Shown here one piece after another: positions 1-64,000 of a stretch of 64,000 bases of DNA (its first letter is position 1; each line of letters opens with the position of its first letter). A model generated the notes under the pieces. That model ran no database searches. It was given only the letters and a program-made list of their open reading frames with translations, and was not told the origin of the DNA. Source of the stretch: Calditrichia bacterium (lineage in GTDB: Bacteria; Calditrichota; Calditrichia; RBG-13-44-9; J075); contig JANQQU010000084.1 of the NCBI GenBank assembly GCA_028284905.1, positions 62,001 to 126,000 of the forward strand, read 5' to 3'. The position numbers and the translations under genes were made by a program.

Positions 1-90
1 AACAAGAAGCCAATAATCGAAAAGTTGCAGGAAATTAAGCAGATCGATCTGACATTTGCTGATCGAATCGTTGTTCAAAATAAAGGTTAA
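1..90 (+). CDS. ftsQ: FtsQ, C-terminal end (partial)
   Basis: The window opens inside an open frame of 29 codons ending in TAA at 88-90. The residues seen (…IDLTFADRIVVQNKG) match the usual C-terminal strand of the divisome protein FtsQ/DivIB, where an I/V-D-L-R-F-x-x-R-I-V-V pattern precedes a short tail. FtsQ is a bitopic inner-membrane protein that links the FtsL/FtsB pair to the septal synthase. It sits 20 bp before ftsA, the standard dcw-cluster order ftsQ-ftsA-ftsZ, which supports the call. The start and most of the protein lie outside the window. Confidence 0.8.
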   Translation, partial: NKKPIIEKLQEIKQIDLTFADRIVVQNKG

Positions 91-110
91 TCATAAAAAG
101 AGCGCTTGAG

Positions 111-1346
111 ATGGAAGGACGTATAATAACAGGATTAGATATCGGCACAACGAAAATTTGTGCGGTAATTGTCAAGGAGGATCCGGACGGTACCCTGAAT
201 GTGGTGGGTATCGGCAGTTCTCCCTCGCATGGATTGCGAAAAGGTGTGGTCGTCAATATCGACAAGACGGTCAATGCTGTCCGCTCTGCGCTGGAAGAAG
301 CGGAAACGATGGCAGGCATTGAGGCCGAATCGGTATTTGTTGGTATTGCCGGCGATCATATTCGCAGTATTAACAGTAAAGGCATGGTCGGGGTTTCCCG
401 GGATGATCATGAGATAACACCGGAAGACGTGGAGCGCGCGATAAATGCAGCGAAAGCGCTTGCCCTGCCGATCGACCGGGAAATTATTCATGTGATTCCC
501 CAGGAATTCATCGTGGACGATCAGGATGGTATTCATGATCCGGTAGGTATGTCCGGTGTTCGCCTGGAAGTGGAAGTGCACATCGTTACCGCAGCGGTTA
601 CTTCGGCGCAGAATATCGTGCGAAGCGTGCAGCGCGCCGGATACGAAGTGGAAGAAATCGTGCTGGAACCACTGGCATCGAGCCTGGCAGTTCTGGACGA
701 AGATGAGCAAAACCTTGGCGTGGCACTGGTTGACCTCGGTGGCGGTACCTGCGATATTGCTATGTTTTTCGATGGGCACATCCAGCATACATCGGTTGTT
801 GCTCTCGGTGGGCAGCATGTGACCAACGATATCGCTATTGGTCTGCGAACCCCGCCGGAACAGGCAGAAGCCATCAAGGTGAAGAACAGCACCGTTAGCC
901 GGGATAATTTGACTGCGCAGGACACGATTATGGTGCCCGGTGTTGGCGGTCGCCCCCCACGGACAATTTCCAAATCCGTTTTGGTGGACATTGTTGCCCC
1001 GCGAATGGAAGAAATGGTGACATTGATTTACCAAAAAATGAAGAAGTCCGAATTGCTGGAGCTGATGGCTGCCGGGGCGGTTATTACTGGTGGCGGCGCT
1101 TTGCTGGAAGGCACTGCGGCGATGGCAGAAGAAATTTGGGGCGTCCCGGTTCGTTTAGGTGTTCCCAAGCATCTTGGTGGATTAACAGATACTGTGCAAA
1201 GCCCGATTTATAGTACCGCGGTAGGACTTTGCCTCTATGCACCTCGCTATCATGAAGATGGACCGTTAACCTCTGAAGGTGAGGGCGACGTCGTTTGGGA
1301 TGATGTATTAGGTAGTTTTAAACAATTTTTTAAACGTTTTTTCTAG
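111..1346 (+). CDS. ftsA: Cell division protein FtsA
   Basis: A 411-residue actin-like ATPase that anchors the FtsZ ring to the inner membrane and recruits later divisome proteins. Visible motifs are the phosphate-1 loop DIGTTK near residues 10-15, the 1C (SHS2) region after about residue 85, and the phosphate-2 loop VDLGGGTCD near 207-215. The last residues (VLGSFKQFFKRFF) form the amphipathic membrane-targeting helix expected at the C-terminus. Length is normal for the family. It lies between ftsQ and ftsZ, 54 bp before ftsZ, and is probably co-transcribed with both. Confidence 0.97.
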   Translation: MEGRIITGLDIGTTKICAVIVKEDPDGTLNVVGIGSSPSHGLRKGVVVNIDKTVNAVRSALEEAETMAGIEAESVFVGIAGDHIRSINSKGMVGVSRDDHEITPEDVERAINAAKALALPIDREIIHVIPQEFIVDDQDGIHDPVGMSGVRLEVEVHIVTAAVTSAQNIVRSVQRAGYEVEEIVLEPLASSLAVLDEDEQNLGVALVDLGGGTCDIAMFFDGHIQHTSVVALGGQHVTNDIAIGLRTPPEQAEAIKVKNSTVSRDNLTAQDTIMVPGVGGRPPRTISKSVLVDIVAPRMEEMVTLIYQKMKKSELLELMAAGAVITGGGALLEGTAAMAEEIWGVPVRLGVPKHLGGLTDTVQSPIYSTAVGLCLYAPRYHEDGPLTSEGEGDVVWDDVLGSFKQFFKRFF

Positions 1347-1400
1347 TTCACGGAAGAAGGTAAAGACTTAGACAGTAATCATTAATTTAAGGAGGCGTAA

Positions 1401-2576
1401 ATGGCCATTGAATTTGACGAAAGAGCTGAGCTGAACGCTAAGTTGAAGGTGATCGGCGTTGGTGGCGCCGGTGGAAATGCGATTAATACGATGGTTGATG
1501 CCGGACTGGCCGGTGTTGATTTTATCTCTATTAATACGGATTCGCAGTCACTGGAGCAGAATAAGGCGCAAACCCGAATCCAGATCGGGAAACAATTAAC
1601 CCAGGGACTCGGTGCCGGCGCAAACCCGGAAGTCGGTCGTAAGGCGATGGATGAAGACCGGGAAGAAATCAAGAAAGTGCTCTCCGGCGCGGACATGGTA
1701 TTTGTTACCGCTGGCATGGGCGGTGGTACCGGTACTGGTGCTGCACCCGTCGTGGCAGAAATTGCCAAGGAGTTGGGCGCATTAACCGTTGGCATCGTGA
1801 GTAAGCCGTTCAATTTTGAAGGACTGAAGCGTTTACAGCGTGCCGAAGCAGGCATCGATGAAATGCGCAAAACCGTAGATACGCTTATTGTCATTCCCAA
1901 TCAGCGTCTGTTTGCAGTTGTAGACAAATCTACCCCGTTGCTCGACGCTTTTAAAGTTGCTGATGACGTACTGCTCCATGCAACCAAAGGGATTTCCGAT
2001 TTGATTACCGTGCCCGGATTGATCAACCTGGATTTTGCTGACGTTCGCACGATTATGTCCGAGATGGGCGATGCCCTGATGGGAACCGGTTATGCGAAGA
2101 GCGATGGCAAGGCGGTTCAGGCAGCACAGCAGGCGATTTCCAGCCCGCTCCTCGAAGGTGTTTCCATTCGTGGTGCTCGTGGCGTACTGGTCAATATCAC
2201 TGGTGGTACGGATATGTCCCTCTATGAGGTCAGTGAAGCAACAACCATCATTTATGAAGAAGCCGGCGAAGATGCGAATGTTATCTTCGGTGCAGTTATC
2301 GATCAGAATCTTACCGACGAGGTATTTATTACTGTTATTGCTACCGGATTTAATGTGGAAGACCGGAAAGTGGTGCAGCCGCCGAAAGACGATGCCGCCG
2401 CACCCAGCCCAAAACTTCTGGACCTGCCGACCTTCATGCGGGAAAAGAAGAAGAAGACCGATGAGGCTACTGGCAGCAGCAAGCAGGTTGCCAGAACCAA
2501 ATCCGAGAATATCTCTTTCGATGATGAAATCGATGATCTTGATATTCCGACATTTTTACGGAAGCAAATGGATTAA
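1401..2576 (+). CDS. ftsZ: Cell division protein FtsZ
   Basis: A 391-residue tubulin-like GTPase that polymerises into the cytokinetic ring. The start region shows the [15 protein letters not shown] nucleotide loop, the tubulin signature GGGTGTG lies near residues 107-113, and the T7-loop region follows. The variable linker (about 330-375, rich in K, D and P) ends in the conserved C-terminal peptide [11 protein letters not shown], which binds FtsA. A strong Shine-Dalgarno (AAGGAGG, 1389-1395) precedes the ATG by 5 nt. It is the last gene of the division cluster here: about 400 bp of non-coding DNA with a hairpin follows. Confidence 0.98.
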
Positions 2577-2981
2577 TTCTGTTTGAACCGTTCAACAGCT
2601 CGTATTATATAAAGCCCGTTACTGTCTAAGTCAGAGGCGACCGGTAGTTTATGCCAGGGATTTGGTATAAACTACCGGCATTATTTGCCGCCTGCTGAAC
2701 GGGATTCTATTTCCATTTTAAATTTCTCCCTTCTTTAATTACCATTCTACCATTATTTTCTATAAAATCGTTTCGTCAGAATAAGCTGGATCCATTTATT
2801 GTGATCTCAGGTAAACACTTGTATTTAAAAAAAGAATTAAATAAATCTTGTTAGTGCAGCAATTTTACAGTGTTATTTTATTTAAGGTAACAAAATAGTT
2901 GCCTTAATGACGCCTGAAGCATTTGGAAGCATTGAGATATTCGGATAAAATTACAGTTAAACACAACCGGATTGTTGTTAA
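2577..2981. other. Gene-free stretch after ftsZ
   Basis: About 405 bp without a supportable gene. It holds the hairpin at 2641-2678 and then AT-rich DNA before the sensor kinase at 2982, which presumably contains that gene's promoter. No convincing -35/-10 pair was found by eye. Confidence 0.6.
2641..2678 (+). terminator. Hairpin downstream of ftsZ
   Basis: A perfect 12-bp inverted repeat (left arm CCGGTAGTTTAT at 2641-2652, right arm 2667-2678) with a 14-nt loop, 64 bp after the ftsZ stop. Only a weak T tract follows, so it may be a terminator of modest strength or an mRNA 3' end stabiliser. Confidence 0.5.
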
Positions 2982-5444
2982 ATGTCTACTGTAAACAAGA
3001 AGAAACGAGAGAAAAGCGACATTGATTATCGAGCGCTTTTCAAGTTCAATGAAGAGAAATTCAGCACTCTCTTTCAAAATTCCAACGATGCGATTATTAT
3101 TCATGACTTCGATGGCGAAATTATCGATGTAAACCGAAAGTCCAGCGAAAAGCTTGGATACTCCGAAAGAGAACTACTCCAGAAAAATATTTTTAGTCTT
3201 TATCCCGCCGATCAAAAAACGATTATTCGCAAACAGCAGGTTTTATTCCAGAAAAACGGATTTGCCAACTTTGAATCAGAAGTTTACCGCAAAGGAGGCG
3301 ATCGCTTACCGGTAGATGTATCAGCGGTCTCTTTTGAGCTTTCCGGGGAACAATTTGTGCATAGCATTATGCGCGATATGACCCGTCGTAAGCGATCGGC
3401 GAAGGTGCAAGCTGCCTTGTATAGTATTGCCGAGCGCGCCAGTTACGTGGAAGATATTCAGGCGTTTTATGCTGCCATCCATAGAATTGTCGGGGAGTTG
3501 ATGTATGCTGACAACTTCTACATTGCCCTTTACAATGAAAAAACAGATGAGATTATTTGCCCCTACTTTGTCGATGAATTTGACAAGGAATTCCCGCTGA
3601 CTCCGCGAAAACGTAAGCGGGAGAAAGGATTCACGGAATATATCATCGAGTCTGGCATACCTTTGCTGCTTACCCGCAAAGATATCGAGAAAATGATTGA
3701 GGAAGGTGCAGTTGCGCAACTGGGGAAAGTTGCTGTCGATTGGCTGGGCGTGCCCTTAAAGCGCGGGGGAAAGGCGATTGGGGTAATTGCCGTGCAAAGT
3801 TATCGCGAAGATATCCGCTATACTGAACAAGATAAAGAAGTACTGACATTTGTTGGCCAGCATATTTCCAATGCACTGGAACGGAAGCAATATCTGGATA
3901 AGCTTTCTGAAGAACGGAAACGGCTGAGTGTAACCATGCGCAGTATCGGGGATGGTGTAATTACGACCGATGTTGATGGCAATGTTCGTTTAGTCAATGA
4001 TGTTGCGGAATCTGTTACCGGTTGGTCCCGGGAAGCGGCAGCCGGAAAACCGATTTCAAAAATATTTGATATTACCAATTTGAGTGAAACCGGTGAAGCT
4101 GCCGGGCAAAAAATTTCGCCGGTCGATATGGTTTTTAAGACCGATCAAATGATTGAAATCGACAAGGCCCGTTTGAATAACTCCCGCAGTGGGCAGCCGA
4201 ATCGGATGATCTCGCTGAATGCTGCCCCGATCCATGATGAAACCGGACAGACCATCGGCACTGTATTAGCATTCCGGGATATCACCGAGAAGCTTCAGAT
4301 GGAGATGGAGCTTTACAAGTCTCAAAAATTGGAGTCGGTAGGCGTTCTGGCCGGCGGTATTGCCCATGACTTCAATAATATTATGACTGCAATTATTGGC
4401 AATATTTCCATGGCAAAGGTTAAAATCAGCCCGGAAGACAATGCCTATCAACGGCTGGAAGAAGCAGAGAAAGCCTGTCAGCGAGCGCGGGATCTCACCC
4501 AGCAACTGCTGACATTTTCGAAAGGCGGCACACCGGTTAAACAGGTGATACGGGTTGCGGAAATTGTTGAAGAAGCAGCTAATTTCGCCCTTTATGGCAG
4601 TAAGTGCCGGGCAATTTGTCACTTCGAAGATGACCTCTATTCGCTTGAGGCGGATGAGGGGCAGATTGGGCAGGTGGTGAACAACATTGTTATCAACGCT
4701 GTTCAGGCGATGCCGAATGGTGGTGATATCATTGTCAATTGTAGTAATTTTAACGTTGCTAAAAAGAAACAACGCCATGCACTACCACTACGCCCGGGAG
4801 AATATGTAAAGATTTCTATTAAGGATAATGGTATTGGCATTCCCGGGGAAAATATTCAACAAGTGTTCGATCCCTACTTTAGCACGAAGCAGCAGGGGAG
4901 TGGGCTGGGCTTGGCAACCTGTTACTCAATCGTTAGCAAGCATGGTGGATATATTGCCGTACGCTCCAGATTAGGCGAGGGGAGCGATTTTACGATTTAC
5001 CTGCCGGCCTCCCGGAAAAAAGCGGAAAAGACCAGGATTGTCAATAATCAATTGATAAAAGGCGAGGGCGCCATTCTGGTAATGGACGACGAACAGCCGA
5101 TTGTCGACCTGGTCGGCATTATGCTCAATCATTTAGGATATGAGGTGATCAAAACCAATGATGGCGATGCGGCAATCAAAATGTTTCGCAAGATGCAAAA
5201 TAATGGCAAACAATTCGCTGCTATCATCATGGATTTGACAGTCCCCGGTGGTATGGGTGGCAAAGAGGCACTTGCTGAAATTCGCAAAATGGATCCGGAT
5301 ATCAAGGCGATTGTGGCCAGCGGATATTCCAACGATCCGGTAATGAGTGACTATCAGCAATATGGATTCGATGCACGCATCACCAAACCATTTAATCTGC
5401 AGGAAATAAGCAATGTGCTCGGCACTCTTATGCAGGCTAAATGA
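2982..5444 (+). CDS. Hybrid sensor histidine kinase (PAS-GAF-PAS-HisKA-HATPase-REC)
   Basis: An 820-residue soluble hybrid kinase with no membrane segment. In order: a PAS domain (about 20-135), a GAF-like domain (about 145-305), a second PAS (about 310-435), a HisKA dimerisation domain with the H-box GGIAHDFNN (phospho-accepting His462), a HATPase_c domain with the N-box NNIVINAVQAM and G-boxes DNGIGIP and GSGLGLA, and a C-terminal receiver with acceptor Asp751 (IIMDLTVPG). It probably autophosphorylates in response to an intracellular cue and passes phosphate to its own receiver. No cognate regulator is adjacent; the next gene is convergent. Confidence 0.92.
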   Translation: MSTVNKKKREKSDIDYRALFKFNEEKFSTLFQNSNDAIIIHDFDGEIIDVNRKSSEKLGYSERELLQKNIFSLYPADQKTIIRKQQVLFQKNGFANFESEVYRKGGDRLPVDVSAVSFELSGEQFVHSIMRDMTRRKRSAKVQAALYSIAERASYVEDIQAFYAAIHRIVGELMYADNFYIALYNEKTDEIICPYFVDEFDKEFPLTPRKRKREKGFTEYIIESGIPLLLTRKDIEKMIEEGAVAQLGKVAVDWLGVPLKRGGKAIGVIAVQSYREDIRYTEQDKEVLTFVGQHISNALERKQYLDKLSEERKRLSVTMRSIGDGVITTDVDGNVRLVNDVAESVTGWSREAAAGKPISKIFDITNLSETGEAAGQKISPVDMVFKTDQMIEIDKARLNNSRSGQPNRMISLNAAPIHDETGQTIGTVLAFRDITEKLQMEMELYKSQKLESVGVLAGGIAHDFNNIMTAIIGNISMAKVKISPEDNAYQRLEEAEKACQRARDLTQQLLTFSKGGTPVKQVIRVAEIVEEAANFALYGSKCRAICHFEDDLYSLEADEGQIGQVVNNIVINAVQAMPNGGDIIVNCSNFNVAKKKQRHALPLRPGEYVKISIKDNGIGIPGENIQQVFDPYFSTKQQGSGLGLATCYSIVSKHGGYIAVRSRLGEGSDFTIYLPASRKKAEKTRIVNNQLIKGEGAILVMDDEQPIVDLVGIMLNHLGYEVIKTNDGDAAIKMFRKMQNNGKQFAAIIMDLTVPGGMGGKEALAEIRKMDPDIKAIVASGYSNDPVMSDYQQYGFDARITKPFNLQEISNVLGTLMQAK

Positions 5445-5618
5445 CATCTTTCCTAAACATTGATATGATGGCCAAATTGTGAAGTTCTTTGCTTCACATC
5501 CCAAAAACGCTGCTTATTTTCGGCAAGCGTATTGTTCTACACTTACCGCAAATTCCATTTAAAAGCCATCAATCTAATTAGAAATAATCTTTATTCTGCT
5601 AAAATACCGGCAAATTAC

Positions 5619-6635
5619 TTATTGCGTTAATGTGGCAACTGCAGAAAGCAATTCCGGATAACGGGCATGTAAGCCTTCCAGCCAGCCGGGAATGCCAATT
5701 TGATCTCTCGGTAAAGCAAGAATCATTAATTCGTCCATGTACCATTCCGGGTCAATTGCCAGGTTGCTTAAATGCAAGGTTGTGATTGCAGCGTTGGAAA
5801 GAAATGCGTCCATCGCGTCAATTTCCCGGGGATGATCCGTTAATCCCGGAAATACCTGGTAATCGAGAATTGTTTCTCCACCGCAATCCTGCATTGTTTT
5901 TATCGATGCTTCCAGGTTTTCGAACTTACTGCCGAAAGGCTCATGGAGCTTGTTAAAATAATCTTCCTGAAAAGAATTGGTCGATACCCATAAACCGCTA
6001 ACGCCGGCATTGCAAAGTGTGCTGGCCAATGTAGGTGATAGATTCGGTGTTTGAACGTAAACCGAAATATCTCCGTTTAAGCTGCGAATAGATTTAATGA
6101 AATCAGTCAGCAAATCTTCACTTTCGCCATTCACATTGGAGATCACCAGTGCGGTATCGTTTGCTGTTGCTGCGGATTGGATAAGGGCAGCTGGATCCGC
6201 TTCACTTAAATTGTTTACGAAAGTGTAGGAACGTTGCTTTTCAGCAGTTTGGGAAATCTCCGTCGCTGCTGCAAAAAATGCCCCGTCACGCATACCGGTA
6301 GCAGTATAATTCTTTCCGGGGAGACGCGGTGCATCGAGCACCATGGAGAATGCGCTACGATAAATTTGAAGCTGATGTTGTGGCAGGGCAGCCGCGACTG
6401 GAAAAACGGCAGTGCCATTATATTCTCTTAACTGAATATATTTTTCCAGATCAGGATCGTAGCCTATTGCTACCCGGCCCGGTAATACTTGTAAAGCGGT
6501 TTTGTCTGTTAAAGCCAGCAGGTCATTCTGACCCGGTAATAAAGGTTTTATAAAACCTACGCCTGCCATGTAAAGTTCTGGTACTTCGTAAAAGTTACCC
6601 GCGGCATCGCCAACAACCAGATGCGGAATATTCAC
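5619..6635 (-). CDS. Radical-SAM-like protein lacking the Fe-S cluster cysteines
   Basis: A 338-residue protein with GTG start (6633-6635) preceded by GGGAG. The N-terminus (IPHLVV-DA-GN-YEVPEL, then LPGR-AIGYDP) and the C-terminal half (VSTNSFQEDYFNKLHEPFG, FPGLTDHPREIDA, LSNLAIDPEWYM) follow the pattern I know from a family of uncharacterised radical SAM enzymes. That family normally carries a Cys-x3-Cys-x2-Cys motif in the middle. Here the corresponding segment is missing: the only cysteines are two isolated ones (TLCNAG, QDCGG). It should not bind a [4Fe-4S] cluster and is probably a catalytically dead or repurposed TIM-barrel protein. The frame is intact, arguing against simple decay. 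It stands alone, convergent to the upstream kinase. Confidence 0.6.
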   Translation of the reverse strand: MNIPHLVVGDAAGNFYEVPELYMAGVGFIKPLLPGQNDLLALTDKTALQVLPGRVAIGYDPDLEKYIQLREYNGTAVFPVAAALPQHQLQIYRSAFSMVLDAPRLPGKNYTATGMRDGAFFAAATEISQTAEKQRSYTFVNNLSEADPAALIQSAATANDTALVISNVNGESEDLLTDFIKSIRSLNGDISVYVQTPNLSPTLASTLCNAGVSGLWVSTNSFQEDYFNKLHEPFGSKFENLEASIKTMQDCGGETILDYQVFPGLTDHPREIDAMDAFLSNAAITTLHLSNLAIDPEWYMDELMILALPRDQIGIPGWLEGLHARYPELLSAVATLTQ

Positions 6636-7494
6636 TGATTTCTCCCGGAATTAGATAATATTTAACAACAGTCATGCTGAGATCATTTAAAACGTATTCA
6701 AAGAAATATAATTCGATCGAGCATGTACGTGACCGGTGACAAAACCCGCCAAACAATTTCATGTTTATTTCTCGCGAATATGGTGTTATTCTACCGGTGG
6801 GTTTTCATTAATTGGCATTTTTATACATTCCGGTGACTTTGGTCAATAACGCAGGTCTTAATATTCACTTAACTTATAAAGATATTATCCGGTACATTTT
6901 TAACAGAATTGCAATATTATCGAAAAATATCGAATGCCGGATAAATCCTGACGATTAAGTGCCTTCTGAGAAAAATGTGAATTTTTACTGAGGCAAATAA
7001 TTTAAGTCAACGGGAAATGTGATCTTTGTCCGAATTTTTAAGCAATTTCATTTTATAAATGGGAATTGTTTTCAGGATGGAAAGCCATCCGAAGGGTGAT
7101 GCCGGAAAGCATAAAAGTAAATTTTGCGGGAAAAATTCACGATCCAGAGAAAAATGTTTTATATTAATGCTTCCCCAACTTTACCGGCGAAACAGGAAAT
7201 ATTTGAAATATATTGCGATGTGACTATGCAAACTGAATTGGCAGGAATGAATCAAATGCATCACGCTATCACCACACCACAGAAAATCCTGTGCCGTTTT
7301 ACAGTGCATTGCCAAAGCGATCGCACCTCTCTCCAAAAATTAAACCTTCATCATAGATATTATAGCTGCACCCATACGGGACATAATATGCTTGCGGCAA
7401 AACTCCGGTTGCGTAATAGTAATAACCTGCGTTCCGGAAAAAACGCTATTCTAAATGAAAAGAGAAATTCTAAAACTAAAACGGGTGAATAATA
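6636..7494. other. Long gene-free stretch before the eIF2B-like gene
   Basis: About 860 bp between divergent genes with no credible coding region. An open frame at 7124-7492 has no recognisable fold, is rich in H, N and S, and has no clear ribosome site, so I do not call it. Two short hairpins occur in the leader: 7075-7090 (GGATGG / CCATCC, AAAG loop) and 7099-7112. I could not match them to a known riboswitch class. Confidence 0.5.
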
Positions 7495-8415
7495 ATGTCG
7501 AAAAACGGCACAAATAATGGCAACATGGAATACTGGCGAGAAGATATTGCCAAAATAAAAGCAGATTCAACTCATGGTTCTATTTACCTTTCCAATCAGG
7601 CACTGTTCATTGTAGAAGAGTTTGTTCAACGGCAATTATATAAAAACCGCACTGAACTTATTCAGGCGCTCTCCAAACTGAGCAATGCGCTTGTAAGAGC
7701 GAAGCCTTTAATGGCCCTGATCTACAATCGTACCAAACATATTCTCCAGTTTATTCAGAACATTCCTAAGGAACAGAAAGATATCATGGTCATTAAACAG
7801 GCCACGTTAGAGGAAATTGCGGAATTGCGGAAAGCTGCTGAAAAGAACGTCGGTGTTGTCACCCGATGGGGCTGCCGCCTGATCCTTGATCATCATGTGA
7901 TTTTAACGCACTCCGCCAGTAGTGTTGTGGAATCTATTTTGCTGGAGGCGCGCCGGCAAAAGAAACGCTTTCGTTTGATTTGCACCGAAAGCCGCCCCCT
8001 GAAAGAGGGCACCGAAATGGCTTATCGTCTGGCGAAAGCCGGGATTAAGGTGCGCCTGATTCCCGATGCGGATATCGCCCGGGCAGTGCGGGATTGTCAT
8101 TTCGTCCTCACCGGTACCGATCGATTTACGGAAACATCTTTTATTAACAAAACCGGCACCCATGCAATTGCGACACTGGCGAAGGTGATGAATAAACCAT
8201 TATATGTTGCTGGTGAGACGGGGAAAGTGTTGTTGAAACGAACTTATCCGGTGCGCTTCGCGATGAATGATCCGCTCGAACTGGTGGACAAAGGCAAAGA
8301 TAACGTTCAGGTCGACAATGTCTATTTCGAAGAGTCGCCGCTAGATTATGCCGACAAGATTATTCTTGAAGATGGTGTTTTCGAATTGAAAGAATTTAAG
8401 GATCGTTATTTGTAA
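7495..8415 (+). CDS. eIF2B alpha/beta/delta-family protein (sugar-phosphate isomerase-like)
   Basis: A 306-residue protein of the eIF-2B/ribose-1,5-bisphosphate isomerase/MtnA superfamily. An N-terminal helical domain (about 1-125) is followed by the Rossmann-like half with VILTHSASSVVESILLEA, the TESRPLKEG motif and the LTGTDRFTE loop, then a KPLYVAGETGK segment. Bacterial members usually act on phosphorylated sugars (ribose 1,5-bisphosphate or methylthioribose 1-phosphate), not in translation. Which substrate is used cannot be told from sequence alone. No metabolic neighbour helps; a response regulator follows after 129 bp. Confidence 0.75.
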   Translation: MSKNGTNNGNMEYWREDIAKIKADSTHGSIYLSNQALFIVEEFVQRQLYKNRTELIQALSKLSNALVRAKPLMALIYNRTKHILQFIQNIPKEQKDIMVIKQATLEEIAELRKAAEKNVGVVTRWGCRLILDHHVILTHSASSVVESILLEARRQKKRFRLICTESRPLKEGTEMAYRLAKAGIKVRLIPDADIARAVRDCHFVLTGTDRFTETSFINKTGTHAIATLAKVMNKPLYVAGETGKVLLKRTYPVRFAMNDPLELVDKGKDNVQVDNVYFEESPLDYADKIILEDGVFELKEFKDRYL

Positions 8416-8544
8416 TAGATCGTATCAGATCTAGTGGGAAGATGATTCCCCAAACAGTTTTTGGAATGCCGGGTCGGTATTGTATGCTACCATCCGGCAT
8501 TCGGTATTAATTGGCAGGTTTTATCATTTATTCTGGTTTACATT

Positions 8545-9267
8545 ATGAGTGGCTTTAACGGCGGGATAGAAAATTTGAATATCTTAATTGCCGATGATGA
8601 CCCGGTTGTGCGGGAAACATTTCGGGAATATTTAAATGAGACGCCTTGCAATATAATGATTGCCACCGATGGCGAAATCGCCCTGGAAACCGCCCTGGCT
8701 GTACGGCCAAATTTGATCTTCCTTGATGTCATAATGCCCAACATGGACGGACTGACCGCACTTACCCACCTGCGTGAAAAAGAGCGCACCCGCGAAATTC
8801 CCGTTATTATCGTCACTGGTAAAAGCGATGCCGCTACCCTGGTGAGCGCAATCCGTGCCGGCGCGGATGACTTTATCACCAAGCCATTCCTGAGAATCGA
8901 ACTGCTCCGGAAAATGAATTATGTATTGATGGATCAGCAAGAAAAACAAGCGGTTACGGAAGCTACTTTGCCGAGGGACATTAGCACGTATACTTCCGGA
9001 AAGCCTTTCGAAACGATGCGAGCGAATTTTATCCTCGGCTTTGAAACGGTTTATATCGATCTGATTAAGCTTGCCTCCATCGAAGACAAGGATGGCCTGA
9101 AAGAATTAATGTCCCGTTTGCTCGATTCCGTCAAATTCTTTGATATTCCCGGTGTAAAAGAAAAAGTGCTAAAAATTATCATGACAATGAGTGTTGATGA
9201 TTGGGAAGAAACTGTAACCCTGCTGGAAGAAATCTATAGCGTCTTCAAACAATTACGCCCCGCCTGA
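8545..9267 (+). CDS. Response regulator with C-terminal helical domain
   Basis: I place the start at the ATG at 8545, giving 240 residues; the frame is open further upstream (TTG at 8461) but that stretch does not resemble protein. Residues 10-130 are a receiver: acidic pair DDD after ILIA, acceptor Asp in LIFLDVIMPNMDG, conserved Thr in IIVTG and Lys in ITKPF. The remaining about 100 residues are predicted helical and acidic, with no DNA-binding or enzymatic motif. The arrangement recalls an HPt-like bundle, but I see no phospho-accepting histidine in it. The output mechanism is unknown and no kinase is adjacent. Confidence 0.8.
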   Translation: MSGFNGGIENLNILIADDDPVVRETFREYLNETPCNIMIATDGEIALETALAVRPNLIFLDVIMPNMDGLTALTHLREKERTREIPVIIVTGKSDAATLVSAIRAGADDFITKPFLRIELLRKMNYVLMDQQEKQAVTEATLPRDISTYTSGKPFETMRANFILGFETVYIDLIKLASIEDKDGLKELMSRLLDSVKFFDIPGVKEKVLKIIMTMSVDDWEETVTLLEEIYSVFKQLRPA

Positions 9268-9317
9268 GCCACGCCCCTCGGTTTATAAATTAAATACAAA
9301 ATCTTTTTTCGTCTAGG

Positions 9318-9402
9318 GGCAGTAGCACCAGACAGTTGCAGGAAAGACTCAGGATATCGTTTTAACATAATCCGTTGATAATTTCCTTTCGCTGCTACTG
9401 CC
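9318..9402. repeat. Spaced inverted repeat upstream of cdsA
   Basis: GGCAGTAGCA at 9318-9327 is repeated in inverse as TGCTACTGCC at 9393-9402, separated by 65 bp, in the region between the response regulator and cdsA. Related CAGTAGC/GTAGCAG strings also occur after the cyclase gene near 16060. It could be a dispersed intergenic repeat or a long-stem RNA. Confidence 0.3.
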
Positions 9403-9498
9403 ACTGAATTATTATTGCCAGAGGTTTTTTCCCACTGATTGTGTATATTCTGCGGTTAACTGGTATGAGGTAACAGTAGACTTGTTTAAGGAGTGCGT

Positions 9499-10326
9499 GT
9501 GAAAGATCTGATGAAAAGAATTAGTGTGGCATTGTGGGGCATTCCACTGCTGGTTTATATATGCTATTTGGGAGGTTATTTTTTTCTGGCGTTTGTTGTA
9601 ATTGTTAATGTCTTAGCGCTATGGGAATTCTATAAAATCTTTGAAGAGAAAGATATATTCGCCTACCGTCTTCCCGGCGTAATTGCCGGTTCGCTATTTC
9701 TTATCCTAACCTTTCTATTTCCCCAATATTGGCAAATGATGGTGTTGCTTTTCACAGTGTTCTTCCTGATCTGGCATTTGCGTCCACCGAAAGAAATGGC
9801 CAGTGCTAATACTGTTTATACCATTAGCGGATTTTTCTACATCCCGGTACTGCTATCTTCATTATTGTTGCTTCGGATGAATTTTGAAAGCTGGCAACCA
9901 ACAGCCAGTGGAGGAGATGCTCATGCGGGAGGCTGGTTTATCGTGGTAATGTTTGCTGCTATCTGGGTTTGCGACACCGCTGCATATTTTGGCGGCCGCC
10001 TGATGGGTAAACATAAGCTGGCGCCGAATGTCAGCCCCAACAAAACAATTGAGGGGGCTGCCTGGGGATTTTTGTTCGGCGTGGTTAGTTTTGTTGGATT
10101 TGGTAAATTGTTCCTGCCGGATATGTCCATGGAGTTTGCAGCCGTTTCCGGGGCGATTGTCGGGACCATTGGCCAGTTGGGAGACCTGGTAGAATCCCGT
10201 TTTAAGCGTGATGCCGGGGTCAAAGATACTTCTGCATTACTCCCGGGGCATGGCGGCTTTCTCGATCGCTTTGATTCAATCATATTCGTTTCACCCTGCC
10301 TTTGGACCCTCGCCCAGTTGTGGTAA
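9499..10326 (+). CDS. cdsA: Phosphatidate cytidylyltransferase
   Basis: A 275-residue polytopic inner-membrane enzyme that makes CDP-diacylglycerol from CTP and phosphatidic acid, the branch point of phospholipid synthesis. It has about seven or eight hydrophobic segments and the complete family signature near residues 236-260 (KRDAGVKDTSALLPGHGG followed by LDRFDS). An upstream GTG at 9493 overlaps the ribosome site, so I chose GTG at 9499, which lies 5 nt after AAGGAG (9488-9493). A strong terminator follows 30 bp after the stop, so the gene is probably the end of its transcript. Confidence 0.95.
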   Translation: MKDLMKRISVALWGIPLLVYICYLGGYFFLAFVVIVNVLALWEFYKIFEEKDIFAYRLPGVIAGSLFLILTFLFPQYWQMMVLLFTVFFLIWHLRPPKEMASANTVYTISGFFYIPVLLSSLLLLRMNFESWQPTASGGDAHAGGWFIVVMFAAIWVCDTAAYFGGRLMGKHKLAPNVSPNKTIEGAAWGFLFGVVSFVGFGKLFLPDMSMEFAAVSGAIVGTIGQLGDLVESRFKRDAGVKDTSALLPGHGGFLDRFDSIIFVSPCLWTLAQLW

Positions 10327-10357
10327 TTCCCTGAAAATAAACGAAGATAATTATCCG

Positions 10358-10392
10358 CCGGGAGGTTGAAAACTTCCCGGAAAGTTTTTTTT
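10358..10392 (+). terminator. Intrinsic terminator of cdsA
   Basis: A 10-bp stem (CCGGGAGGTT at 10358-10367 with 10371-10380, one G-U pair), 3-nt loop, then AAAG and eight T (10385-10392). Textbook Rho-independent terminator. Confidence 0.85.
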
Positions 10393-10465
10393 CGCATATC
10401 TGTTTTTGGGGAAATCATCAAATATATTCCGCTATTATCCCATAAATTAGGACAATCAATTTAAC

Positions 10466-10482
10466 CGCCTGCCTGGCAGGCG
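10466..10482. repeat. Short GC-rich palindrome
   Basis: CGCCTGCC-T-GGCAGGCG is a near-perfect palindrome in otherwise AT-rich intergenic DNA between cdsA and the TPR gene. Such strings are typical of dispersed REP-like elements; only this copy was noticed in the window. Confidence 0.35.
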
Positions 10483-10617
10483 TCGTGTTCTGATTTATGA
10501 CTCACCAACCACTTTCGGTCTATATCAAAAAATATTCAGAGCTTCATCCTCATTTGGAGAGGTGATATCTAATTACAGATATTTCAGGGAATTAGAAATA
10601 TAAGGGAATAGTTAGGA

Positions 10618-12240
10618 ATGGAATCAATTGTTAAGCAAGTCCCCATGATGGAGATTGCCAGAACCTATTTGGCGTTATCTAAAGAATTTCAGGAATCGCA
10701 GCTATATCGAAAAGCTGAAGATACCTTACTCGTCGCATTGGAAAAATTACCCAATCATCCGTTTTTGTTGAGCAGATTGGTCAATTTGTATGTTAAACTG
10801 GACATGCCCGGTAAAGCGATGGAAGTTGCCAATAAGCTGATTAAATATAATTCCGGTTTAAATTTCTCTTATTTTATGCGTGGAAGAATCCACGAAGATA
10901 ATGGAAATTTAACCCGTGCCATTTATGACTATAATTCCGCCCTGCAAAAATCTCCGAAAGATATTTATGTCCTCAACCGCCTTATACCCTTGTTGATGGG
11001 ATTTCAGGATACTTCTTTGGTGTTAAAGCTCATCGAAAAGTACCAGGGATTAACCAACGAGCCATATTTGTTCGCCGAATATGAAGCAGAGGCATTATTG
11101 CAAACGGGGAATAATCCCGGCGCATTCAACAAAATGCGTGATGCGATTATGAAAGATCCGGGGAATAAAAACCTGGTAAAAGCATACCTGAGATTGTCTA
11201 ATCAAAGTGGGAAAAAGAAGCCCAGTGAAGTATATCAAATACTGCTTTTATCCGTCCCCGGCGTTGCGGAGCTTAACGAAAAAGACCATTATGAAATTGA
11301 TATTGATTTCCTGATACAGCGGGAAAATTTTTCGGAAGCGCTTCTGGAGGTCAGTAAAATTCTTGAAAAACATCCGGAAGACTATTACTGGCGGAAACGG
11401 TCCGCTTTCCTGCAATTGCAGATGGGACTCCTGGAAGAAAGTGCCGAGCAATTCCGTCTGTTGTTTTTGCAGGATTCTACCGATGTCGAAGTTCGCAACG
11501 TACTGGAAAACTACTTTATTGTGCACGATCGCCTGGATACCTGGCGCCAACTAGTGCAACAAGTATTGCAAACCCACGAGAACCCCATTGTTCTTTTTAA
11601 CTATCTCCGGAGCATTGGCAAAAAGAAAAACTGGTTGGCGATTTGCGAATTCGGTTTTCAAGAATTTGTCGACCATGTCGAAAATTTAAATTTGGCGCAT
11701 TCTGATATTGAAGACCTCACTTACGAAAAATTACCGGCCTATGCGCTGGAAATTTTTATTAGCCAGGTTGCAATTCATAATAAAATACCCAACCCGGCAG
11801 ACCTGTGGAATTTGATTTATAATGAGCGTAAAAAGAAAAATCAGATTCCGCCATTCCATCAGGAAGATTTAGAAGCCGCTTACCCGGTGTGGATATTTGC
11901 ATTACATATTTATTTCCTTTTCGAGTCTTTCTGCGATCATCCGGTATCTTTCGAGCCGCGTAGGTTTCAGGAAGATCATATTGTGGTAACCGTGACGATT
12001 GATGATAAGCCGGTGCATGTAAATATTGCCCAGCTGATTGGTCGCGGAAACTCCCGCCTGAAGCAGGTTGCGAAAGGGCAGGATGGACTCCACTGGCGCT
12101 GGCAAAAATCGGCCCTTCCCCCGGAATTGATGTTGCATGAAATCAGTTTCTTTTCAGCACGCCAGGCAGAACGAATTATGAAGGAAATGAATGCAAATGT
12201 CGGTAATCTGCTGCAGGAAGCGGAAATCGAGAATATATAA
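10618..12240 (+). CDS. Tetratricopeptide-repeat protein
   Basis: A 540-residue protein whose first about 330 residues are tandem TPR-like helical hairpins. Examples are YRKAEDTLLVALEKLPNHPF, NLTRAIYDYNSALQKSPKDI and FSEALLEVSKILEKHPEDY. The C-terminal about 200 residues are not recognisable repeats and include a beta-rich segment near 440-490 (HIVVTVTIDDKPVHVNIAQL). There is no signal peptide or membrane segment, so it is probably cytoplasmic and a scaffold. The function is unknown. It stands alone between two non-coding stretches. Confidence 0.75.
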   Translation: MESIVKQVPMMEIARTYLALSKEFQESQLYRKAEDTLLVALEKLPNHPFLLSRLVNLYVKLDMPGKAMEVANKLIKYNSGLNFSYFMRGRIHEDNGNLTRAIYDYNSALQKSPKDIYVLNRLIPLLMGFQDTSLVLKLIEKYQGLTNEPYLFAEYEAEALLQTGNNPGAFNKMRDAIMKDPGNKNLVKAYLRLSNQSGKKKPSEVYQILLLSVPGVAELNEKDHYEIDIDFLIQRENFSEALLEVSKILEKHPEDYYWRKRSAFLQLQMGLLEESAEQFRLLFLQDSTDVEVRNVLENYFIVHDRLDTWRQLVQQVLQTHENPIVLFNYLRSIGKKKNWLAICEFGFQEFVDHVENLNLAHSDIEDLTYEKLPAYALEIFISQVAIHNKIPNPADLWNLIYNERKKKNQIPPFHQEDLEAAYPVWIFALHIYFLFESFCDHPVSFEPRRFQEDHIVVTVTIDDKPVHVNIAQLIGRGNSRLKQVAKGQDGLHWRWQKSALPPELMLHEISFFSARQAERIMKEMNANVGNLLQEAEIENI

Positions 12241-12652
12241 TCCTCGGCCGGGCAAAATTTGACTTATTCCTGCGAATCGCAATTTCGCCTTTTATTGAAA
12301 GAAAATCGTGCAAAAGTAGCTGTTTTTAATGCGTTTGTCGCCCGATAAACGCATTAAAAATAAAAACTTGATTTTTTAGTTCGGTGACGATACACAAACC
12401 AGGTTATTCAGGTCCGATTATATTTATCCCCTTGGGAAATACAGAAGCGGGTTTGTTTTGACAGCAAACTGAGAATTGAAGGATTGGCATTTCATATTTT
12501 TTGGAGTAGGGGATCGCAGAGTGGTTAACAGCCGTCGTCAGCGATCGACAGGAGGTCGGCATCTCCCTGAATGCATGCCAGTATTTTCTATCCAAGCTAT
12601 TTGTCAGAGATAAATCTCGCTGTAATTGCAATTCTACAGTTAGCAGGCTAGT
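12241..12652. other. Gene-free stretch with a hairpin
   Basis: About 410 bp with no supported gene between the TPR gene and the PLP enzyme. It contains the 14-bp hairpin at 12323-12360; nothing else was recognised. Confidence 0.6.
12323..12360. terminator. Perfect 14-bp hairpin
   Basis: TTTTTAATGCGTTT at 12323-12336 pairs with AAACGCATTAAAAA at 12347-12360 around a 10-nt loop, 82 bp after the TPR gene. The T tract is within the stem and another TTTTTT follows at 12371-12376. Probably a terminator, but weaker-looking than others in the window. Confidence 0.5.
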
Positions 12653-13828
12653 ATGGAAAATGTTATGATTGACAGCAAAAGACCGACACTCCAAAAAAAT
12701 CTTAGTACTTATCGCACCTTTTTTCCGCATACGGAATCCCGTGTATATTTAAACCACGCCGCATTATCTCCATTACATAATCGCTCCTTACAGGCAATTC
12801 AGCGCTATCAATTTAATCGCACTTACGAGAACGTTGAATATTGGCCGAATATGCCCGAGGATAAAGCGCGCTTCAAGCAATTAATTGGGCAGTTGATAAA
12901 CGCTAACCCGGATTATATCGCATTTACGGAAAACACTTCCATGGGCTTAAACTGGCTCACTCGCGGACTTTCCTGGCAGGAGGGAGATCGGGTATTACTG
13001 AATGACTTCGAATTCCCCTCGAATGTTTATCCGTTCCTGCATCTGGAATCGCAGGGAGTGGCGATCGACTATGTAAAGCATCGCAATGGCCGAATTGAGC
13101 TGGCAGATATCGCTGCGCAAATCCGTCCGGAAACGCGCGTGCTGTCGATTAGCTATGTTCAATTCCTGAATGGATATAAATGCGACCTGAAAAAAATCGG
13201 GCAGCTTTGTCGGGAAAATGATGTCATTTTCTGTGTCGATGGCATTCAGGGAATAGGCGCCGTACAAATCGATGTGGAAGATTGTATGATCGACTTTTTG
13301 TCCTGCGGCGGCCAAAAATGGTTGATGTGGCCATTAGGCACAGCTTTTATGTATATTGCCCCGCGTATTTTTGACGATATTAACCCAATGGCGCCTGGCT
13401 GGCTGTCGGTCGATGACTCCTGGGAATTTTTTGATTATGACCTAAAGTATCTTCCCACAGCCGAACGGTTTGAGCCGGGAATGGTGAACCTGGCCGGTAT
13501 TGCCGGTGCGATTGCCTCTCTGGAAATGTTCCTCGAGGCCGGACCAAAAAATATTGAAGATACAATTTACCGGATAACGGATTACCTTATTGATCGTTTA
13601 CAAGAACATGAGTATTATATATACACACCGCTGGAGAGAGAGCATCGGGCTGGCATTGTTAGCTTTCATCACAGCAATGCAGAAGCGCTGGCGGTATATT
13701 TGAAAGAAAAAGGCGTACATGTGTCCGTTAGAAATGGATTTATACGGGTCGCGCCGCATTTTTACAACACGGAAGAAGACATTGATTGTTTGATGGAACT
13801 GATGATTACGTTTGATCACGCTCGATAA
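12653..13828 (+). CDS. Aminotransferase class V (cysteine desulfurase/kynureninase-like PLP enzyme)
   Basis: A 391-residue fold-type I PLP enzyme. Recognisable parts are YLNHAALSPLHNRSL at the N-terminus, NTSMGLNWLTRGL, FEFPSNVYPFL, the cofactor aspartate region FCVDGIQGIGAVQID, and the Schiff-base lysine K222 in SCGGQKWLMWP. The C-terminal domain ends with VHVSVRNGFIRVAPHFYNTEEDID. The pattern fits class V proteins annotated as cysteine desulfurase- or isopenicillin N epimerase-like; the exact substrate cannot be assigned. No iron-sulfur assembly gene is nearby. An alternative start is ATG at 12665. A cyclase gene follows after 9 bp, so the two may be co-transcribed. Confidence 0.85.
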   Translation: MENVMIDSKRPTLQKNLSTYRTFFPHTESRVYLNHAALSPLHNRSLQAIQRYQFNRTYENVEYWPNMPEDKARFKQLIGQLINANPDYIAFTENTSMGLNWLTRGLSWQEGDRVLLNDFEFPSNVYPFLHLESQGVAIDYVKHRNGRIELADIAAQIRPETRVLSISYVQFLNGYKCDLKKIGQLCRENDVIFCVDGIQGIGAVQIDVEDCMIDFLSCGGQKWLMWPLGTAFMYIAPRIFDDINPMAPGWLSVDDSWEFFDYDLKYLPTAERFEPGMVNLAGIAGAIASLEMFLEAGPKNIEDTIYRITDYLIDRLQEHEYYIYTPLEREHRAGIVSFHHSNAEALAVYLKEKGVHVSVRNGFIRVAPHFYNTEEDIDCLMELMITFDHAR

Positions 13829-13837
13829 GAGGCTTCT

Positions 13838-16042
13838 ATGCTACAAAGATGGTCCGGGAGATTATCACGCGGAATTTTCTCCGGAATTATCGCAGGAACT
13901 ATAATTTTCTTCCTGTTTACCGTGGGAATTTCGAAGGGATTTTTTTATCGCTTCGAAGCCGCATCCTATGATTGGCGCGTTCGTAAACTTATAGAACCCG
14001 CTAAATATCCCAATTATACGACGAATGGCAATTTTAACCGGGACAGCCTGGACGTTGTCATTGTCTCCGTTGATGGCCGCAGTTTGAATGAACTCGGCTC
14101 TTTTTATCAATGGTCCCGCACGGAGTGGGCGAAAGCGTTGGATATCCTCAAGGAAGCCAATGCCGGCATCGTTGGCATGGATATCCTCTTTGACAAAAGC
14201 AAGCGCTTTCCCGCCGAAGATGATCGTTTTGTCGCAGCGGTCCGCTCTTATGAAGATGTCTTTAACGCGATGGTTATGACCCAGTCCGATCCGAACAGTT
14301 TCCTGGATCCGATGGCTTCTGAACCGGAAGGTTTGGAAGTGCCCCGCTTTATCAAACGCATCAATGACCTGAACTATCGAATTCCTTCCTTCGAACGATT
14401 TGAACCGAATTTTCCGGCATTAATGAATGCCGGCAGCGGTATTGGTGCCGTCAATCTCTTGCCCGATGATGATGATATCATCCGGCGAATCTCTCTCTTC
14501 ATCCGTTTCAACGAAAATATTTATCCAACCTTTGCCTTCGGAATCATCCTGCAGCATTTGGACGCTCAGGAAATCAACTATGACGGCGATAATGGCACAG
14601 TCGATGTACTGCGAACAAATGGCGAAACCGTCAAGATTCCCGTCGATAACAAAGGCCGGATGCTAATTCATTACCTCGGGCCCTATCAAACTTTTCGTTA
14701 CATCTCATTCTATTCACTCTTGAATGAAATCTATGAAACCCAGGCCCAATCCAATGCCCTGAGTATTTTTAAGGATAAAATTGTGTTGATGGGATCTGAT
14801 GCTCCTGGATTATATGACCTGCGTCCAGTGCCCAGGCAATACGCCTTCCCGGGAGTGGAGATTCATGCTAATGTCATCCAGCAAATTATCGATGGTAATT
14901 TTATTCAGGAATTTTCGACCATCGAACTGTTTTGGCTGCTACTGCTGGTTGGCTTGATTGCCGGAATGGCATTTTCTACCTGCCAGCCTTTGCGCGGAGC
15001 GGCCGTTGCTTTCCTGCAGGGATTGATCATTCTCAGCATTGCGATTTTTACTTTCGATGCTTATCAGCTCTGGATGCCGTTGATTGCTCCGCTCGGCACA
15101 ATTTTCCTCACCTATGCGATCCACTATGCAATCCGCTATAGTACCGAGGAGAAAGACAAAAAACGGATTCGCGGTATTTTCTCCCAGTATGTATCTCCCC
15201 GGGTTGTCGATGAATTATTGAGAGCACCGGAAAATTTGAAACTGGGTGGCGAAAAGCGTGTCTGCACCGTTTTATTTTCTGATCTGGCCCGCTTCACTAA
15301 TCTCGCTGAAGCAACGCCCCCGGAACAGCTCATTTCATTGTTGAATGAATACCTGAACAAAATGACTCATGTCGTTCATGAAAATAACGGCACTCTGGAT
15401 AAATATGGCGCTGATGGTATTATGGTACTTTTCGGCGCGCCGACGGATATCGGTAATCATGCCTCCTATGCTTGCCGGACCGCCCTGGAAATGAACCGGG
15501 CAATTGAATCCATTCGGGAAGACTGGCGGCAACGAAATTTACCGGAAATTCATCACCGCATCGGCGTTAATACCGGGCAGATGATTATCGGAAATCTGGG
15601 ATCGGATATTATGCAGGATTACACGGCCATCGGGGATTCTGTCAATCTCGCTGCCCGCCTGGAAGGGGCAAACAAACTGTATGGCTCGGGCATCCTCATC
15701 GCAGAGGATACTTACCAAATGGCCAAAGAAGATATTTGGGTACGCCAACTCGACCTGCTTCGGGTAAAAGGTAAACGTGAACCGGTGAAAGTATACGAAT
15801 TAATTGCCATGCGCGATGAAAAACTGGATATCAAGACCCGGGAAGCATTGAGTTATTTTCAACAGGGATATGAGTATTATCTTGCGCAAAACTGGGATTG
15901 GGCGATGAACCAATTCCGGCAAGTATTACAAATTAAAGGTGAAGATGAACCCTCCCGCCTCTATTTACTACGTTGCCAGGCGTTTATGCATCGTCCCCCC
16001 GGGCAAGCCTGGGATGGCGTTTATACCCTGCGCGTTAAGTAA
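13838..16042 (+). CDS. Adenylate/guanylate cyclase with CHASE2 sensor
   Basis: A 734-residue membrane cyclase. One transmembrane helix (about 12-34) leads into a periplasmic CHASE2 domain (about 35-345; YDWRVR, IVGMDILFDKS, GAVNLLPDDDD, DKIVLMGSDAPG, PGVEIHANVIQQI). Three closely spaced helices (about 352-440) follow, then a class III nucleotidyl cyclase domain (about 470-650). Both metal-binding aspartates are present: D482 in LFSDLARFT and D526 in KYGADGIMVLFG. The transition-state Asn/Arg region is seen in GDSVNLAARLEG. A short TPR-like tail ends the protein. It likely makes cAMP in response to an envelope signal. Ribosome site AGAGG lies before the ATG. Confidence 0.93.
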   Translation: MLQRWSGRLSRGIFSGIIAGTIIFFLFTVGISKGFFYRFEAASYDWRVRKLIEPAKYPNYTTNGNFNRDSLDVVIVSVDGRSLNELGSFYQWSRTEWAKALDILKEANAGIVGMDILFDKSKRFPAEDDRFVAAVRSYEDVFNAMVMTQSDPNSFLDPMASEPEGLEVPRFIKRINDLNYRIPSFERFEPNFPALMNAGSGIGAVNLLPDDDDIIRRISLFIRFNENIYPTFAFGIILQHLDAQEINYDGDNGTVDVLRTNGETVKIPVDNKGRMLIHYLGPYQTFRYISFYSLLNEIYETQAQSNALSIFKDKIVLMGSDAPGLYDLRPVPRQYAFPGVEIHANVIQQIIDGNFIQEFSTIELFWLLLLVGLIAGMAFSTCQPLRGAAVAFLQGLIILSIAIFTFDAYQLWMPLIAPLGTIFLTYAIHYAIRYSTEEKDKKRIRGIFSQYVSPRVVDELLRAPENLKLGGEKRVCTVLFSDLARFTNLAEATPPEQLISLLNEYLNKMTHVVHENNGTLDKYGADGIMVLFGAPTDIGNHASYACRTALEMNRAIESIREDWRQRNLPEIHHRIGVNTGQMIIGNLGSDIMQDYTAIGDSVNLAARLEGANKLYGSGILIAEDTYQMAKEDIWVRQLDLLRVKGKREPVKVYELIAMRDEKLDIKTREALSYFQQGYEYYLAQNWDWAMNQFRQVLQIKGEDEPSRLYLLRCQAFMHRPPGQAWDGVYTLRVK

Positions 16043-16617
16043 TTTTTCAGCGAATAGCAGTGGAAAGTAGCAGTAAGCAGTCGTTTTTTAGCTTAGCGAC
16101 ACTGTCCATTGCTACTTTAAATTTCGTCAATAAAAATTACCTGCCAGATTATTACCAGATTTTAATTGATTGTAAACTAAGTTTTAAGGTTTTGAAGATT
16201 AGTAGTAGAAGGCAGGAAAGTTTTTTATGTGATTTTACTGGATGGGTATGCTAAATCTCTGTTTGGACCTCACCCCCGGCCCCTCTCCTAAGAGGCGAGA
16301 GGAGAAAGCCCCCTTCTCCTTTCAGGAGAGGGGCCGGGGGTGAGGTCAGCAACGACCTGTTACCAGGTAGAATCATATAGTGCCGCAGGAAAACAAAGAC
16401 TGCCAATTGCTATTGCAACGAATAGAAAATTCAACATACTTAGTAGACAATCTATCAATTGCCTTCCAATAGTTTTCTTATTAATGTAAGCCGATTTTTA
16501 TAGGGAATGCCTGTTTCGAGTGGTATTACTTTTGTGGTATGCCTAAAAATTAAAGTTTTCTGTCTTTTTTAAGACATCTCCGAATATAAGTGCGCGCTAA
16601 ACCAGAGAGGAGTTTAC
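16043..16617. other. Repeat-bearing intergenic region
   Basis: About 575 bp without a credible gene. It starts with GCAGTGG…GTAGCAGTAAGCAG strings typical of low-complexity intergenic repeats, then holds the large inverted repeat at 16266-16347, and ends with the leader of the secreted FG-GAP protein (GAGAGGAG ribosome site just before 16618). Confidence 0.6.
16266..16347. repeat. 24-bp inverted repeat with nested hairpin (dispersed intergenic repeat)
   Basis: The left arm at 16266-16289 begins GACCTCACCCCCGGCCCC; its exact reverse complement lies at 16324-16347. Between them sits a smaller inverted repeat, AGGAGAA (16300-16306) with TTCTCCT (16314-16320). The arm is far more GC-rich than its surroundings. 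From memory, the CCTCACCCCCGGCCCCTCTCC string recurs in intergenic DNA of many unrelated bacteria. It looks like a REP/MITE-like element and may also stop transcription. Confidence 0.75.
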
Positions 16618-19600
16618 ATGAGATTTGTAATCGTTAAAGACATTTTTAAAAGAGCATCGGTGCTTCATTACCTGTTGCCGATGCTATTGATTGTCGGCGG
16701 TGTATTGACCAGCCAACGCTTAAATGCACAATCATTCGCGGATTCTTCCCAAATGCTTCATCCCTTGAATAATGGCTTTGAGTGGGGAACTAGCGCCGCG
16801 GATTTCAATAATGATGGCTGGGTGGATATTTACCACGAAGATCGCCTTTACTTGAATCGTGGCAAAGAAGGATTCGTCGATATACTTGCTGAAACCGGAA
16901 TTAACCAGGGAAGTTCAATTTTCGGCGCTGTGTTTGGCGATTACAACAATGACGGATATCTCGATATTCTTTTCGAAGACTTTGGTCCTCCCAGTAAGCT
17001 TTACCGTAACGACAATCGCCTCGATTTTACTCATGTAAATGCGCAAACCGGTTTGAACGTAATCGGACTCACCCAGGGAGCCGCCTGGGCAGATTACAAT
17101 AAGGATGGCACATTGGATCTCTATGCCAATGAAGATACCGGTGATAATCAGCTTTTCGAGAATAATAGTCATTCGGATTTTACCGAAGTTACTGTGCCGT
17201 CTGGCGTGGTTACCCAGGGGAATTCCTACGGTACTTCCTGGGGCGATTTCAATAATGATGGCTTCCCGGATATTTTTATCGCTACCTGTAATTCCAGCCC
17301 ATTCAACTCTATCAAACACCTTTTGCGGAATAACGGCGATGGCTCTTTTACCGACATCAATTATGATGCTGGTGTGGCAGATTCTCTGGCAAGCTGGGGA
17401 ATCACCTGGGTCGACTTCGACAATGACGGCTACTGGGATATCTACATTGGCAATAGTGTCAACAATCCCCGCCCCGGTCACAACAAGCTTTATCACAACA
17501 ATCGGGACGAAACCTTCTCCGATCGCAGTATCTCAGCTGATGTTCAGGGAAATTCCAATGAATCGACCTACGGTGTTGCCGCTGCAGACTTTGATAATGA
17601 TGGCTGGATTGATTTGTATGTTGCGAATTCCAATGCCAATCATCGTCTATACCGGAACAATAAAGACGGCACTTTTACCGATGTTGCTGCCAGTGCTGGC
17701 ATTACTGAAGATGGCCATCGGGCAGTTGCAGTTGCGGACTATAATAATGATGGCTGGATGGATATCTTTACTGCCGGCGGCCCGGACAATCGTCTGATGA
17801 TTAACGAAAAAAATGGTCTGAATAACTGGATTAAAGTCAACCTGCGTGGAACAACCGAGAATTACTACGGAGTTGGTGCAAGAATTGAAGTATACACGGG
17901 AGATCATTTCCAAATGCGCGAGATTCGTGCCGGGGATAGCTTCTGTTCTCAAAATGACTTGTTGTCTGCACATTTTGGTCTGGGCACAGCAGTGCTCATT
18001 GACTCAATTGTGGTGAAATGGCAGGCTGGTGTGGTAGATGTTCTGGAAAACGTTAATGTGAACCGCCACATAACCATTGCTGAAGAGGTGGGATTGGTTA
18101 ATCCGCCAATGAGTATCTTCCTAAAATCTCCCGCGAACCAGGAAGTTGTTCGGGCGCTCTCTAGCATCGAGCTGGACTGGACGAACGCCACTGCCGATGC
18201 CGGCGAAGAGACCATCCTGCCGGTTGCTTACAAATTGCACATTTGGGGTGGTAGCCTGGATACGATTATTACTGACATCAACGTTGACAACTACATGATC
18301 GATGCAGCTTTGCTGGAAGACGGACAAACTTATCGTTGGATGGTTGAAGGTGGTGATGGATATTCAATCTTTGCCTCTCATGAAATCAATAGTTTCACCT
18401 ACGATCGTGATGTCTTCGAGAGAGTTGCCGGTGCAAGTATTGTGAACGATGACGGATATTCCGAAGGCGGCGCCTGGGCAGATTACAACAATGACGGTTT
18501 TCCGGACTTGTTCGTTGGCAACATTATCAGCCAGGACAACCTGCTTTTTGACAGCGATGGCGATGGCACCTTTACTCAGGTCAACAGTGGCGCTGTGGTT
18601 AACGACGGTGGCTTTTCCTATGGTGGCCACTTTATTGACTATGATGAAGACGGAGACCTCGACCTGTATGTTATTAACCGCGGGCAATCCGGTGGCGAGG
18701 CAAACTTCCTTTATGATAACATCGACGGAAATTTCGTGAAAAATGAGACGAATATTATCGCGGCCGATGTGGGCAGCTCCTGGAGTGGGGCCTGGGCCGA
18801 TTATGACAACGATGGCCTGGTTGACTTATTTGTCTCAAATTTTAATGAGGAAAATTTCCTCTACCAAAACAATGGTAGTGGGGTATTCACCAAAATCACT
18901 ACCGGCGATGTCGTAACCGGCAGCAATTCTTCCCTGGGAAGCGCCTGGGGCGACTATGACGGTGATGGCGATGTGGACTTGTTCGTCGCAACAATTGATC
19001 CTTCGTTTACTGGTGTTTCCAGTCCGAATAATCTCCTCTATCGGAACAATGGCGACAGCACTTTTACCGAAATTACCGACCTTGCACCAGTGATGGACGG
19101 TGGAAATTCCGTTGGCGCCAGTTGGGGCGATTACGACAATGATGGCGACCTCGACCTGTTCGTAACTAACTACTTTGGCGAAGATAATTTCCTCTATCGG
19201 AACGATGACGGTGTTTTCCAGCGAATTACTGAGGGGGCTGCCGTTACGGATGGTGGTTTATCCGTGGGCAGTAACTGGGGTGATTATGACAATGATGGTG
19301 ACCTCGATCTGATCGTCAGCGACGACGGTGCAGAAAATCGCCTGTATGAGAATGTTGGCGACGGTCTCTTCAATAAAGTTGAGAATATGAACGTTGTTAC
19401 GGATGTATCCCGATCCAATGGCATCAACTGGATTGACGTTGATATGGATGGCGATCTCGACCTGTTTGTTACCAACGGAGATAATTCGCCGCAGAGTAAT
19501 TTCCTCTATAAAAATGAATTGACGGATGTAAATTATCATCTGGCCATCCACCTGGTCGGAGATGCGTCTAATATTGGCGGCATCGGGGCGAAAGTGCGGG

Positions 19601-20127
19601 TCAAATCGGATCTCAATGGCACACCCACCTGGCAAATGCGCGAACTCACCACCCAGCATGGATACAACAGTCAAAATGGCTATGTGCTCAATTTTGGTTT
19701 GGGAAATAGTTTTACTGTTGACTCAATTGTTGTCGAATGGCCCTCCGGTAAAATTCAATCGCTTGTTCAGCAGGCTGGTAATCGTATGATCAGTATTGTG
19801 GAAGATTCCACTGCTGTTGTTGGCCTGATCGGAAATAGCCGTATTCCGGAAGCATATGAGCTGATGCCAAATTATCCGAATCCGTTTAATCCGGAAACGC
19901 AAATTCAGTATGCACTCCCGGAAGCTGCGGAAGTTCGTCTGCGCATTTTTAATGTTTTAGGCCAGGAAGTTAAGGTGTTGGTCGCCACTTATCAGGAAGC
20001 AGGCATTCAGGAAGTTAGCTGGGATGGCCGGAATGATCGCAATGAAATGGTGCCGTCCGGTATTTATTTCTATCGATTGGAAGCGAACGGTTTTGCCCAG
20101 TCCCGAAAAATGATTTTACTACGTTAA
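16618..20127 (+). CDS. Secreted FG-GAP/ASPIC repeat protein with C-terminal sorting domain
   Basis: A 1169-residue protein with a signal peptide (basic start, hydrophobic core about 17-33, cut near LNAQS). It carries two beta-propeller blocks of FG-GAP/VCBS repeats (about 40-400 and 600-970), each blade marked by a calcium-loop motif such as DFNNDGWVDIY or DYDNDGDLDLFV. Each block is followed by an ASPIC/UnbV-like domain (about 395-485 and 975-1065). A fibronectin-III-like domain (about 495-600) separates the halves, so the protein looks internally duplicated. The last about 85 residues (NYPNPFNPETQIQYALPEA, GQEVKVLV, GIYFYRLEA) are a type-A C-terminal sorting domain of type IX secretion. It is probably exported to or through the outer membrane; the ligand is unknown. 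Confidence 0.92.
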   Translation: MRFVIVKDIFKRASVLHYLLPMLLIVGGVLTSQRLNAQSFADSSQMLHPLNNGFEWGTSAADFNNDGWVDIYHEDRLYLNRGKEGFVDILAETGINQGSSIFGAVFGDYNNDGYLDILFEDFGPPSKLYRNDNRLDFTHVNAQTGLNVIGLTQGAAWADYNKDGTLDLYANEDTGDNQLFENNSHSDFTEVTVPSGVVTQGNSYGTSWGDFNNDGFPDIFIATCNSSPFNSIKHLLRNNGDGSFTDINYDAGVADSLASWGITWVDFDNDGYWDIYIGNSVNNPRPGHNKLYHNNRDETFSDRSISADVQGNSNESTYGVAAADFDNDGWIDLYVANSNANHRLYRNNKDGTFTDVAASAGITEDGHRAVAVADYNNDGWMDIFTAGGPDNRLMINEKNGLNNWIKVNLRGTTENYYGVGARIEVYTGDHFQMREIRAGDSFCSQNDLLSAHFGLGTAVLIDSIVVKWQAGVVDVLENVNVNRHITIAEEVGLVNPPMSIFLKSPANQEVVRALSSIELDWTNATADAGEETILPVAYKLHIWGGSLDTIITDINVDNYMIDAALLEDGQTYRWMVEGGDGYSIFASHEINSFTYDRDVFERVAGASIVNDDGYSEGGAWADYNNDGFPDLFVGNIISQDNLLFDSDGDGTFTQVNSGAVVNDGGFSYGGHFIDYDEDGDLDLYVINRGQSGGEANFLYDNIDGNFVKNETNIIAADVGSSWSGAWADYDNDGLVDLFVSNFNEENFLYQNNGSGVFTKITTGDVVTGSNSSLGSAWGDYDGDGDVDLFVATIDPSFTGVSSPNNLLYRNNGDSTFTEITDLAPVMDGGNSVGASWGDYDNDGDLDLFVTNYFGEDNFLYRNDDGVFQRITEGAAVTDGGLSVGSNWGDYDNDGDLDLIVSDDGAENRLYENVGDGLFNKVENMNVVTDVSRSNGINWIDVDMDGDLDLFVTNGDNSPQSNFLYKNELTDVNYHLAIHLVGDASNIGGIGAKVRVKSDLNGTPTWQMRELTTQHGYNSQNGYVLNFGLGNSFTVDSIVVEWPSGKIQSLVQQAGNRMISIVEDSTAVVGLIGNSRIPEAYELMPNYPNPFNPETQIQYALPEAAEVRLRIFNVLGQEVKVLVATYQEAGIQEVSWDGRNDRNEMVPSGIYFYRLEANGFAQSRKMILLR

Positions 20128-20161
20128 TTTGACATTCAAATTTATTCGCATCCTATAAAAT

Positions 20162-20196
20162 AAAAAAGCCCGGAATTTGTAATCCCGGGCTTTTTT
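20162..20196. terminator. Bidirectional terminator between convergent genes
   Basis: AAAAAAGCCCGG (20162-20173) pairs with CCGGGCTTTTTT (20185-20196), loop of 11 nt. A T tract follows the stem on both strands, so it can serve both the FG-GAP gene (plus) and apgM (minus). Confidence 0.88.
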
Positions 20197-20214
20197 ATGG
20201 TTTTAAAAAAATAA

Positions 20215-21423
20215 TTATGCGCCAAACTTTTTCAGGCGGAAGGCATTTGCCAATCCCAGCATAATCAGATGCTTCGTTGCCATGCGGCCGATAGCGCCCT
20301 GGGTGCAGGGGCGTTCCCCAAATTCTTTTACCAGGTCCGGCCGGCTGTGCTGTGCGTGCAACAATACCGGCACCGGGTGCCAGCTATGATTGGAAACCGC
20401 CGCCGGCGTTGAGTGATCGCCGGTAACAATTAAAACTGCCGGATCCAGCTCACGCAATTTCGCCGTCCACTCATCAATTTCTTCGATCACTTTTACCTTC
20501 TTCTTGTAATCGCCGTCTTCGCCGCTGCTATCGGTTTTCTTGAAGTGAATAAAGAAGAAATCATAATCATCATAATTATCTTTGAGCTGCTGCCACATCG
20601 CCTCGTAGGTTTCCGGTCTTTCAGTGATGTCCATCCCTACCAGACGGCCAAGACCACGATACATTGGGTATTGTGCAATCGCTAAGGACTTCAGGCCATA
20701 GCGCTCTTCCATTGTTGGCAGCGGGTCAAATTTCGCAAAGCCACGGGCAAGGAACATATTCGCCGGCTGTTCATCTTTCAATAATGCCTGCACCTGCTCC
20801 ATGAAGGCATTTAAATACTTCACCGTGCGGGCAGAAGCGTCATCCTCACCAACCATTTTCCGGGGAGGAACGCCGGTAACTTGCGGGTCGGTGTCGTTAA
20901 TGTCTCCACCGAGATTATCACCACGAAGCACCAATACGGCCCGGTGTTCGGACTCTGTTTCCAGAAAATACTCGATACCATCCGGCAAGGTGACATTCTC
21001 GCGGATCAACTTACAAAGCCGCAAATTCGTTTCAGTGGGAATCCTCCCGGCCCGGCGATCGGCGACATTACCGTCTCCGTCGATGGTGCAGAAGTTCAGG
21101 CGGGCAGCAACATCCCTGCCGGTGAGGGTAAACTCTACGCCGAGAGCGGAGAGCACACCACGGCCAATCAAAAACTCCAGGGGATCGTAGCCAAACAGGG
21201 CAAGGTGGCCGGGGCCACTGCCCGGGGTAATGCCGGGCGTTACCGGATCTACCATACCGGTGATGCCTTCGCTGGCGTATTTGTCCAGGTTGGGGGTCTT
21301 CGCAGCTTCAAGTTCAGTCAATTCGCTACCATCCATTGGTAAACCGCCGAGGCCGTCCATGACCATAAATACTATTTTGTTGTCATTTCTGGTGATTAAC
21401 TCACTCAATATTTCCGCTTTCAT
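20215..21423 (-). CDS. apgM: Cofactor-independent phosphoglycerate mutase, archaeal (ApgM) type
   Basis: A 402-residue metalloenzyme of the alkaline phosphatase superfamily interconverting 3- and 2-phosphoglycerate. Features of the aPGAM subgroup are the N-terminal metal site MVMDGLGGLP, TPNLDKYASEGITGMVDPV, the phospho-serine region TPGSGPGHLALFGYDP, RLNFCTIDG-GNVADRRAG, and the C-terminal metal ligands FFIHFKKTDSSGEDGD and VTGDHSTPA with NHSWHPVPVL. It is shorter than the GpmI type (about 510). The ATG is preceded by GAGGAAAC (minus strand). It may be the only phosphoglycerate mutase here, but that cannot be judged from this window. Confidence 0.93.
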   Translation of the reverse strand: MKAEILSELITRNDNKIVFMVMDGLGGLPMDGSELTELEAAKTPNLDKYASEGITGMVDPVTPGITPGSGPGHLALFGYDPLEFLIGRGVLSALGVEFTLTGRDVAARLNFCTIDGDGNVADRRAGRIPTETNLRLCKLIRENVTLPDGIEYFLETESEHRAVLVLRGDNLGGDINDTDPQVTGVPPRKMVGEDDASARTVKYLNAFMEQVQALLKDEQPANMFLARGFAKFDPLPTMEERYGLKSLAIAQYPMYRGLGRLVGMDITERPETYEAMWQQLKDNYDDYDFFFIHFKKTDSSGEDGDYKKKVKVIEEIDEWTAKLRELDPAVLIVTGDHSTPAAVSNHSWHPVPVLLHAQHSRPDLVKEFGERPCTQGAIGRMATKHLIMLGLANAFRLKKFGA

Positions 21424-21584
21424 CGTTTCCTCCTCGTAATCTTTGTTGCTCTATTTTGTTTTGATTTAATTCGATTTCAGCGGGCAATATAACTAAAAAG
21501 GCAGTCTTTATAAACTAAAAAAGGAAAGGGGAGTGCCGTCTTTTTGACACTCTAAAGAAAGGAAAAATTGAAGGAGGAAAACCG

Positions 21585-21622
21585 TTGCCCATTTGTATAT
21601 TTGCAAATTTGCAAATGGGCAA
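21585..21622 (-). terminator. Hairpin after the minus-strand hybrid kinase
   Basis: TTGCCCATTTG (21585-21595) pairs with CAAATGGGCAA (21612-21622). It lies 52 bp past the kinase stop on the minus strand and upstream of apgM. No strong T tract follows, so terminator function is uncertain. Confidence 0.4.
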
Positions 21623-21673
21623 AGGGGGGATGAGTGCTACCTCTCTGATCAAAATATTTTTTTATTTTAGCAC

Positions 21674-23893
21674 TTAAACTGAATACCCGTTCTTATGATA
21701 ATGAGTGCTGCTGCCAATTACCCGCAGCATTTCCTGGCGAATCAGCTCCATATTGAACGGTTTCTTGATGACACCATCAATTACTGCGCCGGCATCTTTC
21801 AGGGAATTATCCGTTTGATTCCAGCCGGTGACGATAAAAATCGGGATTGAGGGATTGATCTCGCGCAGATCCCGTGCGAGTTCTACGCCGTTTACCTTCG
21901 GCATGCTCAGGTCAGCAAAGACCACATCGCACTCGTATTTCTGAAATTGCAGCAATGCTTCCCGGGCATTCGATGCCGTTTTAACGTAGCAGCCTTCTTC
22001 TTCGAGCATCTCTGCTAATGTTTCGCGGACAAAACCTTCATCCTCTACCAGCAACACCCGATAATTCAGGGGCTGGTAAAACTTAGGGCGGTTGCCATCC
22101 GTCGTTATCGCCGGTTCCCCGCTGGCTGGCAGCTCAATCATAAAGATGGACCCCTTGTTAACGATCGAATCGACATAGATCGTTCCCTTATGTCGTTGCA
22201 CGATTTCCAACGCAATATTCAAGCCAAGGCCATTCCCCTGATTGCCCTTGGTTGTGTAAAATTTGTCGAAAATCTTGTGGCGAATTTCCGGGGGGATGCC
22301 GATGCCGGTGTCGCTGACAAAAATGAGGACGTTGTTCTCTTTCAATGTGGTTTGAATGGACAACTTGCCGCCGCGTGGCATGGCATCCAGGGCGTTATTG
22401 ATTAAATTCAGAGCAACTTCCCGAAGCGCCTCAGCATTGCCGTGCACCGGTTTTACAGTGCCCAGATTGAGATCGAGCTCGTAATGAATGCCGCGGGATT
22501 GTGCCTCTCCCTCGAAACGGGGACGGGCAATGTCGACAACTTCCTGGACCAATCCGTTAATGTTGATTGCGGCATCTCCCTTCGGTGATTCTTTCCGGGT
22601 GGCATAGTTTTGCAATCGCTGGATATTCGCGGCACCGTCGCTGGCAGCTTTCAGAATTAATTCCAGATCCCGGTAATGCTCGGATTCGCCGAGATGTTTC
22701 TGCAGCAACTGACCTTTCCCAATAATCACACTGAGGATATTGTTCATGTGATGCGCCGTGCTGCTGGCCAGCTCGCCCATCGTTTTCATCCGTTCCAGAT
22801 GTTTCAGATAGTTGTCATATTTATTCGCCTGTTCCAGCAGCGCTTTTTTCTCAATCAGCTGTGTAATCAGATAATGGATGAATTCATAGCGCAAGATTTC
22901 ATCCGGGGCGGGGCGTTCCTTTTCACCATTGAAGAGAATGACCCAGGCACCGAGATATCGATTGTTGACAACAAAAGGGAATACCAGTGCAGCATCTGCA
23001 GGAACATCTTTCAGCGGTGCGCGAAAAACATCGTTCAGGAAATGATGCTGATTGCTCTGCTGCCAGAATACAGTCTCCGGGGAGTCGAACAAATTGAGTG
23101 GAATGGCAGGAAAGCCCGGCTTTAAACGCAGGCTAATATCGGCATATTCCGCTTTTCCATAGGCTTCGTTTAACAACGCCCAGCGTTGATTTTGCGGAGT
23201 GCCGAGAAAAAGTCCCGTATATTCAGTCGTGGGATGTGCCAGCACAGAAAAAAGAAGCTGGTTGAGGACGCTCTTGATGGAATTGCGGGTCTTTCCCCGG
23301 GGCAGGGCGGTGTCAAATACCCGCAGGCCGCCATTGGATTCCTTCACGTAATCGTAAAGATAAACATTCTCAATTGCCTGGCTAACAACGTTGGTTACCG
23401 TAGTCAAAAATTGTTTGTCCTGAAAGCGCAGAAAGTAATTGTCGTCCTTGTTCCAGACAACAACTGCCCCCAAAACTTTGCTGCCAACATTCATTGGGAT
23501 TCCCAACCAGGCATTGGCTGGTAATGCTCCCTTTTCCAAAGAGAGATTATCGCAAAATTGTTCATAATTATTCGTCAATACCGCCTGACGCTTGGACAGC
23601 ACATAGGTATAAAGGGTTTGGCGATCATTAAATTCTTTTACGGGGACCGCCTGGCGGGAGGCGGCATCATAGGTAAACTTAGTCGGCACCTGCTTGTCGT
23701 GCGATAAGATAATCTCGATCTCTTGCTGACTGTAAATTTTGCGTAGCTCTTCGAAAAACACTGTTAAGATGTTTTTAAAATCTTTTACCGCAAAAATCCG
23801 CCGGGTAAAGGCGGCATAGTAATCGAGTAATAAATCTGAGCCTTCGGCTGTATCCATCAATAGATGCAGCGAAGAAAATTTGTAACGGCTCAT
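21674..23893 (-). CDS. Hybrid sensor histidine kinase (GAF-HisKA-HATPase-REC)
   Basis: A 739-residue cytoplasmic kinase. The N-terminal half (about 1-340) contains one or two GAF-like domains (AWLGIPMNVGSKVLGAVVVWNK; ALVFPFVVNNRYLGAWVILF). The HisKA domain carries the H-box ASSTAHHMNNILSV. The HATPase domain shows the N-box EVALNLINNALDAMPRGG, DTGIGIP and GNGLGLNIA. The C-terminal receiver (about 605-730) has the acceptor Asp in CDVVFADLSMPKVNG and KKPF. It is transcribed divergently from the GTPase operon starting at 24584 and could feed it, but no direct evidence links them. Confidence 0.92.
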   Translation of the reverse strand: MSRYKFSSLHLLMDTAEGSDLLLDYYAAFTRRIFAVKDFKNILTVFFEELRKIYSQQEIEIILSHDKQVPTKFTYDAASRQAVPVKEFNDRQTLYTYVLSKRQAVLTNNYEQFCDNLSLEKGALPANAWLGIPMNVGSKVLGAVVVWNKDDNYFLRFQDKQFLTTVTNVVSQAIENVYLYDYVKESNGGLRVFDTALPRGKTRNSIKSVLNQLLFSVLAHPTTEYTGLFLGTPQNQRWALLNEAYGKAEYADISLRLKPGFPAIPLNLFDSPETVFWQQSNQHHFLNDVFRAPLKDVPADAALVFPFVVNNRYLGAWVILFNGEKERPAPDEILRYEFIHYLITQLIEKKALLEQANKYDNYLKHLERMKTMGELASSTAHHMNNILSVIIGKGQLLQKHLGESEHYRDLELILKAASDGAANIQRLQNYATRKESPKGDAAININGLVQEVVDIARPRFEGEAQSRGIHYELDLNLGTVKPVHGNAEALREVALNLINNALDAMPRGGKLSIQTTLKENNVLIFVSDTGIGIPPEIRHKIFDKFYTTKGNQGNGLGLNIALEIVQRHKGTIYVDSIVNKGSIFMIELPASGEPAITTDGNRPKFYQPLNYRVLLVEDEGFVRETLAEMLEEEGCYVKTASNAREALLQFQKYECDVVFADLSMPKVNGVELARDLREINPSIPIFIVTGWNQTDNSLKDAGAVIDGVIKKPFNMELIRQEMLRVIGSSTHYHKNGYSV

Positions 23894-24583
23894 GGGAACG
23901 CTATCTCCCGGCTATGAAAAAATGATCCCACTTGGATTTACCATGAAATTTGGCAAACCAGTATCATCAAGCGGTTAAATTACCATTCTCCCACTCATTG
24001 CCCAATAAATCGGAGATATGACGGTTTAACGCATATAATCAACCGGAAATCAACTCCATTAGATGCTGCTGAAGACGCAAACTCAGGAGGTTAATAATTT
24101 TCTGAGATCCGCGAATTATGGTAATGACTAGCATTACCGGAAGAATAATATTAGCTGTAATTCATATAAAAATCAAGTACTAAATGCCTGTGGAAAAATT
24201 AAAAGACCGGAGTTCACTGTTGGCGCTTGAAGATATTATCGACGGAAAGTGTGCTTACATGAGCAGGGGAATAGTATAAGATGTGAAAATTTCGAATATT
24301 CATACTGTGATGTGCTTCAATAAATATTCATTCGAAAATCGATTAAAATAGATACTTGGATATTGTGTTAATTTCACTGCAGAATCCTCTGCATACACCG
24401 GATAGGTTTTCTGTGTGCCGTATGTCAATTAAAGTTAGATTATCACCTGCTGTCTCTCCGGGAGGACGGAAGAAATGCTATTACAGCCAAATTTCTTCTC
24501 GGGCAGAGGGGGCTAAAAAACATTTCATTTTCTTATAAAATACCATATATTTATACATTATTTCTAATAGGAATGAAGCGGCT
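23894..24583. other. Divergent intergenic region upstream of the GTPase operon
   Basis: About 690 bp between divergently transcribed kinase genes; it must hold both promoters. No gene is supported (a 60-codon frame at 24356-24538 has no features). The only structure noticed is a palindrome at 24120-24138. Confidence 0.55.
24120..24138. promoter_or_regulatory. Operator-like palindrome
   Basis: GGTAATG-ACTAG-CATTACC is a 7-bp dyad with a 5-bp centre, in the divergent region between two kinase genes. Its size fits a dimeric regulator site; no regulator can be named. Confidence 0.3.
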
Positions 24584-25831
24584 ATGAGTTCGAAGTTAAA
24601 TAAGCAGAAGCAAATACTGGCTTTGCTCAACTCCCGGGACGCTTCGGAGACACCTGATGGAGATAATGATGTTGCCGGGGAGCAGCCGGTGCGCCGGGAT
24701 GAGGAACCGGTAGCGACGGACCGGCTGATCAACCAGATTTTCCATTTTCATAAAAGTATTATTCAGAATATTAATGCAGGATTAATAACGATTAGCCCGG
24801 ACGGCGAAATCACTTTCGCCAACAAAATTGCCGGTCACCTGCTCGGATATGAACCGGATGAAATGCCCGGCCGAAATCTGAAATACTTTTTTAAATCCAT
24901 GGAAAATGCGGAACGCTTTTTTCATACAATCGCGCTGCCCGGAAAGAAAATCGACGACTGGGAGTCGATTTTTATACATAAGAGCAAGAAAGAAATCGTT
25001 GTCGAAATTAATGCCTCACGTTTCGAGGATGTAAAAAACAGTTTTCAGGGCGTTGTTTGTTTATTGCGGGATGTTACCGAAGTCGCGCAGTTACGGCAAC
25101 AGGTGGGAAGAATGGAGCGTCTGGCATTTTTAGGAGAGCTGTCCGCTGGTATTGCGCACGAAGTTCGTAATCCGCTGGCAGGTATCAAAGCATCCACGCA
25201 GCTACTGGAAGACCAGGGAGAGAACCGGGAATTACAGGAAGAATTAATTCGCCGCATCGTCCGGGAGGTGGACAAAGCGGACCGGTTGCTCCAGGAGTTC
25301 TTTAAATTTGCTCGCCCCGCCCGGCCCCAGCCGGCTTTTCACGATTTAACTAATTTACTGGAAAATTGCCATTGGCTGGTAAATACCCGATTAAAAAATA
25401 TGCAAATTCAACAGCATCAGGAGATTGCTAAATCACTCCCGAAAATTTATGCGGATGCATCGCAAATCGAACAGGTATTGCTTAACTTGATGCTGAATGC
25501 AATTGATGCCATGGATGCTGGTGGAACCCTGTCAATACGGGCATACAAGAAGCGTATGCTCCCTTTAAAACAAGGGAAAAAGGACTTTGGTATTCTCAAT
25601 CAACCGTTCGATTATGTGATGATCGAAATTAGCGATACCGGTTCGGGGATCGAAGAAAGTGAAATTGAAAAAATATTCAATCCCTTTTATACTACGAAAT
25701 CCGGGGGGCTCGGACTGGGACTTTCGATCTCCAGCAGACTGGTTGAAGAAAATAATGGCAAAATCGATGTGGTAAGTCACAACGATCAAGGTACAACGTT
25801 TATATTGGCTTTACCTGCTTTTCTACGATAG
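24584..25831 (+). CDS. PAS sensor histidine kinase (NtrB-like), first gene of GTPase operon
   Basis: A 415-residue soluble kinase. An N-terminal linker (1-55, polar) leads to a PAS domain (about 60-175; NAGLITISPDGEITFANKIAG, GYEPDEMPGRNL). Next comes HisKA with H-box GELSAGIAHEVRNPLAG (His192) and a HATPase domain with LLNLMLNAIDAMDAGG, ISDTGSGIEESE and GGLGLGLSI. There is no receiver, unlike the other two kinases in the window, which suits a partner in trans: the single-domain receiver gene starts 31 bp downstream. Start ATG at 24584 has only a weak ribosome site. It is the likely input of the operon ending at 30832. Confidence 0.92.
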   Translation: MSSKLNKQKQILALLNSRDASETPDGDNDVAGEQPVRRDEEPVATDRLINQIFHFHKSIIQNINAGLITISPDGEITFANKIAGHLLGYEPDEMPGRNLKYFFKSMENAERFFHTIALPGKKIDDWESIFIHKSKKEIVVEINASRFEDVKNSFQGVVCLLRDVTEVAQLRQQVGRMERLAFLGELSAGIAHEVRNPLAGIKASTQLLEDQGENRELQEELIRRIVREVDKADRLLQEFFKFARPARPQPAFHDLTNLLENCHWLVNTRLKNMQIQQHQEIAKSLPKIYADASQIEQVLLNLMLNAIDAMDAGGTLSIRAYKKRMLPLKQGKKDFGILNQPFDYVMIEISDTGSGIEESEIEKIFNPFYTTKSGGLGLGLSISSRLVEENNGKIDVVSHNDQGTTFILALPAFLR

Positions 25832-25862
25832 TGGAAATCAGGACGTCTAAGAGGAGTGTCTC

Positions 25863-26234
25863 TTGGGATATTTGAAAAGATTGTTGATTGTAGATGACGA
25901 AGAAACGCTGACGTTTAGTTTGTATCAGACATTTATTACCGCACCAATTGAATGTGAAGTAATAACTGCCGAATCCGGCGAAGAGGCCTGGCAGCGGTTT
26001 GAAGAAAAAGCGTTTGATCTTGTTATAACAGACATATCAATGCCGGGAATGGATGGACTGGCACTCTTGAAGTTGATAAAAGGAAAATCATCTGATACTC
26101 AGGTAATCGTGATAACTGCCTACGGATCTCCGGAAAAGAAAGCTGCCGCGTTTAATTTGGGAGCGGATGATTACATCGAAAAACCGTTTGACATCCACGA
26201 TGTCAAAAGCTTGGTCATTAAAATGTTAGAGTAG
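25863..26234 (+). CDS. Single-domain response regulator
   Basis: A 123-residue stand-alone receiver with the acidic pair in LLIVDDEETL, acceptor Asp57 (DLVITDISMPGMDG), Thr in VIVITAYGSPEKK and Lys in YIEKPFD. There is no output domain, so it must act by protein contact (CheY-like). Start is a TTG placed 6 nt after AAGAGGAG (25849-25856); no in-frame ATG fits better. It lies between its presumed kinase and the PATAN/roadblock gene, which begins 3 bp after its stop, indicating tight coupling. Its target may be one of the PATAN or roadblock proteins, an inference from position. Confidence 0.93.
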   Translation: MGYLKRLLIVDDEETLTFSLYQTFITAPIECEVITAESGEEAWQRFEEKAFDLVITDISMPGMDGLALLKLIKGKSSDTQVIVITAYGSPEKKAAAFNLGADDYIEKPFDIHDVKSLVIKMLE

Positions 26235-26237
26235 AGT

Positions 26238-26894
26238 ATGGCGCTGGTTGGAAATTTAAAAGATTTAAAGCTTGCGAATATTATTCAGATCAATTGCATA
26301 GAACGCAATGTGGCGAAAGTAACTGTTCATAGCAATGATTCGGGCGGTGCGATTTTTTTTACGAATGGCGCCATTGTCCATGCTGAATACGGTCCCTTCG
26401 TTGGAGAGCGGGCGGTTCATGAGATGCTGGCACTGAATGATGGAGAGTTTAAGGTGGAGGCTGGTTTGGAATCGCCAACCCAAACGATTACGCTTCCCTG
26501 GAATTCAGTCGTGCTGGAAGGTCTGCGGTTATTGGATGAGAAAAAGGTCGTCAGCACACCGATTCCCCGGCAACTGTTCAGCATGATTTCCGGCCTTAAG
26601 AATGTTCGCAATGTATTTGTACTGAATTACAATGGACAAATCCTCGAAGGTAAAATTGATGATGAGGTCCATCCATTGTCTTTGACATTTGTCTGGTATA
26701 AACTGAAGAAGATGCTCAATCTTTTCTACTCCGATGTTTTCGAACATATCATGTTGCGCTCCAAGGAAGGATATATTTTTGTCTTCGAACACCGGCCCAA
26801 CCTGATCGTGGTTGAAACCAGTTTGCGGGTAATTACGCCGGAGTTTTCAAAAATGGTCAAGAAGATTTTAAAACAAGTAAATTCAATGAAATAG
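26238..26894 (+). CDS. PATAN (DUF4388) plus roadblock-like protein
   Basis: A 218-residue protein. Residues 1-95 match the DUF4388/PATAN pattern: LVGNLKDLKLANIIQI, GGAIFFTNGAIVHAEYG, GERAVHEMLALNDGEFKVE. Residues about 110-215 look like a roadblock/LC7 domain (SGLKNVRNVFVLNYNGQIL, then a helix and strand rich segment). PATAN domains are found in response regulators and in proteins associated with MglA-like GTPases, where they are thought to bind partner proteins. It begins 3 bp after the receiver gene, so receiver and PATAN may form the switch between phosphate and GTPase signalling. Exact function unknown. Confidence 0.75.
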   Translation: MALVGNLKDLKLANIIQINCIERNVAKVTVHSNDSGGAIFFTNGAIVHAEYGPFVGERAVHEMLALNDGEFKVEAGLESPTQTITLPWNSVVLEGLRLLDEKKVVSTPIPRQLFSMISGLKNVRNVFVLNYNGQILEGKIDDEVHPLSLTFVWYKLKKMLNLFYSDVFEHIMLRSKEGYIFVFEHRPNLIVVETSLRVITPEFSKMVKKILKQVNSMK

Positions 26895-26909
26895 GACCAG
26901 GGAGTTGTT

Positions 26910-27935
26910 TTGCTGCTGCCGAATGGGGTTGAAAAGCATAAAAATCTCAGCACCTCGTTTACGAAGTTTGATCAGCTGTTGCAAGATTTGGGGGAGAACC
27001 GGTTTAGCGGTTACATCAAGCTGAATTTTTGGGAATACGAAGGTGTGCTGGTATTGGATACCGGACGAATGATCGAGGCTTATTCCTCGGAAAAAGACGT
27101 CTATCTTACCGGCGAACAGGCAGTATTGAGGATTTTGAAACGGTCACAGGAACAAGAGGGCAGTATCGAAGTGCATGAGTTGCCAAATGAAATTGCCATT
27201 GCATTGGGATATGCATTCCAGTCTTCCGGATACAAGGAGGACGGCTCCCTGGCGAATTATTCGCTCGGACAGGTTTTCGATTTGCTGGAACGGGAATCGG
27301 TCACTGGCTATGTGGATTTTCAGTTTAGCCGGAAAAAAGGCGCTGGCACTGTCTATTACCTGGAAGGAACGCCGGTTGAAGCAGTGATTATGTCCAATAG
27401 CGGTAAAGTAGTTAATGGCGAGCCGGTCATTCAAAAGTTCTCGGAAATCGGGGAATTCTTTCAGCCGGATGTGAAAGTGCATCGGGTGGCGGAACCAGCC
27501 TCAATCGTAGAAGATCAGGCGTTTATTATTCCCTGGCAGCATCAAAGATATATCGAATTCTGGGGAGAAATCTTCGATTATATCAACCAGTTAATGGTTG
27601 AGCAGCTTAAAAGAAACAAGTTCTATCAGGATGTCCGGAAGATTTGTGCAGAAGTGGCCGATCACTATCCATTGCTTCACGTGGAAAATGGAGACGTGGA
27701 AATCAACGAGTCATTTTTTGAGATCAAACGGATTGTTCATCACCGCACTTTTCGGCAGGGAATTGCCATGGTGCTTCATAAAGCATTACAAATGGCGCCT
27801 GCCAGACGTTTCAAGAAACTAAAAATTCAGGAAATCATTGCCGCAGCGGCCAAAATAGCCGAGAAGCATGATATTCCTGTTGAGCAGGTGAACACGGAAA
27901 AACTGATCGTGCAGATATTCAGAGGGCTGATATAA
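26910..27935 (+). CDS. Protein with two PATAN/DUF4388-like modules and a helical tail
   Basis: A 341-residue protein starting at TTG 26910, 5 nt after GGAG (26901-26904). Two related modules can be seen: about 10-95 (LLQDLGENRFSGYIKL, GVLVLDTGRMIEAYS, GEQAVLRIL) and about 115-200 (LGQVFDLLERESVTGYVDF, GTVYYLEGTPVEAVI). A C-terminal domain (about 215-341) is helical and unassigned. The paired modules suggest a scaffold bridging two partners. The stop overlaps the next start (TAATG at 27933-27937), so translation is coupled. No catalytic motif is seen. Confidence 0.65.
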   Translation: MLLPNGVEKHKNLSTSFTKFDQLLQDLGENRFSGYIKLNFWEYEGVLVLDTGRMIEAYSSEKDVYLTGEQAVLRILKRSQEQEGSIEVHELPNEIAIALGYAFQSSGYKEDGSLANYSLGQVFDLLERESVTGYVDFQFSRKKGAGTVYYLEGTPVEAVIMSNSGKVVNGEPVIQKFSEIGEFFQPDVKVHRVAEPASIVEDQAFIIPWQHQRYIEFWGEIFDYINQLMVEQLKRNKFYQDVRKICAEVADHYPLLHVENGDVEINESFFEIKRIVHHRTFRQGIAMVLHKALQMAPARRFKKLKIQEIIAAAAKIAEKHDIPVEQVNTEKLIVQIFRGLI

Positions 27936-28402
27936 TGGTGCAGCAATACTTTAGCGATTTAACCGAGATCGCCGGCATCGAAGCTGTGGTGATCTTTGAC
28001 AACCAAAACAATATTGTCGATTCCTGGGCATTACCGAAATATAATTTGACGGTGTTCAGCGAATTGGGCGAAACCTTTATGCATGTATTCGGGCTAATCG
28101 AACATCTGGATTACGATATGGAAGAAATCGTTATGCCATTTGACCGCGGGCTTGTTTATGCAAGAAGTCAGGAAAAGTTCTCTATCGTGGTAATCGCCCG
28201 GTTGTCCGTGGAAGTCTCATTGATTCGTCTGGCCTTAAACGTGAACCTGCAAGAATTTCACAACACCCGAAAAGTACGAAGAATTTTGAAAAAACTGCCT
28301 GATCAAAAATTTTATCAGATAAAATCGTCTACACTGGATGATGTGGAGAAGATAATGTTGGAAAATATCCTCGAGGGAGGCGATGACGACGGAGCAGTTT
28401 AA
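27935..28402 (+). CDS. Roadblock/LC7-like protein
   Basis: A 155-residue protein whose first about 110 residues fit the roadblock/LC7 fold (DLTEIAGIEAVVIFDNQNNIVDSWA, then a long helix, then IVMPFDRGLVYAR and FSIVVIARLSVEVSLIRLALN). A charged C-terminal extension follows. Roadblock proteins dimerise and act as GAPs or platforms for MglA/Ras-like GTPases. Its ATG overlaps the previous stop by one base, and its end overlaps the next gene by 20 bp. It differs clearly from the MglB-like protein at 29663, so the operon has more than one roadblock protein. Confidence 0.72.
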   Translation: MVQQYFSDLTEIAGIEAVVIFDNQNNIVDSWALPKYNLTVFSELGETFMHVFGLIEHLDYDMEEIVMPFDRGLVYARSQEKFSIVVIARLSVEVSLIRLALNVNLQEFHNTRKVRRILKKLPDQKFYQIKSSTLDDVEKIMLENILEGGDDDGAV

Positions 28403-28859
28403 AATTCACGAGGATATGATCTTTAAGCTCAGTCAGCGAAGATCGCCTTCGGAAGTGAAATTGAAATCGATGGAATGGGCAATAGTTACCCAGCTGAACG
28501 GGGAAAAGTCCGTTGGTAAAATCGGCGAAACCCTTTCCCTGAATCCAACCGAGACCCTGGTGATGTTTAATCGCCTGATGGAAGAAGGGTTGCTGGAATT
28601 GGTTGGCCTTCCGGAAAAAGATCCATATGCGCCGGAAGCGCTGCTGGATGAAATTGAGTATGCGTTTACAGTATTCGTCGGCCCGGTATCTTCAATTCTG
28701 ATCGAAGACACATTGACGGAGCTAAAGCGGAACCGGAAAAATTTGGAAACGAAGCTGGTAGCTTTATTAGTGGAACTACTTAGCCTGGAAATAACCAGTG
28801 CAGAAAAGCGGTATGAGTTCCAAAAACAAATGCTAAGTAAAATTAAGGGATTGGTTTGA
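28383..28859 (+). CDS. Small operon protein with winged-helix-like and GPxxxxxxxD domain
   Basis: A 158-residue protein overlapping its neighbours at both ends. The first about 80 residues look like a winged helix (WAIVTQLNGEKSVGKIGETL, ETLVMFNRLMEEGLLEL). The rest contains YAFTVFVGPVSSILIEDTLTEL, resembling a small domain often appended to winged-helix or roadblock signalling proteins, in which a G-P-I/V-A/S core precedes an amphipathic helix. It lacks the basic recognition helix of a clear transcription factor, so protein binding is as likely as DNA binding. Function unknown. Its stop overlaps the next start (TGATG). Confidence 0.6.
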   Translation: MTTEQFKIHEDMIFKLSQRRSPSEVKLKSMEWAIVTQLNGEKSVGKIGETLSLNPTETLVMFNRLMEEGLLELVGLPEKDPYAPEALLDEIEYAFTVFVGPVSSILIEDTLTELKRNRKNLETKLVALLVELLSLEITSAEKRYEFQKQMLSKIKGLV

Positions 28860-29638
28860 TGGCAAATTCAAATAGTATGTTAAACAACTTAAGAGTTAAG
28901 ATTAGTCTTTACATATTGATCGGCGCTGTGATTTTCTCTGGCGTGATTATTTTTGTAACGTCACATTTCTTGCAGAAGATTCTTACTGAATCGTTGGTGA
29001 AACAGGGACAAATCGTCGCCAGCAGCATCGCAGAACTGGCTGCGGAAAAAATGATTGATAATGACAAAATTGGTCTGAAAAAAATCTCGGAAAAATTTCG
29101 TTATACGCTCAGCAATGAATACATTATTATCATCGACCCGGAATATAATGTGGTGACGGATTCTTACAATGGCAATATTCCACTGGAACTGACCGATAAT
29201 ACGGTCTATCAAAAGTTCGAGACATCCGAGGTAGAAGGATTCTCCAACGAGCTTCTCGAAATTGGCGGAAATGATATTTACGACGTCATTTTACCGATTG
29301 AAGAAGGATTGCTGGGATTTGTCCGGGTTGGCTTGAAGAAGTCTTTTGTCGACCAGCAGATTCAGGAAACACTGCTTTACATCGGTATCGTTGTCGCTAT
29401 CGGTACGCTGGCAGCAATTCTGGTTGCTTTGATGGTCATCACGGTACAAATTACCCGTCCCGTGCTACATTTGGCAAATGCTGCAAAAGAGATTAGCCTC
29501 GGCAATTTCAATACGCCGATTAACCTGAATATCAAAAATGAATTGAATATTCTCGCCGCCGCAATTGATCGTATGCGGGAAAGTTTAAAAACAAGTTTAG
29601 ACAGATTAAAAACTCGGTCCACGATGGGACGTTTCTAA
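28859..29638 (+). CDS. Membrane sensor with periplasmic domain and HAMP, no output domain
   Basis: I choose ATG 28859 (TGATG overlap), giving 259 residues. Transmembrane helix 1 (about 15-38) is followed by a periplasmic domain (about 40-175; YIIIIDPEYNVVTDSYNG is typical of a single-Cache-like sensor), helix 2 (about 177-203) and a HAMP domain (about 204-256; ITRPVLHLANAAKEISLGNF). Nothing follows HAMP: no methyl-accepting, kinase or cyclase domain. It must signal through another protein, plausibly the roadblock/MglB pair encoded next. This is unusual, since HAMP normally relays to a fused output. Confidence 0.85.
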   Translation: MANSNSMLNNLRVKISLYILIGAVIFSGVIIFVTSHFLQKILTESLVKQGQIVASSIAELAAEKMIDNDKIGLKKISEKFRYTLSNEYIIIIDPEYNVVTDSYNGNIPLELTDNTVYQKFETSEVEGFSNELLEIGGNDIYDVILPIEEGLLGFVRVGLKKSFVDQQIQETLLYIGIVVAIGTLAAILVALMVITVQITRPVLHLANAAKEISLGNFNTPINLNIKNELNILAAAIDRMRESLKTSLDRLKTRSTMGRF

Positions 29639-29662
29639 AATCATTAGAGGGAGACTCTAAGC

Positions 29663-30172
29663 ATGGTACAAGTAAAGAAGTTAAAGGATGGCAGCCGTCA
29701 AATTATTTTAACTGCGAAGCAATTTGATGAGATCACCAAAATCCTGACGGAGCTGGCAGCAAAAACGAAAGCTTCGACAATTTTGTTGGCCGACATCAGC
29801 GGGCAGTTAATTACCCAACGGGGGAATACGGATGAAATCAATACCGCGATTTTATCTGCACTGGCTGCCAGTGACTTTGCTGCGACCTCGGAGATGGCGA
29901 AATTAGTGGGAGAAGATGCAAAATTTAAGTTACTGTTCCATGAAGGTGAAAAACGGAATGTTTATTTATCCAATGTCGGTGATAATTTCTTCCTGGTTGT
30001 TGTTTTTGATGTTAGCGTAACTTTAGGTTTGGTAAGGATTTATACCAAGAAGGCAATTCAGAATCTTTTAAATGTTTTCAAGACTTCCGAAGCTGGGGAC
30101 GATGCAGGCCAGATCCTTGATCAGGACTTTAGCAGTATGCTCGGCGATATGTTGGATGAATCTTTTAAATAA
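29663..30172 (+). CDS. Roadblock/LC7 protein, MglB-like
   Basis: A 169-residue protein with a central roadblock/LC7 domain (about 20-130): FDEITKILTELAAKTKASTILLADISGQLITQRG, ISALAASDFAATSEMAKLVG-like helix, then LSNVGDNFFLVVVFD and a final helix. It is the direct neighbour of the MglA-like GTPase (75 bp apart), the usual MglB-MglA order. In Myxococcus and Thermus, MglB is the GAP for MglA and sets cell polarity. The acidic tail (about 140-169) is extra. Ribosome site GAGGGAG precedes the ATG. Confidence 0.85.
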   Translation: MVQVKKLKDGSRQIILTAKQFDEITKILTELAAKTKASTILLADISGQLITQRGNTDEINTAILSALAASDFAATSEMAKLVGEDAKFKLLFHEGEKRNVYLSNVGDNFFLVVVFDVSVTLGLVRIYTKKAIQNLLNVFKTSEAGDDAGQILDQDFSSMLGDMLDESFK

Positions 30173-30247
30173 CTGTAGATGGCTATAGCGGTATCCGGAA
30201 GTGAAAGATTTTCCGGCATAAATTTTTTAATATGAGGCAAGAAGTCT

Positions 30248-30832
30248 ATGTTTATCAATTGGGCATTACAAGAAATCAACCTTAAGATCGTTTATTACGG
30301 TCCTGGCATGTGCGGGAAAACAACCAACCTGGAATATATTCACTCCAAGCTGGATCCATCGCTAACCGGGGAATTGGTAACCTTGAAGACCAAGGAAGAC
30401 CGAACGATCTTCTTCGACTTTATGCAGATTGAAGTCGGCCGTATCAAAGGCAAGAAACCGAAATTTAACTTATACACTGTTCCCGGACAGGTGTATTATG
30501 CGTCCAGCCGTAAGATTATTCTCAACGGTGTAGATGGCATCGTATTCGTCGCGGATTCTCAGAAAGACCGGATGGAAGGGAATATCGAAACATTGCTCGA
30601 TCTTGAAAACAACCTGATGGCAATGGGGCATTCCCTGGAAACATTCCCCTGGGTGATTCAGTACAATAAACGCGATCTCCCCAATACGGAATCTGTGGAT
30701 ATGCTGCAAAAGAAGCTGAACTTTTTTAACGTGCCGCATTTTGAGTCTGTAGCAATCAAGGGCACCGGCGTTTTTGATTCATTGAAGGCAATCATCAATC
30801 TGGTTGTTCAGCATGTGCAAAAGCAGCTCTAA
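30248..30832 (+). CDS. mglA: MglA-like Ras-superfamily GTPase
   Basis: A 194-residue small GTPase. P-loop GPGMCGKT at residues 18-25, switch I region with TLKTKEDRTIFFDF, the MglA hallmark TVPGQVYYASSRK in switch II, and the guanine-specificity motif QYNKRDLP. These match Myxococcus/Thermus MglA closely in pattern. MglA cycles between GTP (polar, active) and GDP forms and controls motility or cell polarity. It is the last gene of the nine-gene operon and is followed by a good terminator. The neighbouring MglB-like protein is the likely GAP. Confidence 0.95.
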   Translation: MFINWALQEINLKIVYYGPGMCGKTTNLEYIHSKLDPSLTGELVTLKTKEDRTIFFDFMQIEVGRIKGKKPKFNLYTVPGQVYYASSRKIILNGVDGIVFVADSQKDRMEGNIETLLDLENNLMAMGHSLETFPWVIQYNKRDLPNTESVDMLQKKLNFFNVPHFESVAIKGTGVFDSLKAIINLVVQHVQKQL

Positions 30833-30861
30833 TCGGTATTAACAACCCCACCGAATTTACG

Positions 30862-30896
30862 AACGCCTTTGGATGAATTATCCAAAGGCGTTTTTG
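30862..30896 (+). terminator. Terminator of the MglA operon
   Basis: AACGCCTTTGGA (30862-30873) pairs with TCCAAAGGCGTT (30881-30892), 7-nt loop, then TTT-G-TTTT. It ends the operon 30 bp after the GTPase stop. Confidence 0.85.
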
Positions 30897-31005
30897 TTTT
30901 CTGAAAATGAAAACACCTTCAATTTCTATCTCTAATTTAAACAACATCTTTTAACCGGGATAATATTGCTTGCAAAGCAAGTGCTTCTGGTATTAAATAA
31001 TAATT

Positions 31006-31938
31006 ATGTCCTGTTTTATTCGCTACTGCATTACCTCGCTGATTTTTTATCTGACTGTATCCATGGTGTTGCCGGAAAAAATATCGGGGCAAAACGAATT
31101 AGAGGTAATGAATTTCCGAAATTATACGATAGCTTATAATAGGGGCGATTTGGAAAATGTTCGCTGGATTCGGGAACGCCTGGAAAGATTTTCGCTTGAG
31201 CTGGATGATTTTTATCAGCTAAAGCCGACCAGCCAGGTGCGGGTTGTTATCGCTCGTTCCCAGCAGGCGTTTATTCGATATCATCGGCAGATTCCCCATT
31301 GGGCCGCTGCCGTTTATATACCCGCCCGGAAAATGATTGTTCTGAAAAGTCCATCCTGGGCCGGCAGTTCCTTGAGTCTGGAAAAAGACCTGCTGCACGA
31401 AATGTCTCATTTCTATTTTGATGAGAAATTCTCTCATCAACAAATGCCGCTCTGGTATAATGAAGGGTTGGCGAAGTTTTTAAGTGGGGAAAGAATTGAT
31501 ATTTTGACTGCGGTTCGGCTCTCCAATGCATTTCATACCGGGGGCATCGTCCCTTTTGATGACGTGGAAGATCTCAGTCGCTTTCCCCGGCAACAGGCGG
31601 AATTAGCATACCAGCAAAGCCTTTCCGCTGTGCTCTTTCTTCAGGAGCAGCTGCAGAGCAGAGAGCGCTGGCAACAATTTCATCAAAAAGTGACTGTTGC
31701 TGGCTGGGATGCTGCTTTAGAGGATTACATCAATACTGACGCGTTCGGGTTGGAACTGAAGTGGCTGAATAGCATTGAAAATGATTATCGCTGGCTGTTC
31801 CTCTTTAATACTGAAAATTTGGTCTGGATCAGTATGGCGGGTATTTTTATTGCGGCATATGCAGTTACGAAACTTCGCAATCGTCGCAAGTTAAAACAGT
31901 GGGAGCAGTTTGAACAGGATTTAAATGAATTTGAATAG
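31006..31938 (+). CDS. Membrane-anchored peptidase MA-like gluzincin
   Basis: A 310-residue protein with an N-terminal signal sequence (hydrophobic about 8-25), an extracytoplasmic domain and a C-terminal transmembrane helix (about 272-290) with a short charged cytoplasmic tail. The metal-binding motif HEMSH (in LLHEMSHFYFDEKF) and the downstream WYNEGLAKFLSG glutamate motif identify a zinc metallopeptidase of the peptidase MA/M1-like clan. Substrate unknown. It precedes ctpA by 91 bp, so the two may form an envelope protease pair. Confidence 0.8.
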   Translation: MSCFIRYCITSLIFYLTVSMVLPEKISGQNELEVMNFRNYTIAYNRGDLENVRWIRERLERFSLELDDFYQLKPTSQVRVVIARSQQAFIRYHRQIPHWAAAVYIPARKMIVLKSPSWAGSSLSLEKDLLHEMSHFYFDEKFSHQQMPLWYNEGLAKFLSGERIDILTAVRLSNAFHTGGIVPFDDVEDLSRFPRQQAELAYQQSLSAVLFLQEQLQSRERWQQFHQKVTVAGWDAALEDYINTDAFGLELKWLNSIENDYRWLFLFNTENLVWISMAGIFIAAYAVTKLRNRRKLKQWEQFEQDLNEFE

Positions 31939-32029
31939 AGATCAAATTTTTCGCAAAAAGTTTCTAAATGCGCCAACTTTTCCCGATAGACAGTTTTTTC
32001 GGAATCATATGATTTGGAGGTAATTCTAT

Positions 32030-33640
32030 ATGTTTAGATCACGAAACTCTGCTGTTTTTGTGATTGCAATCGTACTTTGCAGCGCCGTTGGTTTTGTCCT
32101 TACCCATGCAGTGTTCGCAGATATGCGTAACAGTGCACAAAAGCAAGTGAACAAGCTGGAGGATATTTCCCGCCTGGTCGATCGGCATTATGTGGAAGAC
32201 ATTAACTGGGACGAAGCCATGGAGGGGGCAATCAATGGAATGCTGGAAAAACTGGATCCGCACTCGGTATACATTCCCGCGGAAAAAGTGAAAGGGAACA
32301 AAGAAAACTTTGCCGGAAAATACGAAGGCATAGGCATACAGTTTGATGTGCTGGATGGTTACATAACAGTGATTTCACCAATCCCCGGATCGCCCGCTTA
32401 TCGGCTGGGCATTATCGCCGGAGACCGTATTGTCAAAATTAATGGGGAATCCGCTATCGGTATCAGCAGCGATGATGTCCCGAAAAAATTAAAGGGTCCG
32501 AAAGGGACTTCGGTAGATGTCATGATCCAGCGAACCGGTGTGGCAGAAGAACTGCCCTTCACAATTGTGCGGGATGAAGTGCCGATATCAACCATTACCG
32601 CCAGTTTTATGGTGGATGATAGTACTGGTTATATTGCGGTCAACCGTTTTGCGATGATCACTGCGAAAGAAGTGGAAGAACGCCTGGTTGAATTAGAGAA
32701 GCAGAACATGAAGCGGCTAGTGCTGGATTTACGCTGGAACTCCGGCGGGTATCTCTACGAAGCCGTTAAGATGGCTGGAAAGTTTATTTCCGGACACAAA
32801 AAGATCGTTTACACCAAAGGCCGGGAAGGGCAATATTCCGACGGCGCGGAAGACTACTTCGCTGATCAGTTTGGTCGGAAAACGCCCCGCGATTGCGATT
32901 TGGTCGTTTTAATTAACCGTGGCTCAGCCTCTGCGGCAGAAATCGTCGCTGGTGCGATTCAGGACTATGACCGAGGTATGATTGTCGGGGAGAACAGTTT
33001 TGGGAAAGGGTTAGTACAAAAGGAATTTATGCTCAATGATGGTTCCGCTGTCCGCATTACTACAGCCAAGTATTATACGCCATCGGGGCGTTGTATTCAG
33101 CGGGATTACAAAGGTAAGGAAGTCGAAGAGTATTACGAAGAGATCAGTGATTCTGCCTGGGCCGCAACCCAGGACAGTATTACCGACCGCCCGTTGTTTT
33201 ATACGGCAAAAGGACGGCAGGTTTATGGTGGGGGAGGTATACAGCCGGATATCCAGATAAGGAATGCTCATAAATCACAAGCACCGAAGCTGGTAAATGA
33301 GATACTAAAACATCGCCTCTTTTTTGAATTCGCTAATGATTATGCAACCCGGCATCCGGAGTTAAAGAGCAGTTTGGCGTCTTTCCGGAAAACATTCCGG
33401 GTAAATCGCGATATAATGAACGCCTTTAAAAAGTTATGCCTGCGTAAAGGCGTTAAGCTGGAAAACGGACTGTTTGAGAAAGACGAGCGTTATTTGCAGA
33501 GTCGCATCAAAGGGGAAATCGCCCGTAAATTCTGGGAGAATGACGGATACTATTATATAATGCTTGATTATGACACCCAATTCCTCCGGGCACTGGATTC
33601 ATTTGAACAAGCACGAGAGCTTGCCCAGGTTGCCCCATAG
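32030..33640 (+). CDS. ctpA: Carboxyl-terminal processing peptidase (S41 family)
   Basis: A 536-residue periplasmic protease. An N-terminal transmembrane or signal segment (about 7-28) is followed by a helical region (VDRHYVEDINWDEAMEGA), a PDZ domain (about 95-180; GIGIQFDVLDGYITVISPIPGSPA) and the S41 core. The catalytic dyad is Ser301 (GSASAAE) and Lys326 (SFGKGLVQ), the 25-residue spacing known from Prc. A C-terminal extension of about 130 residues (about 405-536) is longer than in compact CtpA proteins and resembles the tail seen in FCB homologues. A strong terminator follows. Confidence 0.95.
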   Translation: MFRSRNSAVFVIAIVLCSAVGFVLTHAVFADMRNSAQKQVNKLEDISRLVDRHYVEDINWDEAMEGAINGMLEKLDPHSVYIPAEKVKGNKENFAGKYEGIGIQFDVLDGYITVISPIPGSPAYRLGIIAGDRIVKINGESAIGISSDDVPKKLKGPKGTSVDVMIQRTGVAEELPFTIVRDEVPISTITASFMVDDSTGYIAVNRFAMITAKEVEERLVELEKQNMKRLVLDLRWNSGGYLYEAVKMAGKFISGHKKIVYTKGREGQYSDGAEDYFADQFGRKTPRDCDLVVLINRGSASAAEIVAGAIQDYDRGMIVGENSFGKGLVQKEFMLNDGSAVRITTAKYYTPSGRCIQRDYKGKEVEEYYEEISDSAWAATQDSITDRPLFYTAKGRQVYGGGGIQPDIQIRNAHKSQAPKLVNEILKHRLFFEFANDYATRHPELKSSLASFRKTFRVNRDIMNAFKKLCLRKGVKLENGLFEKDERYLQSRIKGEIARKFWENDGYYYIMLDYDTQFLRALDSFEQARELAQVAP

Positions 33641-33715
33641 TTCTTAGAACGTAGCTGTTCCGGAAAGGGACTTTTGAACCGTAGTAGCAAATATTGACCT
33701 ATAGGTTATCATTTT

Positions 33716-33759
33716 AAAAATGCGTATATTTTCGCTTGGCAAAATATACGCATTTTTTT
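33716..33759 (+). terminator. Terminator of ctpA
   Basis: A perfect 17-bp stem (AAAAATGCGTATATTTT at 33716-33732 with 33741-33757), 8-nt loop, ending in a run of seven T. Confidence 0.88.
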
Positions 33760-33892
33760 ATGCTTGATGGTTTTCGGATTTTTTTCACAAATTACATTTT
33801 ACCCCTGGCAAAATGCCGATAAGCAGATGCGCTAATTGTAGAATAATAATTGATTTGAGACACAATATTTGCCAAAAGCATCAAAAAAGATA

Positions 33893-33921
33893 TTGACTTT
33901 ATAATTCATTATCCGTAATAT
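33893..33921 (+). promoter_or_regulatory. Sigma70-type promoter for exbB-tonB
   Basis: TTGACT (33893-33898), 17-bp spacer, TAATAT (33916-33921), 52 bp before the exbB ATG. Near-consensus housekeeping promoter. Confidence 0.65.
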
Positions 33922-33973
33922 TTGCCAAACATTGGAAATTTATATACTAACAGAAGCGAGGAGGCTCTAACTT

Positions 33974-34582
33974 ATGGTTGAGTTGTATATCAAAGGCGGT
34001 GGGTTCATGCATCCCATTCTTATCATGTGGATTATTGGTTTGGCGATTGGTATTGCTAAGCTCTTCCTGTTGTTCCGCGCGAGTGTTAACACCCGTAAGT
34101 TCATGGTAAACGTACGTACTGCCCTTAAAGATGGTGGTGTAAACAAAGCGCTAGAAGAATGTGAAAACACCAGAGGACCTGTTGCATCTATCGTTCATGC
34201 TGGCTTAAGCCGTGCGAAAGATGGTGTAGATAGTGCTGAAAAAGCAATCACCAATGCTGCTTCTATCGAAATGGCATTCCTGGAAAGAGGCATGATTTGG
34301 TTAGGTTTTATCATCGTTATTGCGCCCCTTTTAGGCTTTACCGGAACGGTATGGGGTATGGTTGAAGCATTCAACGCGATCGAGCGTGAAAACAATATTT
34401 CCCCCGCAGTAGTAGCCGGTGGTATCTCTCAGGCATTGTTGACCACACTATTTGGTTTGATTGTGGCAATGACTGTTCAGCTATTTTTCAATATGGCAAC
34501 TTCCCGTATTGACCGTTTGATCATCGATATGGAAGAAGCATCTGCTGAACTGGTTGATACGCTGATTGATATGAGAGGTTAA
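33974..34582 (+). CDS. exbB: MotA/TolQ/ExbB proton channel protein
   Basis: A 202-residue inner-membrane protein with three hydrophobic segments (about 12-32, 105-128, 148-172). The family signature is seen in LGFIIVIAPLLGFTGTVWGMVEAF and GGISQALLTTLFGLIVAM. With ExbD it forms the proton channel that energises TonB. It is first in a five-gene cluster with three exbD copies and tonB. A ribosome site (GCGAGGAGG, ending 33963) precedes the ATG by about 10 nt. Confidence 0.92.
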   Translation: MVELYIKGGGFMHPILIMWIIGLAIGIAKLFLLFRASVNTRKFMVNVRTALKDGGVNKALEECENTRGPVASIVHAGLSRAKDGVDSAEKAITNAASIEMAFLERGMIWLGFIIVIAPLLGFTGTVWGMVEAFNAIERENNISPAVVAGGISQALLTTLFGLIVAMTVQLFFNMATSRIDRLIIDMEEASAELVDTLIDMRG

Positions 34583-34647
34583 TCCTCGATAACCTTTTAG
34601 TATGCGCGATCCATTTTTCTTTTAACACCGCAGTCAGGGAGAAATCT

Positions 34648-35046
34648 ATGACGACTAAAAGAAAAATAGCCGCATCTAGGATTGAAATTCCGACATCTTC
34701 AATGGCAGACATCGCTTTCCTTTTACTGGTCTTTTTTCTGGTTTGTACCGTAATTGATTTAGATAAAGGTTTAAAGTTAGTTCTGCCAGGTGAAGAGCCG
34801 GTCACTGTTAGTCCTGAAAAAATTATCCATCTACTGATCAATAGTGAAAATGAAATATTAATTGATGGTGATCGGATAAACATTACTGACGTTGATGTAA
34901 CTATCAAGGAAAAAATGCGGGCGACTGAAGACCTCATTGTTTCCTTGAAACCATCCAGGAAGGCAACTTATCAGTCCTTTATAACTGTGCTAGATCAGTT
35001 GAAAAGTATTGATGCCCGAAGAATTTCAATTGCCGACCCGGATTGA
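34648..35046 (+). CDS. exbD: ExbD/TolR family protein, copy 1
   Basis: A 132-residue protein with a short cytoplasmic N-terminus, one transmembrane helix (about 20-40, SMADIAFLLLVFFLVCTVI) holding the essential proton-carrying Asp, and a periplasmic ExbD/TolR domain. It is close in sequence to copy 2 (shared DIAFLLLVFFLVCT, DKGLKLVLP and VLDQLK segments), suggesting a recent duplication. It forms the ExbB-ExbD motor with the upstream gene. Confidence 0.92.
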   Translation: MTTKRKIAASRIEIPTSSMADIAFLLLVFFLVCTVIDLDKGLKLVLPGEEPVTVSPEKIIHLLINSENEILIDGDRINITDVDVTIKEKMRATEDLIVSLKPSRKATYQSFITVLDQLKSIDARRISIADPD

Positions 35047-35105
35047 CCATAGTATGCGAAAGATTCTTCGAAAATGAAGAATTTACCTTAAAACCGAGGT
35101 TTAGA

Positions 35106-35513
35106 ATGGCTTTAAAAAAACGCCCAAAAGATGATGTGGAAATTCCTTCCTCTTCGCTTGCTGATATTGCATTCTTGCTATTGGTCTTTTTTCTGGTCTG
35201 TACCACAATCGACGTGGATAAAGGTCTGAAGTTGGTTTTGCCGCCAACCGATGTTGAAGATATCGAAATCAATAAAGAAAATATCACGAATATTCTTATT
35301 AATGATGCCGGACAGGTGCTGCTTGATAATGAAGAAGTGCAAGTACGGGACATTGAGCGGATTATTCGCGACCAGATTCTTGATAATGATAAACTGATTA
35401 TCTCCCTGAAAACCACTCGTGGCACAAAATATGAGGTCTATATTGCCGTGCTCGACCAGTTGAAAAGGGCGGACGCAACGAGAATATCGATTGCCGAGCC
35501 GGAAGAAGGATAA
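35106..35513 (+). CDS. exbD: ExbD/TolR family protein, copy 2
   Basis: I place the start at ATG 35106 (135 residues), 7 nt after GAGG at 35095-35098; the frame is open from 35043 but that stretch does not resemble a TolR N-terminus. One transmembrane helix with the conserved Asp (SLADIAFLLLVFFLVCT) is followed by the periplasmic domain ending in TRISIAEPEEG, parallel to RRISIADPD of copy 1. Two similar neighbours imply a heteromeric ExbD pair or a dosage effect. Confidence 0.92.
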   Translation: MALKKRPKDDVEIPSSSLADIAFLLLVFFLVCTTIDVDKGLKLVLPPTDVEDIEINKENITNILINDAGQVLLDNEEVQVRDIERIIRDQILDNDKLIISLKTTRGTKYEVYIAVLDQLKRADATRISIAEPEEG

Positions 35514-35577
35514 CGCTCCTTTTTGCCCGATGTGTATGAAATCTACTGTAATCCCTTTCAAACAGGAGACAGTTTAA

Positions 35578-35994
35578 ATGTCTGTAAAAATTCAACGTAA
35601 AGCAAAAATTAAAATCGCAGTGCCGACTGCTTCTATGCCGGATATTATTTTTCAGCTGTTGATCTTCTTTATGGTAACAACAGTGCTGAGACAGTACGAC
35701 GGCCTGGAAGTTGAGCTGCCGGATGCGAAAAAGATTGAGAAATTACCGAACAAACGCGATGTGTCGACCATTTGGATCAATGGTAAAAACCAGATTGTCC
35801 TCGATGATGTTACCGTTTCGGAAGTGAATGAAGTAAGAACCGTCGTCTATAATAAGCTCGTAGAAAACAAGCGGCTTATTATGTCCTTGAAAGTCGATAA
35901 GGGTGCCGAAATGGGAACATTAATCGATGTGCAGCAGGAGCTACGAAAGGCTAATGCTCTAAAAGTTAACTATTCCGCCCTTCAAGTATTGTGA
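35578..35994 (+). CDS. exbD: ExbD/TolR family protein, copy 3 (divergent)
   Basis: A 138-residue ExbD-like protein with transmembrane helix TASMPDIIFQLLIFFMVTT keeping the Asp. It diverges more from copies 1 and 2: its periplasmic part has VELPDAKKIEKLPNKRDV, and a longer basic N-terminus precedes the helix. It lies 22 bp before tonB. It may be the partner specific for this TonB while copies 1 and 2 form the channel, which is inference. Confidence 0.9.
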   Translation: MSVKIQRKAKIKIAVPTASMPDIIFQLLIFFMVTTVLRQYDGLEVELPDAKKIEKLPNKRDVSTIWINGKNQIVLDDVTVSEVNEVRTVVYNKLVENKRLIMSLKVDKGAEMGTLIDVQQELRKANALKVNYSALQVL

Positions 35995-36016
35995 CGTGGC
36001 GGAATAAGGAGGATTA

Positions 36017-36655
36017 ATGGAACAAATCAATTTAATCAAAAAGAATCCTGAGGTCGATTTAAGGCTAAGCTATCAGAAATGGTTGGAAGGCGCGCTTGTC
36101 GTAGCTTTACTCCTTACCATCGGTCTGTTTTATGCTTTCAAGCGCTTTGAATCGACAGTGACTCTGAAGAAGGTGGTCGACAAGGATATCGAGCAAATCG
36201 AAATCCCCCCTACACAGCAGTTACAAAAGCCGCCGCCACCTGCGAAACCGAAAATTCCGGTAGAATCCGAAGATGAAGATGTACCGGAAGATTTGACAAT
36301 CGACGAAGAAATGTTCGACTTTGAAGCAGAAGTCGAGGACTTGCCTCCTCCACCGGAAGAAGAAGAGCCGATCGTTCCTTTCTTCGCTTTGTCGGATAAG
36401 CCGGTAGAAATTAAACGAGTAAATCCGAAGTATCCGGAGCTGGCTAAGAAAGCCGGTATTGAAGGTACTGTTGTTGTGAAGGTGCTCGTTAATACCAAAG
36501 GTGACGTCGAAGCTGTCGAAGTTTTAAAATCTCACCCGCTTCTGGACGAATCAGCAATCGAAGCTGCCAAGCAGTTCAAGTTTAAGCCCGGTAAGCAGCG
36601 TGACAAATTTGTGAAAGTATGGGTAAGTATCCCCTTTAACTTTAAACTAAAGTAA
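36017..36655 (+). CDS. tonB: TonB energy transducer
   Basis: A 212-residue protein with an N-terminal transmembrane helix (about 25-42) and a periplasmic linker rich in Pro, Glu and Asp (about 58-120, PPPPAKPKIP and LPPPPEEEEP). The C-terminal TonB domain (about 130-212) starts KRVNPKYPELAKKAGIEGTV, continues VNTKGDVEAVEVLKSHPLLD and ends in FKFKPGKQRDKFVKVWV. It carries energy from the ExbB/ExbD channel to outer-membrane receptors. Ribosome site AGGAGG just before the ATG; a terminator follows. Confidence 0.95.
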   Translation: MEQINLIKKNPEVDLRLSYQKWLEGALVVALLLTIGLFYAFKRFESTVTLKKVVDKDIEQIEIPPTQQLQKPPPPAKPKIPVESEDEDVPEDLTIDEEMFDFEAEVEDLPPPPEEEEPIVPFFALSDKPVEIKRVNPKYPELAKKAGIEGTVVVKVLVNTKGDVEAVEVLKSHPLLDESAIEAAKQFKFKPGKQRDKFVKVWVSIPFNFKLK

Positions 36656-36683
36656 CCTGGGAATACTATCAAATTTTTACTTC

Positions 36684-36718
36684 AAAGAGCAGTGTGTTTT
36701 AGCACTGCTCTTTTTTTT
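36684..36718 (+). terminator. Terminator of the exbB-tonB cluster
   Basis: AAAGAGCAGTG (36684-36694) pairs with CACTGCTCTTT (36703-36713), loop of 8 nt, followed by a T run to 36718. Confidence 0.88.
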
Positions 36719-36765
36719 GAACTTTTTTATGTATCGAACTGCATACATGAAAAAGAGGTTGTGGA

Positions 36766-37998
36766 ATGAAGAACGTTTTATTCGAAGATGAAAAGTATAC
36801 CCAATTGATGCCGATGGTCTATTTCCGGCCGGTTTGGGAACTACGCTGTGGCGCCCGCATGCTGTCGGAAAAGATTTCGGAAATTATCGGTAAGCCACTG
36901 AAGTTGGTCGCCCGGGACTATTTGCAGCAATATCACCTGTTTGACAAAAATCGTTTAAAGGATCATGAATTCAGAGAGCGTCTGCTGCTAATAAATGGCC
37001 GCTGGGTGATGGAAGAAAACGATCTCGATGCGCTTAAGGAATTGGCACCGGGTGAAGCCCTGCTCGAAGGAGATACCGTTCTGGCCTGTGTGGTGCCGCA
37101 AGGGCAGTTCAAAGGCTTGTTAAATGATGGCGTTCTGAACAGTGCATTAATCCGCAACACATATACTATTAAGCCTTATCAGGGGCAAACGATCGATTAT
37201 CTCTGGGATGCGGTTAATCTCAATGGAAAAGAGATTGTCAAAGACTTTCAGCGTGCTGGCATCGCCGGGAAAATTAAGAGCGAAATCCCCTCCGGAGTGC
37301 ATCTCCTCAATAAGGAAGAAATTTATATTGGTGAAAATGTCAGCATTAAACCGGGAGTTGTTATTGATGCATCGGATGGCCCGGTCTGGATTGAAGATAA
37401 TGTTACCGTGATGGCCAATGCAGTATTACAAGGACCATTATACATCGGCAAAGGCAGCACGATTAAAATTGCCGCAAAAATATATGAAAACACCACCATA
37501 GGGCCGGTTTGTAAGATGGGGGGAGAAGTTGAAGGCAGTATTATCCAGGGATATAGCAATAAGCAGCACGATGGCTTTCTTGGACATGCCTACCTGGGGG
37601 AATGGGTAAACCTCGGCGCAGATACCAATAATTCTGATTTAAAAAATAACTATGGCACCATCAAGGTTTTCGTGAATGGTAAGCCGGTGGATACCGGTTC
37701 CCGTTTTGTCGGATTGATGATGGGGGATCATTCCAAGAGTGGCATCAATACCATGTTTAATACCGGCACTATCGTCGGTATCAGTTGTAATGTTTTTGGT
37801 GCAGGAATGCCCCAAAAGTTTGTGCCTTCCTTTTCCTGGGGGAGTGGAGAGCAGTTTAAGGGCTACCACTTCGAGAAAGCAATTGCAGTAGCGGAAACTG
37901 TTATGGGACGGCGGAAGGTGGCCTTTGATGAGAATCAGGCAGCGCTGTTTAAAGCCGCCCGGGCGCTGGCTGCGCAATTGGAAAACGAATCTTTTTAG
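36766..37998 (+). CDS. GlmU-like nucleotidyltransferase/acyltransferase (alternative type)
   Basis: A 410-residue protein matching the alternative bacterial GlmU-like family common in FCB bacteria. The N-terminal part (about 1-165) is a nucleotidyltransferase-like domain starting NVLFEDEKYTQLMPMVYFRPVWELRCG, lacking the classic G-x-G-T-R-M loop. Then come left-handed beta-helix hexapeptide repeats (about 185-380; YIGENVSIKPGVVIDASDG, IEDNVTVMANAVLQGPLYIG). It probably makes UDP-GlcNAc or a related activated sugar from glucosamine 1-phosphate, but the substrate is not certain. It starts a run of envelope genes and is followed 17 bp later by ldcA. Confidence 0.8.
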   Translation: MKNVLFEDEKYTQLMPMVYFRPVWELRCGARMLSEKISEIIGKPLKLVARDYLQQYHLFDKNRLKDHEFRERLLLINGRWVMEENDLDALKELAPGEALLEGDTVLACVVPQGQFKGLLNDGVLNSALIRNTYTIKPYQGQTIDYLWDAVNLNGKEIVKDFQRAGIAGKIKSEIPSGVHLLNKEEIYIGENVSIKPGVVIDASDGPVWIEDNVTVMANAVLQGPLYIGKGSTIKIAAKIYENTTIGPVCKMGGEVEGSIIQGYSNKQHDGFLGHAYLGEWVNLGADTNNSDLKNNYGTIKVFVNGKPVDTGSRFVGLMMGDHSKSGINTMFNTGTIVGISCNVFGAGMPQKFVPSFSWGSGEQFKGYHFEKAIAVAETVMGRRKVAFDENQAALFKAARALAAQLENESF

Positions 37999-38015
37999 AT
38001 GAAAAGGTCAACGAA

Positions 38016-38927
38016 ATGATGGTCATTCGTAAACTACCGACACTAAGACCAGGCGATAAAGTATATGCTGTAACGCCGGCATCTGCGGTTCAACCCGAAC
38101 AAGTTGCTGAAGGCATTGCCAAGCTCGCATCTTTTGGCATCGAATGCATTATTGCGCCCAATGCCTATGAAAATAATGGTATTGTTGCCGGCACTATCGA
38201 GGAACGGCAAGCGGATTTATACCAGGCATTGCAAAATGATGATATTGCCGGAATTTGGTGCCTGCGTGGTGGATATGGCAGCGTCCAGCTTTTATCTACT
38301 TTGGACTTTGACCTTTTTCTTGAACACCCCAAGCTGATGATCGGATTTAGCGATCTGACCGCGTTTCAATGGGCAATTTTCCAACGGATTAAATTCCCGA
38401 CACTCAGTGGTTTTCCGGTGACTTTGCAGGTAAGCGAAAATAATCCATTTCTGAATAGCGGAATGGATGTGGTTTTCGGTAGAAAGCAATCCGTTTCCTG
38501 GGATGACCTGCCGGATGAAGATGCCCTCGTCTACAATGACGGCGAAGCGGAAGGTGTGATGGTTGGCGGTACACTATCAATGATCTGCTCCATCAGTGGC
38601 ACACCATACTGGCCGGATGATGATGATTACATTTTATTCCTCGAAGATGTCGGGGAGCCGCTTTATCGCATCGATCGTTGCCTGCAACAACTGCAATTAA
38701 CCGGCTTCCTGGAAAATGTCCGTGGACTCATCCTTGGTAAATTCTTATATCAGGACGGATTTCTCGATGTCCTGCCACTAATAACGCCATTGCTTCCTCC
38801 GAATATTCCCATCGTTTATAACTTCCCTTATGGGCACATCGCCGAGAGTTTCCCCATGCCAATGGGCGTCCGGGCACGCTTAAAAACAAATCCTTTTCAA
38901 TTGTCCTGGGCAGAAATTATTGCTTAA
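38016..38927 (+). CDS. ldcA: LD-carboxypeptidase (S66 family)
   Basis: A 303-residue enzyme that trims the terminal D-Ala from tetrapeptides during peptidoglycan recycling. The S66 pattern is seen in RPGDKVYAVTPASAVQPE, WCLRGGYGS, the catalytic serine in LMIGFSDLTAFQ, the glutamate in FLEDVGEPLYRIDR and the histidine in YGHIAESFPMP. Length fits. No signal peptide, in keeping with a cytoplasmic recycling enzyme. Placement beside the GlmU-like gene suggests a murein recycling role. Confidence 0.92.
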   Translation: MMVIRKLPTLRPGDKVYAVTPASAVQPEQVAEGIAKLASFGIECIIAPNAYENNGIVAGTIEERQADLYQALQNDDIAGIWCLRGGYGSVQLLSTLDFDLFLEHPKLMIGFSDLTAFQWAIFQRIKFPTLSGFPVTLQVSENNPFLNSGMDVVFGRKQSVSWDDLPDEDALVYNDGEAEGVMVGGTLSMICSISGTPYWPDDDDYILFLEDVGEPLYRIDRCLQQLQLTGFLENVRGLILGKFLYQDGFLDVLPLITPLLPPNIPIVYNFPYGHIAESFPMPMGVRARLKTNPFQLSWAEIIA

Positions 38928-38993
38928 TTAGAGCGTTTCAGCAAAAATTGTTGTTTAATGGCTATTTACCGCTGAAAACATTACCCTTAGGGA

Positions 38994-39022
38994 TTGACAG
39001 AATCTCCTGTTAATGTTATATT
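38994..39022 (+). promoter_or_regulatory. Consensus sigma70 promoter for purN-purH
   Basis: TTGACA (38994-38999), 17-bp spacer, TATATT (39017-39022); start codon of purN at 39048 leaves a short leader. The best promoter match in the window. Confidence 0.75.
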
Positions 39023-39047
39023 AAGGGACTTTTTTAAATAGGATGAG

Positions 39048-39686
39048 ATGGTGACAAAAATAGCTGTATTTGCTTCCGGACGGGGCAGCAATTTTCGCGA
39101 AATTTACAAAAATACCCGGAGTGGATTTATTCCCGCAGAAATATCCCTGCTGGTGAGTGATAATCCCCGTGCCGGCATCATCCCCTTTGCTGAAGAGCAT
39201 TCCATTCCCGTTTCCATTATTCAACCAAAATTATTTTCTTCCACGCAGTCCTTTGGCACTGCAATTTTGGACGTATTGACAGCAGAGCAGATCGAGTATA
39301 TCGTTCTTGCCGGCTACCTAAAAAAGATTCCGGAGAACGTCGTCTCTGCGTTTAACAATCGGATTATCAATATACATCCGGCCCTTTTACCGGCTTTTGG
39401 GGGAAAGGGGATGTATGGAAAACATGTTCATCAGGCAGTGTTTGAAGCCGGCGTAAAAGTTTCCGGAATTACGATTCATCTGGTAAATGAAGAATATGAT
39501 TCCGGGCCAATTTTGCTGCAACGCGCAACGGATATTAGTCATTGTGAAACACCGGAAGAAATTGCTTCGACGGTTCTAAAGCTAGAGCATAAGGCATTGC
39601 CGGAAGCAGTAAAATTGTTACTGGAGAACGATCCGGAAATTGATGGCAATCGAGTGATTATAAGGAAAGTTCATGAAACAAATTAA
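39048..39686 (+). CDS. purN: Phosphoribosylglycinamide formyltransferase
   Basis: A 212-residue enzyme formylating GAR with 10-formyl-THF, step 3 of purine synthesis. It shows IAVFASGRGSNFREI (phosphate loop), YIVLAGYLKKIP, the catalytic NIHPALLPAFGGKGMYG with Asn and His, GITIHLVNEEYDSGP with the catalytic Asp. Length is normal. Its 3' end overlaps purH by 14 bp. Confidence 0.95.
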   Translation: MVTKIAVFASGRGSNFREIYKNTRSGFIPAEISLLVSDNPRAGIIPFAEEHSIPVSIIQPKLFSSTQSFGTAILDVLTAEQIEYIVLAGYLKKIPENVVSAFNNRIINIHPALLPAFGGKGMYGKHVHQAVFEAGVKVSGITIHLVNEEYDSGPILLQRATDISHCETPEEIASTVLKLEHKALPEAVKLLLENDPEIDGNRVIIRKVHETN

Positions 39687-41232
39687 ACGAGCGCTGATTA
39701 GCTGCTGGGATAAAAGCGGTCTAATCGAGTTCGCGACATTACTAAAGTCTTTTAATGTGGAAATAATTTCCAGCGGGGGAACGGCAAAACATCTGATCGA
39801 GAATGGATTTGAAGTGACTGCTGTTTCGTCGGTGACCGGCTATCCCGAAGTGCTTGGCGGCCGCGTTAAAACGCTTCATCCACTGATTCACGCAGCAATT
39901 TTAGCCGATGATACGCCCGATCATCTCGCCGATCTCGCGAAGCTGGAAGCGTCTCCAATTGATCTGGTCGTTGTAAACCTGTATCCCTTTGTTGATGAAG
40001 CAATTGAGAAAAATCTGCCCCTGGCCGATGCAATCGAATATATTGATATTGGCGGGCCGACCATGCTGCGTGCAGCGGCCAAGAATTTTAAGCAGGTTGC
40101 TTCCATTCACGATCCTGCGCAATATGAAGTTTGTATGAATGTTCTGCGGGAAAATAATGGCGCCCTGCCAATGGCTTTCCGTGAAGAATGTGCCCGGAAA
40201 GTTTTTTTCTACACCAGCTGGTATGATGGGCAAATTCAAAGCTACTTCCATCGGCAGGTGGCTGATGCGCCTGAATTTCCGGAGTATCAATCTTATTACC
40301 TGGAGAAAAAGCAGACATTGCGCTACGGGGAAAATCCCCATCAGCAGGCGGCGGTATATCAGCCGTTCCGTAATGGGGATAGCGGGCTCGCCGGTTTAAC
40401 ACAACTTTGGGGAAAGCCGCTCTCTTACAATAATTACGCAGATGTCTATGCTGCCTACGCGATTGTTCTGCCTTTCGAAACACCGGGTGTCGCTATCATC
40501 AAACATACCAATCCCTGTGGAGCCGCCTTAAGTAATAAAAATTTGGCTGATGCTTTCGAAAAGGCATTTCGTGGAGATTCGCTTTCAGCCTTCGGCGGTA
40601 TTGTCGCTTGCAATCGTACGGTTGATCGGGAAACAGCTGAGAAAATGTCGAAAATTTTCTTCGAGTGCATCATTGCTCCCGGATTTGATGAGGCTGCCCG
40701 GGAGATTCTCCAGAAGAAAAAAAATCTGCGTTTACTAGAACTTTCTACAGATGGCCTTTCCGGCGAGCACGTTGCCGTCACCGGCATTGGCAGCACCTTT
40801 TTATTACAGCAGGAAGATCGCATCCTGCAGCATCGGGATGACTGGAAAGCGGTGACCGAACGGCAGCCCGATGATAATGAGTGGGAAGAGTTAACATTCG
40901 CGTGGCGCCTGGTGAAGCATGTAAAGTCCAATGCGATCATTTACACCCGGGATCGGGAACTGTACGGTGTGGGAGCCGGCCAGATGTCCCGGGTAGATTC
41001 AGTAAACATCGCTCAAATGAAGGCAGAACAGGCCGGCCGGAAAATGGAAGGCCTGGTAATGGCTTCAGATGCATTCTTTCCATTTCGCGATGGCATTGAT
41101 GCAGCAGCAAAGGCGGGAGTCACGGCCATTATCCAGCCGGGTGGGTCGATTCGGGATGAGGAGGTTATAGCGGCGGCAAACGAACATAATATTAGCATGG
41201 TATTTACGGGTATCAGGCATTTCAAGCACTAA
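39673..41232 (+). CDS. purH: Bifunctional AICAR transformylase/IMP cyclohydrolase
   Basis: A 519-residue enzyme for the last two steps of IMP synthesis. The N-terminal IMP cyclohydrolase domain (about 1-150) shows [24 protein letters not shown] and [17 protein letters not shown]. The AICAR transformylase domain contains [39 protein letters not shown] and [10 protein letters not shown]. It overlaps purN by 14 bp and lies 18 bp before mreB, so purine and shape genes may share transcripts. Confidence 0.97.
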
Positions 41233-41250
41233 TGGAATGGAGTTTAATGT

Positions 41251-42279
41251 ATGGCACTTTTTGATTTTTTTTCCTCGGATATCGGCATTGATCTCGGCAC
41301 TGCAAATACGCTTATCTATGTAAAAGGTAAAGGTATTGTTGTAAACGAGCCATCAATTGTTGCCTTTGAAGAGCATAGTAATAAGATTGTCGCTGTGGGC
41401 AAGGAAGCGCGTGAAATGCTTGGCCGCACTCATCAGGATATTGTGACTATTCGTCCCCTGAAAGATGGTGTTATCGCAGATTTTGAAGCGACGGAAGCGA
41501 TGATCCGGGAGTTTATCAAAAAAGCAAAAGTAAATCGCATCAGTATCGGAAAAATCGTTGTCTGCGTGCCTTCCGGTGTCACCGAAGTGGAAAAACGGGC
41601 GGTGCGGGATAGTGCGGAAAGAGCCGGGGCCCGCGAAGTGTATCTGGTCGCAGAAGCAATGTCCGCCGCGATTGGTATCGGCCTGGAAATAGACAAACCG
41701 GTCGGTAACATGATTGTCGATATTGGTGGGGGCACCTCGGAGATCGCCGTTATTTCGCTAAGCGGTATCGTTCTGCATACCTCTATCCGTATCGGCGGCG
41801 ACGAAATGAATGAATCGATCGTACAATATTTTAAGAAAAATTACAACTTGCTCATCGGCGAAAAAACCGCTGAAAATTTGAAATGTGAAATTGGTTCTGC
41901 CCTGCCCCTGGAGCAGGAGATCACTACTTCCGTAAAAGGTCGTGATTTGGTCGATGGTATCCCGAAAACGGTCGAAGTGAATTCCGTGGAAATCCGGGAA
42001 GCGCTGAACGAGCCGATTCATACTATCGTCGATACAATAAAAATTACGCTCGAACATACCCCGCCGGAACTTGCTTCTGATATTCTTGATCGCGGCATTA
42101 TCCTCTCCGGCGGAGGCAGTTTGTTACGGCGCCTCGATGATCGCATTGTGCAGGAAACTCGCCTGCCGGTTAATGTCGCCGAAGATGCATTGAGCTGTGT
42201 GGCCCGCGGCACCGGGAAAATTCTCGAGGAATATCCCCGTTTCCAGAAAGTGTTGTTGAAAAGTAATCGCCGCATGTAA
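41251..42279 (+). CDS. mreB: Rod shape-determining protein MreB
   Basis: A 342-residue actin homologue that forms membrane-bound filaments guiding the elongasome. It shows the DIGIDLGTANTLIYVKGKG start, IRPLKDGVIADFEAT, VPSGVTEVEKRAV, the phosphate-2 loop VDIGGGTSEIAVIS and LSGGGSLLRRLD. Family length is normal. It starts the mreB-mreC-mreD-PBP2-rodA shape cluster. A hairpin lies between mreB and mreC. Confidence 0.97.
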   Translation: MALFDFFSSDIGIDLGTANTLIYVKGKGIVVNEPSIVAFEEHSNKIVAVGKEAREMLGRTHQDIVTIRPLKDGVIADFEATEAMIREFIKKAKVNRISIGKIVVCVPSGVTEVEKRAVRDSAERAGAREVYLVAEAMSAAIGIGLEIDKPVGNMIVDIGGGTSEIAVISLSGIVLHTSIRIGGDEMNESIVQYFKKNYNLLIGEKTAENLKCEIGSALPLEQEITTSVKGRDLVDGIPKTVEVNSVEIREALNEPIHTIVDTIKITLEHTPPELASDILDRGIILSGGGSLLRRLDDRIVQETRLPVNVAEDALSCVARGTGKILEEYPRFQKVLLKSNRRM

Positions 42280-42347
42280 GACCGATCGATTGAAGGCGAA
42301 TATAGTTTTAAATACTTTGCCCAATCAGTTTCTGTCGCTTAAAAAAT

Positions 42348-42375
42348 CAAGGCCAATCTGGTAGGATTGGCCTTG
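42348..42375 (+). terminator. Hairpin between mreB and mreC
   Basis: CAAGGCCAATC (42348-42358) pairs with GATTGGCCTTG (42365-42375), 6-nt loop. No T tract follows, so it may attenuate or process the transcript rather than end it; it could set higher MreB than MreC levels. Confidence 0.55.
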
Positions 42376-42412
42376 CCGTTACCTGAAAGCATAACGCTAA
42401 CTTTATAATCCA

Positions 42413-43231
42413 ATGAAATTACCGCAATATTTATCATTCCTGAATAAATCTTTTATGCTGCTGATATTCTATATCTTTTTATCGGGCATTATGATGAATT
42501 TTAGTGATGAGAAATCTTTAAGTGGGGTGCGCTGGGCTTTCCTGCAAATGGTTGAAGCAGTTGATGGCTTTAAAGAAACCTTCACAATTCGAAGAAATTT
42601 GGCCGAAGAGAATGAGTCATTAAAAGCAAAGTTCTTTGAACTCAGTCAGGAAAACCAGGAATTGCGGGAAATGCTTGTTAGTGAAAATGAGCGTTTGAAG
42701 CGCATGTTAGAACTAAAGGAAAAATCCGGGTATGAATATATAGCAGCGCGAATTATTGCCAATAGCACGGAAAAAGGATTCCGCTCGGTCATCCTCGATG
42801 TTGGTACAAACGATGGCGTTTCGGCAAAAATGGCGGTGATCAACGCAGATGGTTTGATTGGAAAAGTAATTATTGCAGAAAGTGGTCAATCTGTTGTTCA
42901 GCTATTGATGGATTTTAATGCGAATGTGAGCGTTAAGCTACAAAATAGCCGGGAAAATGGCATCGTTGGCTGGACCGGAAATTCCTGGCTGGATTTAAAT
43001 TACATTCCCAAAAATATTCCCGTGGAAAATGGCGAGTGGGTGGTAACGTCAGGTTTAAGCAGTAATTATCCACCCGGGTTAAAAGTGGGTTACGTTAGTG
43101 CGGTTAGTGAACTTCAGCAAGCGCACTTCAAAGAGATTCGCGTGCAACCTGCAGTTAACTTCAATGCGGTCGAAGAAGTATTTGTGATGACTTTAAAACC
43201 TGTGGAGACGCCCCCTGGGAACGAAGATTAA
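42413..43231 (+). CDS. mreC: Rod shape-determining protein MreC
   Basis: A 272-residue bitopic protein: cytoplasmic start, transmembrane helix (about 10-28), coiled coil (about 58-100, RRNLAEENESLKAKFFELS), then the periplasmic beta-domain (VILDVGTNDGVSAKMAVIN, GLIGKVI, WVVTSGLSSNYPPGLKVG). It couples MreB to the PBP2/RodA synthase. Its end appears to overlap the start of mreD. Confidence 0.95.
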   Translation: MKLPQYLSFLNKSFMLLIFYIFLSGIMMNFSDEKSLSGVRWAFLQMVEAVDGFKETFTIRRNLAEENESLKAKFFELSQENQELREMLVSENERLKRMLELKEKSGYEYIAARIIANSTEKGFRSVILDVGTNDGVSAKMAVINADGLIGKVIIAESGQSVVQLLMDFNANVSVKLQNSRENGIVGWTGNSWLDLNYIPKNIPVENGEWVVTSGLSSNYPPGLKVGYVSAVSELQQAHFKEIRVQPAVNFNAVEEVFVMTLKPVETPPGNED

Positions 43232-43703
43232 TTATCGCTATCTCATTTTTTTTCTGTCCGCACTATTTCTGCAAACCAATATTGTGAAATATGTGGAATT
43301 TGCAGGTTGGAAACCGGACCTGCTGTTGATCGCAATTGTGATGTTTGCAATCCATTACGGACAGAATGCTGGCAGTACCGCCGGCTTCTTTACCGGAATG
43401 GTCGTCGATTTTATTAACGGCGGTCTGTTGGGTTTATCTGCATTAAGCAAAAGTATTACCGGATATTTGGCCGGCACCATTCATGGCTATTTTCAGGAAA
43501 AGAGCCGTTTTATTATTACGCTATTTATTTGTGGATTTACCCATGATCTTATCTATATATTTATCAATACCTTGGGGAAGAATATCCTCTGGCAGGTAAT
43601 TATTTTTGTCCATATAATTCCCAATCTTTTCTATACCGCGATAGTTGGATTAGTAATTCATTTCCTTATGGAAAAATGGCTGGAAGAAGATGAGCAATAT
43701 TAA
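43215..43703 (+). CDS. mreD: Rod shape-determining protein MreD (likely CTG start)
   Basis: A small polytopic membrane protein of the elongasome. A GTG at 43284 would give only 139 residues and lose the first helix. The frame stays open upstream and encodes a hydrophobic segment (YRYLIFFLSALFLQTNIV) typical of MreD helix 1, so the true start is earlier. No ATG, GTG or TTG is available; the best candidate is CTG at 43215, 7 nt after GGAG (43204-43207), overlapping the mreC stop by 17 bp (162 residues). The rest shows PDLLLIAIVMFAIHYGQ and four or five helices. Its end overlaps PBP2 by 14 bp. Confidence 0.8.
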   Translation: MGTKINYRYLIFFLSALFLQTNIVKYVEFAGWKPDLLLIAIVMFAIHYGQNAGSTAGFFTGMVVDFINGGLLGLSALSKSITGYLAGTIHGYFQEKSRFIITLFICGFTHDLIYIFINTLGKNILWQVIIFVHIIPNLFYTAIVGLVIHFLMEKWLEEDEQY

Positions 43704-45978
43704 TTTCAGATCCGGCAATCCCCGGAAGCTATTTTACTACGGTATCATCTCCGCGGCTATGCTGCTGTTGCTGGGAGGTTTTTACAATCTGCAAATTCTC
43801 CAGGAATCCGTGTATCGTGGTCAGTCCGAAAAAAACAGTATTAAAAGAGAAACGCGAATTCCGGTGCGCGGGCATATTTATGACCGCAATTGGGGCCGGT
43901 TTCAGCTAACTGGTACTGGTGTGGACAGCCTTCGGCAGGTAGGTGTGCCGTTCCAATTACTCCGAAAATTAATGCCCTTAAAATCCCGGGTGTTCGATAG
44001 CGAAGCTGCTTTTCTGGACTCACTGAGCGTTCGGGGTGGCAAGGCAGAAATTAATCGCTACAAAAATGCCTTCCTGCGCTATTGCCAGATGGGCAAATTA
44101 ATTGTCGACAATCGTCCTTCATTTGCTTTATACCTTGTGCCTGCATTAACAACCCGGGCACAGTTGGATTCCCTCTCATCGATTATTAATATTTCCGTGG
44201 ATCAGATGCGACGCAATTTTCGCCGCTCCCGTCGTTTTCAACCAGTAAAGATTGCGCGGTATGTCGATTATCGCACTTTGGTGAAACTCCAGGAAAACCG
44301 ACTCGATTTTCCCGGACTGGAGTGGAAGGTTGAGCCAAAAAGGCATTACTATTTCAAAAGTAGCTATGCGCACGTTCTCGGCACGCTTGGGGAAATTGGC
44401 GAAGATGAGCTGGGGCGCGACGACAGCTATGAGCCCGGCGATATCGTTGGGAAAAAAGGCATAGAGAAGGTGCTGGATAAAGTACTGCGCGGGGAAAAAG
44501 GCTACCGCTTTGTAAAAATGGATGCCGTCGGTCGTCGCGTCGAAGAAATTGCCTTTCCGGAAAATGCCTTTCCATATCCCGGAAAAGACCTTTATCTGAC
44601 GATTGATGCGCGCCTGCAAAGATATGCCGATTCTCTCTTTGCCGATCGAAATGGTGCGTTTGTCGCTGTGGATGTTCGCAACGGAGAGATTTTGACCCTG
44701 CTTTCGAAGCCGGATTATGACCTCAATCTTTTTGCCGAAGCTGTCGATCCGGAGGTTTGGAAAACCCTGATGTCCGATTCCTTGAAACCATTGTTCGATC
44801 GGGTTACTCAGGCAACATATCCTCCGGGCTCTACCTATAAAATGGTTGCTGCCATTGCCGGATTAAATGAAGGCATTGTATCGCCCAACTGGTCCGTTTT
44901 CTGCCCGGGGTATTTTCGGATCGGGCGCCGGACAATTCGTTGCTGGAATGCTGGTGGACATGGTGAGGTCGATGCGGTTTCCGCCATCCGCGGATCCTGT
45001 AATGTCTACTTTTATAAATTAGGATTAAAGATCGGCATTGATCAATGGGCAGATTATAGCACTCGTTTCCTGTTTGGAAAATTAACCGAAGTAGAATTAA
45101 CAGCAGAAAAACCCGGCCTCGTGCCCAGCAAAAAGTATTACGATCGCATTTATGGAAAAAATGGCTGGACCAAGGGTATACTGGCAAATATTGCAATTGG
45201 CCAGGGAGAACTGCTGGTAACGCCTTTGCAGATGGCTCAGTTTGCGATGATCCTGGCGAACAATGGCACAAACCATCAGCTACATTTGCGTCGTAAACTT
45301 GTCGACAAAATTCCCCGCTATCGGCTGACGGATAAATCTTTCCAACAAATGGCGGAAGAAAATATTTCACCGGAAATATTAAGCGCACTATCTCCTCTAA
45401 AGGATCAGGAATATTCTCATAAATCTCTGATTAAGAAGCTTGATAGTCACATCGGACTGATCGAGAGCAACGAGCTACGCCCAAAGATTTTAGGCAGTGC
45501 CGAAAAGCGGTTTGCTAAGCCGGATACTTTTGCAACACAATCGACCGAAATCACTGGTATTTCACCAGAAGTTTTTGAAATTGTCCGGGAAGGTATGCGC
45601 CAGGTTGTTGCCGGAGGGACCGGTTGGCGGGCCGGGGTGTGGCGAAAAACCGGGGGTGGGAAAACCGGAACGGCCCAAAACCCGCATGGCGATACCCATG
45701 CCTGGTATATTGGTTTTGCCCCTTTTGATAACCCGGAAATTGCCATTGCAGTAATTTTTGAAAATGGCGGTGGCGGTGGCGCTGTAGCAGCCCCGGTAGC
45801 CGGCAAATATCTTCAGCGATATTTTCACTATAAAGGTGAATTTGATTACCGGGAGTACCGGGAATTTCAACGCATCCTTTATGAAAAGCAGAAAGAACAA
45901 GCCTTGCAAGACAGTATTCAGGCAGCGCAGGCAGTGGCTGACTCCTTACAAAACTTAGCACCGAATAATCAGGATTAA
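43690..45978 (+). CDS. mrdA: Penicillin-binding protein 2 (elongasome transpeptidase) with two in-frame insertions
   Basis: A 762-residue class B PBP: transmembrane helix (about 15-35), pedestal domain from RGHIYDRN, and transpeptidase domain with Ser381 in YPPGSTYK, SCN at 436-438 and KTG at 658-660. It cross-links peptidoglycan made by RodA, encoded next. The protein is about 130 residues longer than usual. The excess lies in two blocks, residues 68-134 and 541-607, both exactly 67 residues, alignable to each other; deleting them rejoins RGHIYDRN to GKLIVDNRPS and LRRKLVDK to FAKPDTFATQ, giving a normal 628-residue enzyme. All catalytic motifs are intact. Confidence 0.93.
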   Translation: MSNINFRSGNPRKLFYYGIISAAMLLLLGGFYNLQILQESVYRGQSEKNSIKRETRIPVRGHIYDRNWGRFQLTGTGVDSLRQVGVPFQLLRKLMPLKSRVFDSEAAFLDSLSVRGGKAEINRYKNAFLRYCQMGKLIVDNRPSFALYLVPALTTRAQLDSLSSIINISVDQMRRNFRRSRRFQPVKIARYVDYRTLVKLQENRLDFPGLEWKVEPKRHYYFKSSYAHVLGTLGEIGEDELGRDDSYEPGDIVGKKGIEKVLDKVLRGEKGYRFVKMDAVGRRVEEIAFPENAFPYPGKDLYLTIDARLQRYADSLFADRNGAFVAVDVRNGEILTLLSKPDYDLNLFAEAVDPEVWKTLMSDSLKPLFDRVTQATYPPGSTYKMVAAIAGLNEGIVSPNWSVFCPGYFRIGRRTIRCWNAGGHGEVDAVSAIRGSCNVYFYKLGLKIGIDQWADYSTRFLFGKLTEVELTAEKPGLVPSKKYYDRIYGKNGWTKGILANIAIGQGELLVTPLQMAQFAMILANNGTNHQLHLRRKLVDKIPRYRLTDKSFQQMAEENISPEILSALSPLKDQEYSHKSLIKKLDSHIGLIESNELRPKILGSAEKRFAKPDTFATQSTEITGISPEVFEIVREGMRQVVAGGTGWRAGVWRKTGGGKTGTAQNPHGDTHAWYIGFAPFDNPEIAIAVIFENGGGGGAVAAPVAGKYLQRYFHYKGEFDYREYREFQRILYEKQKEQALQDSIQAAQAVADSLQNLAPNNQD
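43891..44091 (+). repeat. In-frame 201-bp inserted element, copy 1 (within PBP2)
   Basis: Codons 68-134 of PBP2 interrupt the otherwise continuous motif RGHIYDRN / GKLIVDNRPS. The inserted peptide contains RFQLT, then after 18 residues LRKLMPLK. It aligns without gaps to copy 2 at 45310-45510. Boundaries are placed by restoring the host motif and are accurate to a few codons. Confidence 0.65.
45310..45510 (+). repeat. In-frame 201-bp inserted element, copy 2 (within PBP2)
   Basis: Codons 541-607 of PBP2 sit in the linker before ISPEVFEIVREGM, a linker that is short in typical PBP2. The peptide contains RYRLT and, at the same spacing as in copy 1, LSALSPLK. The two copies share Arg, Leu, Thr, Leu, Leu, Pro, Leu, Lys at identical positions in the first 29 residues plus several conservative matches; similarity fades afterwards. 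Confidence 0.6.
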
Positions 45979-45980
45979 CA

Positions 45981-47195
45981 ATGCTCTTAGATCGTATAAA
46001 AAGCCTCGATGGCATTTTGCTGGCCGCAGTATTTGGATTGATGATCTGCGGGCTGGTAGCGCTCTATTCTACATCCCAATCTGGGGGCGGTGCAAATTTT
46101 TTCCTTTCTCAGGCTAGGTGGATTATGCTTGGCACAGTCGTTATGCTGGTTTTCGCTTATCTGCCAAACCGTTTCTTCTATGAGTTAGCCTATCCGATAT
46201 ATATCATTTCAATTTTATTTTTGATTATGGTGCTTTTCTGGGGTAGCACTACCTATGGCGCAACCCGCTGGCTCAGGATCGGTGGCGTCGGCTTTCAGCC
46301 ATCGGAATTTGCAAAAATTGCCACCCTTTTGGCGGTTGCGCGTTATCTATCTGATGAACGCATGGAAATTAACCGTCCAAAGATCTTTTTGATTGCTTCC
46401 GGTTTAATAGCGCTCCCTTTTCTATTGGTCGCTAAGCAGCCGGATTTGGGCACTGGATTGGTGTTCGCGGTAATCACCTTGCCAATCTTTTTTTGGGTAG
46501 GATTAAAAACCAATTACCTGATTTTGATAGTTACACCGGTAATTGCTTTTGCGACCTCCTTTAATATCTATCTCTTTATTATCGTGTTGGCCGCGATCAT
46601 TTATTTCCTATACCGAATTCGTTTTTCAATCTTGTGGGGGATAGGCTATTTGCTCTTAAACATATCCCTTTGGTTTGTTCGCTCGATTTTTTGGAATCAA
46701 TTGAAAGATTATCAGAAAAAGAGAATAACAACATTCTGGAATCCAGAGGCAGATCCCCTGGGGGCTGGTTATCAAATAATACAGTCTAAGGTGGCGATTG
46801 GCTCCGGTGGCTTTTTTGGCAAAGGGTTTTTAGATGGATCGCAAACTCAATTGCGCTTTTTGCCAGAACAACATACGGACTTTATTTTTGCAGTTATTGG
46901 GGAAGAATTTGGATTTGTTGGTGTTGTTATTGTTCTGGCACTATTTACCTGGCTGCTGTTGAGAATTATTCATCTCAGCAATATCTTCCGGAATGAATTC
47001 AGCAGTATTGTTGCTATTGGTGTTGGAACCATGCTGGGATTCCATACTTTTGTAAATATCGGTATGACAATTGGCCTGGCACCGGTTACCGGTTTGCCGT
47101 TGCCTTTTATTAGTTATGGTGGTAGCGCGTTACTTACAAATCTGGTTATGATCGGCTTTTTGCTCAATTTTTACAGGCATCGCTACATTTACTAA
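45981..47195 (+). CDS. rodA: Peptidoglycan glycosyltransferase RodA
   Basis: A 404-residue SEDS-family membrane protein with about ten helices that polymerises lipid II and pairs with PBP2. It shows LVALYSTSQSGGGANF, QPSEFAKIATLLAVARYLS, KQPDLGTGLVFAVI, GAGYQIIQSKVAIGSGGFFGKGF, PEQHTDFIFAVIGEEFG and GLPLPFISYGGSALLTN. It starts 3 bp after the PBP2 stop, so the pair is translationally coupled. Confidence 0.97.
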   Translation: MLLDRIKSLDGILLAAVFGLMICGLVALYSTSQSGGGANFFLSQARWIMLGTVVMLVFAYLPNRFFYELAYPIYIISILFLIMVLFWGSTTYGATRWLRIGGVGFQPSEFAKIATLLAVARYLSDERMEINRPKIFLIASGLIALPFLLVAKQPDLGTGLVFAVITLPIFFWVGLKTNYLILIVTPVIAFATSFNIYLFIIVLAAIIYFLYRIRFSILWGIGYLLLNISLWFVRSIFWNQLKDYQKKRITTFWNPEADPLGAGYQIIQSKVAIGSGGFFGKGFLDGSQTQLRFLPEQHTDFIFAVIGEEFGFVGVVIVLALFTWLLLRIIHLSNIFRNEFSSIVAIGVGTMLGFHTFVNIGMTIGLAPVTGLPLPFISYGGSALLTNLVMIGFLLNFYRHRYIY

Positions 47196-47207
47196 ATTGG
47201 AGAAATA

Positions 47208-48014
47208 ATGCATCCTGAATTATTCCGTATCGGGCCGCTGGTGATCAATAGTTACGGGTTGATGCTGGCCCTCGCATTTATCATCGGAATGTTTATTGCC
47301 GGTAAACTGGCTGAGAAAAAAGGGCTAGATAAAGATGAGATAGTCAATCTCTCATTTATCATCATGGTAAGTGCAATAATTGGCGCTCGTGTGCTTTATG
47401 TGCTGACGCATCTGGATGAATTCTCCGGCCGTTGGACGAAGACTTTCTGGCCAGTTCAGGATGATGGCAGTGTGGGCATTAATGGATTAATTTTGCTCGG
47501 AGGGGTTATTGGTGCTGTGATTGCAGCCAGTATTTACGTCTCCCGAAAAAAGATGCCTTACTGGAAAACAGCGGACAGCATAGCACCCGCACTGGCCTTT
47601 GGCCTGGTATTGGGGAGAATAGGCTGTTACCTTAATGGATGTTGTTTTGGTAAAGTCTGTGATCTGCCCTGGGGCGTGAGATTTCCGGATGGGTCCGCCG
47701 CAGATATAATTATGCAACACAATTCTCTGCATCCAACTCAGTTGTATTCGTCACTTTATGCATTAATTATTTTTACTATTTTAATCTGGCTAAGTTATAA
47801 ACGGCCATTTGATGGGATGGTCACTGCTGTATTCCTGATCTTATATGGCATTGCACGGTTTACGGTAGACTTTTTCCGATATTATGAAAGTCAGATGTTT
47901 TTATTCTGGGGACTTGATCTAAATCAGATAATTAGTATGATAATGTTCATCGGTGGTATTGTTCTCATTTATAAAAACAGGCCTTCAGAGAAACCAATAT
48001 TTGGCTCGGATTAA
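47208..48014 (+). CDS. lgt: Prolipoprotein diacylglyceryl transferase
   Basis: A 268-residue polytopic inner-membrane enzyme that adds diacylglycerol to the lipobox cysteine, the first step of lipoprotein maturation. It shows INSYGLMLALAFIIG, SVGINGLILLGGVIGA, the Lgt signature LVLGRIGCYLNGCCFGK and HPTQLYSSLYAL. It lies 13 bp after rodA and just before a lipoprotein gene that would be its substrate. Confidence 0.96.
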   Translation: MHPELFRIGPLVINSYGLMLALAFIIGMFIAGKLAEKKGLDKDEIVNLSFIIMVSAIIGARVLYVLTHLDEFSGRWTKTFWPVQDDGSVGINGLILLGGVIGAVIAASIYVSRKKMPYWKTADSIAPALAFGLVLGRIGCYLNGCCFGKVCDLPWGVRFPDGSAADIIMQHNSLHPTQLYSSLYALIIFTILIWLSYKRPFDGMVTAVFLILYGIARFTVDFFRYYESQMFLFWGLDLNQIISMIMFIGGIVLIYKNRPSEKPIFGSD

Positions 48015-48018
48015 TTTC

Positions 48019-48047
48019 TTGACTGACCTTTATTTAATTCATAAATT
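48019..48047 (+). promoter_or_regulatory. Possible promoter for the CpoB-like gene
   Basis: TTGACT (48019-48024), 17-bp spacer, TAAATT (48042-48047), 37 bp before the ATG at 48084. Confidence 0.4.
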
Positions 48048-48083
48048 TTATAAAAACATCATGATCCACATCGTGAGGGCAAA

Positions 48084-48917
48084 ATGAAAACTCTGCAAAC
48101 ATTTTTAATGCTGTTAACTTTGGCCTGGCTTTATACCGGATGTGCCGGTTCCAAGCCTGAAGCAAACACTGCGGGCAATACTCCTGCTTCCGAGGACGAT
48201 TACGGCGAAATTGAACAACTGCTCGGAATAAGTCCGGAAGACGCCAATGAACCTACCAGTGGACAGAGCGATGATGATGATTTGCTGAGACTGCTGCAGG
48301 AAGGCAGTAATGAAAATACCGGTAATCAGGATAATAATACAGCGAACAATACGCAAAATAATCCTCCTGAGCAACGCCGGATGAATCAACTGGAAAGCGA
48401 AGTAAGCAATCTCCAGAAAGAAGTTCGCGACAAAGATCGAACAATTTCCAACCTGAAAGCACAGATTAAAGTGATGGAAGAGGACGATAGCAATAGTTCC
48501 AGTTCCGGATCTTACTTACGATTGCCGCAATCTGGCATTTCTGATGCAGAATACGAAAGAACTTACCAGGATGCTTATCAGATGGCCCAATCCCGCCAGT
48601 TTAGAGATGCTATCACAGTTTTTGAACAATTACTGGCAGCAAATGCCTCTCACAGTCTTGCAGATAACTCTCAATACTGGATTGGCGAATCCTACTTTGC
48701 ACTGGGCGACTATCGCGCCGCAATTGTCGCTTTCGAAAAAGTGTTTACTCACAAAAATTCGAATAAAAATGACTACGCCCAGTATAAATTGGGATTGTGT
48801 TATTATCAGTTGAATGAAACCGGTGATGCGAAAAGAGAATTCCAAAAGCTGATTGACAATCATCCGGAAAGTGTTGCGCTAATAAATAAGGCGGAACAAT
48901 ACATCGCCAGAATGTAA
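48084..48917 (+). CDS. CpoB/YbgF-like TPR lipoprotein
   Basis: A 277-residue lipoprotein: signal peptide with lipobox LYTG-C20, an acidic Asn/Asp-rich linker (about 25-95), a coiled coil (about 98-130, MNQLESEVSNLQKEVRDKD) and a C-terminal TPR domain (YQDAYQMAQSRQFRDAITVFEQLL, DNSQYWIGESYFALGDYRAA, YAQYKLGLCYYQLNETGDAKREF). This is the layout of YbgF/CpoB, which coordinates PBPs and the Tol system. No tol-pal genes are nearby, so the role is inferred from architecture. The coiled coil likely trimerises. Confidence 0.88.
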   Translation: MKTLQTFLMLLTLAWLYTGCAGSKPEANTAGNTPASEDDYGEIEQLLGISPEDANEPTSGQSDDDDLLRLLQEGSNENTGNQDNNTANNTQNNPPEQRRMNQLESEVSNLQKEVRDKDRTISNLKAQIKVMEEDDSNSSSSGSYLRLPQSGISDAEYERTYQDAYQMAQSRQFRDAITVFEQLLAANASHSLADNSQYWIGESYFALGDYRAAIVAFEKVFTHKNSNKNDYAQYKLGLCYYQLNETGDAKREFQKLIDNHPESVALINKAEQYIARM

Positions 48918-48926
48918 ATTTTTTCT

Positions 48927-48954
48927 TTGAATTCATTACCGCTTCTGCTATCTT
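48927..48954 (+). promoter_or_regulatory. Possible promoter of the pyr operon
   Basis: TTGAAT (48927-48932), 16-bp spacer, TATCTT (48949-48954), followed by a leader of about 150 nt holding the PyrR site and attenuator. A TTGACG at 48973 has no matching -10. Confidence 0.4.
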
Positions 48955-48992
48955 GTCGCGGTAAAAAAATTATTGACGATATAAACCTTTAA

Positions 48993-49091
48993 AACTATCC
49001 GAGAGGTAGTTAAGGTATGATCACTCGAAAAAGACATCTAATTTTGTATACATGTATAGCCTTTGGAGTTTTCTCCAAAGGCTATTTTTTT
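48993..49091 (+). promoter_or_regulatory. PyrR-binding hairpin and transcription attenuator
   Basis: AACTATCCGAGAGGTAGTT (48993-49011) folds as a stem with the CCGAGAGG loop of the known PyrR anti-antiterminator. Downstream, TAGCCTTTGGAG (49057-49068) pairs with CTCCAAAGGCTA (49073-49084) around a TTTT loop, followed by a T tract: an intrinsic terminator 22 bp before pyrR. AAGGTAT (49012-49018) could pair with ATAGCCTT (49056-49063) as an antiterminator. With UMP, PyrR would hold the first hairpin and favour termination. Confidence 0.8.
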
Positions 49092-49112
49092 GTACTTAAC
49101 TGAGGAGGAATA

Positions 49113-49664
49113 ATGACTGACCGAATTAAGGCGCAGATACTAAACAAACAGGATATGGGAAGAATCATTACCCGTCTTTCTCATGAAATTCTGGAAAAAA
49201 ATCGCGGCATCGAGAATTTAGTGTTGATTGGATTACGTACCAGGGGTGCTTATTTAGCCGAACGTATCCAGAGAAAAATCAAAGAGATAGAGGATGCCGA
49301 AGTGCCGACAGGATTCCTGGATGTCACACTTTATCGGGATGATTTTCGTACTCGCCTCAAACAACCTGCAGTTGAAGTTACCAATATCCCTTTTGATGTC
49401 GATGGAGAGAATATCGTCCTGATTGATGATGTTCTTTATACCGGAAGAACCATCCGTGCTGCATTAGATGCTCTGATGGATTTTGGCAGGCCAGCGAGAA
49501 TCGATCTGGCTATTCTTGTGGATCGTGGCCATCGGGAGTTGCCTATAAAAGCGGATTTTATCGGGAAAAATATTCCGACATCTATTGGAGAAGAAGTGCG
49601 GGTAAAGATGTCCGAGATCGATGATGAAGATGCTGTAAATCTGGTAGAAGTAATTGATAACTAG
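49113..49664 (+). CDS. pyrR: Pyrimidine operon regulator / uracil phosphoribosyltransferase PyrR
   Basis: A 183-residue PRTase-fold RNA-binding protein. It shows RIITRLSHEILEKNRG, LIGLRTRGAYLAERI, FLDVTLYRDDFRTR, the PRPP loop IVLIDDVLYTGRTIRAALDAL and LAILVDRGHRELPIKADFIGK. It binds a hairpin in its own leader in the presence of UMP and stops transcription; a matching hairpin is present at 48993-49011. It is followed by pyrB and pyrC. Confidence 0.97.
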   Translation: MTDRIKAQILNKQDMGRIITRLSHEILEKNRGIENLVLIGLRTRGAYLAERIQRKIKEIEDAEVPTGFLDVTLYRDDFRTRLKQPAVEVTNIPFDVDGENIVLIDDVLYTGRTIRAALDALMDFGRPARIDLAILVDRGHRELPIKADFIGKNIPTSIGEEVRVKMSEIDDEDAVNLVEVIDN

Positions 49665-49670
49665 AAGATA

Positions 49671-50624
49671 ATGAATAATAGAAAGTGGGTTAATATGCTA
49701 AAATCAAGGCATTTACTGGGCTTGGATGGCATGGAAAAGTCGGAGATACAGCTTTTGCTGGACACTGCTCGTTCATTTCGGGAAATCCTGAATCGACCGA
49801 TTAAACGTGTGCCAACCCTGCAGGGGAAAACAGTCGTAAACTTGTTCTACGAACCGTCAACTAGAACTCGAATTTCCTTCGAGTTGGCGGAGAAAAGAAT
49901 GTCTGCAGATATTGTCAATTTTTCTGCCAGTACCAGTTCTGTTAAAAAGGGTGAAACTCTCATCGATACGGTTAAGAACATCGAGGCGATGAAAATTGAT
50001 ATGGTAGTAATCAGGCATTCATCTCCCGGCGCAGCGCATCTTCTTTCCCAGGTACTCGATGCGAATATTATTAACGCAGGAGATGGCGGGCATGAGCATC
50101 CCACCCAGGCTTTACTGGATATGATGACCATCAGGGAAAAATTTGGTCGTCTGGATGGCTTAACCATCGGAATCATCGGAGATGTTGCCCATTCCCGCGT
50201 GGCGATGTCCAATATTTTCGGATTAATAACAATGGGGGCACGAGTATTGATTTGCGGACCCTCCACTTTAATTCCTCGCGAAATCGAAAGACTCGGTGTG
50301 GAAGTATATCATAATATCGACGAAGTTATTCCACAGGTCGATGTCTTAAATATCCTGCGGCTTCAGCTTGAACGGCAGGAAAGTGGGCTTTTTCCATCTT
50401 TGCGGGAGTATCACAATTATTTTGGCATTACCACAGAGCGTCTGGAGAAGGCTGAGAAACCCATCCTGATAATGCACCCCGGCCCCATGAATCGCGGTTT
50501 GGAAATATCCAGCCATGTTGCTGACAGTGAGCACTCGGTCATTCTGGAACAGGTAACCAACGGAATCGCCCTGCGAATGGCAGTCTTATACTTACTGGGA
50601 GGAGGTAAAAGTGAAATTCACTAA
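49671..50624 (+). CDS. pyrB: Aspartate carbamoyltransferase catalytic subunit
   Basis: A 317-residue enzyme making carbamoyl aspartate. It shows FYEPSTRTRISFELAEKRM, the SVKKGETLIDT loop, HSSPGAAHLL, HEHPTQALLDMMTI, and MHPGPMNRGLEI. The first ATG (49671) gives an N-terminal MNNRKWVN extension; ATG 49695 (MLKSRHLLG) would also be normal for the family. No pyrI is present, as usual in PyrR-controlled operons. It overlaps pyrC by 14 bp. Confidence 0.96.
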   Translation: MNNRKWVNMLKSRHLLGLDGMEKSEIQLLLDTARSFREILNRPIKRVPTLQGKTVVNLFYEPSTRTRISFELAEKRMSADIVNFSASTSSVKKGETLIDTVKNIEAMKIDMVVIRHSSPGAAHLLSQVLDANIINAGDGGHEHPTQALLDMMTIREKFGRLDGLTIGIIGDVAHSRVAMSNIFGLITMGARVLICGPSTLIPREIERLGVEVYHNIDEVIPQVDVLNILRLQLERQESGLFPSLREYHNYFGITTERLEKAEKPILIMHPGPMNRGLEISSHVADSEHSVILEQVTNGIALRMAVLYLLGGGKSEIH

Positions 50625-51939
50625 GAATATTAAGCATAAACATACCTTTCAGGCACTCCCCGGAAAGTTCATTTTGAAAGGTGCCCGGGTCGTAGATCCT
50701 GAGTTGAATTTGGATGAAAAGACCGACATTTTCATTGAAGATGGCGTTATCAAATCTATTGAAAAGATTGACACAGCCGGCTTTGATGGAGAAGTGCTGG
50801 AACTGGATGGTAAAATTATCAGTCCCGGATGGATGGATATGCATGTCCATCTTAGAGAGCCCGGCCGTGAAGATGAGGAGACGATTCTCAGCGGTTCATT
50901 AGCCGCTGCCAACGGTGGATTCTCGGCGATTTGTTGCATGCCAAATACCAAACCCGCGATTGATACCCAGGAAATTATTCTCTACATCAAAGACCGGGCT
51001 CGTGGCAGTTTGATTAATGTTCATCCCATCGCTGCAATTACTAAACGCAGGGAAGGGAAAGAACTCTCGGAAGTGCTGGATTTGGTTGAACAGGGTGCTG
51101 TGGCAATCTCAGATGATAATACGCCGGTGATGAGTGCTGAAATTATGCGGCGCGCCCTTGAATATAGCAGAATGGTAGATATCCCCGTGATTGGCTATGA
51201 GGAAGAGCGAAATATGGCCGGGATCGGATACATGAATGAAGGGTATACATCTACTTGCCTGGGATTAAGTGGCATACCCGCTGTTTCGGAAGAAATTATG
51301 ATTGCGCGGGATATTTTACTGGCAGAGTATTGCGGTGGTCGTTTCCATGTCGCTCATATTTCTACCAGAAAAAGTGTTGAGTTGGTGCGTCAGGCAAAAG
51401 CCCGCGGTGTTAACGTTACTGCAGAAGTTGCACCGCATCATCTAAAGTTGACTGAAGATGCCGTCCGTAGCTTCAACACGAATACAAAAGTAAAACCGCC
51501 CTTGCGCACCGAAGATGATCGCCTGGCTTTGCTTGAAGGCCTTAAGGATGGTACGATCGATGTTATCGCATCGGACCATGCACCCCATTCCTGGGAAGAA
51601 AAAGCAGCTGAATATATCTATGCCCCGTTTGGCGTGATTGGTCTGGAGACAACGCTGGGCGTTTCGGTAACTGAGTTGCTCCAAAAAAATACGCTGGATC
51701 TGAATGCACTGATTCGCAAATTCACTGCGAATCCATATCGGATATTAGGGTTAAAAGTGCCGGTTATTGAAAAAGGACAAATGGCTAACCTGACTATTTT
51801 TAGCACGAATGAGAGCTGGATATATCATAAGGAAAATTGTCTTTCAAAAAGCTCTAATTCTCCTTTTCTGGAAGAGGAACTAGTTGGAAAGCCGTTTGCG
51901 GTAATAAATAATAATCAAATCTTTAAATCAATTCTGTAA
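50611..51939 (+). CDS. pyrC: Dihydroorotase (class I)
   Basis: A 442-residue zinc amidohydrolase, step 3 of UMP synthesis. It shows the metal-binding DMHVHLREPG, MPNTKPAIDT, AAITKRREGKELSE, FHVAHISTRKSVELV, TAEVAPHHLKLTED and the catalytic ASDHAPHSWEEK. It starts with GTG after GGAGG (50601-50605), overlapping pyrB. An unusual run of about 15 residues at the N-terminus (KFTKNIKHKHTFQAL) precedes the usual start; a later in-frame start is possible. Confidence 0.95.
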   Translation: MKFTKNIKHKHTFQALPGKFILKGARVVDPELNLDEKTDIFIEDGVIKSIEKIDTAGFDGEVLELDGKIISPGWMDMHVHLREPGREDEETILSGSLAAANGGFSAICCMPNTKPAIDTQEIILYIKDRARGSLINVHPIAAITKRREGKELSEVLDLVEQGAVAISDDNTPVMSAEIMRRALEYSRMVDIPVIGYEEERNMAGIGYMNEGYTSTCLGLSGIPAVSEEIMIARDILLAEYCGGRFHVAHISTRKSVELVRQAKARGVNVTAEVAPHHLKLTEDAVRSFNTNTKVKPPLRTEDDRLALLEGLKDGTIDVIASDHAPHSWEEKAAEYIYAPFGVIGLETTLGVSVTELLQKNTLDLNALIRKFTANPYRILGLKVPVIEKGQMANLTIFSTNESWIYHKENCLSKSSNSPFLEEELVGKPFAVINNNQIFKSIL

Positions 51940-51962
51940 ACAAAATTTTACGATCTTTCTTG

Positions 51963-52000
51963 GAAAGGCAAATTGCCCATTTAGGTGCAATTTGCCTTTC
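51963..52000 (+). terminator. Hairpin at the end of the pyr operon
   Basis: GAAAGGCAAATTGC (51963-51976) pairs with GCAATTTGCCTTTC (51987-52000), 14 bp perfect, 10-nt loop. The T tract is weak (ATATTTAT). Confidence 0.65.
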
Positions 52001-52196
52001 ATATTTATAAGATTTTTGCCGAAAATAATAAACAAGGGCACTTTACTGTCAGAACTACATTGTCATCCTGACATACATTTTGGCATAGTGTCATAGTGAA
52101 ACAAATTAATATACCAGACTGATTTTCTGTAAGTCTAATATATAATAAGTTTAAGTGCTTGTTTGTCTTTTTGGCATTATAGTTGTTAGCATTTAA

Positions 52197-52224
52197 TTGA
52201 CCCCTCTATTACAGGGACTATCTT
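52197..52224 (+). promoter_or_regulatory. Possible promoter of the dnaK cluster
   Basis: TTGACC (52197-52202), 16-bp spacer, TATCTT (52219-52224), 42 bp before the ATG at 52267. The -10 is the same hexamer as proposed for the pyr operon. Confidence 0.4.
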
Positions 52225-52266
52225 TAAGCAGCTTTTTGGTATAGCTGTTAAAAAAATGAGGATGAG

Positions 52267-52752
52267 ATGGAAAAGACAGGTTTGATCGATCGTTGGATAG
52301 AGCGGATGAGTGATGATGCAAAATCCCGTAAAGAAAATACCAGGAAGCTGTTAGAAAATCTCCAGGAAATTTTTGTAGAAGAAGTGAAGCTTGCCAAGAA
52401 ACTGGAAGCCGAAGCCAATTACCTTCCCTACGAACATTTAACGAAAGAAGCCCTGAAGATAGTAAAAGAAAAAGGCAAAGCTGCTGAACAGATGGTAGCT
52501 ATGGTTGAGCAACTTGGGGGAGAAATAAACCGTGCAGAAGCAAATGATTACACTACGTTTGCAAACGGTCAATTTACCGAAGTTTTGAAAATGGAAACAG
52601 CACTGGGCGAACGCCTGGTTGAAGAACTGAATGCCGCAGAAGACACAGGTTTTGATGATATTGCGGCGACATTTATTGAATTAAAAGATCTGCATGATAA
52701 ACATCAGGAAGAAATAGAACGATTAATTATGAAAATTAACGCTGCTTTATAA
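52267..52752 (+). CDS. Four-helix-bundle (ferritin-like) protein upstream of dnaK
   Basis: A 161-residue, almost wholly helical protein without signal or membrane segment. Four long amphipathic helices can be drawn (about 22-50, 55-85, 98-122, 128-160), with acidic/His positions such as FVEEVKLAKKLEAEA, YEHLTKEA and LKDLHDKHQEEIERL. This suggests a ferritin-like or related bundle, but I cannot identify a complete di-iron ExxH pair with certainty. It ends 26 bp before dnaK and shares its transcript, so a stress-related role is plausible. Confidence 0.55.
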   Translation: MEKTGLIDRWIERMSDDAKSRKENTRKLLENLQEIFVEEVKLAKKLEAEANYLPYEHLTKEALKIVKEKGKAAEQMVAMVEQLGGEINRAEANDYTTFANGQFTEVLKMETALGERLVEELNAAEDTGFDDIAATFIELKDLHDKHQEEIERLIMKINAAL

Positions 52753-52778
52753 TGAAAGCTTAAGGAGGATTATACCTA

Positions 52779-54698
52779 ATGGCTAAGAAAGTAATAGGCA
52801 TAGACTTAGGAACAACAAACTCTGTTGTTGCTGTGATGGAAGGTGGAGAACCTGTCGTAATTCCAAATGCGGAAGGTAGCAGAACGACGCCTTCTATTGT
52901 TGGTTTCACCAAATCCGGAGAGATTCTGGTTGGTGCAACTGCAAAACGTCAAATGATTACCAACCCTCACAATACAGTATACTCAATCAAAAGATTTATG
53001 GGACGCCGGCGCAGCGAATTGCCGGAAGAAGCAAAGCAGGTGCCCTATACCGTTAAGGAAGGTGTGAACGATCTCGCAGTAGTAGAGGCGGGCGGAAAAG
53101 ATTATACGCCACAGGAAATTTCTGCGATGATTTTGCAGAAGATGAAGCAAACCGCGGAAGATTACCTTGGAGACAAAGTAACCGATGCAGTGGTTACCGT
53201 TCCGGCTTATTTTAACGATAGTCAGCGTAAGGCGACAAAAGAGGCTGGTGAAATCGCCGGACTTAATGTATTACGTATCATTAACGAGCCGACTGCAGCA
53301 GCACTGGCCTACGGACTTGACAAAAAGAACAATCAAAAAATTGCAGTATATGACCTTGGTGGCGGTACTTTCGATATCTCTATTCTGGAAATCGGTGAAG
53401 GCGTATTCGAAGTAAAGGCAACGAATGGTGATACCAACCTCGGTGGTGATAACTTTGATAATCGAATTGTTGATCATGTTGCTGAAGAATTCCAGAAAGA
53501 GCATGGTATCGACCTACGTAAAGACCCAATGGCACTTCAACGTTTACGCGAAGCCGCAGAAAAAGCAAAAGTTGAATTAAGCTCTACCCTGCAAACCGAT
53601 ATTAACCTGCCCTTTATTACCGCAGATGCAAATGGACCGAAACATCTTCAAATGACCCTGACGCGTTCCAAGTTTGAGCAACTGGTGGAAGATCTGGTGC
53701 AAAGAACGCTGGCCCCTTGCGAAATGGCACTGAAAGATGCCGGTTTACGGACAACCGATGTAGATGAAATTATCTTGGTCGGTGGGTCTACTCGTATTCC
53801 GAGAATCCAGCAGTTGGTTAAAGAAGCATTTGGTAAAGAGCCTCATAAAGGCATCAATCCGGACGAAGTTGTTTCTATCGGTGCTGCCATTCAGGGTGGT
53901 GTTCTGGCCGGAGAAGTGAAAGATGTTCTCTTACTCGACGTTACACCGCTTTCCCTGGGAATTGAAACGCTTGGTGGTGTTTTTACCAAGTTAATCGAAA
54001 GAAATACGACAATTCCGACTCGCAAAAGTGAAGTTTTTACAACCGCTGCAGATAATCAACCATCAGTAGAAGTTCATGTTTTACAAGGTGAAAGAGAATT
54101 CGCTCGGGACAACCGCACATTAGGCAGATTTATCCTTGACGGTATTCCGCCGGCAATGAGAGGTATTCCGAAGATCGAAGTTACATTTGATATTGATGCA
54201 AATGGTATTCTGAATGTTTCTGCGAAAGACCTGGCAAGCGGTAAAGAGCAGAAGATTCGAATTGAAGCCAGCAGCGGTCTCAGTGATCAGGAAATCGACA
54301 AAATGGTTCGTGAAGCTAAAGACAATGCCGCGGACGATCGCAAACGTCGCGAGTTGATTGACTCGAAGAATATCGCAGACAATCTGGTTTATCAAACCGA
54401 GAAAAACATCACTGAGTATGGCGATAAGTTAGACGCCGAAGCAAAAAATAAGCTGGAAGGCGCTGTAAGCCGACTGAAAGAAGCTAGTCAGACCGAAAAT
54501 TTAGATGAAATCAAATCTGCAACGGAAGGTTTAAATCAGGTTTGGAACGAAGTTTCTGCGAATCTATATCAACAACCGGGTGCTCCTGGCGCTGAGGCTA
54601 CTGCAGAAAATGCTGCGCCTGGCGGTAGCGCTCCGACCGGAGAGAATGTTGAAGAGGCTGATTTTGAAGTCGTAGACGAAGAGAATAAAGATAAGTAA
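52779..54698 (+). CDS. dnaK: Chaperone DnaK (Hsp70)
   Basis: A 639-residue Hsp70. The nucleotide-binding domain shows [56 protein letters not shown] and [15 protein letters not shown]. The interdomain linker is [16 protein letters not shown]; the substrate domain and helical lid follow, ending in a Gly/Ala/Pro-rich tail with [15 protein letters not shown], the usual Gram-negative tail. Ribosome site AAGGAGG lies 14 nt before the ATG. grpE follows rather than precedes it. Confidence 0.98.
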
Positions 54699-54863
54699 GC
54701 ATATTTTCTAATTTGATAAAGGGGTTGTCTTTATGACTACCTCTTTATTCTATGAAAAACTTTATCAAAACTCTTATGATCAGCAATGATATAGTGTATG
54801 TATACCGAACCTGAAAAGGCTTACTTAACGGGAGCTCCTTTTCGTTTAGGAGGAATTTTTTTG

Positions 54864-55580
54864 ATGACCAAAATAGCAGAAGAAGATGACAAGTTAGAGC
54901 AGGAAGTCATTTTGGATAAAAAAGAAAAGAATAAAGAACATACAGAGGCAGCGGAAAAATCCCAGAATAATCAGGAAAACAGCACTGATAATTCGGAAGA
55001 TGTTGTTTCTGAAGATCAAGCTGATAATGATTCAATCGAAGATATTATCGGCGAAGAGCCATTAGAATTCGCTTCTGATGACGGTGAAGCATTTGATCCT
55101 GAATTAGCTTTTAAAAGCAAGATACAAGATATTTTTGAATCAAAGCTTAAAGAGATAGAAGACCAAAATCTGCGTATGCGCGCAGAGTTTTCCAACTACC
55201 GGAAGCGGGTCGAAAAAGAACAGGCTGATTTTGAAGTTTATGCCAAAAGCGAAATTTTGAAGAAATTGCTTCCTGTCTTAGACGATTTCAAATTAATGGT
55301 AGATAAGTCGACTGATAAAGAAGAAGATAGCACTGTCTTTGAAGGTGCAAAATTGATCTATGGTAAGTTTTTGCAAATTCTGGAAAAAGAAGGCCTGGAA
55401 AAAATTGAGGCTATCGGTGAGAAATTTGATCCGCAAATCCATGAAGCTTTAATGATGAAGCCCATCGATGACGAAGCAGATCACGATAAAATTGTCGAGG
55501 TTTTTCAGGATGGATTTCTACTGAAAGATCGACTTTTACGACCAAGTAAAGTCGTCGTAGGTGTTTTCGAAGACAGTTAA
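54864..55580 (+). CDS. grpE: Nucleotide exchange factor GrpE
   Basis: I choose ATG 54864, 9 nt after TAGGAGGA (54848-54855), giving 238 residues; an upstream in-frame ATG at 54798 lacks a good ribosome site. A long acidic N-terminal tail (about 1-100, many E, D, N) is followed by the coiled-coil dimer helix (LKEIEDQNLRMRAEFSNYRKRVEKE) and the beta-wing domain (IGEKFDPQIHEALM, VVEVFQDGFLLKDRLLRPSKV-like end). It releases ADP from DnaK. No dnaJ or hrcA follows. Confidence 0.93.
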   Translation: MTKIAEEDDKLEQEVILDKKEKNKEHTEAAEKSQNNQENSTDNSEDVVSEDQADNDSIEDIIGEEPLEFASDDGEAFDPELAFKSKIQDIFESKLKEIEDQNLRMRAEFSNYRKRVEKEQADFEVYAKSEILKKLLPVLDDFKLMVDKSTDKEEDSTVFEGAKLIYGKFLQILEKEGLEKIEAIGEKFDPQIHEALMMKPIDDEADHDKIVEVFQDGFLLKDRLLRPSKVVVGVFEDS

Positions 55581-55604
55581 AATATCCAAAAATGTTGTTC
55601 TTTT

Positions 55605-55638
55605 AAGGGGAAGGTGAATTTCATCTTCCCCTTTTTTT
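55605..55638 (+). terminator. Terminator after grpE
   Basis: AAGGGGAAGGTGA (55605-55617) pairs with TCATCTTCCCCTT (55621-55633), one G-U pair, 3-nt loop, then a T run. Confidence 0.85.
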
Positions 55639-55683
55639 ATTTGCTTATTAATAAATAAAAGTGTATAAATAATAAAATAAGTA

Positions 55684-55713
55684 TTGATTATTATTGTAGT
55701 TTGTTGATATATT
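55684..55713 (+). promoter_or_regulatory. Possible csrA promoter
   Basis: TTGATT (55684-55689), 18-bp spacer, TATATT (55708-55713), leaving a leader of about 95 nt before csrA. Confidence 0.3.
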
Positions 55714-55815
55714 CACGAGACAAACGCTCCATTTTATTTTTATGCATTATTTAACCGAATAATTATTTAAGCAACAACTAAACTTTTCTTATCAGAAAAA
55801 TAAGAGGTATTTCAT

Positions 55816-56067
55816 ATGCTAGTATTAACAAGGAGGTTGGGTGAATCTATCAATATTGGAGACAATATTAAAATAACAGTTGTCGATATTGATGGGAAGC
55901 AAGTTAAAATTGGCATTGAAGCGCCCAGAGACATCTCGATTTTCCGCGAGGAAGTATACGAGAGAATTAAGAAAGAGAATATGAGAGCTGCTAATGCCAG
56001 TTCTGACGAGATTAAGAAAGCCGCCAGCGCCTTGAACAAGGGAAAGGATGCTGAAAAGGACGGTTAG
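55816..56067 (+). CDS. csrA: Carbon storage regulator CsrA
   Basis: An 83-residue RNA-binding protein. The dimer core [23 protein letters not shown] and [19 protein letters not shown] carries the key Leu4, Arg6/7 and Arg of the APR motif used to bind GGA loops. A C-terminal helix and a charged tail of about 20 residues ([17 protein letters not shown]) extend beyond the E. coli form. It represses translation by covering ribosome sites. No flagellar genes or fliW are nearby in this window. Confidence 0.96.
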
Positions 56068-56100
56068 AAGTTTGTTTCAGAATTAAAATTGTAATTTGGG

Positions 56101-56146
56101 ATAAAACAAAAAAGGCAGAACATTCGTTCTGCCTTTTTTGTTTTAT
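56101..56146 (+). terminator. Long perfect terminator hairpin after csrA
   Basis: A 21-bp perfect inverted repeat (56101-56121 with 56126-56146) around a 4-nt loop ATTC; the core is AAAGGCAGAAC / GTTCTGCCTTT with T tracts on both sides. It can terminate transcription in either direction. Confidence 0.9.
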
Positions 56147-56223
56147 CCTATGGAGGGAATTGTATATCATATTTCTACAGTTTTAAAAAGATGAATAAGA
56201 TTGTCGCTGATGTTTTTAACGTA

Positions 56224-56253
56224 AAAAGGCTTGCCATACATGGCAAGCCTTTT
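56224..56253 (-). terminator. Terminator of the tRNA-Ser/tadA transcript
   Basis: AAAAGGCTTGCCA (56224-56236) pairs with TGGCAAGCCTTTT (56241-56253), 4-nt loop; it lies just past the 3' end of the minus-strand tRNA-Ser and has a T tract on that strand. Confidence 0.8.
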
Positions 56254-56257
56254 AAGT

Positions 56258-56345
<88 letters not shown>

Positions 56346-56349
56346 TAAA

Positions 56350-56814
56350 TCAATTGGTGTTCCGAAGCTTCCTGAAAAAATCTTTCAAAATTGAAGCGCA
56401 TTGATCCTGGTTAATGCCGGCTAATACTTCTGCTCTATGATTCAGCTTTGAATTTTGAGCGACATTTAAGACACTGCCGCAGGCGCCGGATTTTGGATCA
56501 TGTGTGCCAAAAACAATCAACGGAATTCTGGCGAGAACAATTGCACCGGCACACATGGCGCAAGGTTCTAGTGTTACATATAATATCGTTTCTAATAATC
56601 GTCTGGAATTTAAAGATTGAGTAGCTGCTGTTATAGCGATGATTTCAGCATGGGCGGTGGGGTCTTGCAAGGCTTCAATCTGGTTGTGCCCTCGTCCAAT
56701 AATCTGGTTTTCATGAACAATTACTGCACCAACCGGAACTTCACCTTTACTATATGCTTTTTCGGCCTCACGAAAAGCAACGGACATCCAATATTCGTGA
56801 CCCTGTTGCAGCAT
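56350..56814 (-). CDS. tadA: tRNA-specific adenosine deaminase
   Basis: A 154-residue zinc deaminase that converts A34 to inosine in tRNA-Arg(ACG). The catalytic HAE motif (DPTAHAEIIAI) and the zinc ligands PCAMCAGAIVLARI are present, as is GACGSVLN. Length and order fit TadA. It lies on the minus strand between the tRNA-Arg(ACG) gene (its substrate, 43 bp upstream) and tRNA-Ser(GGA). Confidence 0.95.
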   Translation of the reverse strand: MLQQGHEYWMSVAFREAEKAYSKGEVPVGAVIVHENQIIGRGHNQIEALQDPTAHAEIIAITAATQSLNSRRLLETILYVTLEPCAMCAGAIVLARIPLIVFGTHDPKSGACGSVLNVAQNSKLNHRAEVLAGINQDQCASILKDFFRKLRNTN

Positions 56815-56857
56815 CTGCTAACACTTCAATCTATATCTAAAACCAGTTTAAAATTCG

Positions 56858-56931
56858 TACGCCCGGGAGGAGTCGAACCCCCAACCTCTTGATCCGTAGT
56901 CAAGCGCTCTATCCAATTGAGCTACGGGCGC
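56858..56931 (-). tRNA. tRNA-Arg(ACG)
   Basis: A 74-nt gene: 5' GCGCCCGTAGCTCAATTGG, anticodon loop GACTACGGA with anticodon ACG, T-arm GGGGGTTCGACTCC, acceptor with a G1-U72 wobble pair and discriminator A; CCA not encoded. The A34 is the target of TadA, encoded next on the same strand. Confidence 0.95.
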
Positions 56932-57217
56932 ATCTCAGATGACTGCGTGTCATCAAATATTCGGGGCTCAATTTATATGCATGTTTCCCACTTTCAAAAC
57001 AATTTTTAAATTATTTTTTAATCGAATGTATCCTTAATAAAAACAAGAAAATATCACTAGCTGCTCTGATATCACTGCAATAGAGCTGAGAATCTTGGGT
57101 GGTTTTAATTCTTAAAAAGTATATTAAAATTGATAATTTTCGAAAAATTACTTAGCTTCATTTGGTTTGGTTTTTAAATGAGTGGGTTCCGATTTAATAT
57201 CTAAATTCGGAGATTTT

Positions 57218-58201
57218 ATGGGCTTTGATAAAAAGACTTATGGGGATGCTTTATTCTTTCTGGAAACTCAAGACAATTTTTTAGTAACAACTCATCAAAA
57301 TGCCGATGGTGATGCTTTTGGCGCTGCATTGGCAATTGCTTATTTTCTGGAAAAACTCGGGAAGAGATACCAGGTTGTAATTCATGATGATCCTGTAGAT
57401 CCTAAATATCAATTTTTGTGGGGATGGGATAGGATTGTTTCTTACAGAGAGATGAATGGCAGGCATTTCGATGCCAGCATAGTCGTAGATGTGCCGGCTT
57501 TTAAGCGCATGGGCGATACGGTGAATCTGCTAAATATTCCGGAAAGATGTCTTAAAATAGATCATCACCCAATCGAAGATGATTTTGCGCATTTCAATAT
57601 TATTGATATTGATGCTAGTTCTACCTGCAATATTATCTATGAACTGGTAAAAGAAAGCAGAGTTGAATTCGACCGAACATTTGCTCAGTTGCTGTTGTGC
57701 GGCATCATGTATGACACTGGCCGATTCTCATTCTCTAATACAAAACAACGCGATTTTGAAATTGCTGCTCACCTTTTTTCCTTTGGCATAACACCAATTG
57801 AAGTATCTGCACCGATATTTTTTGATCATAGTAAAGAAAAGCTGAAAGTTATGGGATATGGGCTTTCCCATATGGAGTCTTGCCTCGATGGGAAGGTAAA
57901 TATCATTTTTCTACCCAGAGAAATTATGGCTTCTTCAGCCGCGGTTGACCTGGATGAATTAGCAAATTATTCCAGCTCGGTCCGGGGTGGGGAAGTGGGT
58001 ATATTTATTCGCGAGATGCCGGAAGGTGATATTAAAATCAGTTTCCGCTCGAAAGGGAAGGTCGATGTAAACCGGATCGCCCGCAAATTTGGCGGTGGAG
58101 GTCATATTCATGCCGCCGGTTGCAGAGTTGTTGAGAGTCATCCGGTTATTAAGCGTAAAATTTTGGATGAAGTATCCGAGCAACTTGGCTTATTCGTCTA
58201 G
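57218..58201 (+). CDS. DHH family phosphoesterase (NrnA-like oligoribonuclease)
   Basis: I choose ATG 57218, 5 nt after GGAG (57209-57212), giving 327 residues; an upstream GTG (57182) is less likely. The DHH domain shows TTHQNADGDAFGAALAIA, VVDVPAFKRMG, the DHH motif LKIDHHPIEDDF and CGIMYDTGRF. The DHHA1 domain ends with RKFGGGGHIHAAGCRV. Such enzymes degrade nanoRNA, pAp or cyclic dinucleotide products; the exact substrate is not certain. A Nudix gene follows immediately. Confidence 0.88.
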   Translation: MGFDKKTYGDALFFLETQDNFLVTTHQNADGDAFGAALAIAYFLEKLGKRYQVVIHDDPVDPKYQFLWGWDRIVSYREMNGRHFDASIVVDVPAFKRMGDTVNLLNIPERCLKIDHHPIEDDFAHFNIIDIDASSTCNIIYELVKESRVEFDRTFAQLLLCGIMYDTGRFSFSNTKQRDFEIAAHLFSFGITPIEVSAPIFFDHSKEKLKVMGYGLSHMESCLDGKVNIIFLPREIMASSAAVDLDELANYSSSVRGGEVGIFIREMPEGDIKISFRSKGKVDVNRIARKFGGGGHIHAAGCRVVESHPVIKRKILDEVSEQLGLFV

Positions 58202-58205
58202 AGAT

Positions 58206-58625
58206 TTGAGTTTGGGAAATGTTTCTACGATTATTCCGGTTTTAGCTGGCATTGTCTCCGATGAAGCTGGCAAAGTGTTGATCACCAGGCGGAAAAAGGC
58301 GCTCAAAAATGGCGGTCTGTGGGAATTCCCCGGTGGAAAGTTGCATATCGATGAGTCTCCTGAAGATTGCCTGAGAAGAGAGTTGGCAGAGGAGCTTTCA
58401 ATTCAAATAAGAATTGGACCCCTCTTTACCCTTGTTAATCATCAATATCCGGAGTTAAATATCCTGCTAATTAGTTACCTGTGTAAATTCACCGGGGGGC
58501 AAATTGAGCTGGTCGATCATGATCGCTCCAAGTGGGTAAACCTAAAAGATCTGCATAAGTATAAATTTTCCGGGGCAGATCAGAAGATCATTGCCAAATT
58601 ACAAAAAGTTCTTCCTGAATGGTGA
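58206..58625 (+). CDS. Nudix hydrolase, MutT-like
   Basis: About 139 residues. The Nudix box GKLHIDESPEDCLRRELAEE matches GX5EX7REUXEE, with the usual Gly after EE replaced by Ser. A MutT-like RRKKALKNGGLWEFPGG precedes it. MutT cleans 8-oxo-dGTP; other substrates are possible. There is no in-frame ATG at the right place: the likely start is TTG at 58206 or 58212, directly after the previous stop, implying coupled translation. Confidence 0.82.
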   Translation: MSLGNVSTIIPVLAGIVSDEAGKVLITRRKKALKNGGLWEFPGGKLHIDESPEDCLRRELAEELSIQIRIGPLFTLVNHQYPELNILLISYLCKFTGGQIELVDHDRSKWVNLKDLHKYKFSGADQKIIAKLQKVLPEW

Positions 58626-58721
58626 TTTAACCCCTGTGTATTTCCACTAAACGTTTTTTATTGGAATCTCACTAACTCTAATTATTAGTGGATTAGTTTG
58701 CAAAAAAACCATTAAAAATTA

Positions 58722-58750
58722 TTGCAGGATCGTGAACACTGTCTTATCAT
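58722..58750 (+). promoter_or_regulatory. Possible promoter of the STAS gene
   Basis: TTGCAG (58722-58727), 17-bp spacer, TATCAT (58745-58750), 45 bp before the ATG at 58796. Confidence 0.4.
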
Positions 58751-58795
58751 TAGTGGTTTGCGAATTCGGGTATAAGATTCAATAGGAGTAAGCAG

Positions 58796-59101
58796 ATGGA
58801 ATTTAAGCTGGCCCAAGAAAATGACACTATTCAGGTATCCATTATTGGCGCGGTGGATAATGAAAATGCAGATGAACTAAAGCTACAATTTACGGAGTTG
58901 CTGGAAAAAGATTTTACAGAGGCTGTCTTTGATTTAACCTATGTACCTTTTATTACCAGTTCCGGGATCGGTAAATTGCTTATATTTTATAAGAATATCG
59001 TCGCCAAGGGCAAAAAAATGCGTATTAAAGGCATTAATGATAACCTGTTGGAATTGTTTAAATCGATTAAACTGGATCAGCTGTTTCCGATCGAACAGTA
59101 A
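58796..59101 (+). CDS. STAS domain anti-anti-sigma factor
   Basis: A 101-residue single-domain STAS protein (SpoIIAA/RsbV-like). It shows TIQVSIIGAVDNENADELKLQF and the phosphorylatable serine region VPFITSSGIGKLLIF. It is the antagonist in partner switching: unphosphorylated, it binds an RsbW-like kinase. The next gene, 23 bp downstream, encodes a receiver fused to an RsbW-like ATPase, its likely partner. Confidence 0.92.
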   Translation: MEFKLAQENDTIQVSIIGAVDNENADELKLQFTELLEKDFTEAVFDLTYVPFITSSGIGKLLIFYKNIVAKGKKMRIKGINDNLLELFKSIKLDQLFPIEQ

Positions 59102-59124
59102 TAATTAAAATTAGTTAAAAAACT

Positions 59125-60057
59125 ATGAATTATCAGGAAAAACGAATTCTGGTAGTCGATGACGAAGCATTGATTTTAAACATGCTCAACGACTACTTCA
59201 GTTCACTCTCTTATCAGGTGATTAAGGCTTCCAATGCCGAGGAAGCAATGAGCATCCTGAATAACGAGAGAGATATTTCATTGATTATTACAGATATCGA
59301 TCTTCCCGGCATTTCCGGCATCGAATTACTGAAAATCACCCGGGAAACGTATCCGGAAATCCCGGTCATAATCATTACCGGTTTAAAAACGTTGGATTTT
59401 GCGATCTCGGCAATCAAGCATGGCGCGCATGATTACATCACCAAGCCATTTGAGCTGGGGGATGTTCGTAAAGTGGTTGAAAAAGTGCTGCGCTACAGGC
59501 AGCGATCGAAAAGAAAAGAGCGTATTTTTAAATATGCCAGCTCGATGAATGTCAATTTTGATGTGCCGACTAAGAATATCGATGCAGGTGTTGTCGCTGA
59601 TTACCTGGCCAGATTTTTACTCAATTCAGGCTTTTGTGATAAAGATGAATTCCATCAATGTTATGTGGCATTTATGGAGACTTTAATCAATGCGATCGAG
59701 CATGGTAATCTGGAAATGCCATCCTCTATTAAGGGAAATGATTTTGAGCAAATTACGCGCTTCGAGGAAATGCGGGAGCAGCGTTTAAAAGATCCGGTTT
59801 ATAATGAACGAATGGTGAGAATCGCATTCATGTATAACCCGCAATGTTTTTCGTTAACTATTGCAGACGAAGGACCGGGATTCGACTGGCAAAATTATAC
59901 TTCCGGAACGAATAAGCCTTACCAGGTAAATACTGCTGCTTACGGCCGGGGGTTTATGTTGATTAATCATATCATTGATGAGATTTATTTCAACGAAAAG
60001 GGCAATTCAATTACCTTGGTCAAGACTAAACCTGATTCTGAAAATCAGGAGAACTAA
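59125..60057 (+). CDS. Receiver domain fused to RsbW-like ATPase
   Basis: A 310-residue protein. A REC domain (about 6-125; ILVVDDEALIL, LIITDIDLPGISG, VIIITG, YITKPFELGD) is followed by a linker and a GHKL ATPase (about 165-305) with the N-box FMETLINAIEHGN, DEGPGFDW and GRGFMLINHIIDE. This matches the RsbW/SpoIIAB anti-sigma kinase type rather than a two-component kinase: there is no HisKA domain. It likely phosphorylates the STAS protein under control of its receiver. It follows the STAS gene by 23 bp. Confidence 0.9.
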   Translation: MNYQEKRILVVDDEALILNMLNDYFSSLSYQVIKASNAEEAMSILNNERDISLIITDIDLPGISGIELLKITRETYPEIPVIIITGLKTLDFAISAIKHGAHDYITKPFELGDVRKVVEKVLRYRQRSKRKERIFKYASSMNVNFDVPTKNIDAGVVADYLARFLLNSGFCDKDEFHQCYVAFMETLINAIEHGNLEMPSSIKGNDFEQITRFEEMREQRLKDPVYNERMVRIAFMYNPQCFSLTIADEGPGFDWQNYTSGTNKPYQVNTAAYGRGFMLINHIIDEIYFNEKGNSITLVKTKPDSENQEN

Positions 60058-60237
60058 GAAATTTGATTTCGCTATCTTATTTGCTTTTTCTTTTGTTTAT
60101 AACCTTTCCTCAACAGATGTTTTTCTACAAATTTGCTTACAGAAATTTTACCGGTTTTGTGATTTAGTATCATATTCAACCGCTTCGAATATATTAAATT
60201 CTCTCGAAATTATTTAAAATTCTTACACGGGGAATTG

Positions 60238-61308
60238 ATGAAAAAATTTAATATACTGGTTGTGGATGATGATTACGCCAGCCGTTTGATGCTCAAAAAA
60301 GCGCTTGAACAACAGGAAAATTATTCAGTAACGCTCTGCAGTAATGGCACCGATGCTTTAAACCTCCTGAAAGAAAATAAATACGATTTATTATTGACCG
60401 ACCTTATTATGCAGGGCATAAGTGGTATCGACTTGATTGAGCAAGCCCGTGAACTGGAATCGGATAACATGGCTACGATCTTGCTAACCGGCCATGCTTC
60501 CCTGGAAACAGCCGTACAGGCCGTACGTTTAGGCGCCAGTGATTACCTCCTCAAACCGATCAATTTGGAAGAATTACAGATTAGAATTAACCGGGCATTT
60601 GAGCGGGTAGAACTGGAACGCCGTTTATATGAAGCTGAAAGAAAACTGACCTACAATGCAACTATTGCGACTACCAATCACGAAATCAATCAGCCATTAA
60701 CCGTAATTATTTCTGCAATCGACATGGTAAAAATGGAACTGCAAAAGATGAATGTCAATAATCAACGATTGACAAATTATTTGCAGTTAATGACAAAGTC
60801 TTCTATGCGGATTGCAAATATTCTCAAGAAGCTAAGGGAAATTACCCATCCGAAGATTCAGGATGTTCCGCTGGGAATGAAGATGATTGAGATCCAGGAA
60901 GACAGAAAACCACCAACTCGTCCGGAAGATAATAAATATATTCTGGTAATCGAAGATGAGGAAAACCTGCGGCAAATATTACAAACCGTCCTTAGTGAAG
61001 AGCAATATAAGGTAATCCTTGCCGAGACGGCTCACGAAGGTGTTGATTTATATGCTGCTGACAAACATCTCATTGAATTAGTTGTTCTGGATTTTAATTT
61101 ACCGGATGCAGACGGCCTGCGCGTGCTTCATAAACTACAAGCGATCGACCCCAACGTTAAAGTGCTTCTAACATCCGGTTTCGATGTCGACGAATCAATA
61201 CAAGAAGCATTGAATCGTGGCGCCCTGGAATTTATTCGTAAACCGTTTAATCGGATTCAAATTTTGGAGTGTGTTAAAAAAATCTATGCCTATCATCCAA
61301 CCTCATAG
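60238..61308 (+). CDS. REC-HisKA-REC protein without ATPase domain
   Basis: I start at ATG 60238 after GGGGAA (356 residues). The first receiver (about 1-120; ILVVDDDYASRLM, LLLTDLIMQGISG, LLTGH, LLKPIN) is followed by a HisKA-like dimerisation segment (about 125-205) with an H-box-like ATTNHEINQPLTVIISAI, then a second receiver (about 235-350; ILVIEDEENLRQ, LVVLDFNLPDADG, LLTSG, IRKPFN). There is no HATPase domain, so it cannot autophosphorylate; it may be a phosphorelay hub fed by another kinase. It lies after the STAS/RsbW pair with about 180 bp between. Confidence 0.88.
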   Translation: MKKFNILVVDDDYASRLMLKKALEQQENYSVTLCSNGTDALNLLKENKYDLLLTDLIMQGISGIDLIEQARELESDNMATILLTGHASLETAVQAVRLGASDYLLKPINLEELQIRINRAFERVELERRLYEAERKLTYNATIATTNHEINQPLTVIISAIDMVKMELQKMNVNNQRLTNYLQLMTKSSMRIANILKKLREITHPKIQDVPLGMKMIEIQEDRKPPTRPEDNKYILVIEDEENLRQILQTVLSEEQYKVILAETAHEGVDLYAADKHLIELVVLDFNLPDADGLRVLHKLQAIDPNVKVLLTSGFDVDESIQEALNRGALEFIRKPFNRIQILECVKKIYAYHPTS

Positions 61309-61321
61309 CTTATATTGAGGG

Positions 61322-61882
61322 ATGGATGATCTGCTCTCATATTTGATTGCTCAGGACAAAGCTTTATTCCTTTACCTTAATAATGTTTTTGCCACACCCT
61401 TGCTGGACGATTTCTTCGTCTGGATAACCCGAAAAAAAACTTGGTATATTCCCGGCGGACTGATCTGGTTATACCTGATCTGGAAAGGCGGAAAGCAGGG
61501 GCGAATTCTTGCCGCCAGCCTGGTTCTCGGGCTAATACTCTCCGATCAAATCTCTAGCAGTATTCTTAAGCCCTCTCTGGAGCGGTTCCGCCCATGTAAG
61601 TCGCTGGAAGGATTCCGTCTGTTAGTGCATTGTGGCAGCAAATACGGATTTCCATCTTCTCATGCCAGTAACGTTGCAATTGTAGCGACTTTATTTAGCT
61701 TGAATTTTCGGAAATGGATGCCGGTCTGGGTTGTCCTCGCATTTCTGATTGGCGTATCCAGAATATATGTTGGTGTCCATTTTCCAGGAGACGTTCTATT
61801 CGGATGGGGACTCGGTATTTTGATTGGGTTTTTGCTGGTATGGGGTGGTAAACGTTTTCTTGCAGCAAGAGAAACTAAATAG
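61322..61882 (+). CDS. PAP2 family phosphatase
   Basis: A 186-residue membrane protein with five or six helices and the full phosphatidic acid phosphatase type 2 signature: KPSLERFRP (motif 1), GFPSSHASN (motif 2, catalytic His) and SRIYVGVHFPGDVLFG (motif 3, catalytic His and Asp). It probably dephosphorylates undecaprenyl diphosphate or phosphatidylglycerophosphate on the periplasmic side. It begins 14 bp after the REC-HisKA-REC gene. Confidence 0.92.
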   Translation: MDDLLSYLIAQDKALFLYLNNVFATPLLDDFFVWITRKKTWYIPGGLIWLYLIWKGGKQGRILAASLVLGLILSDQISSSILKPSLERFRPCKSLEGFRLLVHCGSKYGFPSSHASNVAIVATLFSLNFRKWMPVWVVLAFLIGVSRIYVGVHFPGDVLFGWGLGILIGFLLVWGGKRFLAARETK

Positions 61883-61903
61883 TTCTAACCAGAGGACAGT
61901 TTC

Positions 61904-62401
61904 TTAAACTGCCCCGATTTTTCCATAACTGCTTCTGCTCTCCAACGTCTTTAATAGCGTCAATAAGCGCTCGATAAAAACTTGATCTTTTTCAATGAGA
62001 CGCCGTACTAATTCCCGAAAAGTAATATGCCCTTCATTTTCATGGAGCCCTTTTCTTTCCCAGTTTTCCCGGGGCAAGCTCTCGACGATTTGTTGAAGCG
62101 CGGAACGCTGTTTGACAAATAGTGATTGTATTTCCGCGGGAGAAAAGCTTTTGTTTTTATTAAGCTTCTGGGGATTTATTACTGGCAGATACGGGTGTTG
62201 TTCAGAAAGAATTTTCTTTAAACGAAATTCAATCACCTCATCCTGAATCTCAGTAAGTGTAAGGAAAATCGTGTTGATCTCTGCAAAAATCTCGGTATCA
62301 GCAGCTTGCGGTTGATTGGAAAAGGGTGCGATCTTTTGTAAAATTGATTGGTATTGATTGAAATTGCCCACGATGGACTGAATTAAAACTTTAACATCCA
62401 T
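61904..62401 (-). CDS. DinB-like helical-bundle protein
   Basis: A 165-residue helical protein resembling the DinB/YfiT-like four-helix bundle: EIQDEVIEFRLKKILSEQHPYLP, SLPRENWERKGLHENEGHITFRELVRRLIEKD. In typical members three histidines bind a metal; here the first and last positions look like Gln/Asp, leaving an incomplete set, so it may not bind metal. It is minus-strand and alone, convergent with PAP2. Function unknown. Confidence 0.65.
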   Translation of the reverse strand: MDVKVLIQSIVGNFNQYQSILQKIAPFSNQPQAADTEIFAEINTIFLTLTEIQDEVIEFRLKKILSEQHPYLPVINPQKLNKNKSFSPAEIQSLFVKQRSALQQIVESLPRENWERKGLHENEGHITFRELVRRLIEKDQVFIERLLTLLKTLESRSSYGKIGAV

Positions 62402-62638
62402 TGTTAAAAATCTTCCAAGGTTATTTTTCAGGAATTCTAAGCCCTTCTAATTAATGCCGAGCAGATATAAATGTGATGATTGGAATCACAAGCAGGGAAA
62501 TATCTATAAATGAAAACTGCAATTTTCAACGATATAATGTTGATTTTTTTATGATTACGAAACCGCTAAGAATTGTTTCGTAATTTGCGCGAATTTGATT
62601 ACATTTCGACTTTATTAACCTGTGTCTGAGGAGAGATT

Positions 62639-63877
62639 ATGAGCGAAAGCAATCTGGAAAAAATTTACCAACGCTTGGGCCATCTGGAAAATGATATGAT
62701 TGAATTTCAGAAGTCTATAACTGCCATCCCGGCTTTGAGTCCCAAGAATGGGGGCAGTGGTGAATTGGAAAAAGTGTTGTTTATAAAACGTTTTTTAGAA
62801 GAAAATGGCGTATCAGATATTACTCGTTTGGATGCACCGGACCCGGATGCGCAAGATGGTGTTCGGCCCAGTTTGATTGCCAGAATCAAAGGCCGCTCCA
62901 ATGAAAAAACAATTTGGCTGATGGCGCATAGCGATGTTGTGCCGGAAGGCGATTTAAAACGCTGGGATTCAAATCCCTGGGAATGCGTGGTTGCCGATGG
63001 CAAAATTTATGGCAGAGGCACCGAAGATAATCAACAGGGGCTTACCAGCAGTATTTTTACATTGCTGGCTTTTTTACAGGAAGGCATTCAACCAGCTTAT
63101 GACCTATGTGTGATTGTCGCAGCTGATGAAGAAACCGGATCCGAGTTGGGGCTGGACTATATTTTAGAAAATCACGGAGAATTATTCCGGCCGGATGACC
63201 TCATAATAGTGCCGGATGCCGGTTTGCCGGATAGCACCATGATTGAAATCGCCGAGAAGTCGATCCTTTGGTTGCGCTTTGTAACCCATGGCAAACAATG
63301 CCATGCGAGTGAACCGGAAAAGGGGATCAACGCATTTAAAGCCGCTTCCCATCTGGTTACCCGGCTGGAGGAATTATATGAGCAATTCGACGACCGCGAT
63401 GAATTATTCGCACCACCGATTAGCACCTTTGAACCGACCCAAAAGGACGCAAATGTGCCGAATGTAAATACGATTCCCGGCGAAGATGTTTTTTACCTGG
63501 ATTGCCGTATTTTACCGCAATACCCGGTAGAGGCTGTAATGACAGCTGTGAAAAAGATTTGTGCAGGCGTCGAGAAAGATTTTTCCGTAAAGATCGATAT
63601 TTCAACGACGCAGGTCGCCGAAGCAGCACCGCCAACACCAGCGGATGCGGAAATTGTCTCTCTCGTAAAGAATGGCATTAAATCAGTTTATGGTGTAGAG
63701 GCGAAACCGATGGGAATTGGCGGGGGAACTGTGGCTACGTTTTTTCGTCGGAAGGGGTTAAACGCGGTCGTTTGGTCTACATTAGATGAAACCTGTCACC
63801 AGCCGAACGAGTATTGCGTCATTGAATATATGGTGAATGACGCCCGGGTTTTTGCGAACGTTTGCCTGGAAGCATAA
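62639..63877 (+). CDS. M20 family metallopeptidase
   Basis: A 412-residue di-zinc peptidase/deacylase (ArgE/DapE/ACY1 group). Motifs: WLMAHSDVVPEGD (His, Asp), YGRGTEDNQQGLTS with a bridging Asp, the catalytic VAADEETGSELG with Glu-Glu, a lid domain (about 205-315) and the C-terminal His in ETCHQPNEYC. It is probably an aminoacyl-peptide or dipeptide hydrolase; substrate not certain. Ribosome site GAGGAGAG precedes the ATG. It is the last gene in the window. Confidence 0.93.
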   Translation: MSESNLEKIYQRLGHLENDMIEFQKSITAIPALSPKNGGSGELEKVLFIKRFLEENGVSDITRLDAPDPDAQDGVRPSLIARIKGRSNEKTIWLMAHSDVVPEGDLKRWDSNPWECVVADGKIYGRGTEDNQQGLTSSIFTLLAFLQEGIQPAYDLCVIVAADEETGSELGLDYILENHGELFRPDDLIIVPDAGLPDSTMIEIAEKSILWLRFVTHGKQCHASEPEKGINAFKAASHLVTRLEELYEQFDDRDELFAPPISTFEPTQKDANVPNVNTIPGEDVFYLDCRILPQYPVEAVMTAVKKICAGVEKDFSVKIDISTTQVAEAAPPTPADAEIVSLVKNGIKSVYGVEAKPMGIGGGTVATFFRRKGLNAVVWSTLDETCHQPNEYCVIEYMVNDARVFANVCLEA

Positions 63878-63944
63878 GCGGCACATCGCTGCTTCTTCAC
63901 ATAGATGTCATATAATTGTTATGCTTATTGTTTAAGTTTTTTGT

Positions 63945-63985
63945 AGCAAATTCAAAGATTAAATTTTTTGGTTTTTGAATTTGCT
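63945..63985 (+). terminator. Hairpin near the window end
   Basis: AGCAAATTCAAA (63945-63956) pairs with TTTGAATTTGCT (63974-63985), 67 bp after the M20 peptidase stop, followed by a T-rich stretch. Likely its terminator. Confidence 0.6.
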
Positions 63986-64000
63986 TTAACTTATTGTTTT

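Follow-up and report, generated by a model that had tools for sequence, protein, structure and literature searches.

The polarity module MglA/MglB/RomR of Myxococcus xanthus has an upstream histidine-kinase pathway (PMC10329633), and mglA lies distant from the genes of the receiver partners (PMC4316618). Actinobacterial conservons consist of four core genes, among which CvnA is itself a HAMP sensor kinase, and the available parts of PMC4316618 and PMC13343842 place no response regulator among them. In genomes, output-less HAMP receptors of the Af1503 type occur coupled with STAC proteins (PMC4834066). In CbrA-type SLC5-STAC-PAS-kinases, STAC stands between the membrane input and the PAS kinase (PMC13022988).

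The locus described here, from a genome of the phylum Calditrichota, is probably a two-input variant of the polarity-GTPase module MglA/MglB, its inputs being a phosphorelay from a PAS kinase to a receiver, and a split receptor made up of receptor G and adaptor F. The probability is put at roughly 0.6, a joint figure for the whole explanation, in which the nine genes are predicted to be one co-transcribed signalling module. The features in the window (the whole stretch of 64,000 nucleotides that was analysed) are:

24584..25831, + strand: gene A, soluble PAS histidine kinase (PAS, HisKA and HATPase_c by Pfam)
25863..26234, + strand: gene B, stand-alone receiver of 123 aa (Response_reg, 3.5e-29)
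26238..26894, + strand: gene C, PATAN (DUF4388, 4.9e-18) with a roadblock-like C-terminus (Robl_LC7, 3.4e-4, below the curated cut-off)
26910..27935, + strand: gene D, PATAN protein and optional member (one DUF4388 stretch, 3.6e-7)
27935..28402, + strand: gene E, divergent roadblock protein (by fold and profile; own Pfam match absent)
28383..28859, + strand: gene F, winged helix (about 1-78) and STAC-like four-helix adaptor domain (about 84-158), by model and profile
28856..29638, + strand: gene G, Cache receptor with HAMP as its only cytosolic domain (sCache_3_2 and HAMP by Pfam)
29663..30172, + strand: gene H, MglB-like roadblock (Robl_LC7, 2.1e-11)
30248..30832, + strand: gene I, MglA-like GTPase (Arf/Ras family)
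30861..30893, + strand: intrinsic terminator (15-pair stem, then a T-rich tail)

All nine ORFs between 24584 and 30832 were recovered in the ORF calls of the window, and all lie on the + strand, in agreement with the earlier note, which had read a nine-gene run in one direction; both junctions it named (TAATG, 27933; TGATG, 28857) occur in the sequence. Successive gaps from A to I are 31, 3, 15, -1, -20, -4, 24 and 75 bp. The earlier note had given gaps of 0-75 bp with several stop/start overlaps; the overlaps reach -20 bp. For G, an ATG at 28859 is a likelier start than the TTG in the ORF listing. A terminator had been claimed only after MglA: the strong one is indeed there, but a weak hairpin in the H-I gap (30195-30216; 7 pairs, poor T-run) precedes MglA. 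Since the scan gave 10 terminator-like sites against 7.0 ± 2.9 in shuffles, only the strong site is trustworthy. Plasmid carriage was considered and rejected, a DNA search among plasmids giving no match.

F and MglA were each found in 40 of the 40 Calditrichota genomes examined. MglA is single-copy in every one (split into two fragments in G024), and the two genes lie about 2 kb apart on one contig in 38 genomes, being split by contigs in the other two. The order A B C (D) E F G H I is colinear across the loci of the phylum, with D as the exception: the slot between C and E holds it in 16 loci and lacks it in 20. A-B-C order is fixed, with gaps near zero. Among the 41 loci with F and G (window counted), H is directly 5' of I in all, the F and G reading frames overlap in 24, and the kinase lies upstream in 33; in seven of the remaining eight a contig end truncates the locus, and in one (L032) the kinase is absent. 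With a rebuilt, clean G HMM, F adjoins G in 41 of 41 MglA-region loci that have F. In a control set of 972 ORFs of at least 150 aa from MglA-region loci, this profile found HAMP-ended receptors only beside F (41) or in D-G-H-I clusters (2, in L048 and L063), where the locus profile search did not detect F. Because the arrangement recurs across the whole phylum, it is not due to chance, and the eight to nine genes of this block appear to link a two-component pair and a membrane receptor/adaptor to a polarity-type Ras-like switch. The gene-neighbourhood survey proposed in the earlier note thus supports linkage; relatives with kinase and receiver unlinked from the GTPase, which it had named as grounds for refutation, were sought in Calditrichota and not found. 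Adjacency alone is no proof of a single pathway. For seven families in 33 loci, mirror-tree correlations came to 0.43-0.87; they are given no weight, since shared descent alone can yield them.

The calls of a kinase and a stand-alone receiver were borne out by PAS/HisKA/HATPase and Response_reg matches, and both proteins keep the two-component active-site residues. In A, all 34 rows, the hybrid kinase of L066 included, keep the His, N-box Asn and G1 Asp; in B, the acidic pair, phospho-Asp and Lys are invariant in 31 of 31, with Thr/Ser at 30/1. A hydrophobic transmembrane stretch was sought in A and none was found. C and D score 65.8 and 30.7 bits for PATAN (DUF4388) against a Pfam cut-off of 25. 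For C, called a PATAN-roadblock protein, the PATAN part stands, while the roadblock part is sub-threshold in Pfam (20.7 bits against 23). D had been taken for a double PATAN protein, which Pfam does not bear out, giving one significant PATAN stretch only.

E was rightly called a roadblock protein on fold and profile, despite the lack of a match in a Pfam search of E alone. For its model (pLDDT 89), Foldseek gave matches of 7e-7 to 2e-5 with LAMTOR, archaeal roadblocks and MglB, its profile matches the PDB roadblock 7f8m (5e-5), and hhalign relates it to H with a probability of 91. A gene of 120-160 aa sits after mglA in KSB1 loci; its candidacy as an MglB-like paralogue was rejected, as hhalign pairs it best with E (probability 71) rather than with H (1.4). 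The MglB-like and MglA-like calls also hold, H being a Robl_LC7 protein and I an Arf/Ras family member with catalytic residues kept. H scores 81.6 bits with NCBIfam MglB(Thermus), short of the equivalog cut-off of 200; by family, it is the likely candidate for the GAP of MglA. In the 60 alignment rows of I, the G1 Lys, Arg52 and Gln81 are present in 59 (one gap) and NKxD in 57 (three gaps); position 77, the Thr of TVPGQ, is Thr in 58, Ser in 1 and a gap in 1. Thr78 is reportedly a hallmark residue of MglA.

F (158 aa, model pLDDT 92) had no Pfam match of its own. It had been described as winged-helix-like; the winged helix is present, but a STAC-like C-terminal domain was overlooked. In the model, helices 85-99, 103-113, 123-134 and 140-155 form a four-helix bundle of two hairpins, which aligns with Af1502 over 69 residues (rmsd 2.9) at a Z of 6.9, where a Z below 8 may by itself reflect a common arrangement. 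The domain profile A7 ranked Af1502 best of 177635 PDB sequences (E 5.5e-4), narrower F profiles giving E 0.082 and 0.29, so that significance came only after distant relatives were added. No Pfam family matched this domain convincingly. The STAC motif LGPx(x)A falls between helices 1 and 2, with GP invariant and Ala in > 90% of the rows of alignment A4; in the window it reads VGPVSS, with Ser where most relatives have Ala. Judged from model and alignments, the C-terminus of F is a STAC-like four-helix domain. Stand-alone STAC proteins of the Af1502 type are single domains of 60-90 residues, and F, because of its size and winged helix, is instead classed among proteins that carry a STAC-like domain. 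G is a membrane HAMP sensor, as had been claimed, with sCache, HAMP and transmembrane stretches at 12-43 and 169-207. It ends about 15 residues past HAMP, its sole cytosolic domain, and an output domain is absent. Its best PDB sequence matches are HAMP constructs of Af1503 (4gn0, 6.4e-7).

In the two-input module, soluble A would phosphorylate B, which, from gene order and family, may act on the PATAN/roadblock proteins C and D. G would sense a periplasmic signal and, because it has no output domain, relay to F, its HAMP movement presumably passing to the STAC-like domain, as their constant adjacency suggests. Both inputs would converge on the roadblock set C, E and H and so set the GTP state of MglA, and MglA-GTP, judging by its family, may position some envelope machine in the cell. 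The earlier proposal that the PAS kinase and membrane sensor jointly control the GTPase in one pathway is partly supported by the linkage in Calditrichota and is sharpened on the G route by the STAC-like F. Counting against the two-input reading are the absence of the kinase pair from L097-L099 and of the kinase from L032, together with the weak hairpin before MglA, the Ser in the motif of the window's F, the Af1502 match that became significant only with distant relatives, and the two D-G-H-I loci in which F was not detected.

It is possible, though doubtful, that type IV pili, in their position or activity, are under the control of the module; PATAN-receiver proteins have this role in Synechocystis, acting via PilB, and MglA has it in Myxococcus. 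PilB binding in cyanobacteria goes through PATAN (PMC10519157), pilus formation in M. xanthus is driven by MglA (PMC11580455) and C. abyssi has a pilus cluster (PMC5317091); PilT-family matches exceed the cut-off in 29 of the 40 genomes. However, all 40 carry the module, including G023, where a pilT-family search at E 1e-3 found nothing, and G012 and G015, with traces of 20-23 bits only. No flagellin was found in these three either, and a pilus or flagellum was on these grounds rejected as the phylum-wide output. The window's genome has one sub-threshold ATPase, no PilM match, no flagellin and no evident pilus genes alongside (neighbours not family-scanned); the PilM (PF11104) search is uninformative, as most matches are weak and partial.

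It is unlikely that two pathways share the operon for co-expression only, A/B controlling something else and F-G being the only input to the GTPase, or the other way round. Such a division would fit three further genomes outside the phylum (L097-L099), where a rearranged cluster of F, G, MglA, PATAN, roadblock and MglB has no kinase or receiver, so that the phosphorelay is an add-on rather than core, and also L089-L096 and L100-L102, which have F-like/G-like pairs with no MglA in view. (The GTPases of L097-L099 lie on a long branch of the MglA tree, a position not used in any conclusion.) That these families recur together in the three genomes, if in another order, also speaks for the proposed module. 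Against it stand the fixed, nearly gapless A-B-C order across the phylum, the position of B, without output of its own, directly 5' of a PATAN gene, and locus L092, where a PATAN-receiver fusion neighbours the F-like/G-like pair.

Each of the 18 loci with an F-like protein outside the MglA operon has a HAMP-terminated receptor next to that protein; Pfam confirmed HAMP in these neighbours and listed no kinase, MCP-signalling or cyclase domains. Counts of G thus rest on the rebuilt profile in MglA-region loci and on Pfam elsewhere. The partner sensors are exchangeable (Tll0287-like, Cache, four-helix), and the STAC-like adaptor with its exchangeable sensors looks like a general signalling cassette. 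The pair also recurs beside CheA-type chemosensory genes. In structure, the winged helix of F is most like NPRL2/NPRL3 of GATOR1 (Z about 9-10), with transcription factors ranking behind. It is quite unlikely that the proposed split receptor of G and F acts on the GTPase cycle without phosphorylation, the winged helix of F joining C, E and H to serve MglA as GAP or exchange regulator; if true, this would be a bacterial receptor-to-small-GTPase route paralleling GATOR1-Ragulator-Rag, and output-less HAMP receptors would gain a target. That F is a DNA-binding regulator, with G-F a receptor-to-transcription route and the GTPase genes merely its targets, is very unlikely, for although F carries a winged helix and some members weakly match MarR or other HTH families, NPRL2/NPRL3 outrank transcription factors and 13 of the 18 relatives found elsewhere than in the operon lack the winged-helix segment, which means that DNA binding is not what is conserved.

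For output-less HAMP receptors a coupled partner, STAC, was known, but an agreed target was lacking. With the F-G pair fixed in a GTPase operon phylum-wide, and present beside CheA-type genes, a target becomes testable. As one operon packs kinds of component that are kept apart in Myxococcus, a complete MglA circuit could be reconstituted from one DNA segment.

A literature search, with most subscription papers outside its scope, gave no description of an operon of this composition. The M. xanthus module shares an MglA-type GTPase and an MglB-type roadblock and, by description, a further roadblock (MglC; here E) and a receiver protein (RomR; here B). However, B lacks a C-terminal extension, and the M. 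xanthus kinase is the Frz chemosensory system, whereas here PAS kinase, PATAN proteins and receptor/adaptor pair share a single operon. Conservons (CvnA-D) are likewise operons of histidine kinase, roadblock and MglA-type GTPase, but the present locus encodes kinase, receptor and receiver separately. DUF742, which is presumably the CvnC domain, was sought among the Pfam matches of the nine proteins and not found. The cyanobacterial PATAN response regulators PixG, PilG and TaxP2 also combine PATAN with a receiver in motility control, but as fused proteins in chemotaxis-like systems, and the available part of PMC10519157 mentions no MglA-type GTPase. CbrA-type proteins are one fused protein with a transporter, whereas the present locus divides membrane receptor, STAC-like adaptor and kinase with PAS among three proteins. 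Af1503-Af1502 likewise pairs a receptor whose cytosolic part is HAMP alone, by translational coupling, with a four-helix protein that bears a GP motif; it lies beside transport genes, whereas the present pair lies in a GTPase operon with the adaptor gene first and the receptor second, and F adds a winged helix (PATAN and a winged helix in some relatives).

The earlier note's description of nine consecutive genes (24584-30832, plus strand) was borne out by ORFs, domain matches and the presence of both stop/start overlaps. In order, they encode a PAS histidine kinase (A), a stand-alone receiver (B), a PATAN (DUF4388) plus roadblock-like protein (C), a PATAN protein (D), a divergent roadblock protein (E), a winged-helix protein with a STAC-like domain (F), a Cache-HAMP receptor (G), an MglB-like protein (H) and an MglA-like GTPase (I), with intergenic gaps of -20 to +75 bp. 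D had been described as a double PATAN, but Pfam supports one such stretch, not two. The only convincing terminator does follow mglA (30861-30893), as claimed, but a weak hairpin (30195-30216) lies inside the 75-bp H-I gap and might reduce expression of mglA relative to the other operon genes. Upstream, a large soluble hybrid kinase-receiver gene is divergently oriented (21674-23893, minus strand) and has a minus-strand homologue upstream in L009, L010, L011 and L013. The genome (8.55 Mb, 93 contigs) contains eight Ras-family matches besides the operon MglA, on contigs C85, C52, C2, C25, C40 and C66; one is a single-domain protein of about 180 aa and the rest lie inside ORFs of 460-965 aa.

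A search of genome contigs with the MglA protein gave 59 loci, the best matches being titled Calditrichota/Calditrichaeota, which would place the window itself in the phylum Calditrichota. Differing MAG titles (L012, Deltaproteobacteria; L025, Caldisericaceae; L062 and L065, Nitrospirae) may be wrong. Scanning the ORFs of these loci and the window (n = 60) with a profile for each of the nine families revealed F and G together in 41, all with the order A B C (D) E F G H I within contig limits. Kinase A was found in 33 of the 41; seven of the other eight begin only a little before B or beyond it, and the eighth, L032, has no kinase gene. D is between C and E in 16 loci and missing from that place in 20. 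F was absent from 19 of the 60 loci: fourteen (L047-L049 and L051-L061), L063, L066, and L021, L024 and L067, which are cut at a contig edge. Both F and MglA occur in all 40 genomes of the phylum that were searched, with one MglA copy in each (split across two contigs in G024); in 38, comparison of the two match lists puts them on a shared contig at a distance of about 2 kb. In the two exceptions (G004 and G036) MglA is ≤ 300 bp from the contig start. DUF4388 is also found in 40/40, mostly in several copies. The linkage of kinase/receiver and GTPase genes in relatives, for which the earlier note had proposed a neighbourhood survey, is therefore real. In 33 loci with Calditrichota and KSB1 titles, mglA is followed at a short distance by a transporter gene, assigned by eye to the MFS type; none was found there in the window.

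The same families recur in a second gene order, in which F and G are followed by other genes and then by genes for an MglA-type GTPase, C-like PATAN, D-like, E-like and MglB-like proteins:

L097, 866-8842: rearranged F-G-MglA-PATAN-roadblock-MglB cluster
L098, 1014-8443: rearranged F-G-MglA-PATAN-roadblock-MglB cluster
L099, 5464-12253: rearranged F-G-MglA-PATAN-roadblock-MglB cluster

No kinase or receiver is in view in these three clusters, two of which (L097 and L098) run into contig ends. Thus, the seven families C-I recur as a set in two gene orders, with A-B as an addition in Calditrichota and L062, and B present in L065 as well. Between G and MglA, L097 encodes a PBP-type binding protein and what may be an outer-membrane barrel.

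Predicted structure, structure search and profile comparison all give E a roadblock fold. In 15 loci that do not have the window-type operon (L047-L049, L051-L061 and L063), mglA is directly followed by a gene of 120-160 aa that looks like a divergent roadblock (hhalign to E, 71%). In the predicted model of F (mean pLDDT 91.7) a winged helix precedes a four-helix part; as pTM is 0.58, the placement of the two domains relative to each other is uncertain. The modelled helical part aligns with the STAC structure of Af1502 over 69 residues (rmsd 2.9, Z 6.9). Af1502 was matched at 0.29 by a profile of F relatives and at 0.082 by one of the domain alone; with a widened domain profile (14 operon members plus 15 of 18 non-operon relatives) it ranked top of 177635 PDB sequences (5.5e-4). 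The modelled winged helix is closest to NPRL2/NPRL3 of GATOR1, whose Z scores span 10.2 to 8.6; a histone methyltransferase falls among them at Z 9.0, and FAM91A1 comes next at 8.2. Because winged helices are common, this likeness is only a lead.

A profile of the STAC-like domain also matched 4 of 82 genomes in the phylum of G044, a genome titled KSB1, and 14 of 198 sampled genomes in the phylum of G040, a genome titled Nitrospirae. In all eighteen non-operon loci (L071-L088; not all independent, L072 and L077-L079, for example, being close kin) the same-strand neighbour of the F-like gene encodes a HAMP domain, and none of these neighbours has a kinase, MCP-signalling or cyclase domain among the families listed. 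Among their sensors are Tll0287-like (12), Mcp40H (4), four-helix (3) and, in others, Cache domains; the neighbour in L076 is a short ORF. Read by eye, a PATAN-like N-terminus is seen in most of the F-like proteins, and in five (L071, L073-L076) the winged-helix segment as well. Wider stretches were examined for 14 of the 18 loci, three of which hold the rearranged clusters L097-L099. In five loci (L089-L093), receiver and CheY-like receiver genes adjoin the F-like/G-like pair, and CheW and CheA-type (CheA-receiver) genes were verified by family in L089 and L092; such loci might encode a chemosensory system that takes its input from a HAMP receptor without an output domain.

Since kinase A and receiver B keep all key residues, a phosphorelay in which A phosphorylates B is likely. 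B has no output domain and would therefore be expected to work through a partner, for which the PATAN proteins are the simplest choice. We infer that G would relay a periplasmic signal to F, and that the roadblock-type proteins C, E and H would set the nucleotide state of MglA, H presumably acting as GAP, judging by its family.

MglA of M. xanthus has the pilus and gliding machinery as its output (PMC11580455 for the pilus), in cyanobacteria the pilus motor is bound by PATAN (PMC10519157), and genes for both pili and flagella are present in C. abyssi (PMC5317091). Among the 40 phylum genomes, all of which have the module, flagellin was found in 27 and a pilT-family protein above cut-off in 29. 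G012, G015 and G023 (the latter two each > 90% complete) have no flagellin and no strong match to the pilus ATPase family, and in the window's genome flagellin is missing and no pilT-family match exceeds the cut-off, gene absence from draft assemblies being weak evidence. Set against this partial occurrence, the universal module does not fit a pilus-only role well.

Some mglA genes were described in 2014 as linked to PATAN genes (PMC4316618), operons that combine kinase, roadblock and GTPase genes have been named conservons (PMC4316618, PMC13343842) and STAC/HAMP pairing is known from archaea (PMC4834066). Literature searches found no description of this nine-gene combination or its phylum-wide conservation, nor of a STAC-like/output-less receptor pair within an MglA operon.

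Besides its one Cache domain, G has two membrane stretches and a HAMP domain, after which the protein ends; the PDB entries that it matches best are Af1503 HAMP constructs. Output-less HAMP receptors are also found in D-G-H-I clusters (L048, 7500-10585; L063, 7377-10585), in which no F was detected. According to a paper on CASP11 targets (PMC4834066), receptors of the Af1503 type have no effector and only HAMP in the cytosol; they show genomic coupling to STAC proteins, which bear an LGPx(x)A motif, the coupling being translational for Af1502. F and G show the same receptor-adaptor pattern as Af1502 and Af1503, from which F differs in its extra winged helix and, in the window, in having Ser in place of the Ala of the motif.

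Follow-up and report, generated by a model that had tools for sequence, protein, structure and literature searches.

A 66-67-residue insertion shared by PBP2 and unrelated bacterial proteins: a probable invasive protein-coding element

The analysed window, a stretch of 64,000 nucleotides from a Calditrichia bacterium, carries the cell-elongation genes in their standard order, mreB-mreC-mreD-mrdA-rodA. The mrdA gene (43690..45978, plus strand), flanked by mreD and rodA, encodes the class B penicillin-binding protein PBP2, a product of 762 aa in which a domain-model search detected the transpeptidase and dimerisation domains. Two extra blocks interrupt this host protein. Block 1 (43891..44091, plus strand; residues 68-134) is exactly 67 codons long and lies between N67 and G135, splitting the RGxIYDRN/G motif, while block 2 (45316..45513, plus strand; residues 543-608; 66 codons net) occupies the loop between VDKI and the ISPEVFEIVREGM helix, with a placement that is uncertain by ~2 codons owing to alignment ambiguity. 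Neither the mreB-like neighbour (41251..42279, plus strand) nor rodA (45981..47195, plus strand; 404 aa) carries such a block, and the counterpart of rodA in genome G274 contains one. The initial annotation of this DNA had described two homologous insertions of 67 codons each. Both are real and related beyond chance, and the length is exact for block 1; block 2, which had been set at residues 541-607, is one codon shorter and best placed 1-2 residues away, a shift inside the alignment ambiguity.

Both blocks are absent from all 109 PBP2 homologues that were aligned, comprising 29 Calditrichota orthologues (29/29 without either block) and 80 more from many phyla. At the position of block 1, 108 of the 109 homologues have exactly 4 residues, as against 71 in this PBP2, and the surroundings of block 2 measure at most 11 residues in every homologue, as against 75 here. 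A search of 60 genomes gave the same picture for block 1 at the DNA level, with PBP2 residues 1-67 and 135-542 matching directly adjoining DNA in relatives; in the PBP2 gene of G004 the two flanks meet with zero bases between them and no scar.

The resemblance of the two blocks to each other is weak in identity (20-23%) and leaves no trace in DNA similarity or in a BLASTP comparison at default settings; nevertheless, their local BLOSUM62 score of 47 was reached by none of 2000 shuffles. Either block searched alone leads to the same third locus of the own genome, G000:C13:57948-58139 (E 0.0015 and 0.2), which lies inside a gene for a VanZ-like membrane protein. A copy in G006 aligns with block 1 at a score of 107, and one in G279 aligns with block 2 at 90. 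Because these relatives in other genomes exceed the mutual score of 47, the blocks are separate insertions, neither copied from the other, and the earlier suggestion of copying within the gene does not hold. A duplication inside the gene, from either block to the other, is likewise ruled out, the best relatives of each lying elsewhere.

Profiles derived from the blocks, the first from five sequences and later ones from 14, 52 and then 63 copies, retrieved many further copies in unrelated hosts of this genome and its relatives. The five-sequence profile found non-seed copies in the own genome at E values of 1e-8 to 1e-2, in a histidine kinase, a multihaem cytochrome, an nSTAND protein, an iron-sulphur membrane protein and others; an MFS sugar porter, VanZ, a patatin and a CcoG-like FeS protein are further hosts there. 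Copy counts are lower bounds throughout: 17 profile matches in about a dozen genes of the own genome, 15 matches in G003, and 5-6 in each of three more genomes of the same family, with single copies deeper in Calditrichota. Outside the phylum (~345 genomes), 17 matches were found in G274, 10 in G279 and 7 in G143, and six more genomes have one match each at E 2e-5 or better; nearly all the others there give no match and serve as a negative control. The profile is silent in more than 350 of the 385 genomes, and strong matches, including copies outside the seed, reach E values as low as 1e-20. All 83 matches in eight genomes lie within open frames of at least 200 aa, in one orientation and with zero stops; no out-of-frame or intergenic copy was found among them, a count that decayed intergenic copies could escape. 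Aligned copies share no invariant residue.

Searches of Pfam, NCBIfam and PHROGs yielded no model that covers the element, only isolated weak matches involving one member per family, and NCBIfam searched with 52 copies gave nothing meaningful (best E 0.011). The NCBIfam library includes a model of the Rickettsia palindromic elements. No description was found in the open literature (PMC), subscription papers being mostly beyond that search, and the element appears to be previously undescribed.

The hosts are mutually unrelated. They include MFS sugar porters, PiT, NTT and Na/H transporters, ABC permeases, a CAAX protease, LptA-like proteins, MreC, RodA, signal peptidase I, acyl-CoA ligase, RecG and SCO1, as well as CHAT, HEAT and TPR proteins; RecG, acyl-CoA ligase, RodA, MreC, signal peptidase I and ABC permeases are among the hosts encountered in other phyla. 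Because RodA and MreC of G274 (loci L179 and L182) carry the element, genes of the elongasome (PBP2, RodA, MreC) are struck in two phyla. Membrane proteins account for 56 of 84 hosts, compared with 9 of 42 open reading frames of the window, a count in which orthologous hosts are not fully collapsed; this bias may reflect tolerance or purpose.

Empty sites define the insert with some precision. SCO1 of G004 has 66 extra residues that G001, G003, G005, G006 and the own genome lack (no PDB match was obtained for SCO1 at the chosen limit), and VanZ of the own genome has 67 that are missing in G006, G007 and G009. An acyl-CoA ligase has gained 66-67 residues and lost none relative to a solved relative. 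Within one genus, a membrane protein of G005 (contig C81) bears the element and the same gene in G006 (C95) does not; the flanking DNA is nearly identical on both sides, and 71 codons have been added. Measured against empty sites in PBP2, SCO1, VanZ and the G005-G006 pair, the insert length is thus near-constant at 66-67 residues, with 71 once. RecG of G143 has 205 residues adjoining its DEQH motif where Thermotoga RecG (1gm5) has three. These 205 residues of the RecG frame (L187; ORF 1197-3917 of contig C112, minus strand) consist of three consecutive element copies.

Three copies also occur in a protein of known structure, the Cas7-11 effector of Desulfonema magnum (PDB 7zol, chain B, residues 1071-1259), where they lie in the Cas7.4 insertion (profile E 4e-17). 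A structural search of the PDB ranks the same entry first (TM 0.60 on the query), with an E of 2 that is not significant alone. The paper on this structure refers to the parts as insertion subdomains of Cas7.4 and not as a dispersed element.

When block 1 was predicted alone by AF2, with block 2 as its sole aligned relative, it formed a confident fold (pLDDT 91, pTM 0.78) composed of a strand, two helices, further helices and a closing strand. The AF2 model of the full PBP2 gives both blocks the same secondary-structure order; strands 543-546 and 605-607 bracket block 2, and block 1 has low confidence (51-65). The end strands suggest that the termini of the element are neighbours in the predicted fold. 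A structural search of a viral library returned nothing significant. At the DNA level, no palindrome or hairpin is apparent (mean folding z -0.63 over 60 copies), and across 97 copies the ends show no terminal inverted repeats (inverted match 5.24 versus 5.22 after shuffling) and direct repeats at the shuffled level. The own genome has no DNA-level repeat family and only chance-level DNA matches; DNA similarity between copies of one genome was seen only in G279. No associated recombinase was identified. The consensus matched none of 50,697 phage and 72,556 plasmid records in a scan that is insensitive to so variable a piece, two scans of viral contigs of low sensitivity confirmed nothing, and a consensus scan of named genomes gave no confirmed match.

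The youngest copy, that of G005:C81, is strikingly AT-rich (GC3 0.32, host 0.67), and the DNA most closely related to it belongs to G279, another phylum. Over 82 copies, GC3 is slightly below that of the host (p 0.02). The closest relative of most copies lies in another genome; G279 is the exception, with 7 of its 10 copies closest to copies of the same genome. An orthologous copy compared between G005 and G006 has a dN/dS of 0.41, whereas the host, whose dS is similar, has 0.10; the dN of the copy is about four times that of the host. The ratio below 1 shows some selection on the piece, which is far less constrained than its host. Several copies have a nested look, with N-terminal parts followed by C-terminal parts (G279, MreC of G274 and the own-genome nSTAND protein). 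Joining the outer halves raised the score over the larger half alone by 6-15 bits (64.7 versus 50.0, 59.2 versus 46.0, 40.1 versus 33.8 and 39.2 versus 33.4 bits); at L180, joining the outer halves around the supposed inner copy gave no gain. Such arrangements look like elements inserted into elements. A HEAT-repeat-like protein of G279 (L169, positions 2400-3400 of C54) displays three helix-1 parts and then three remaining parts in a nested-doll pattern, and the G279 pattern could alternatively be a duplication in pieces.

Taken together, the findings make it probable that an invasive protein-coding element entered this PBP2 twice and independently, as blocks 1 and 2. The element would be a DNA cassette of ~200 bp encoding a compact strand-helix bundle of 66-67 aa. 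It is present in frame and in one orientation in many unrelated genes of several phyla, orthologues without it exist, and it can be polymorphic within a genus. The initial annotation had proposed a short element inserted in frame and tolerated as surface loops, and its recurrence, the empty orthologues and the shared predicted secondary-structure order all support that proposal. Copies would reach random coding positions chiefly from sources outside the genome; external arrival is suggested mainly by the one recent copy in G005:C81, and the within-genome affinities in G279 speak against it. Only insertions that keep the reading frame, point the right way and fall in a loop would persist, since the piece folds unaided and its end strands return the host chain to its point of exit. 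After arrival, the copy would drift under the relaxed selection that the contrast of 0.41 with 0.10 points to, and its base composition would shift towards that of the host. Several observations weigh against an invasive element: the DNA shows neither a palindrome nor terminal inverted repeats, and no target-site duplication is clear; no own-genome DNA repeat family and no associated recombinase were identified, and the plasmid and phage records and, at low sensitivity, viral contigs gave no copy; random DNA insertion should leave out-of-frame or intergenic copies for a while, and none was seen; and both a dN/dS below 1, which indicates some selection on the piece, and the membrane-protein bias of the hosts, which could mean function, fit less easily. 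More tentatively, and with the balance slightly against it, the conserved unit of such a mobile element could be the protein fold and not the DNA sequence. A piece that folds on its own, its termini side by side, would then move between phyla and enter almost any gene, essential ones included, and its DNA would be free to change while the fold persists.

Another explanation, which we consider unlikely, holds that the piece is a functional interaction or regulatory domain that unrelated proteins acquired repeatedly through ordinary domain shuffling and have retained for some use, possibly at the membrane or cell wall. A dN/dS of 0.41 instead of 1 and the preponderance of membrane hosts, orthologues among which were not fully removed, would agree with it, as would the retention of the same site across genera in MFS, CcoG-like, PiT and NTT transporters. 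Against a retained purpose stand close relatives whose orthologues of the same hosts lack the piece, the lack of even one invariant residue, the fourfold dN, and a range of hosts from RecG to signal peptidase. Evidence from Cas7-11 falls on both sides: parts of the insertion can be regulatory (PMC9935389), and in the D. ishimotonii enzyme deletion of residues 1009-1220, inside the corresponding insertion, left target cleavage almost intact (PMC9629832); the element copies themselves were identified in the D. magnum protein.

A MITE-like remnant of a DNA transposon, mobilised by a transposase acting in trans and with eroded ends, would be a mechanistic sub-case of the invasive element, and it is improbable. 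The discrete length of ~200 bp, the clean empty sites and the nested-looking copies are what it would predict; the end repeats, inverted and direct, that do not rise above the shuffled level in 97 copies are not, and the junction of the recent G005 copy offers at best a weak, ambiguous 9-bp resemblance at both ends, read by eye. That the blocks are unrelated helical loop expansions of PBP2, grouped by chance through composition, is effectively ruled out by the specificity of the profile (E down to 1e-20 with non-seed copies included, over 350 of 385 genomes silent) and the empty sites of PBP2, SCO1 and VanZ with their exact insert lengths, and both blocks independently retrieve the same locus, despite their 20-23% identity and the empty BLASTP result. 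Inteins begin with Cys or Ser, end with Asn followed by Cys, Ser or Thr, and span at least ~130 aa; block 1 starts with W, ends with M before G and has 67 aa, so that an intein is excluded by both ends and length.

Among known systems, the invasive element proposed here most invites comparison with the Rickettsia palindromic elements (RPE; Ogata 2000/2002), which are inserted in frame and tolerated in unrelated genes, housekeeping genes included, and which are ~100-150 bp long, palindromic, recognisable as DNA, described from Rickettsia and present also in intergenic DNA and RNA genes (PMC10969869, PMC4316617). Like RPE, the element lies in frame in unrelated open reading frames for which empty orthologues exist. 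Unlike RPE, it is ~200 bp long and not palindromic, forms no stable hairpin, is conserved as protein only with no within-genome DNA family, crosses phyla and is found inside open frames only. It is not classed as an RPE because the palindrome, the DNA-level family and the presence outside open reading frames all fail, and it may be read, by analogy, as working like RPE yet unrelated to them. PARCEL repeats are a second precedent, being horizontally spread, protein-coding, variable in sequence, amphipathic and patchy across taxa; their 25-aa units are repeated in tandem, have palindromic DNA and occur mostly in proteins of the membrane and the surface (PMC2996958). They are the nearest repeat to the present element in that it is also a horizontally spread, variable, amphipathic and patchy coding unit; it differs as a single unit of 66-67 aa within conserved proteins, mostly with one copy per host and without dyad symmetry. 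Prokaryotic MITEs resemble it as short inserts of non-autonomous DNA able to form in-frame fusions with host open reading frames; in the present element, however, no terminal inverted repeats, no clear target-site duplications and no within-genome DNA family were detected.

The earlier expectation that recurrence would establish a new class of mobile element is accordingly to be narrowed: the element does recur in tens of unrelated genes of several phyla, but in-frame coding elements have a precedent in Rickettsia, and what is new is a family, and a variant, of that known kind of element. Knowledge of selfish in-frame coding elements comes chiefly from Rickettsia, with a few further cases. If the proposed explanation is true, a non-palindromic, foldable element would be present in several free-living phyla, in RecG, RodA, MreC, PBP2 and a CRISPR effector, and "lineage-specific insertion domains" of bacterial proteins would have a general origin. 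Essential proteins would then also offer naturally occurring sites that tolerate insertion, and the way in which new protein segments enter old genes could be tested directly. Recognising the element would in addition aid annotation, because hosts that bear it split profile matches in two.

Several individual loci may be recorded in addition. Five copies lie inside 30 kb on one contig of G003 (L125, L127 and L141; G003:C26:24500-56500), where several hosts resemble phage-tail or contractile-injection baseplate components. A patatin-like membrane protein carries the element at the same site in the own genome (L081, C7:149767) and outside the phylum (L194, G125:C282), which suggests that the host gene was transferred together with the element. 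OppC permeases of G274 (L185) and G143 (L188), two genomes from different families, have it in a similar N-terminal loop, a likeness due to common ancestry or to a favoured site. In PiT phosphate transporters of several phyla (L107, L108, L192, L195 and L196), a C-terminal segment matches, by score, the N-terminal part of the element and may represent an old insertion or a source.
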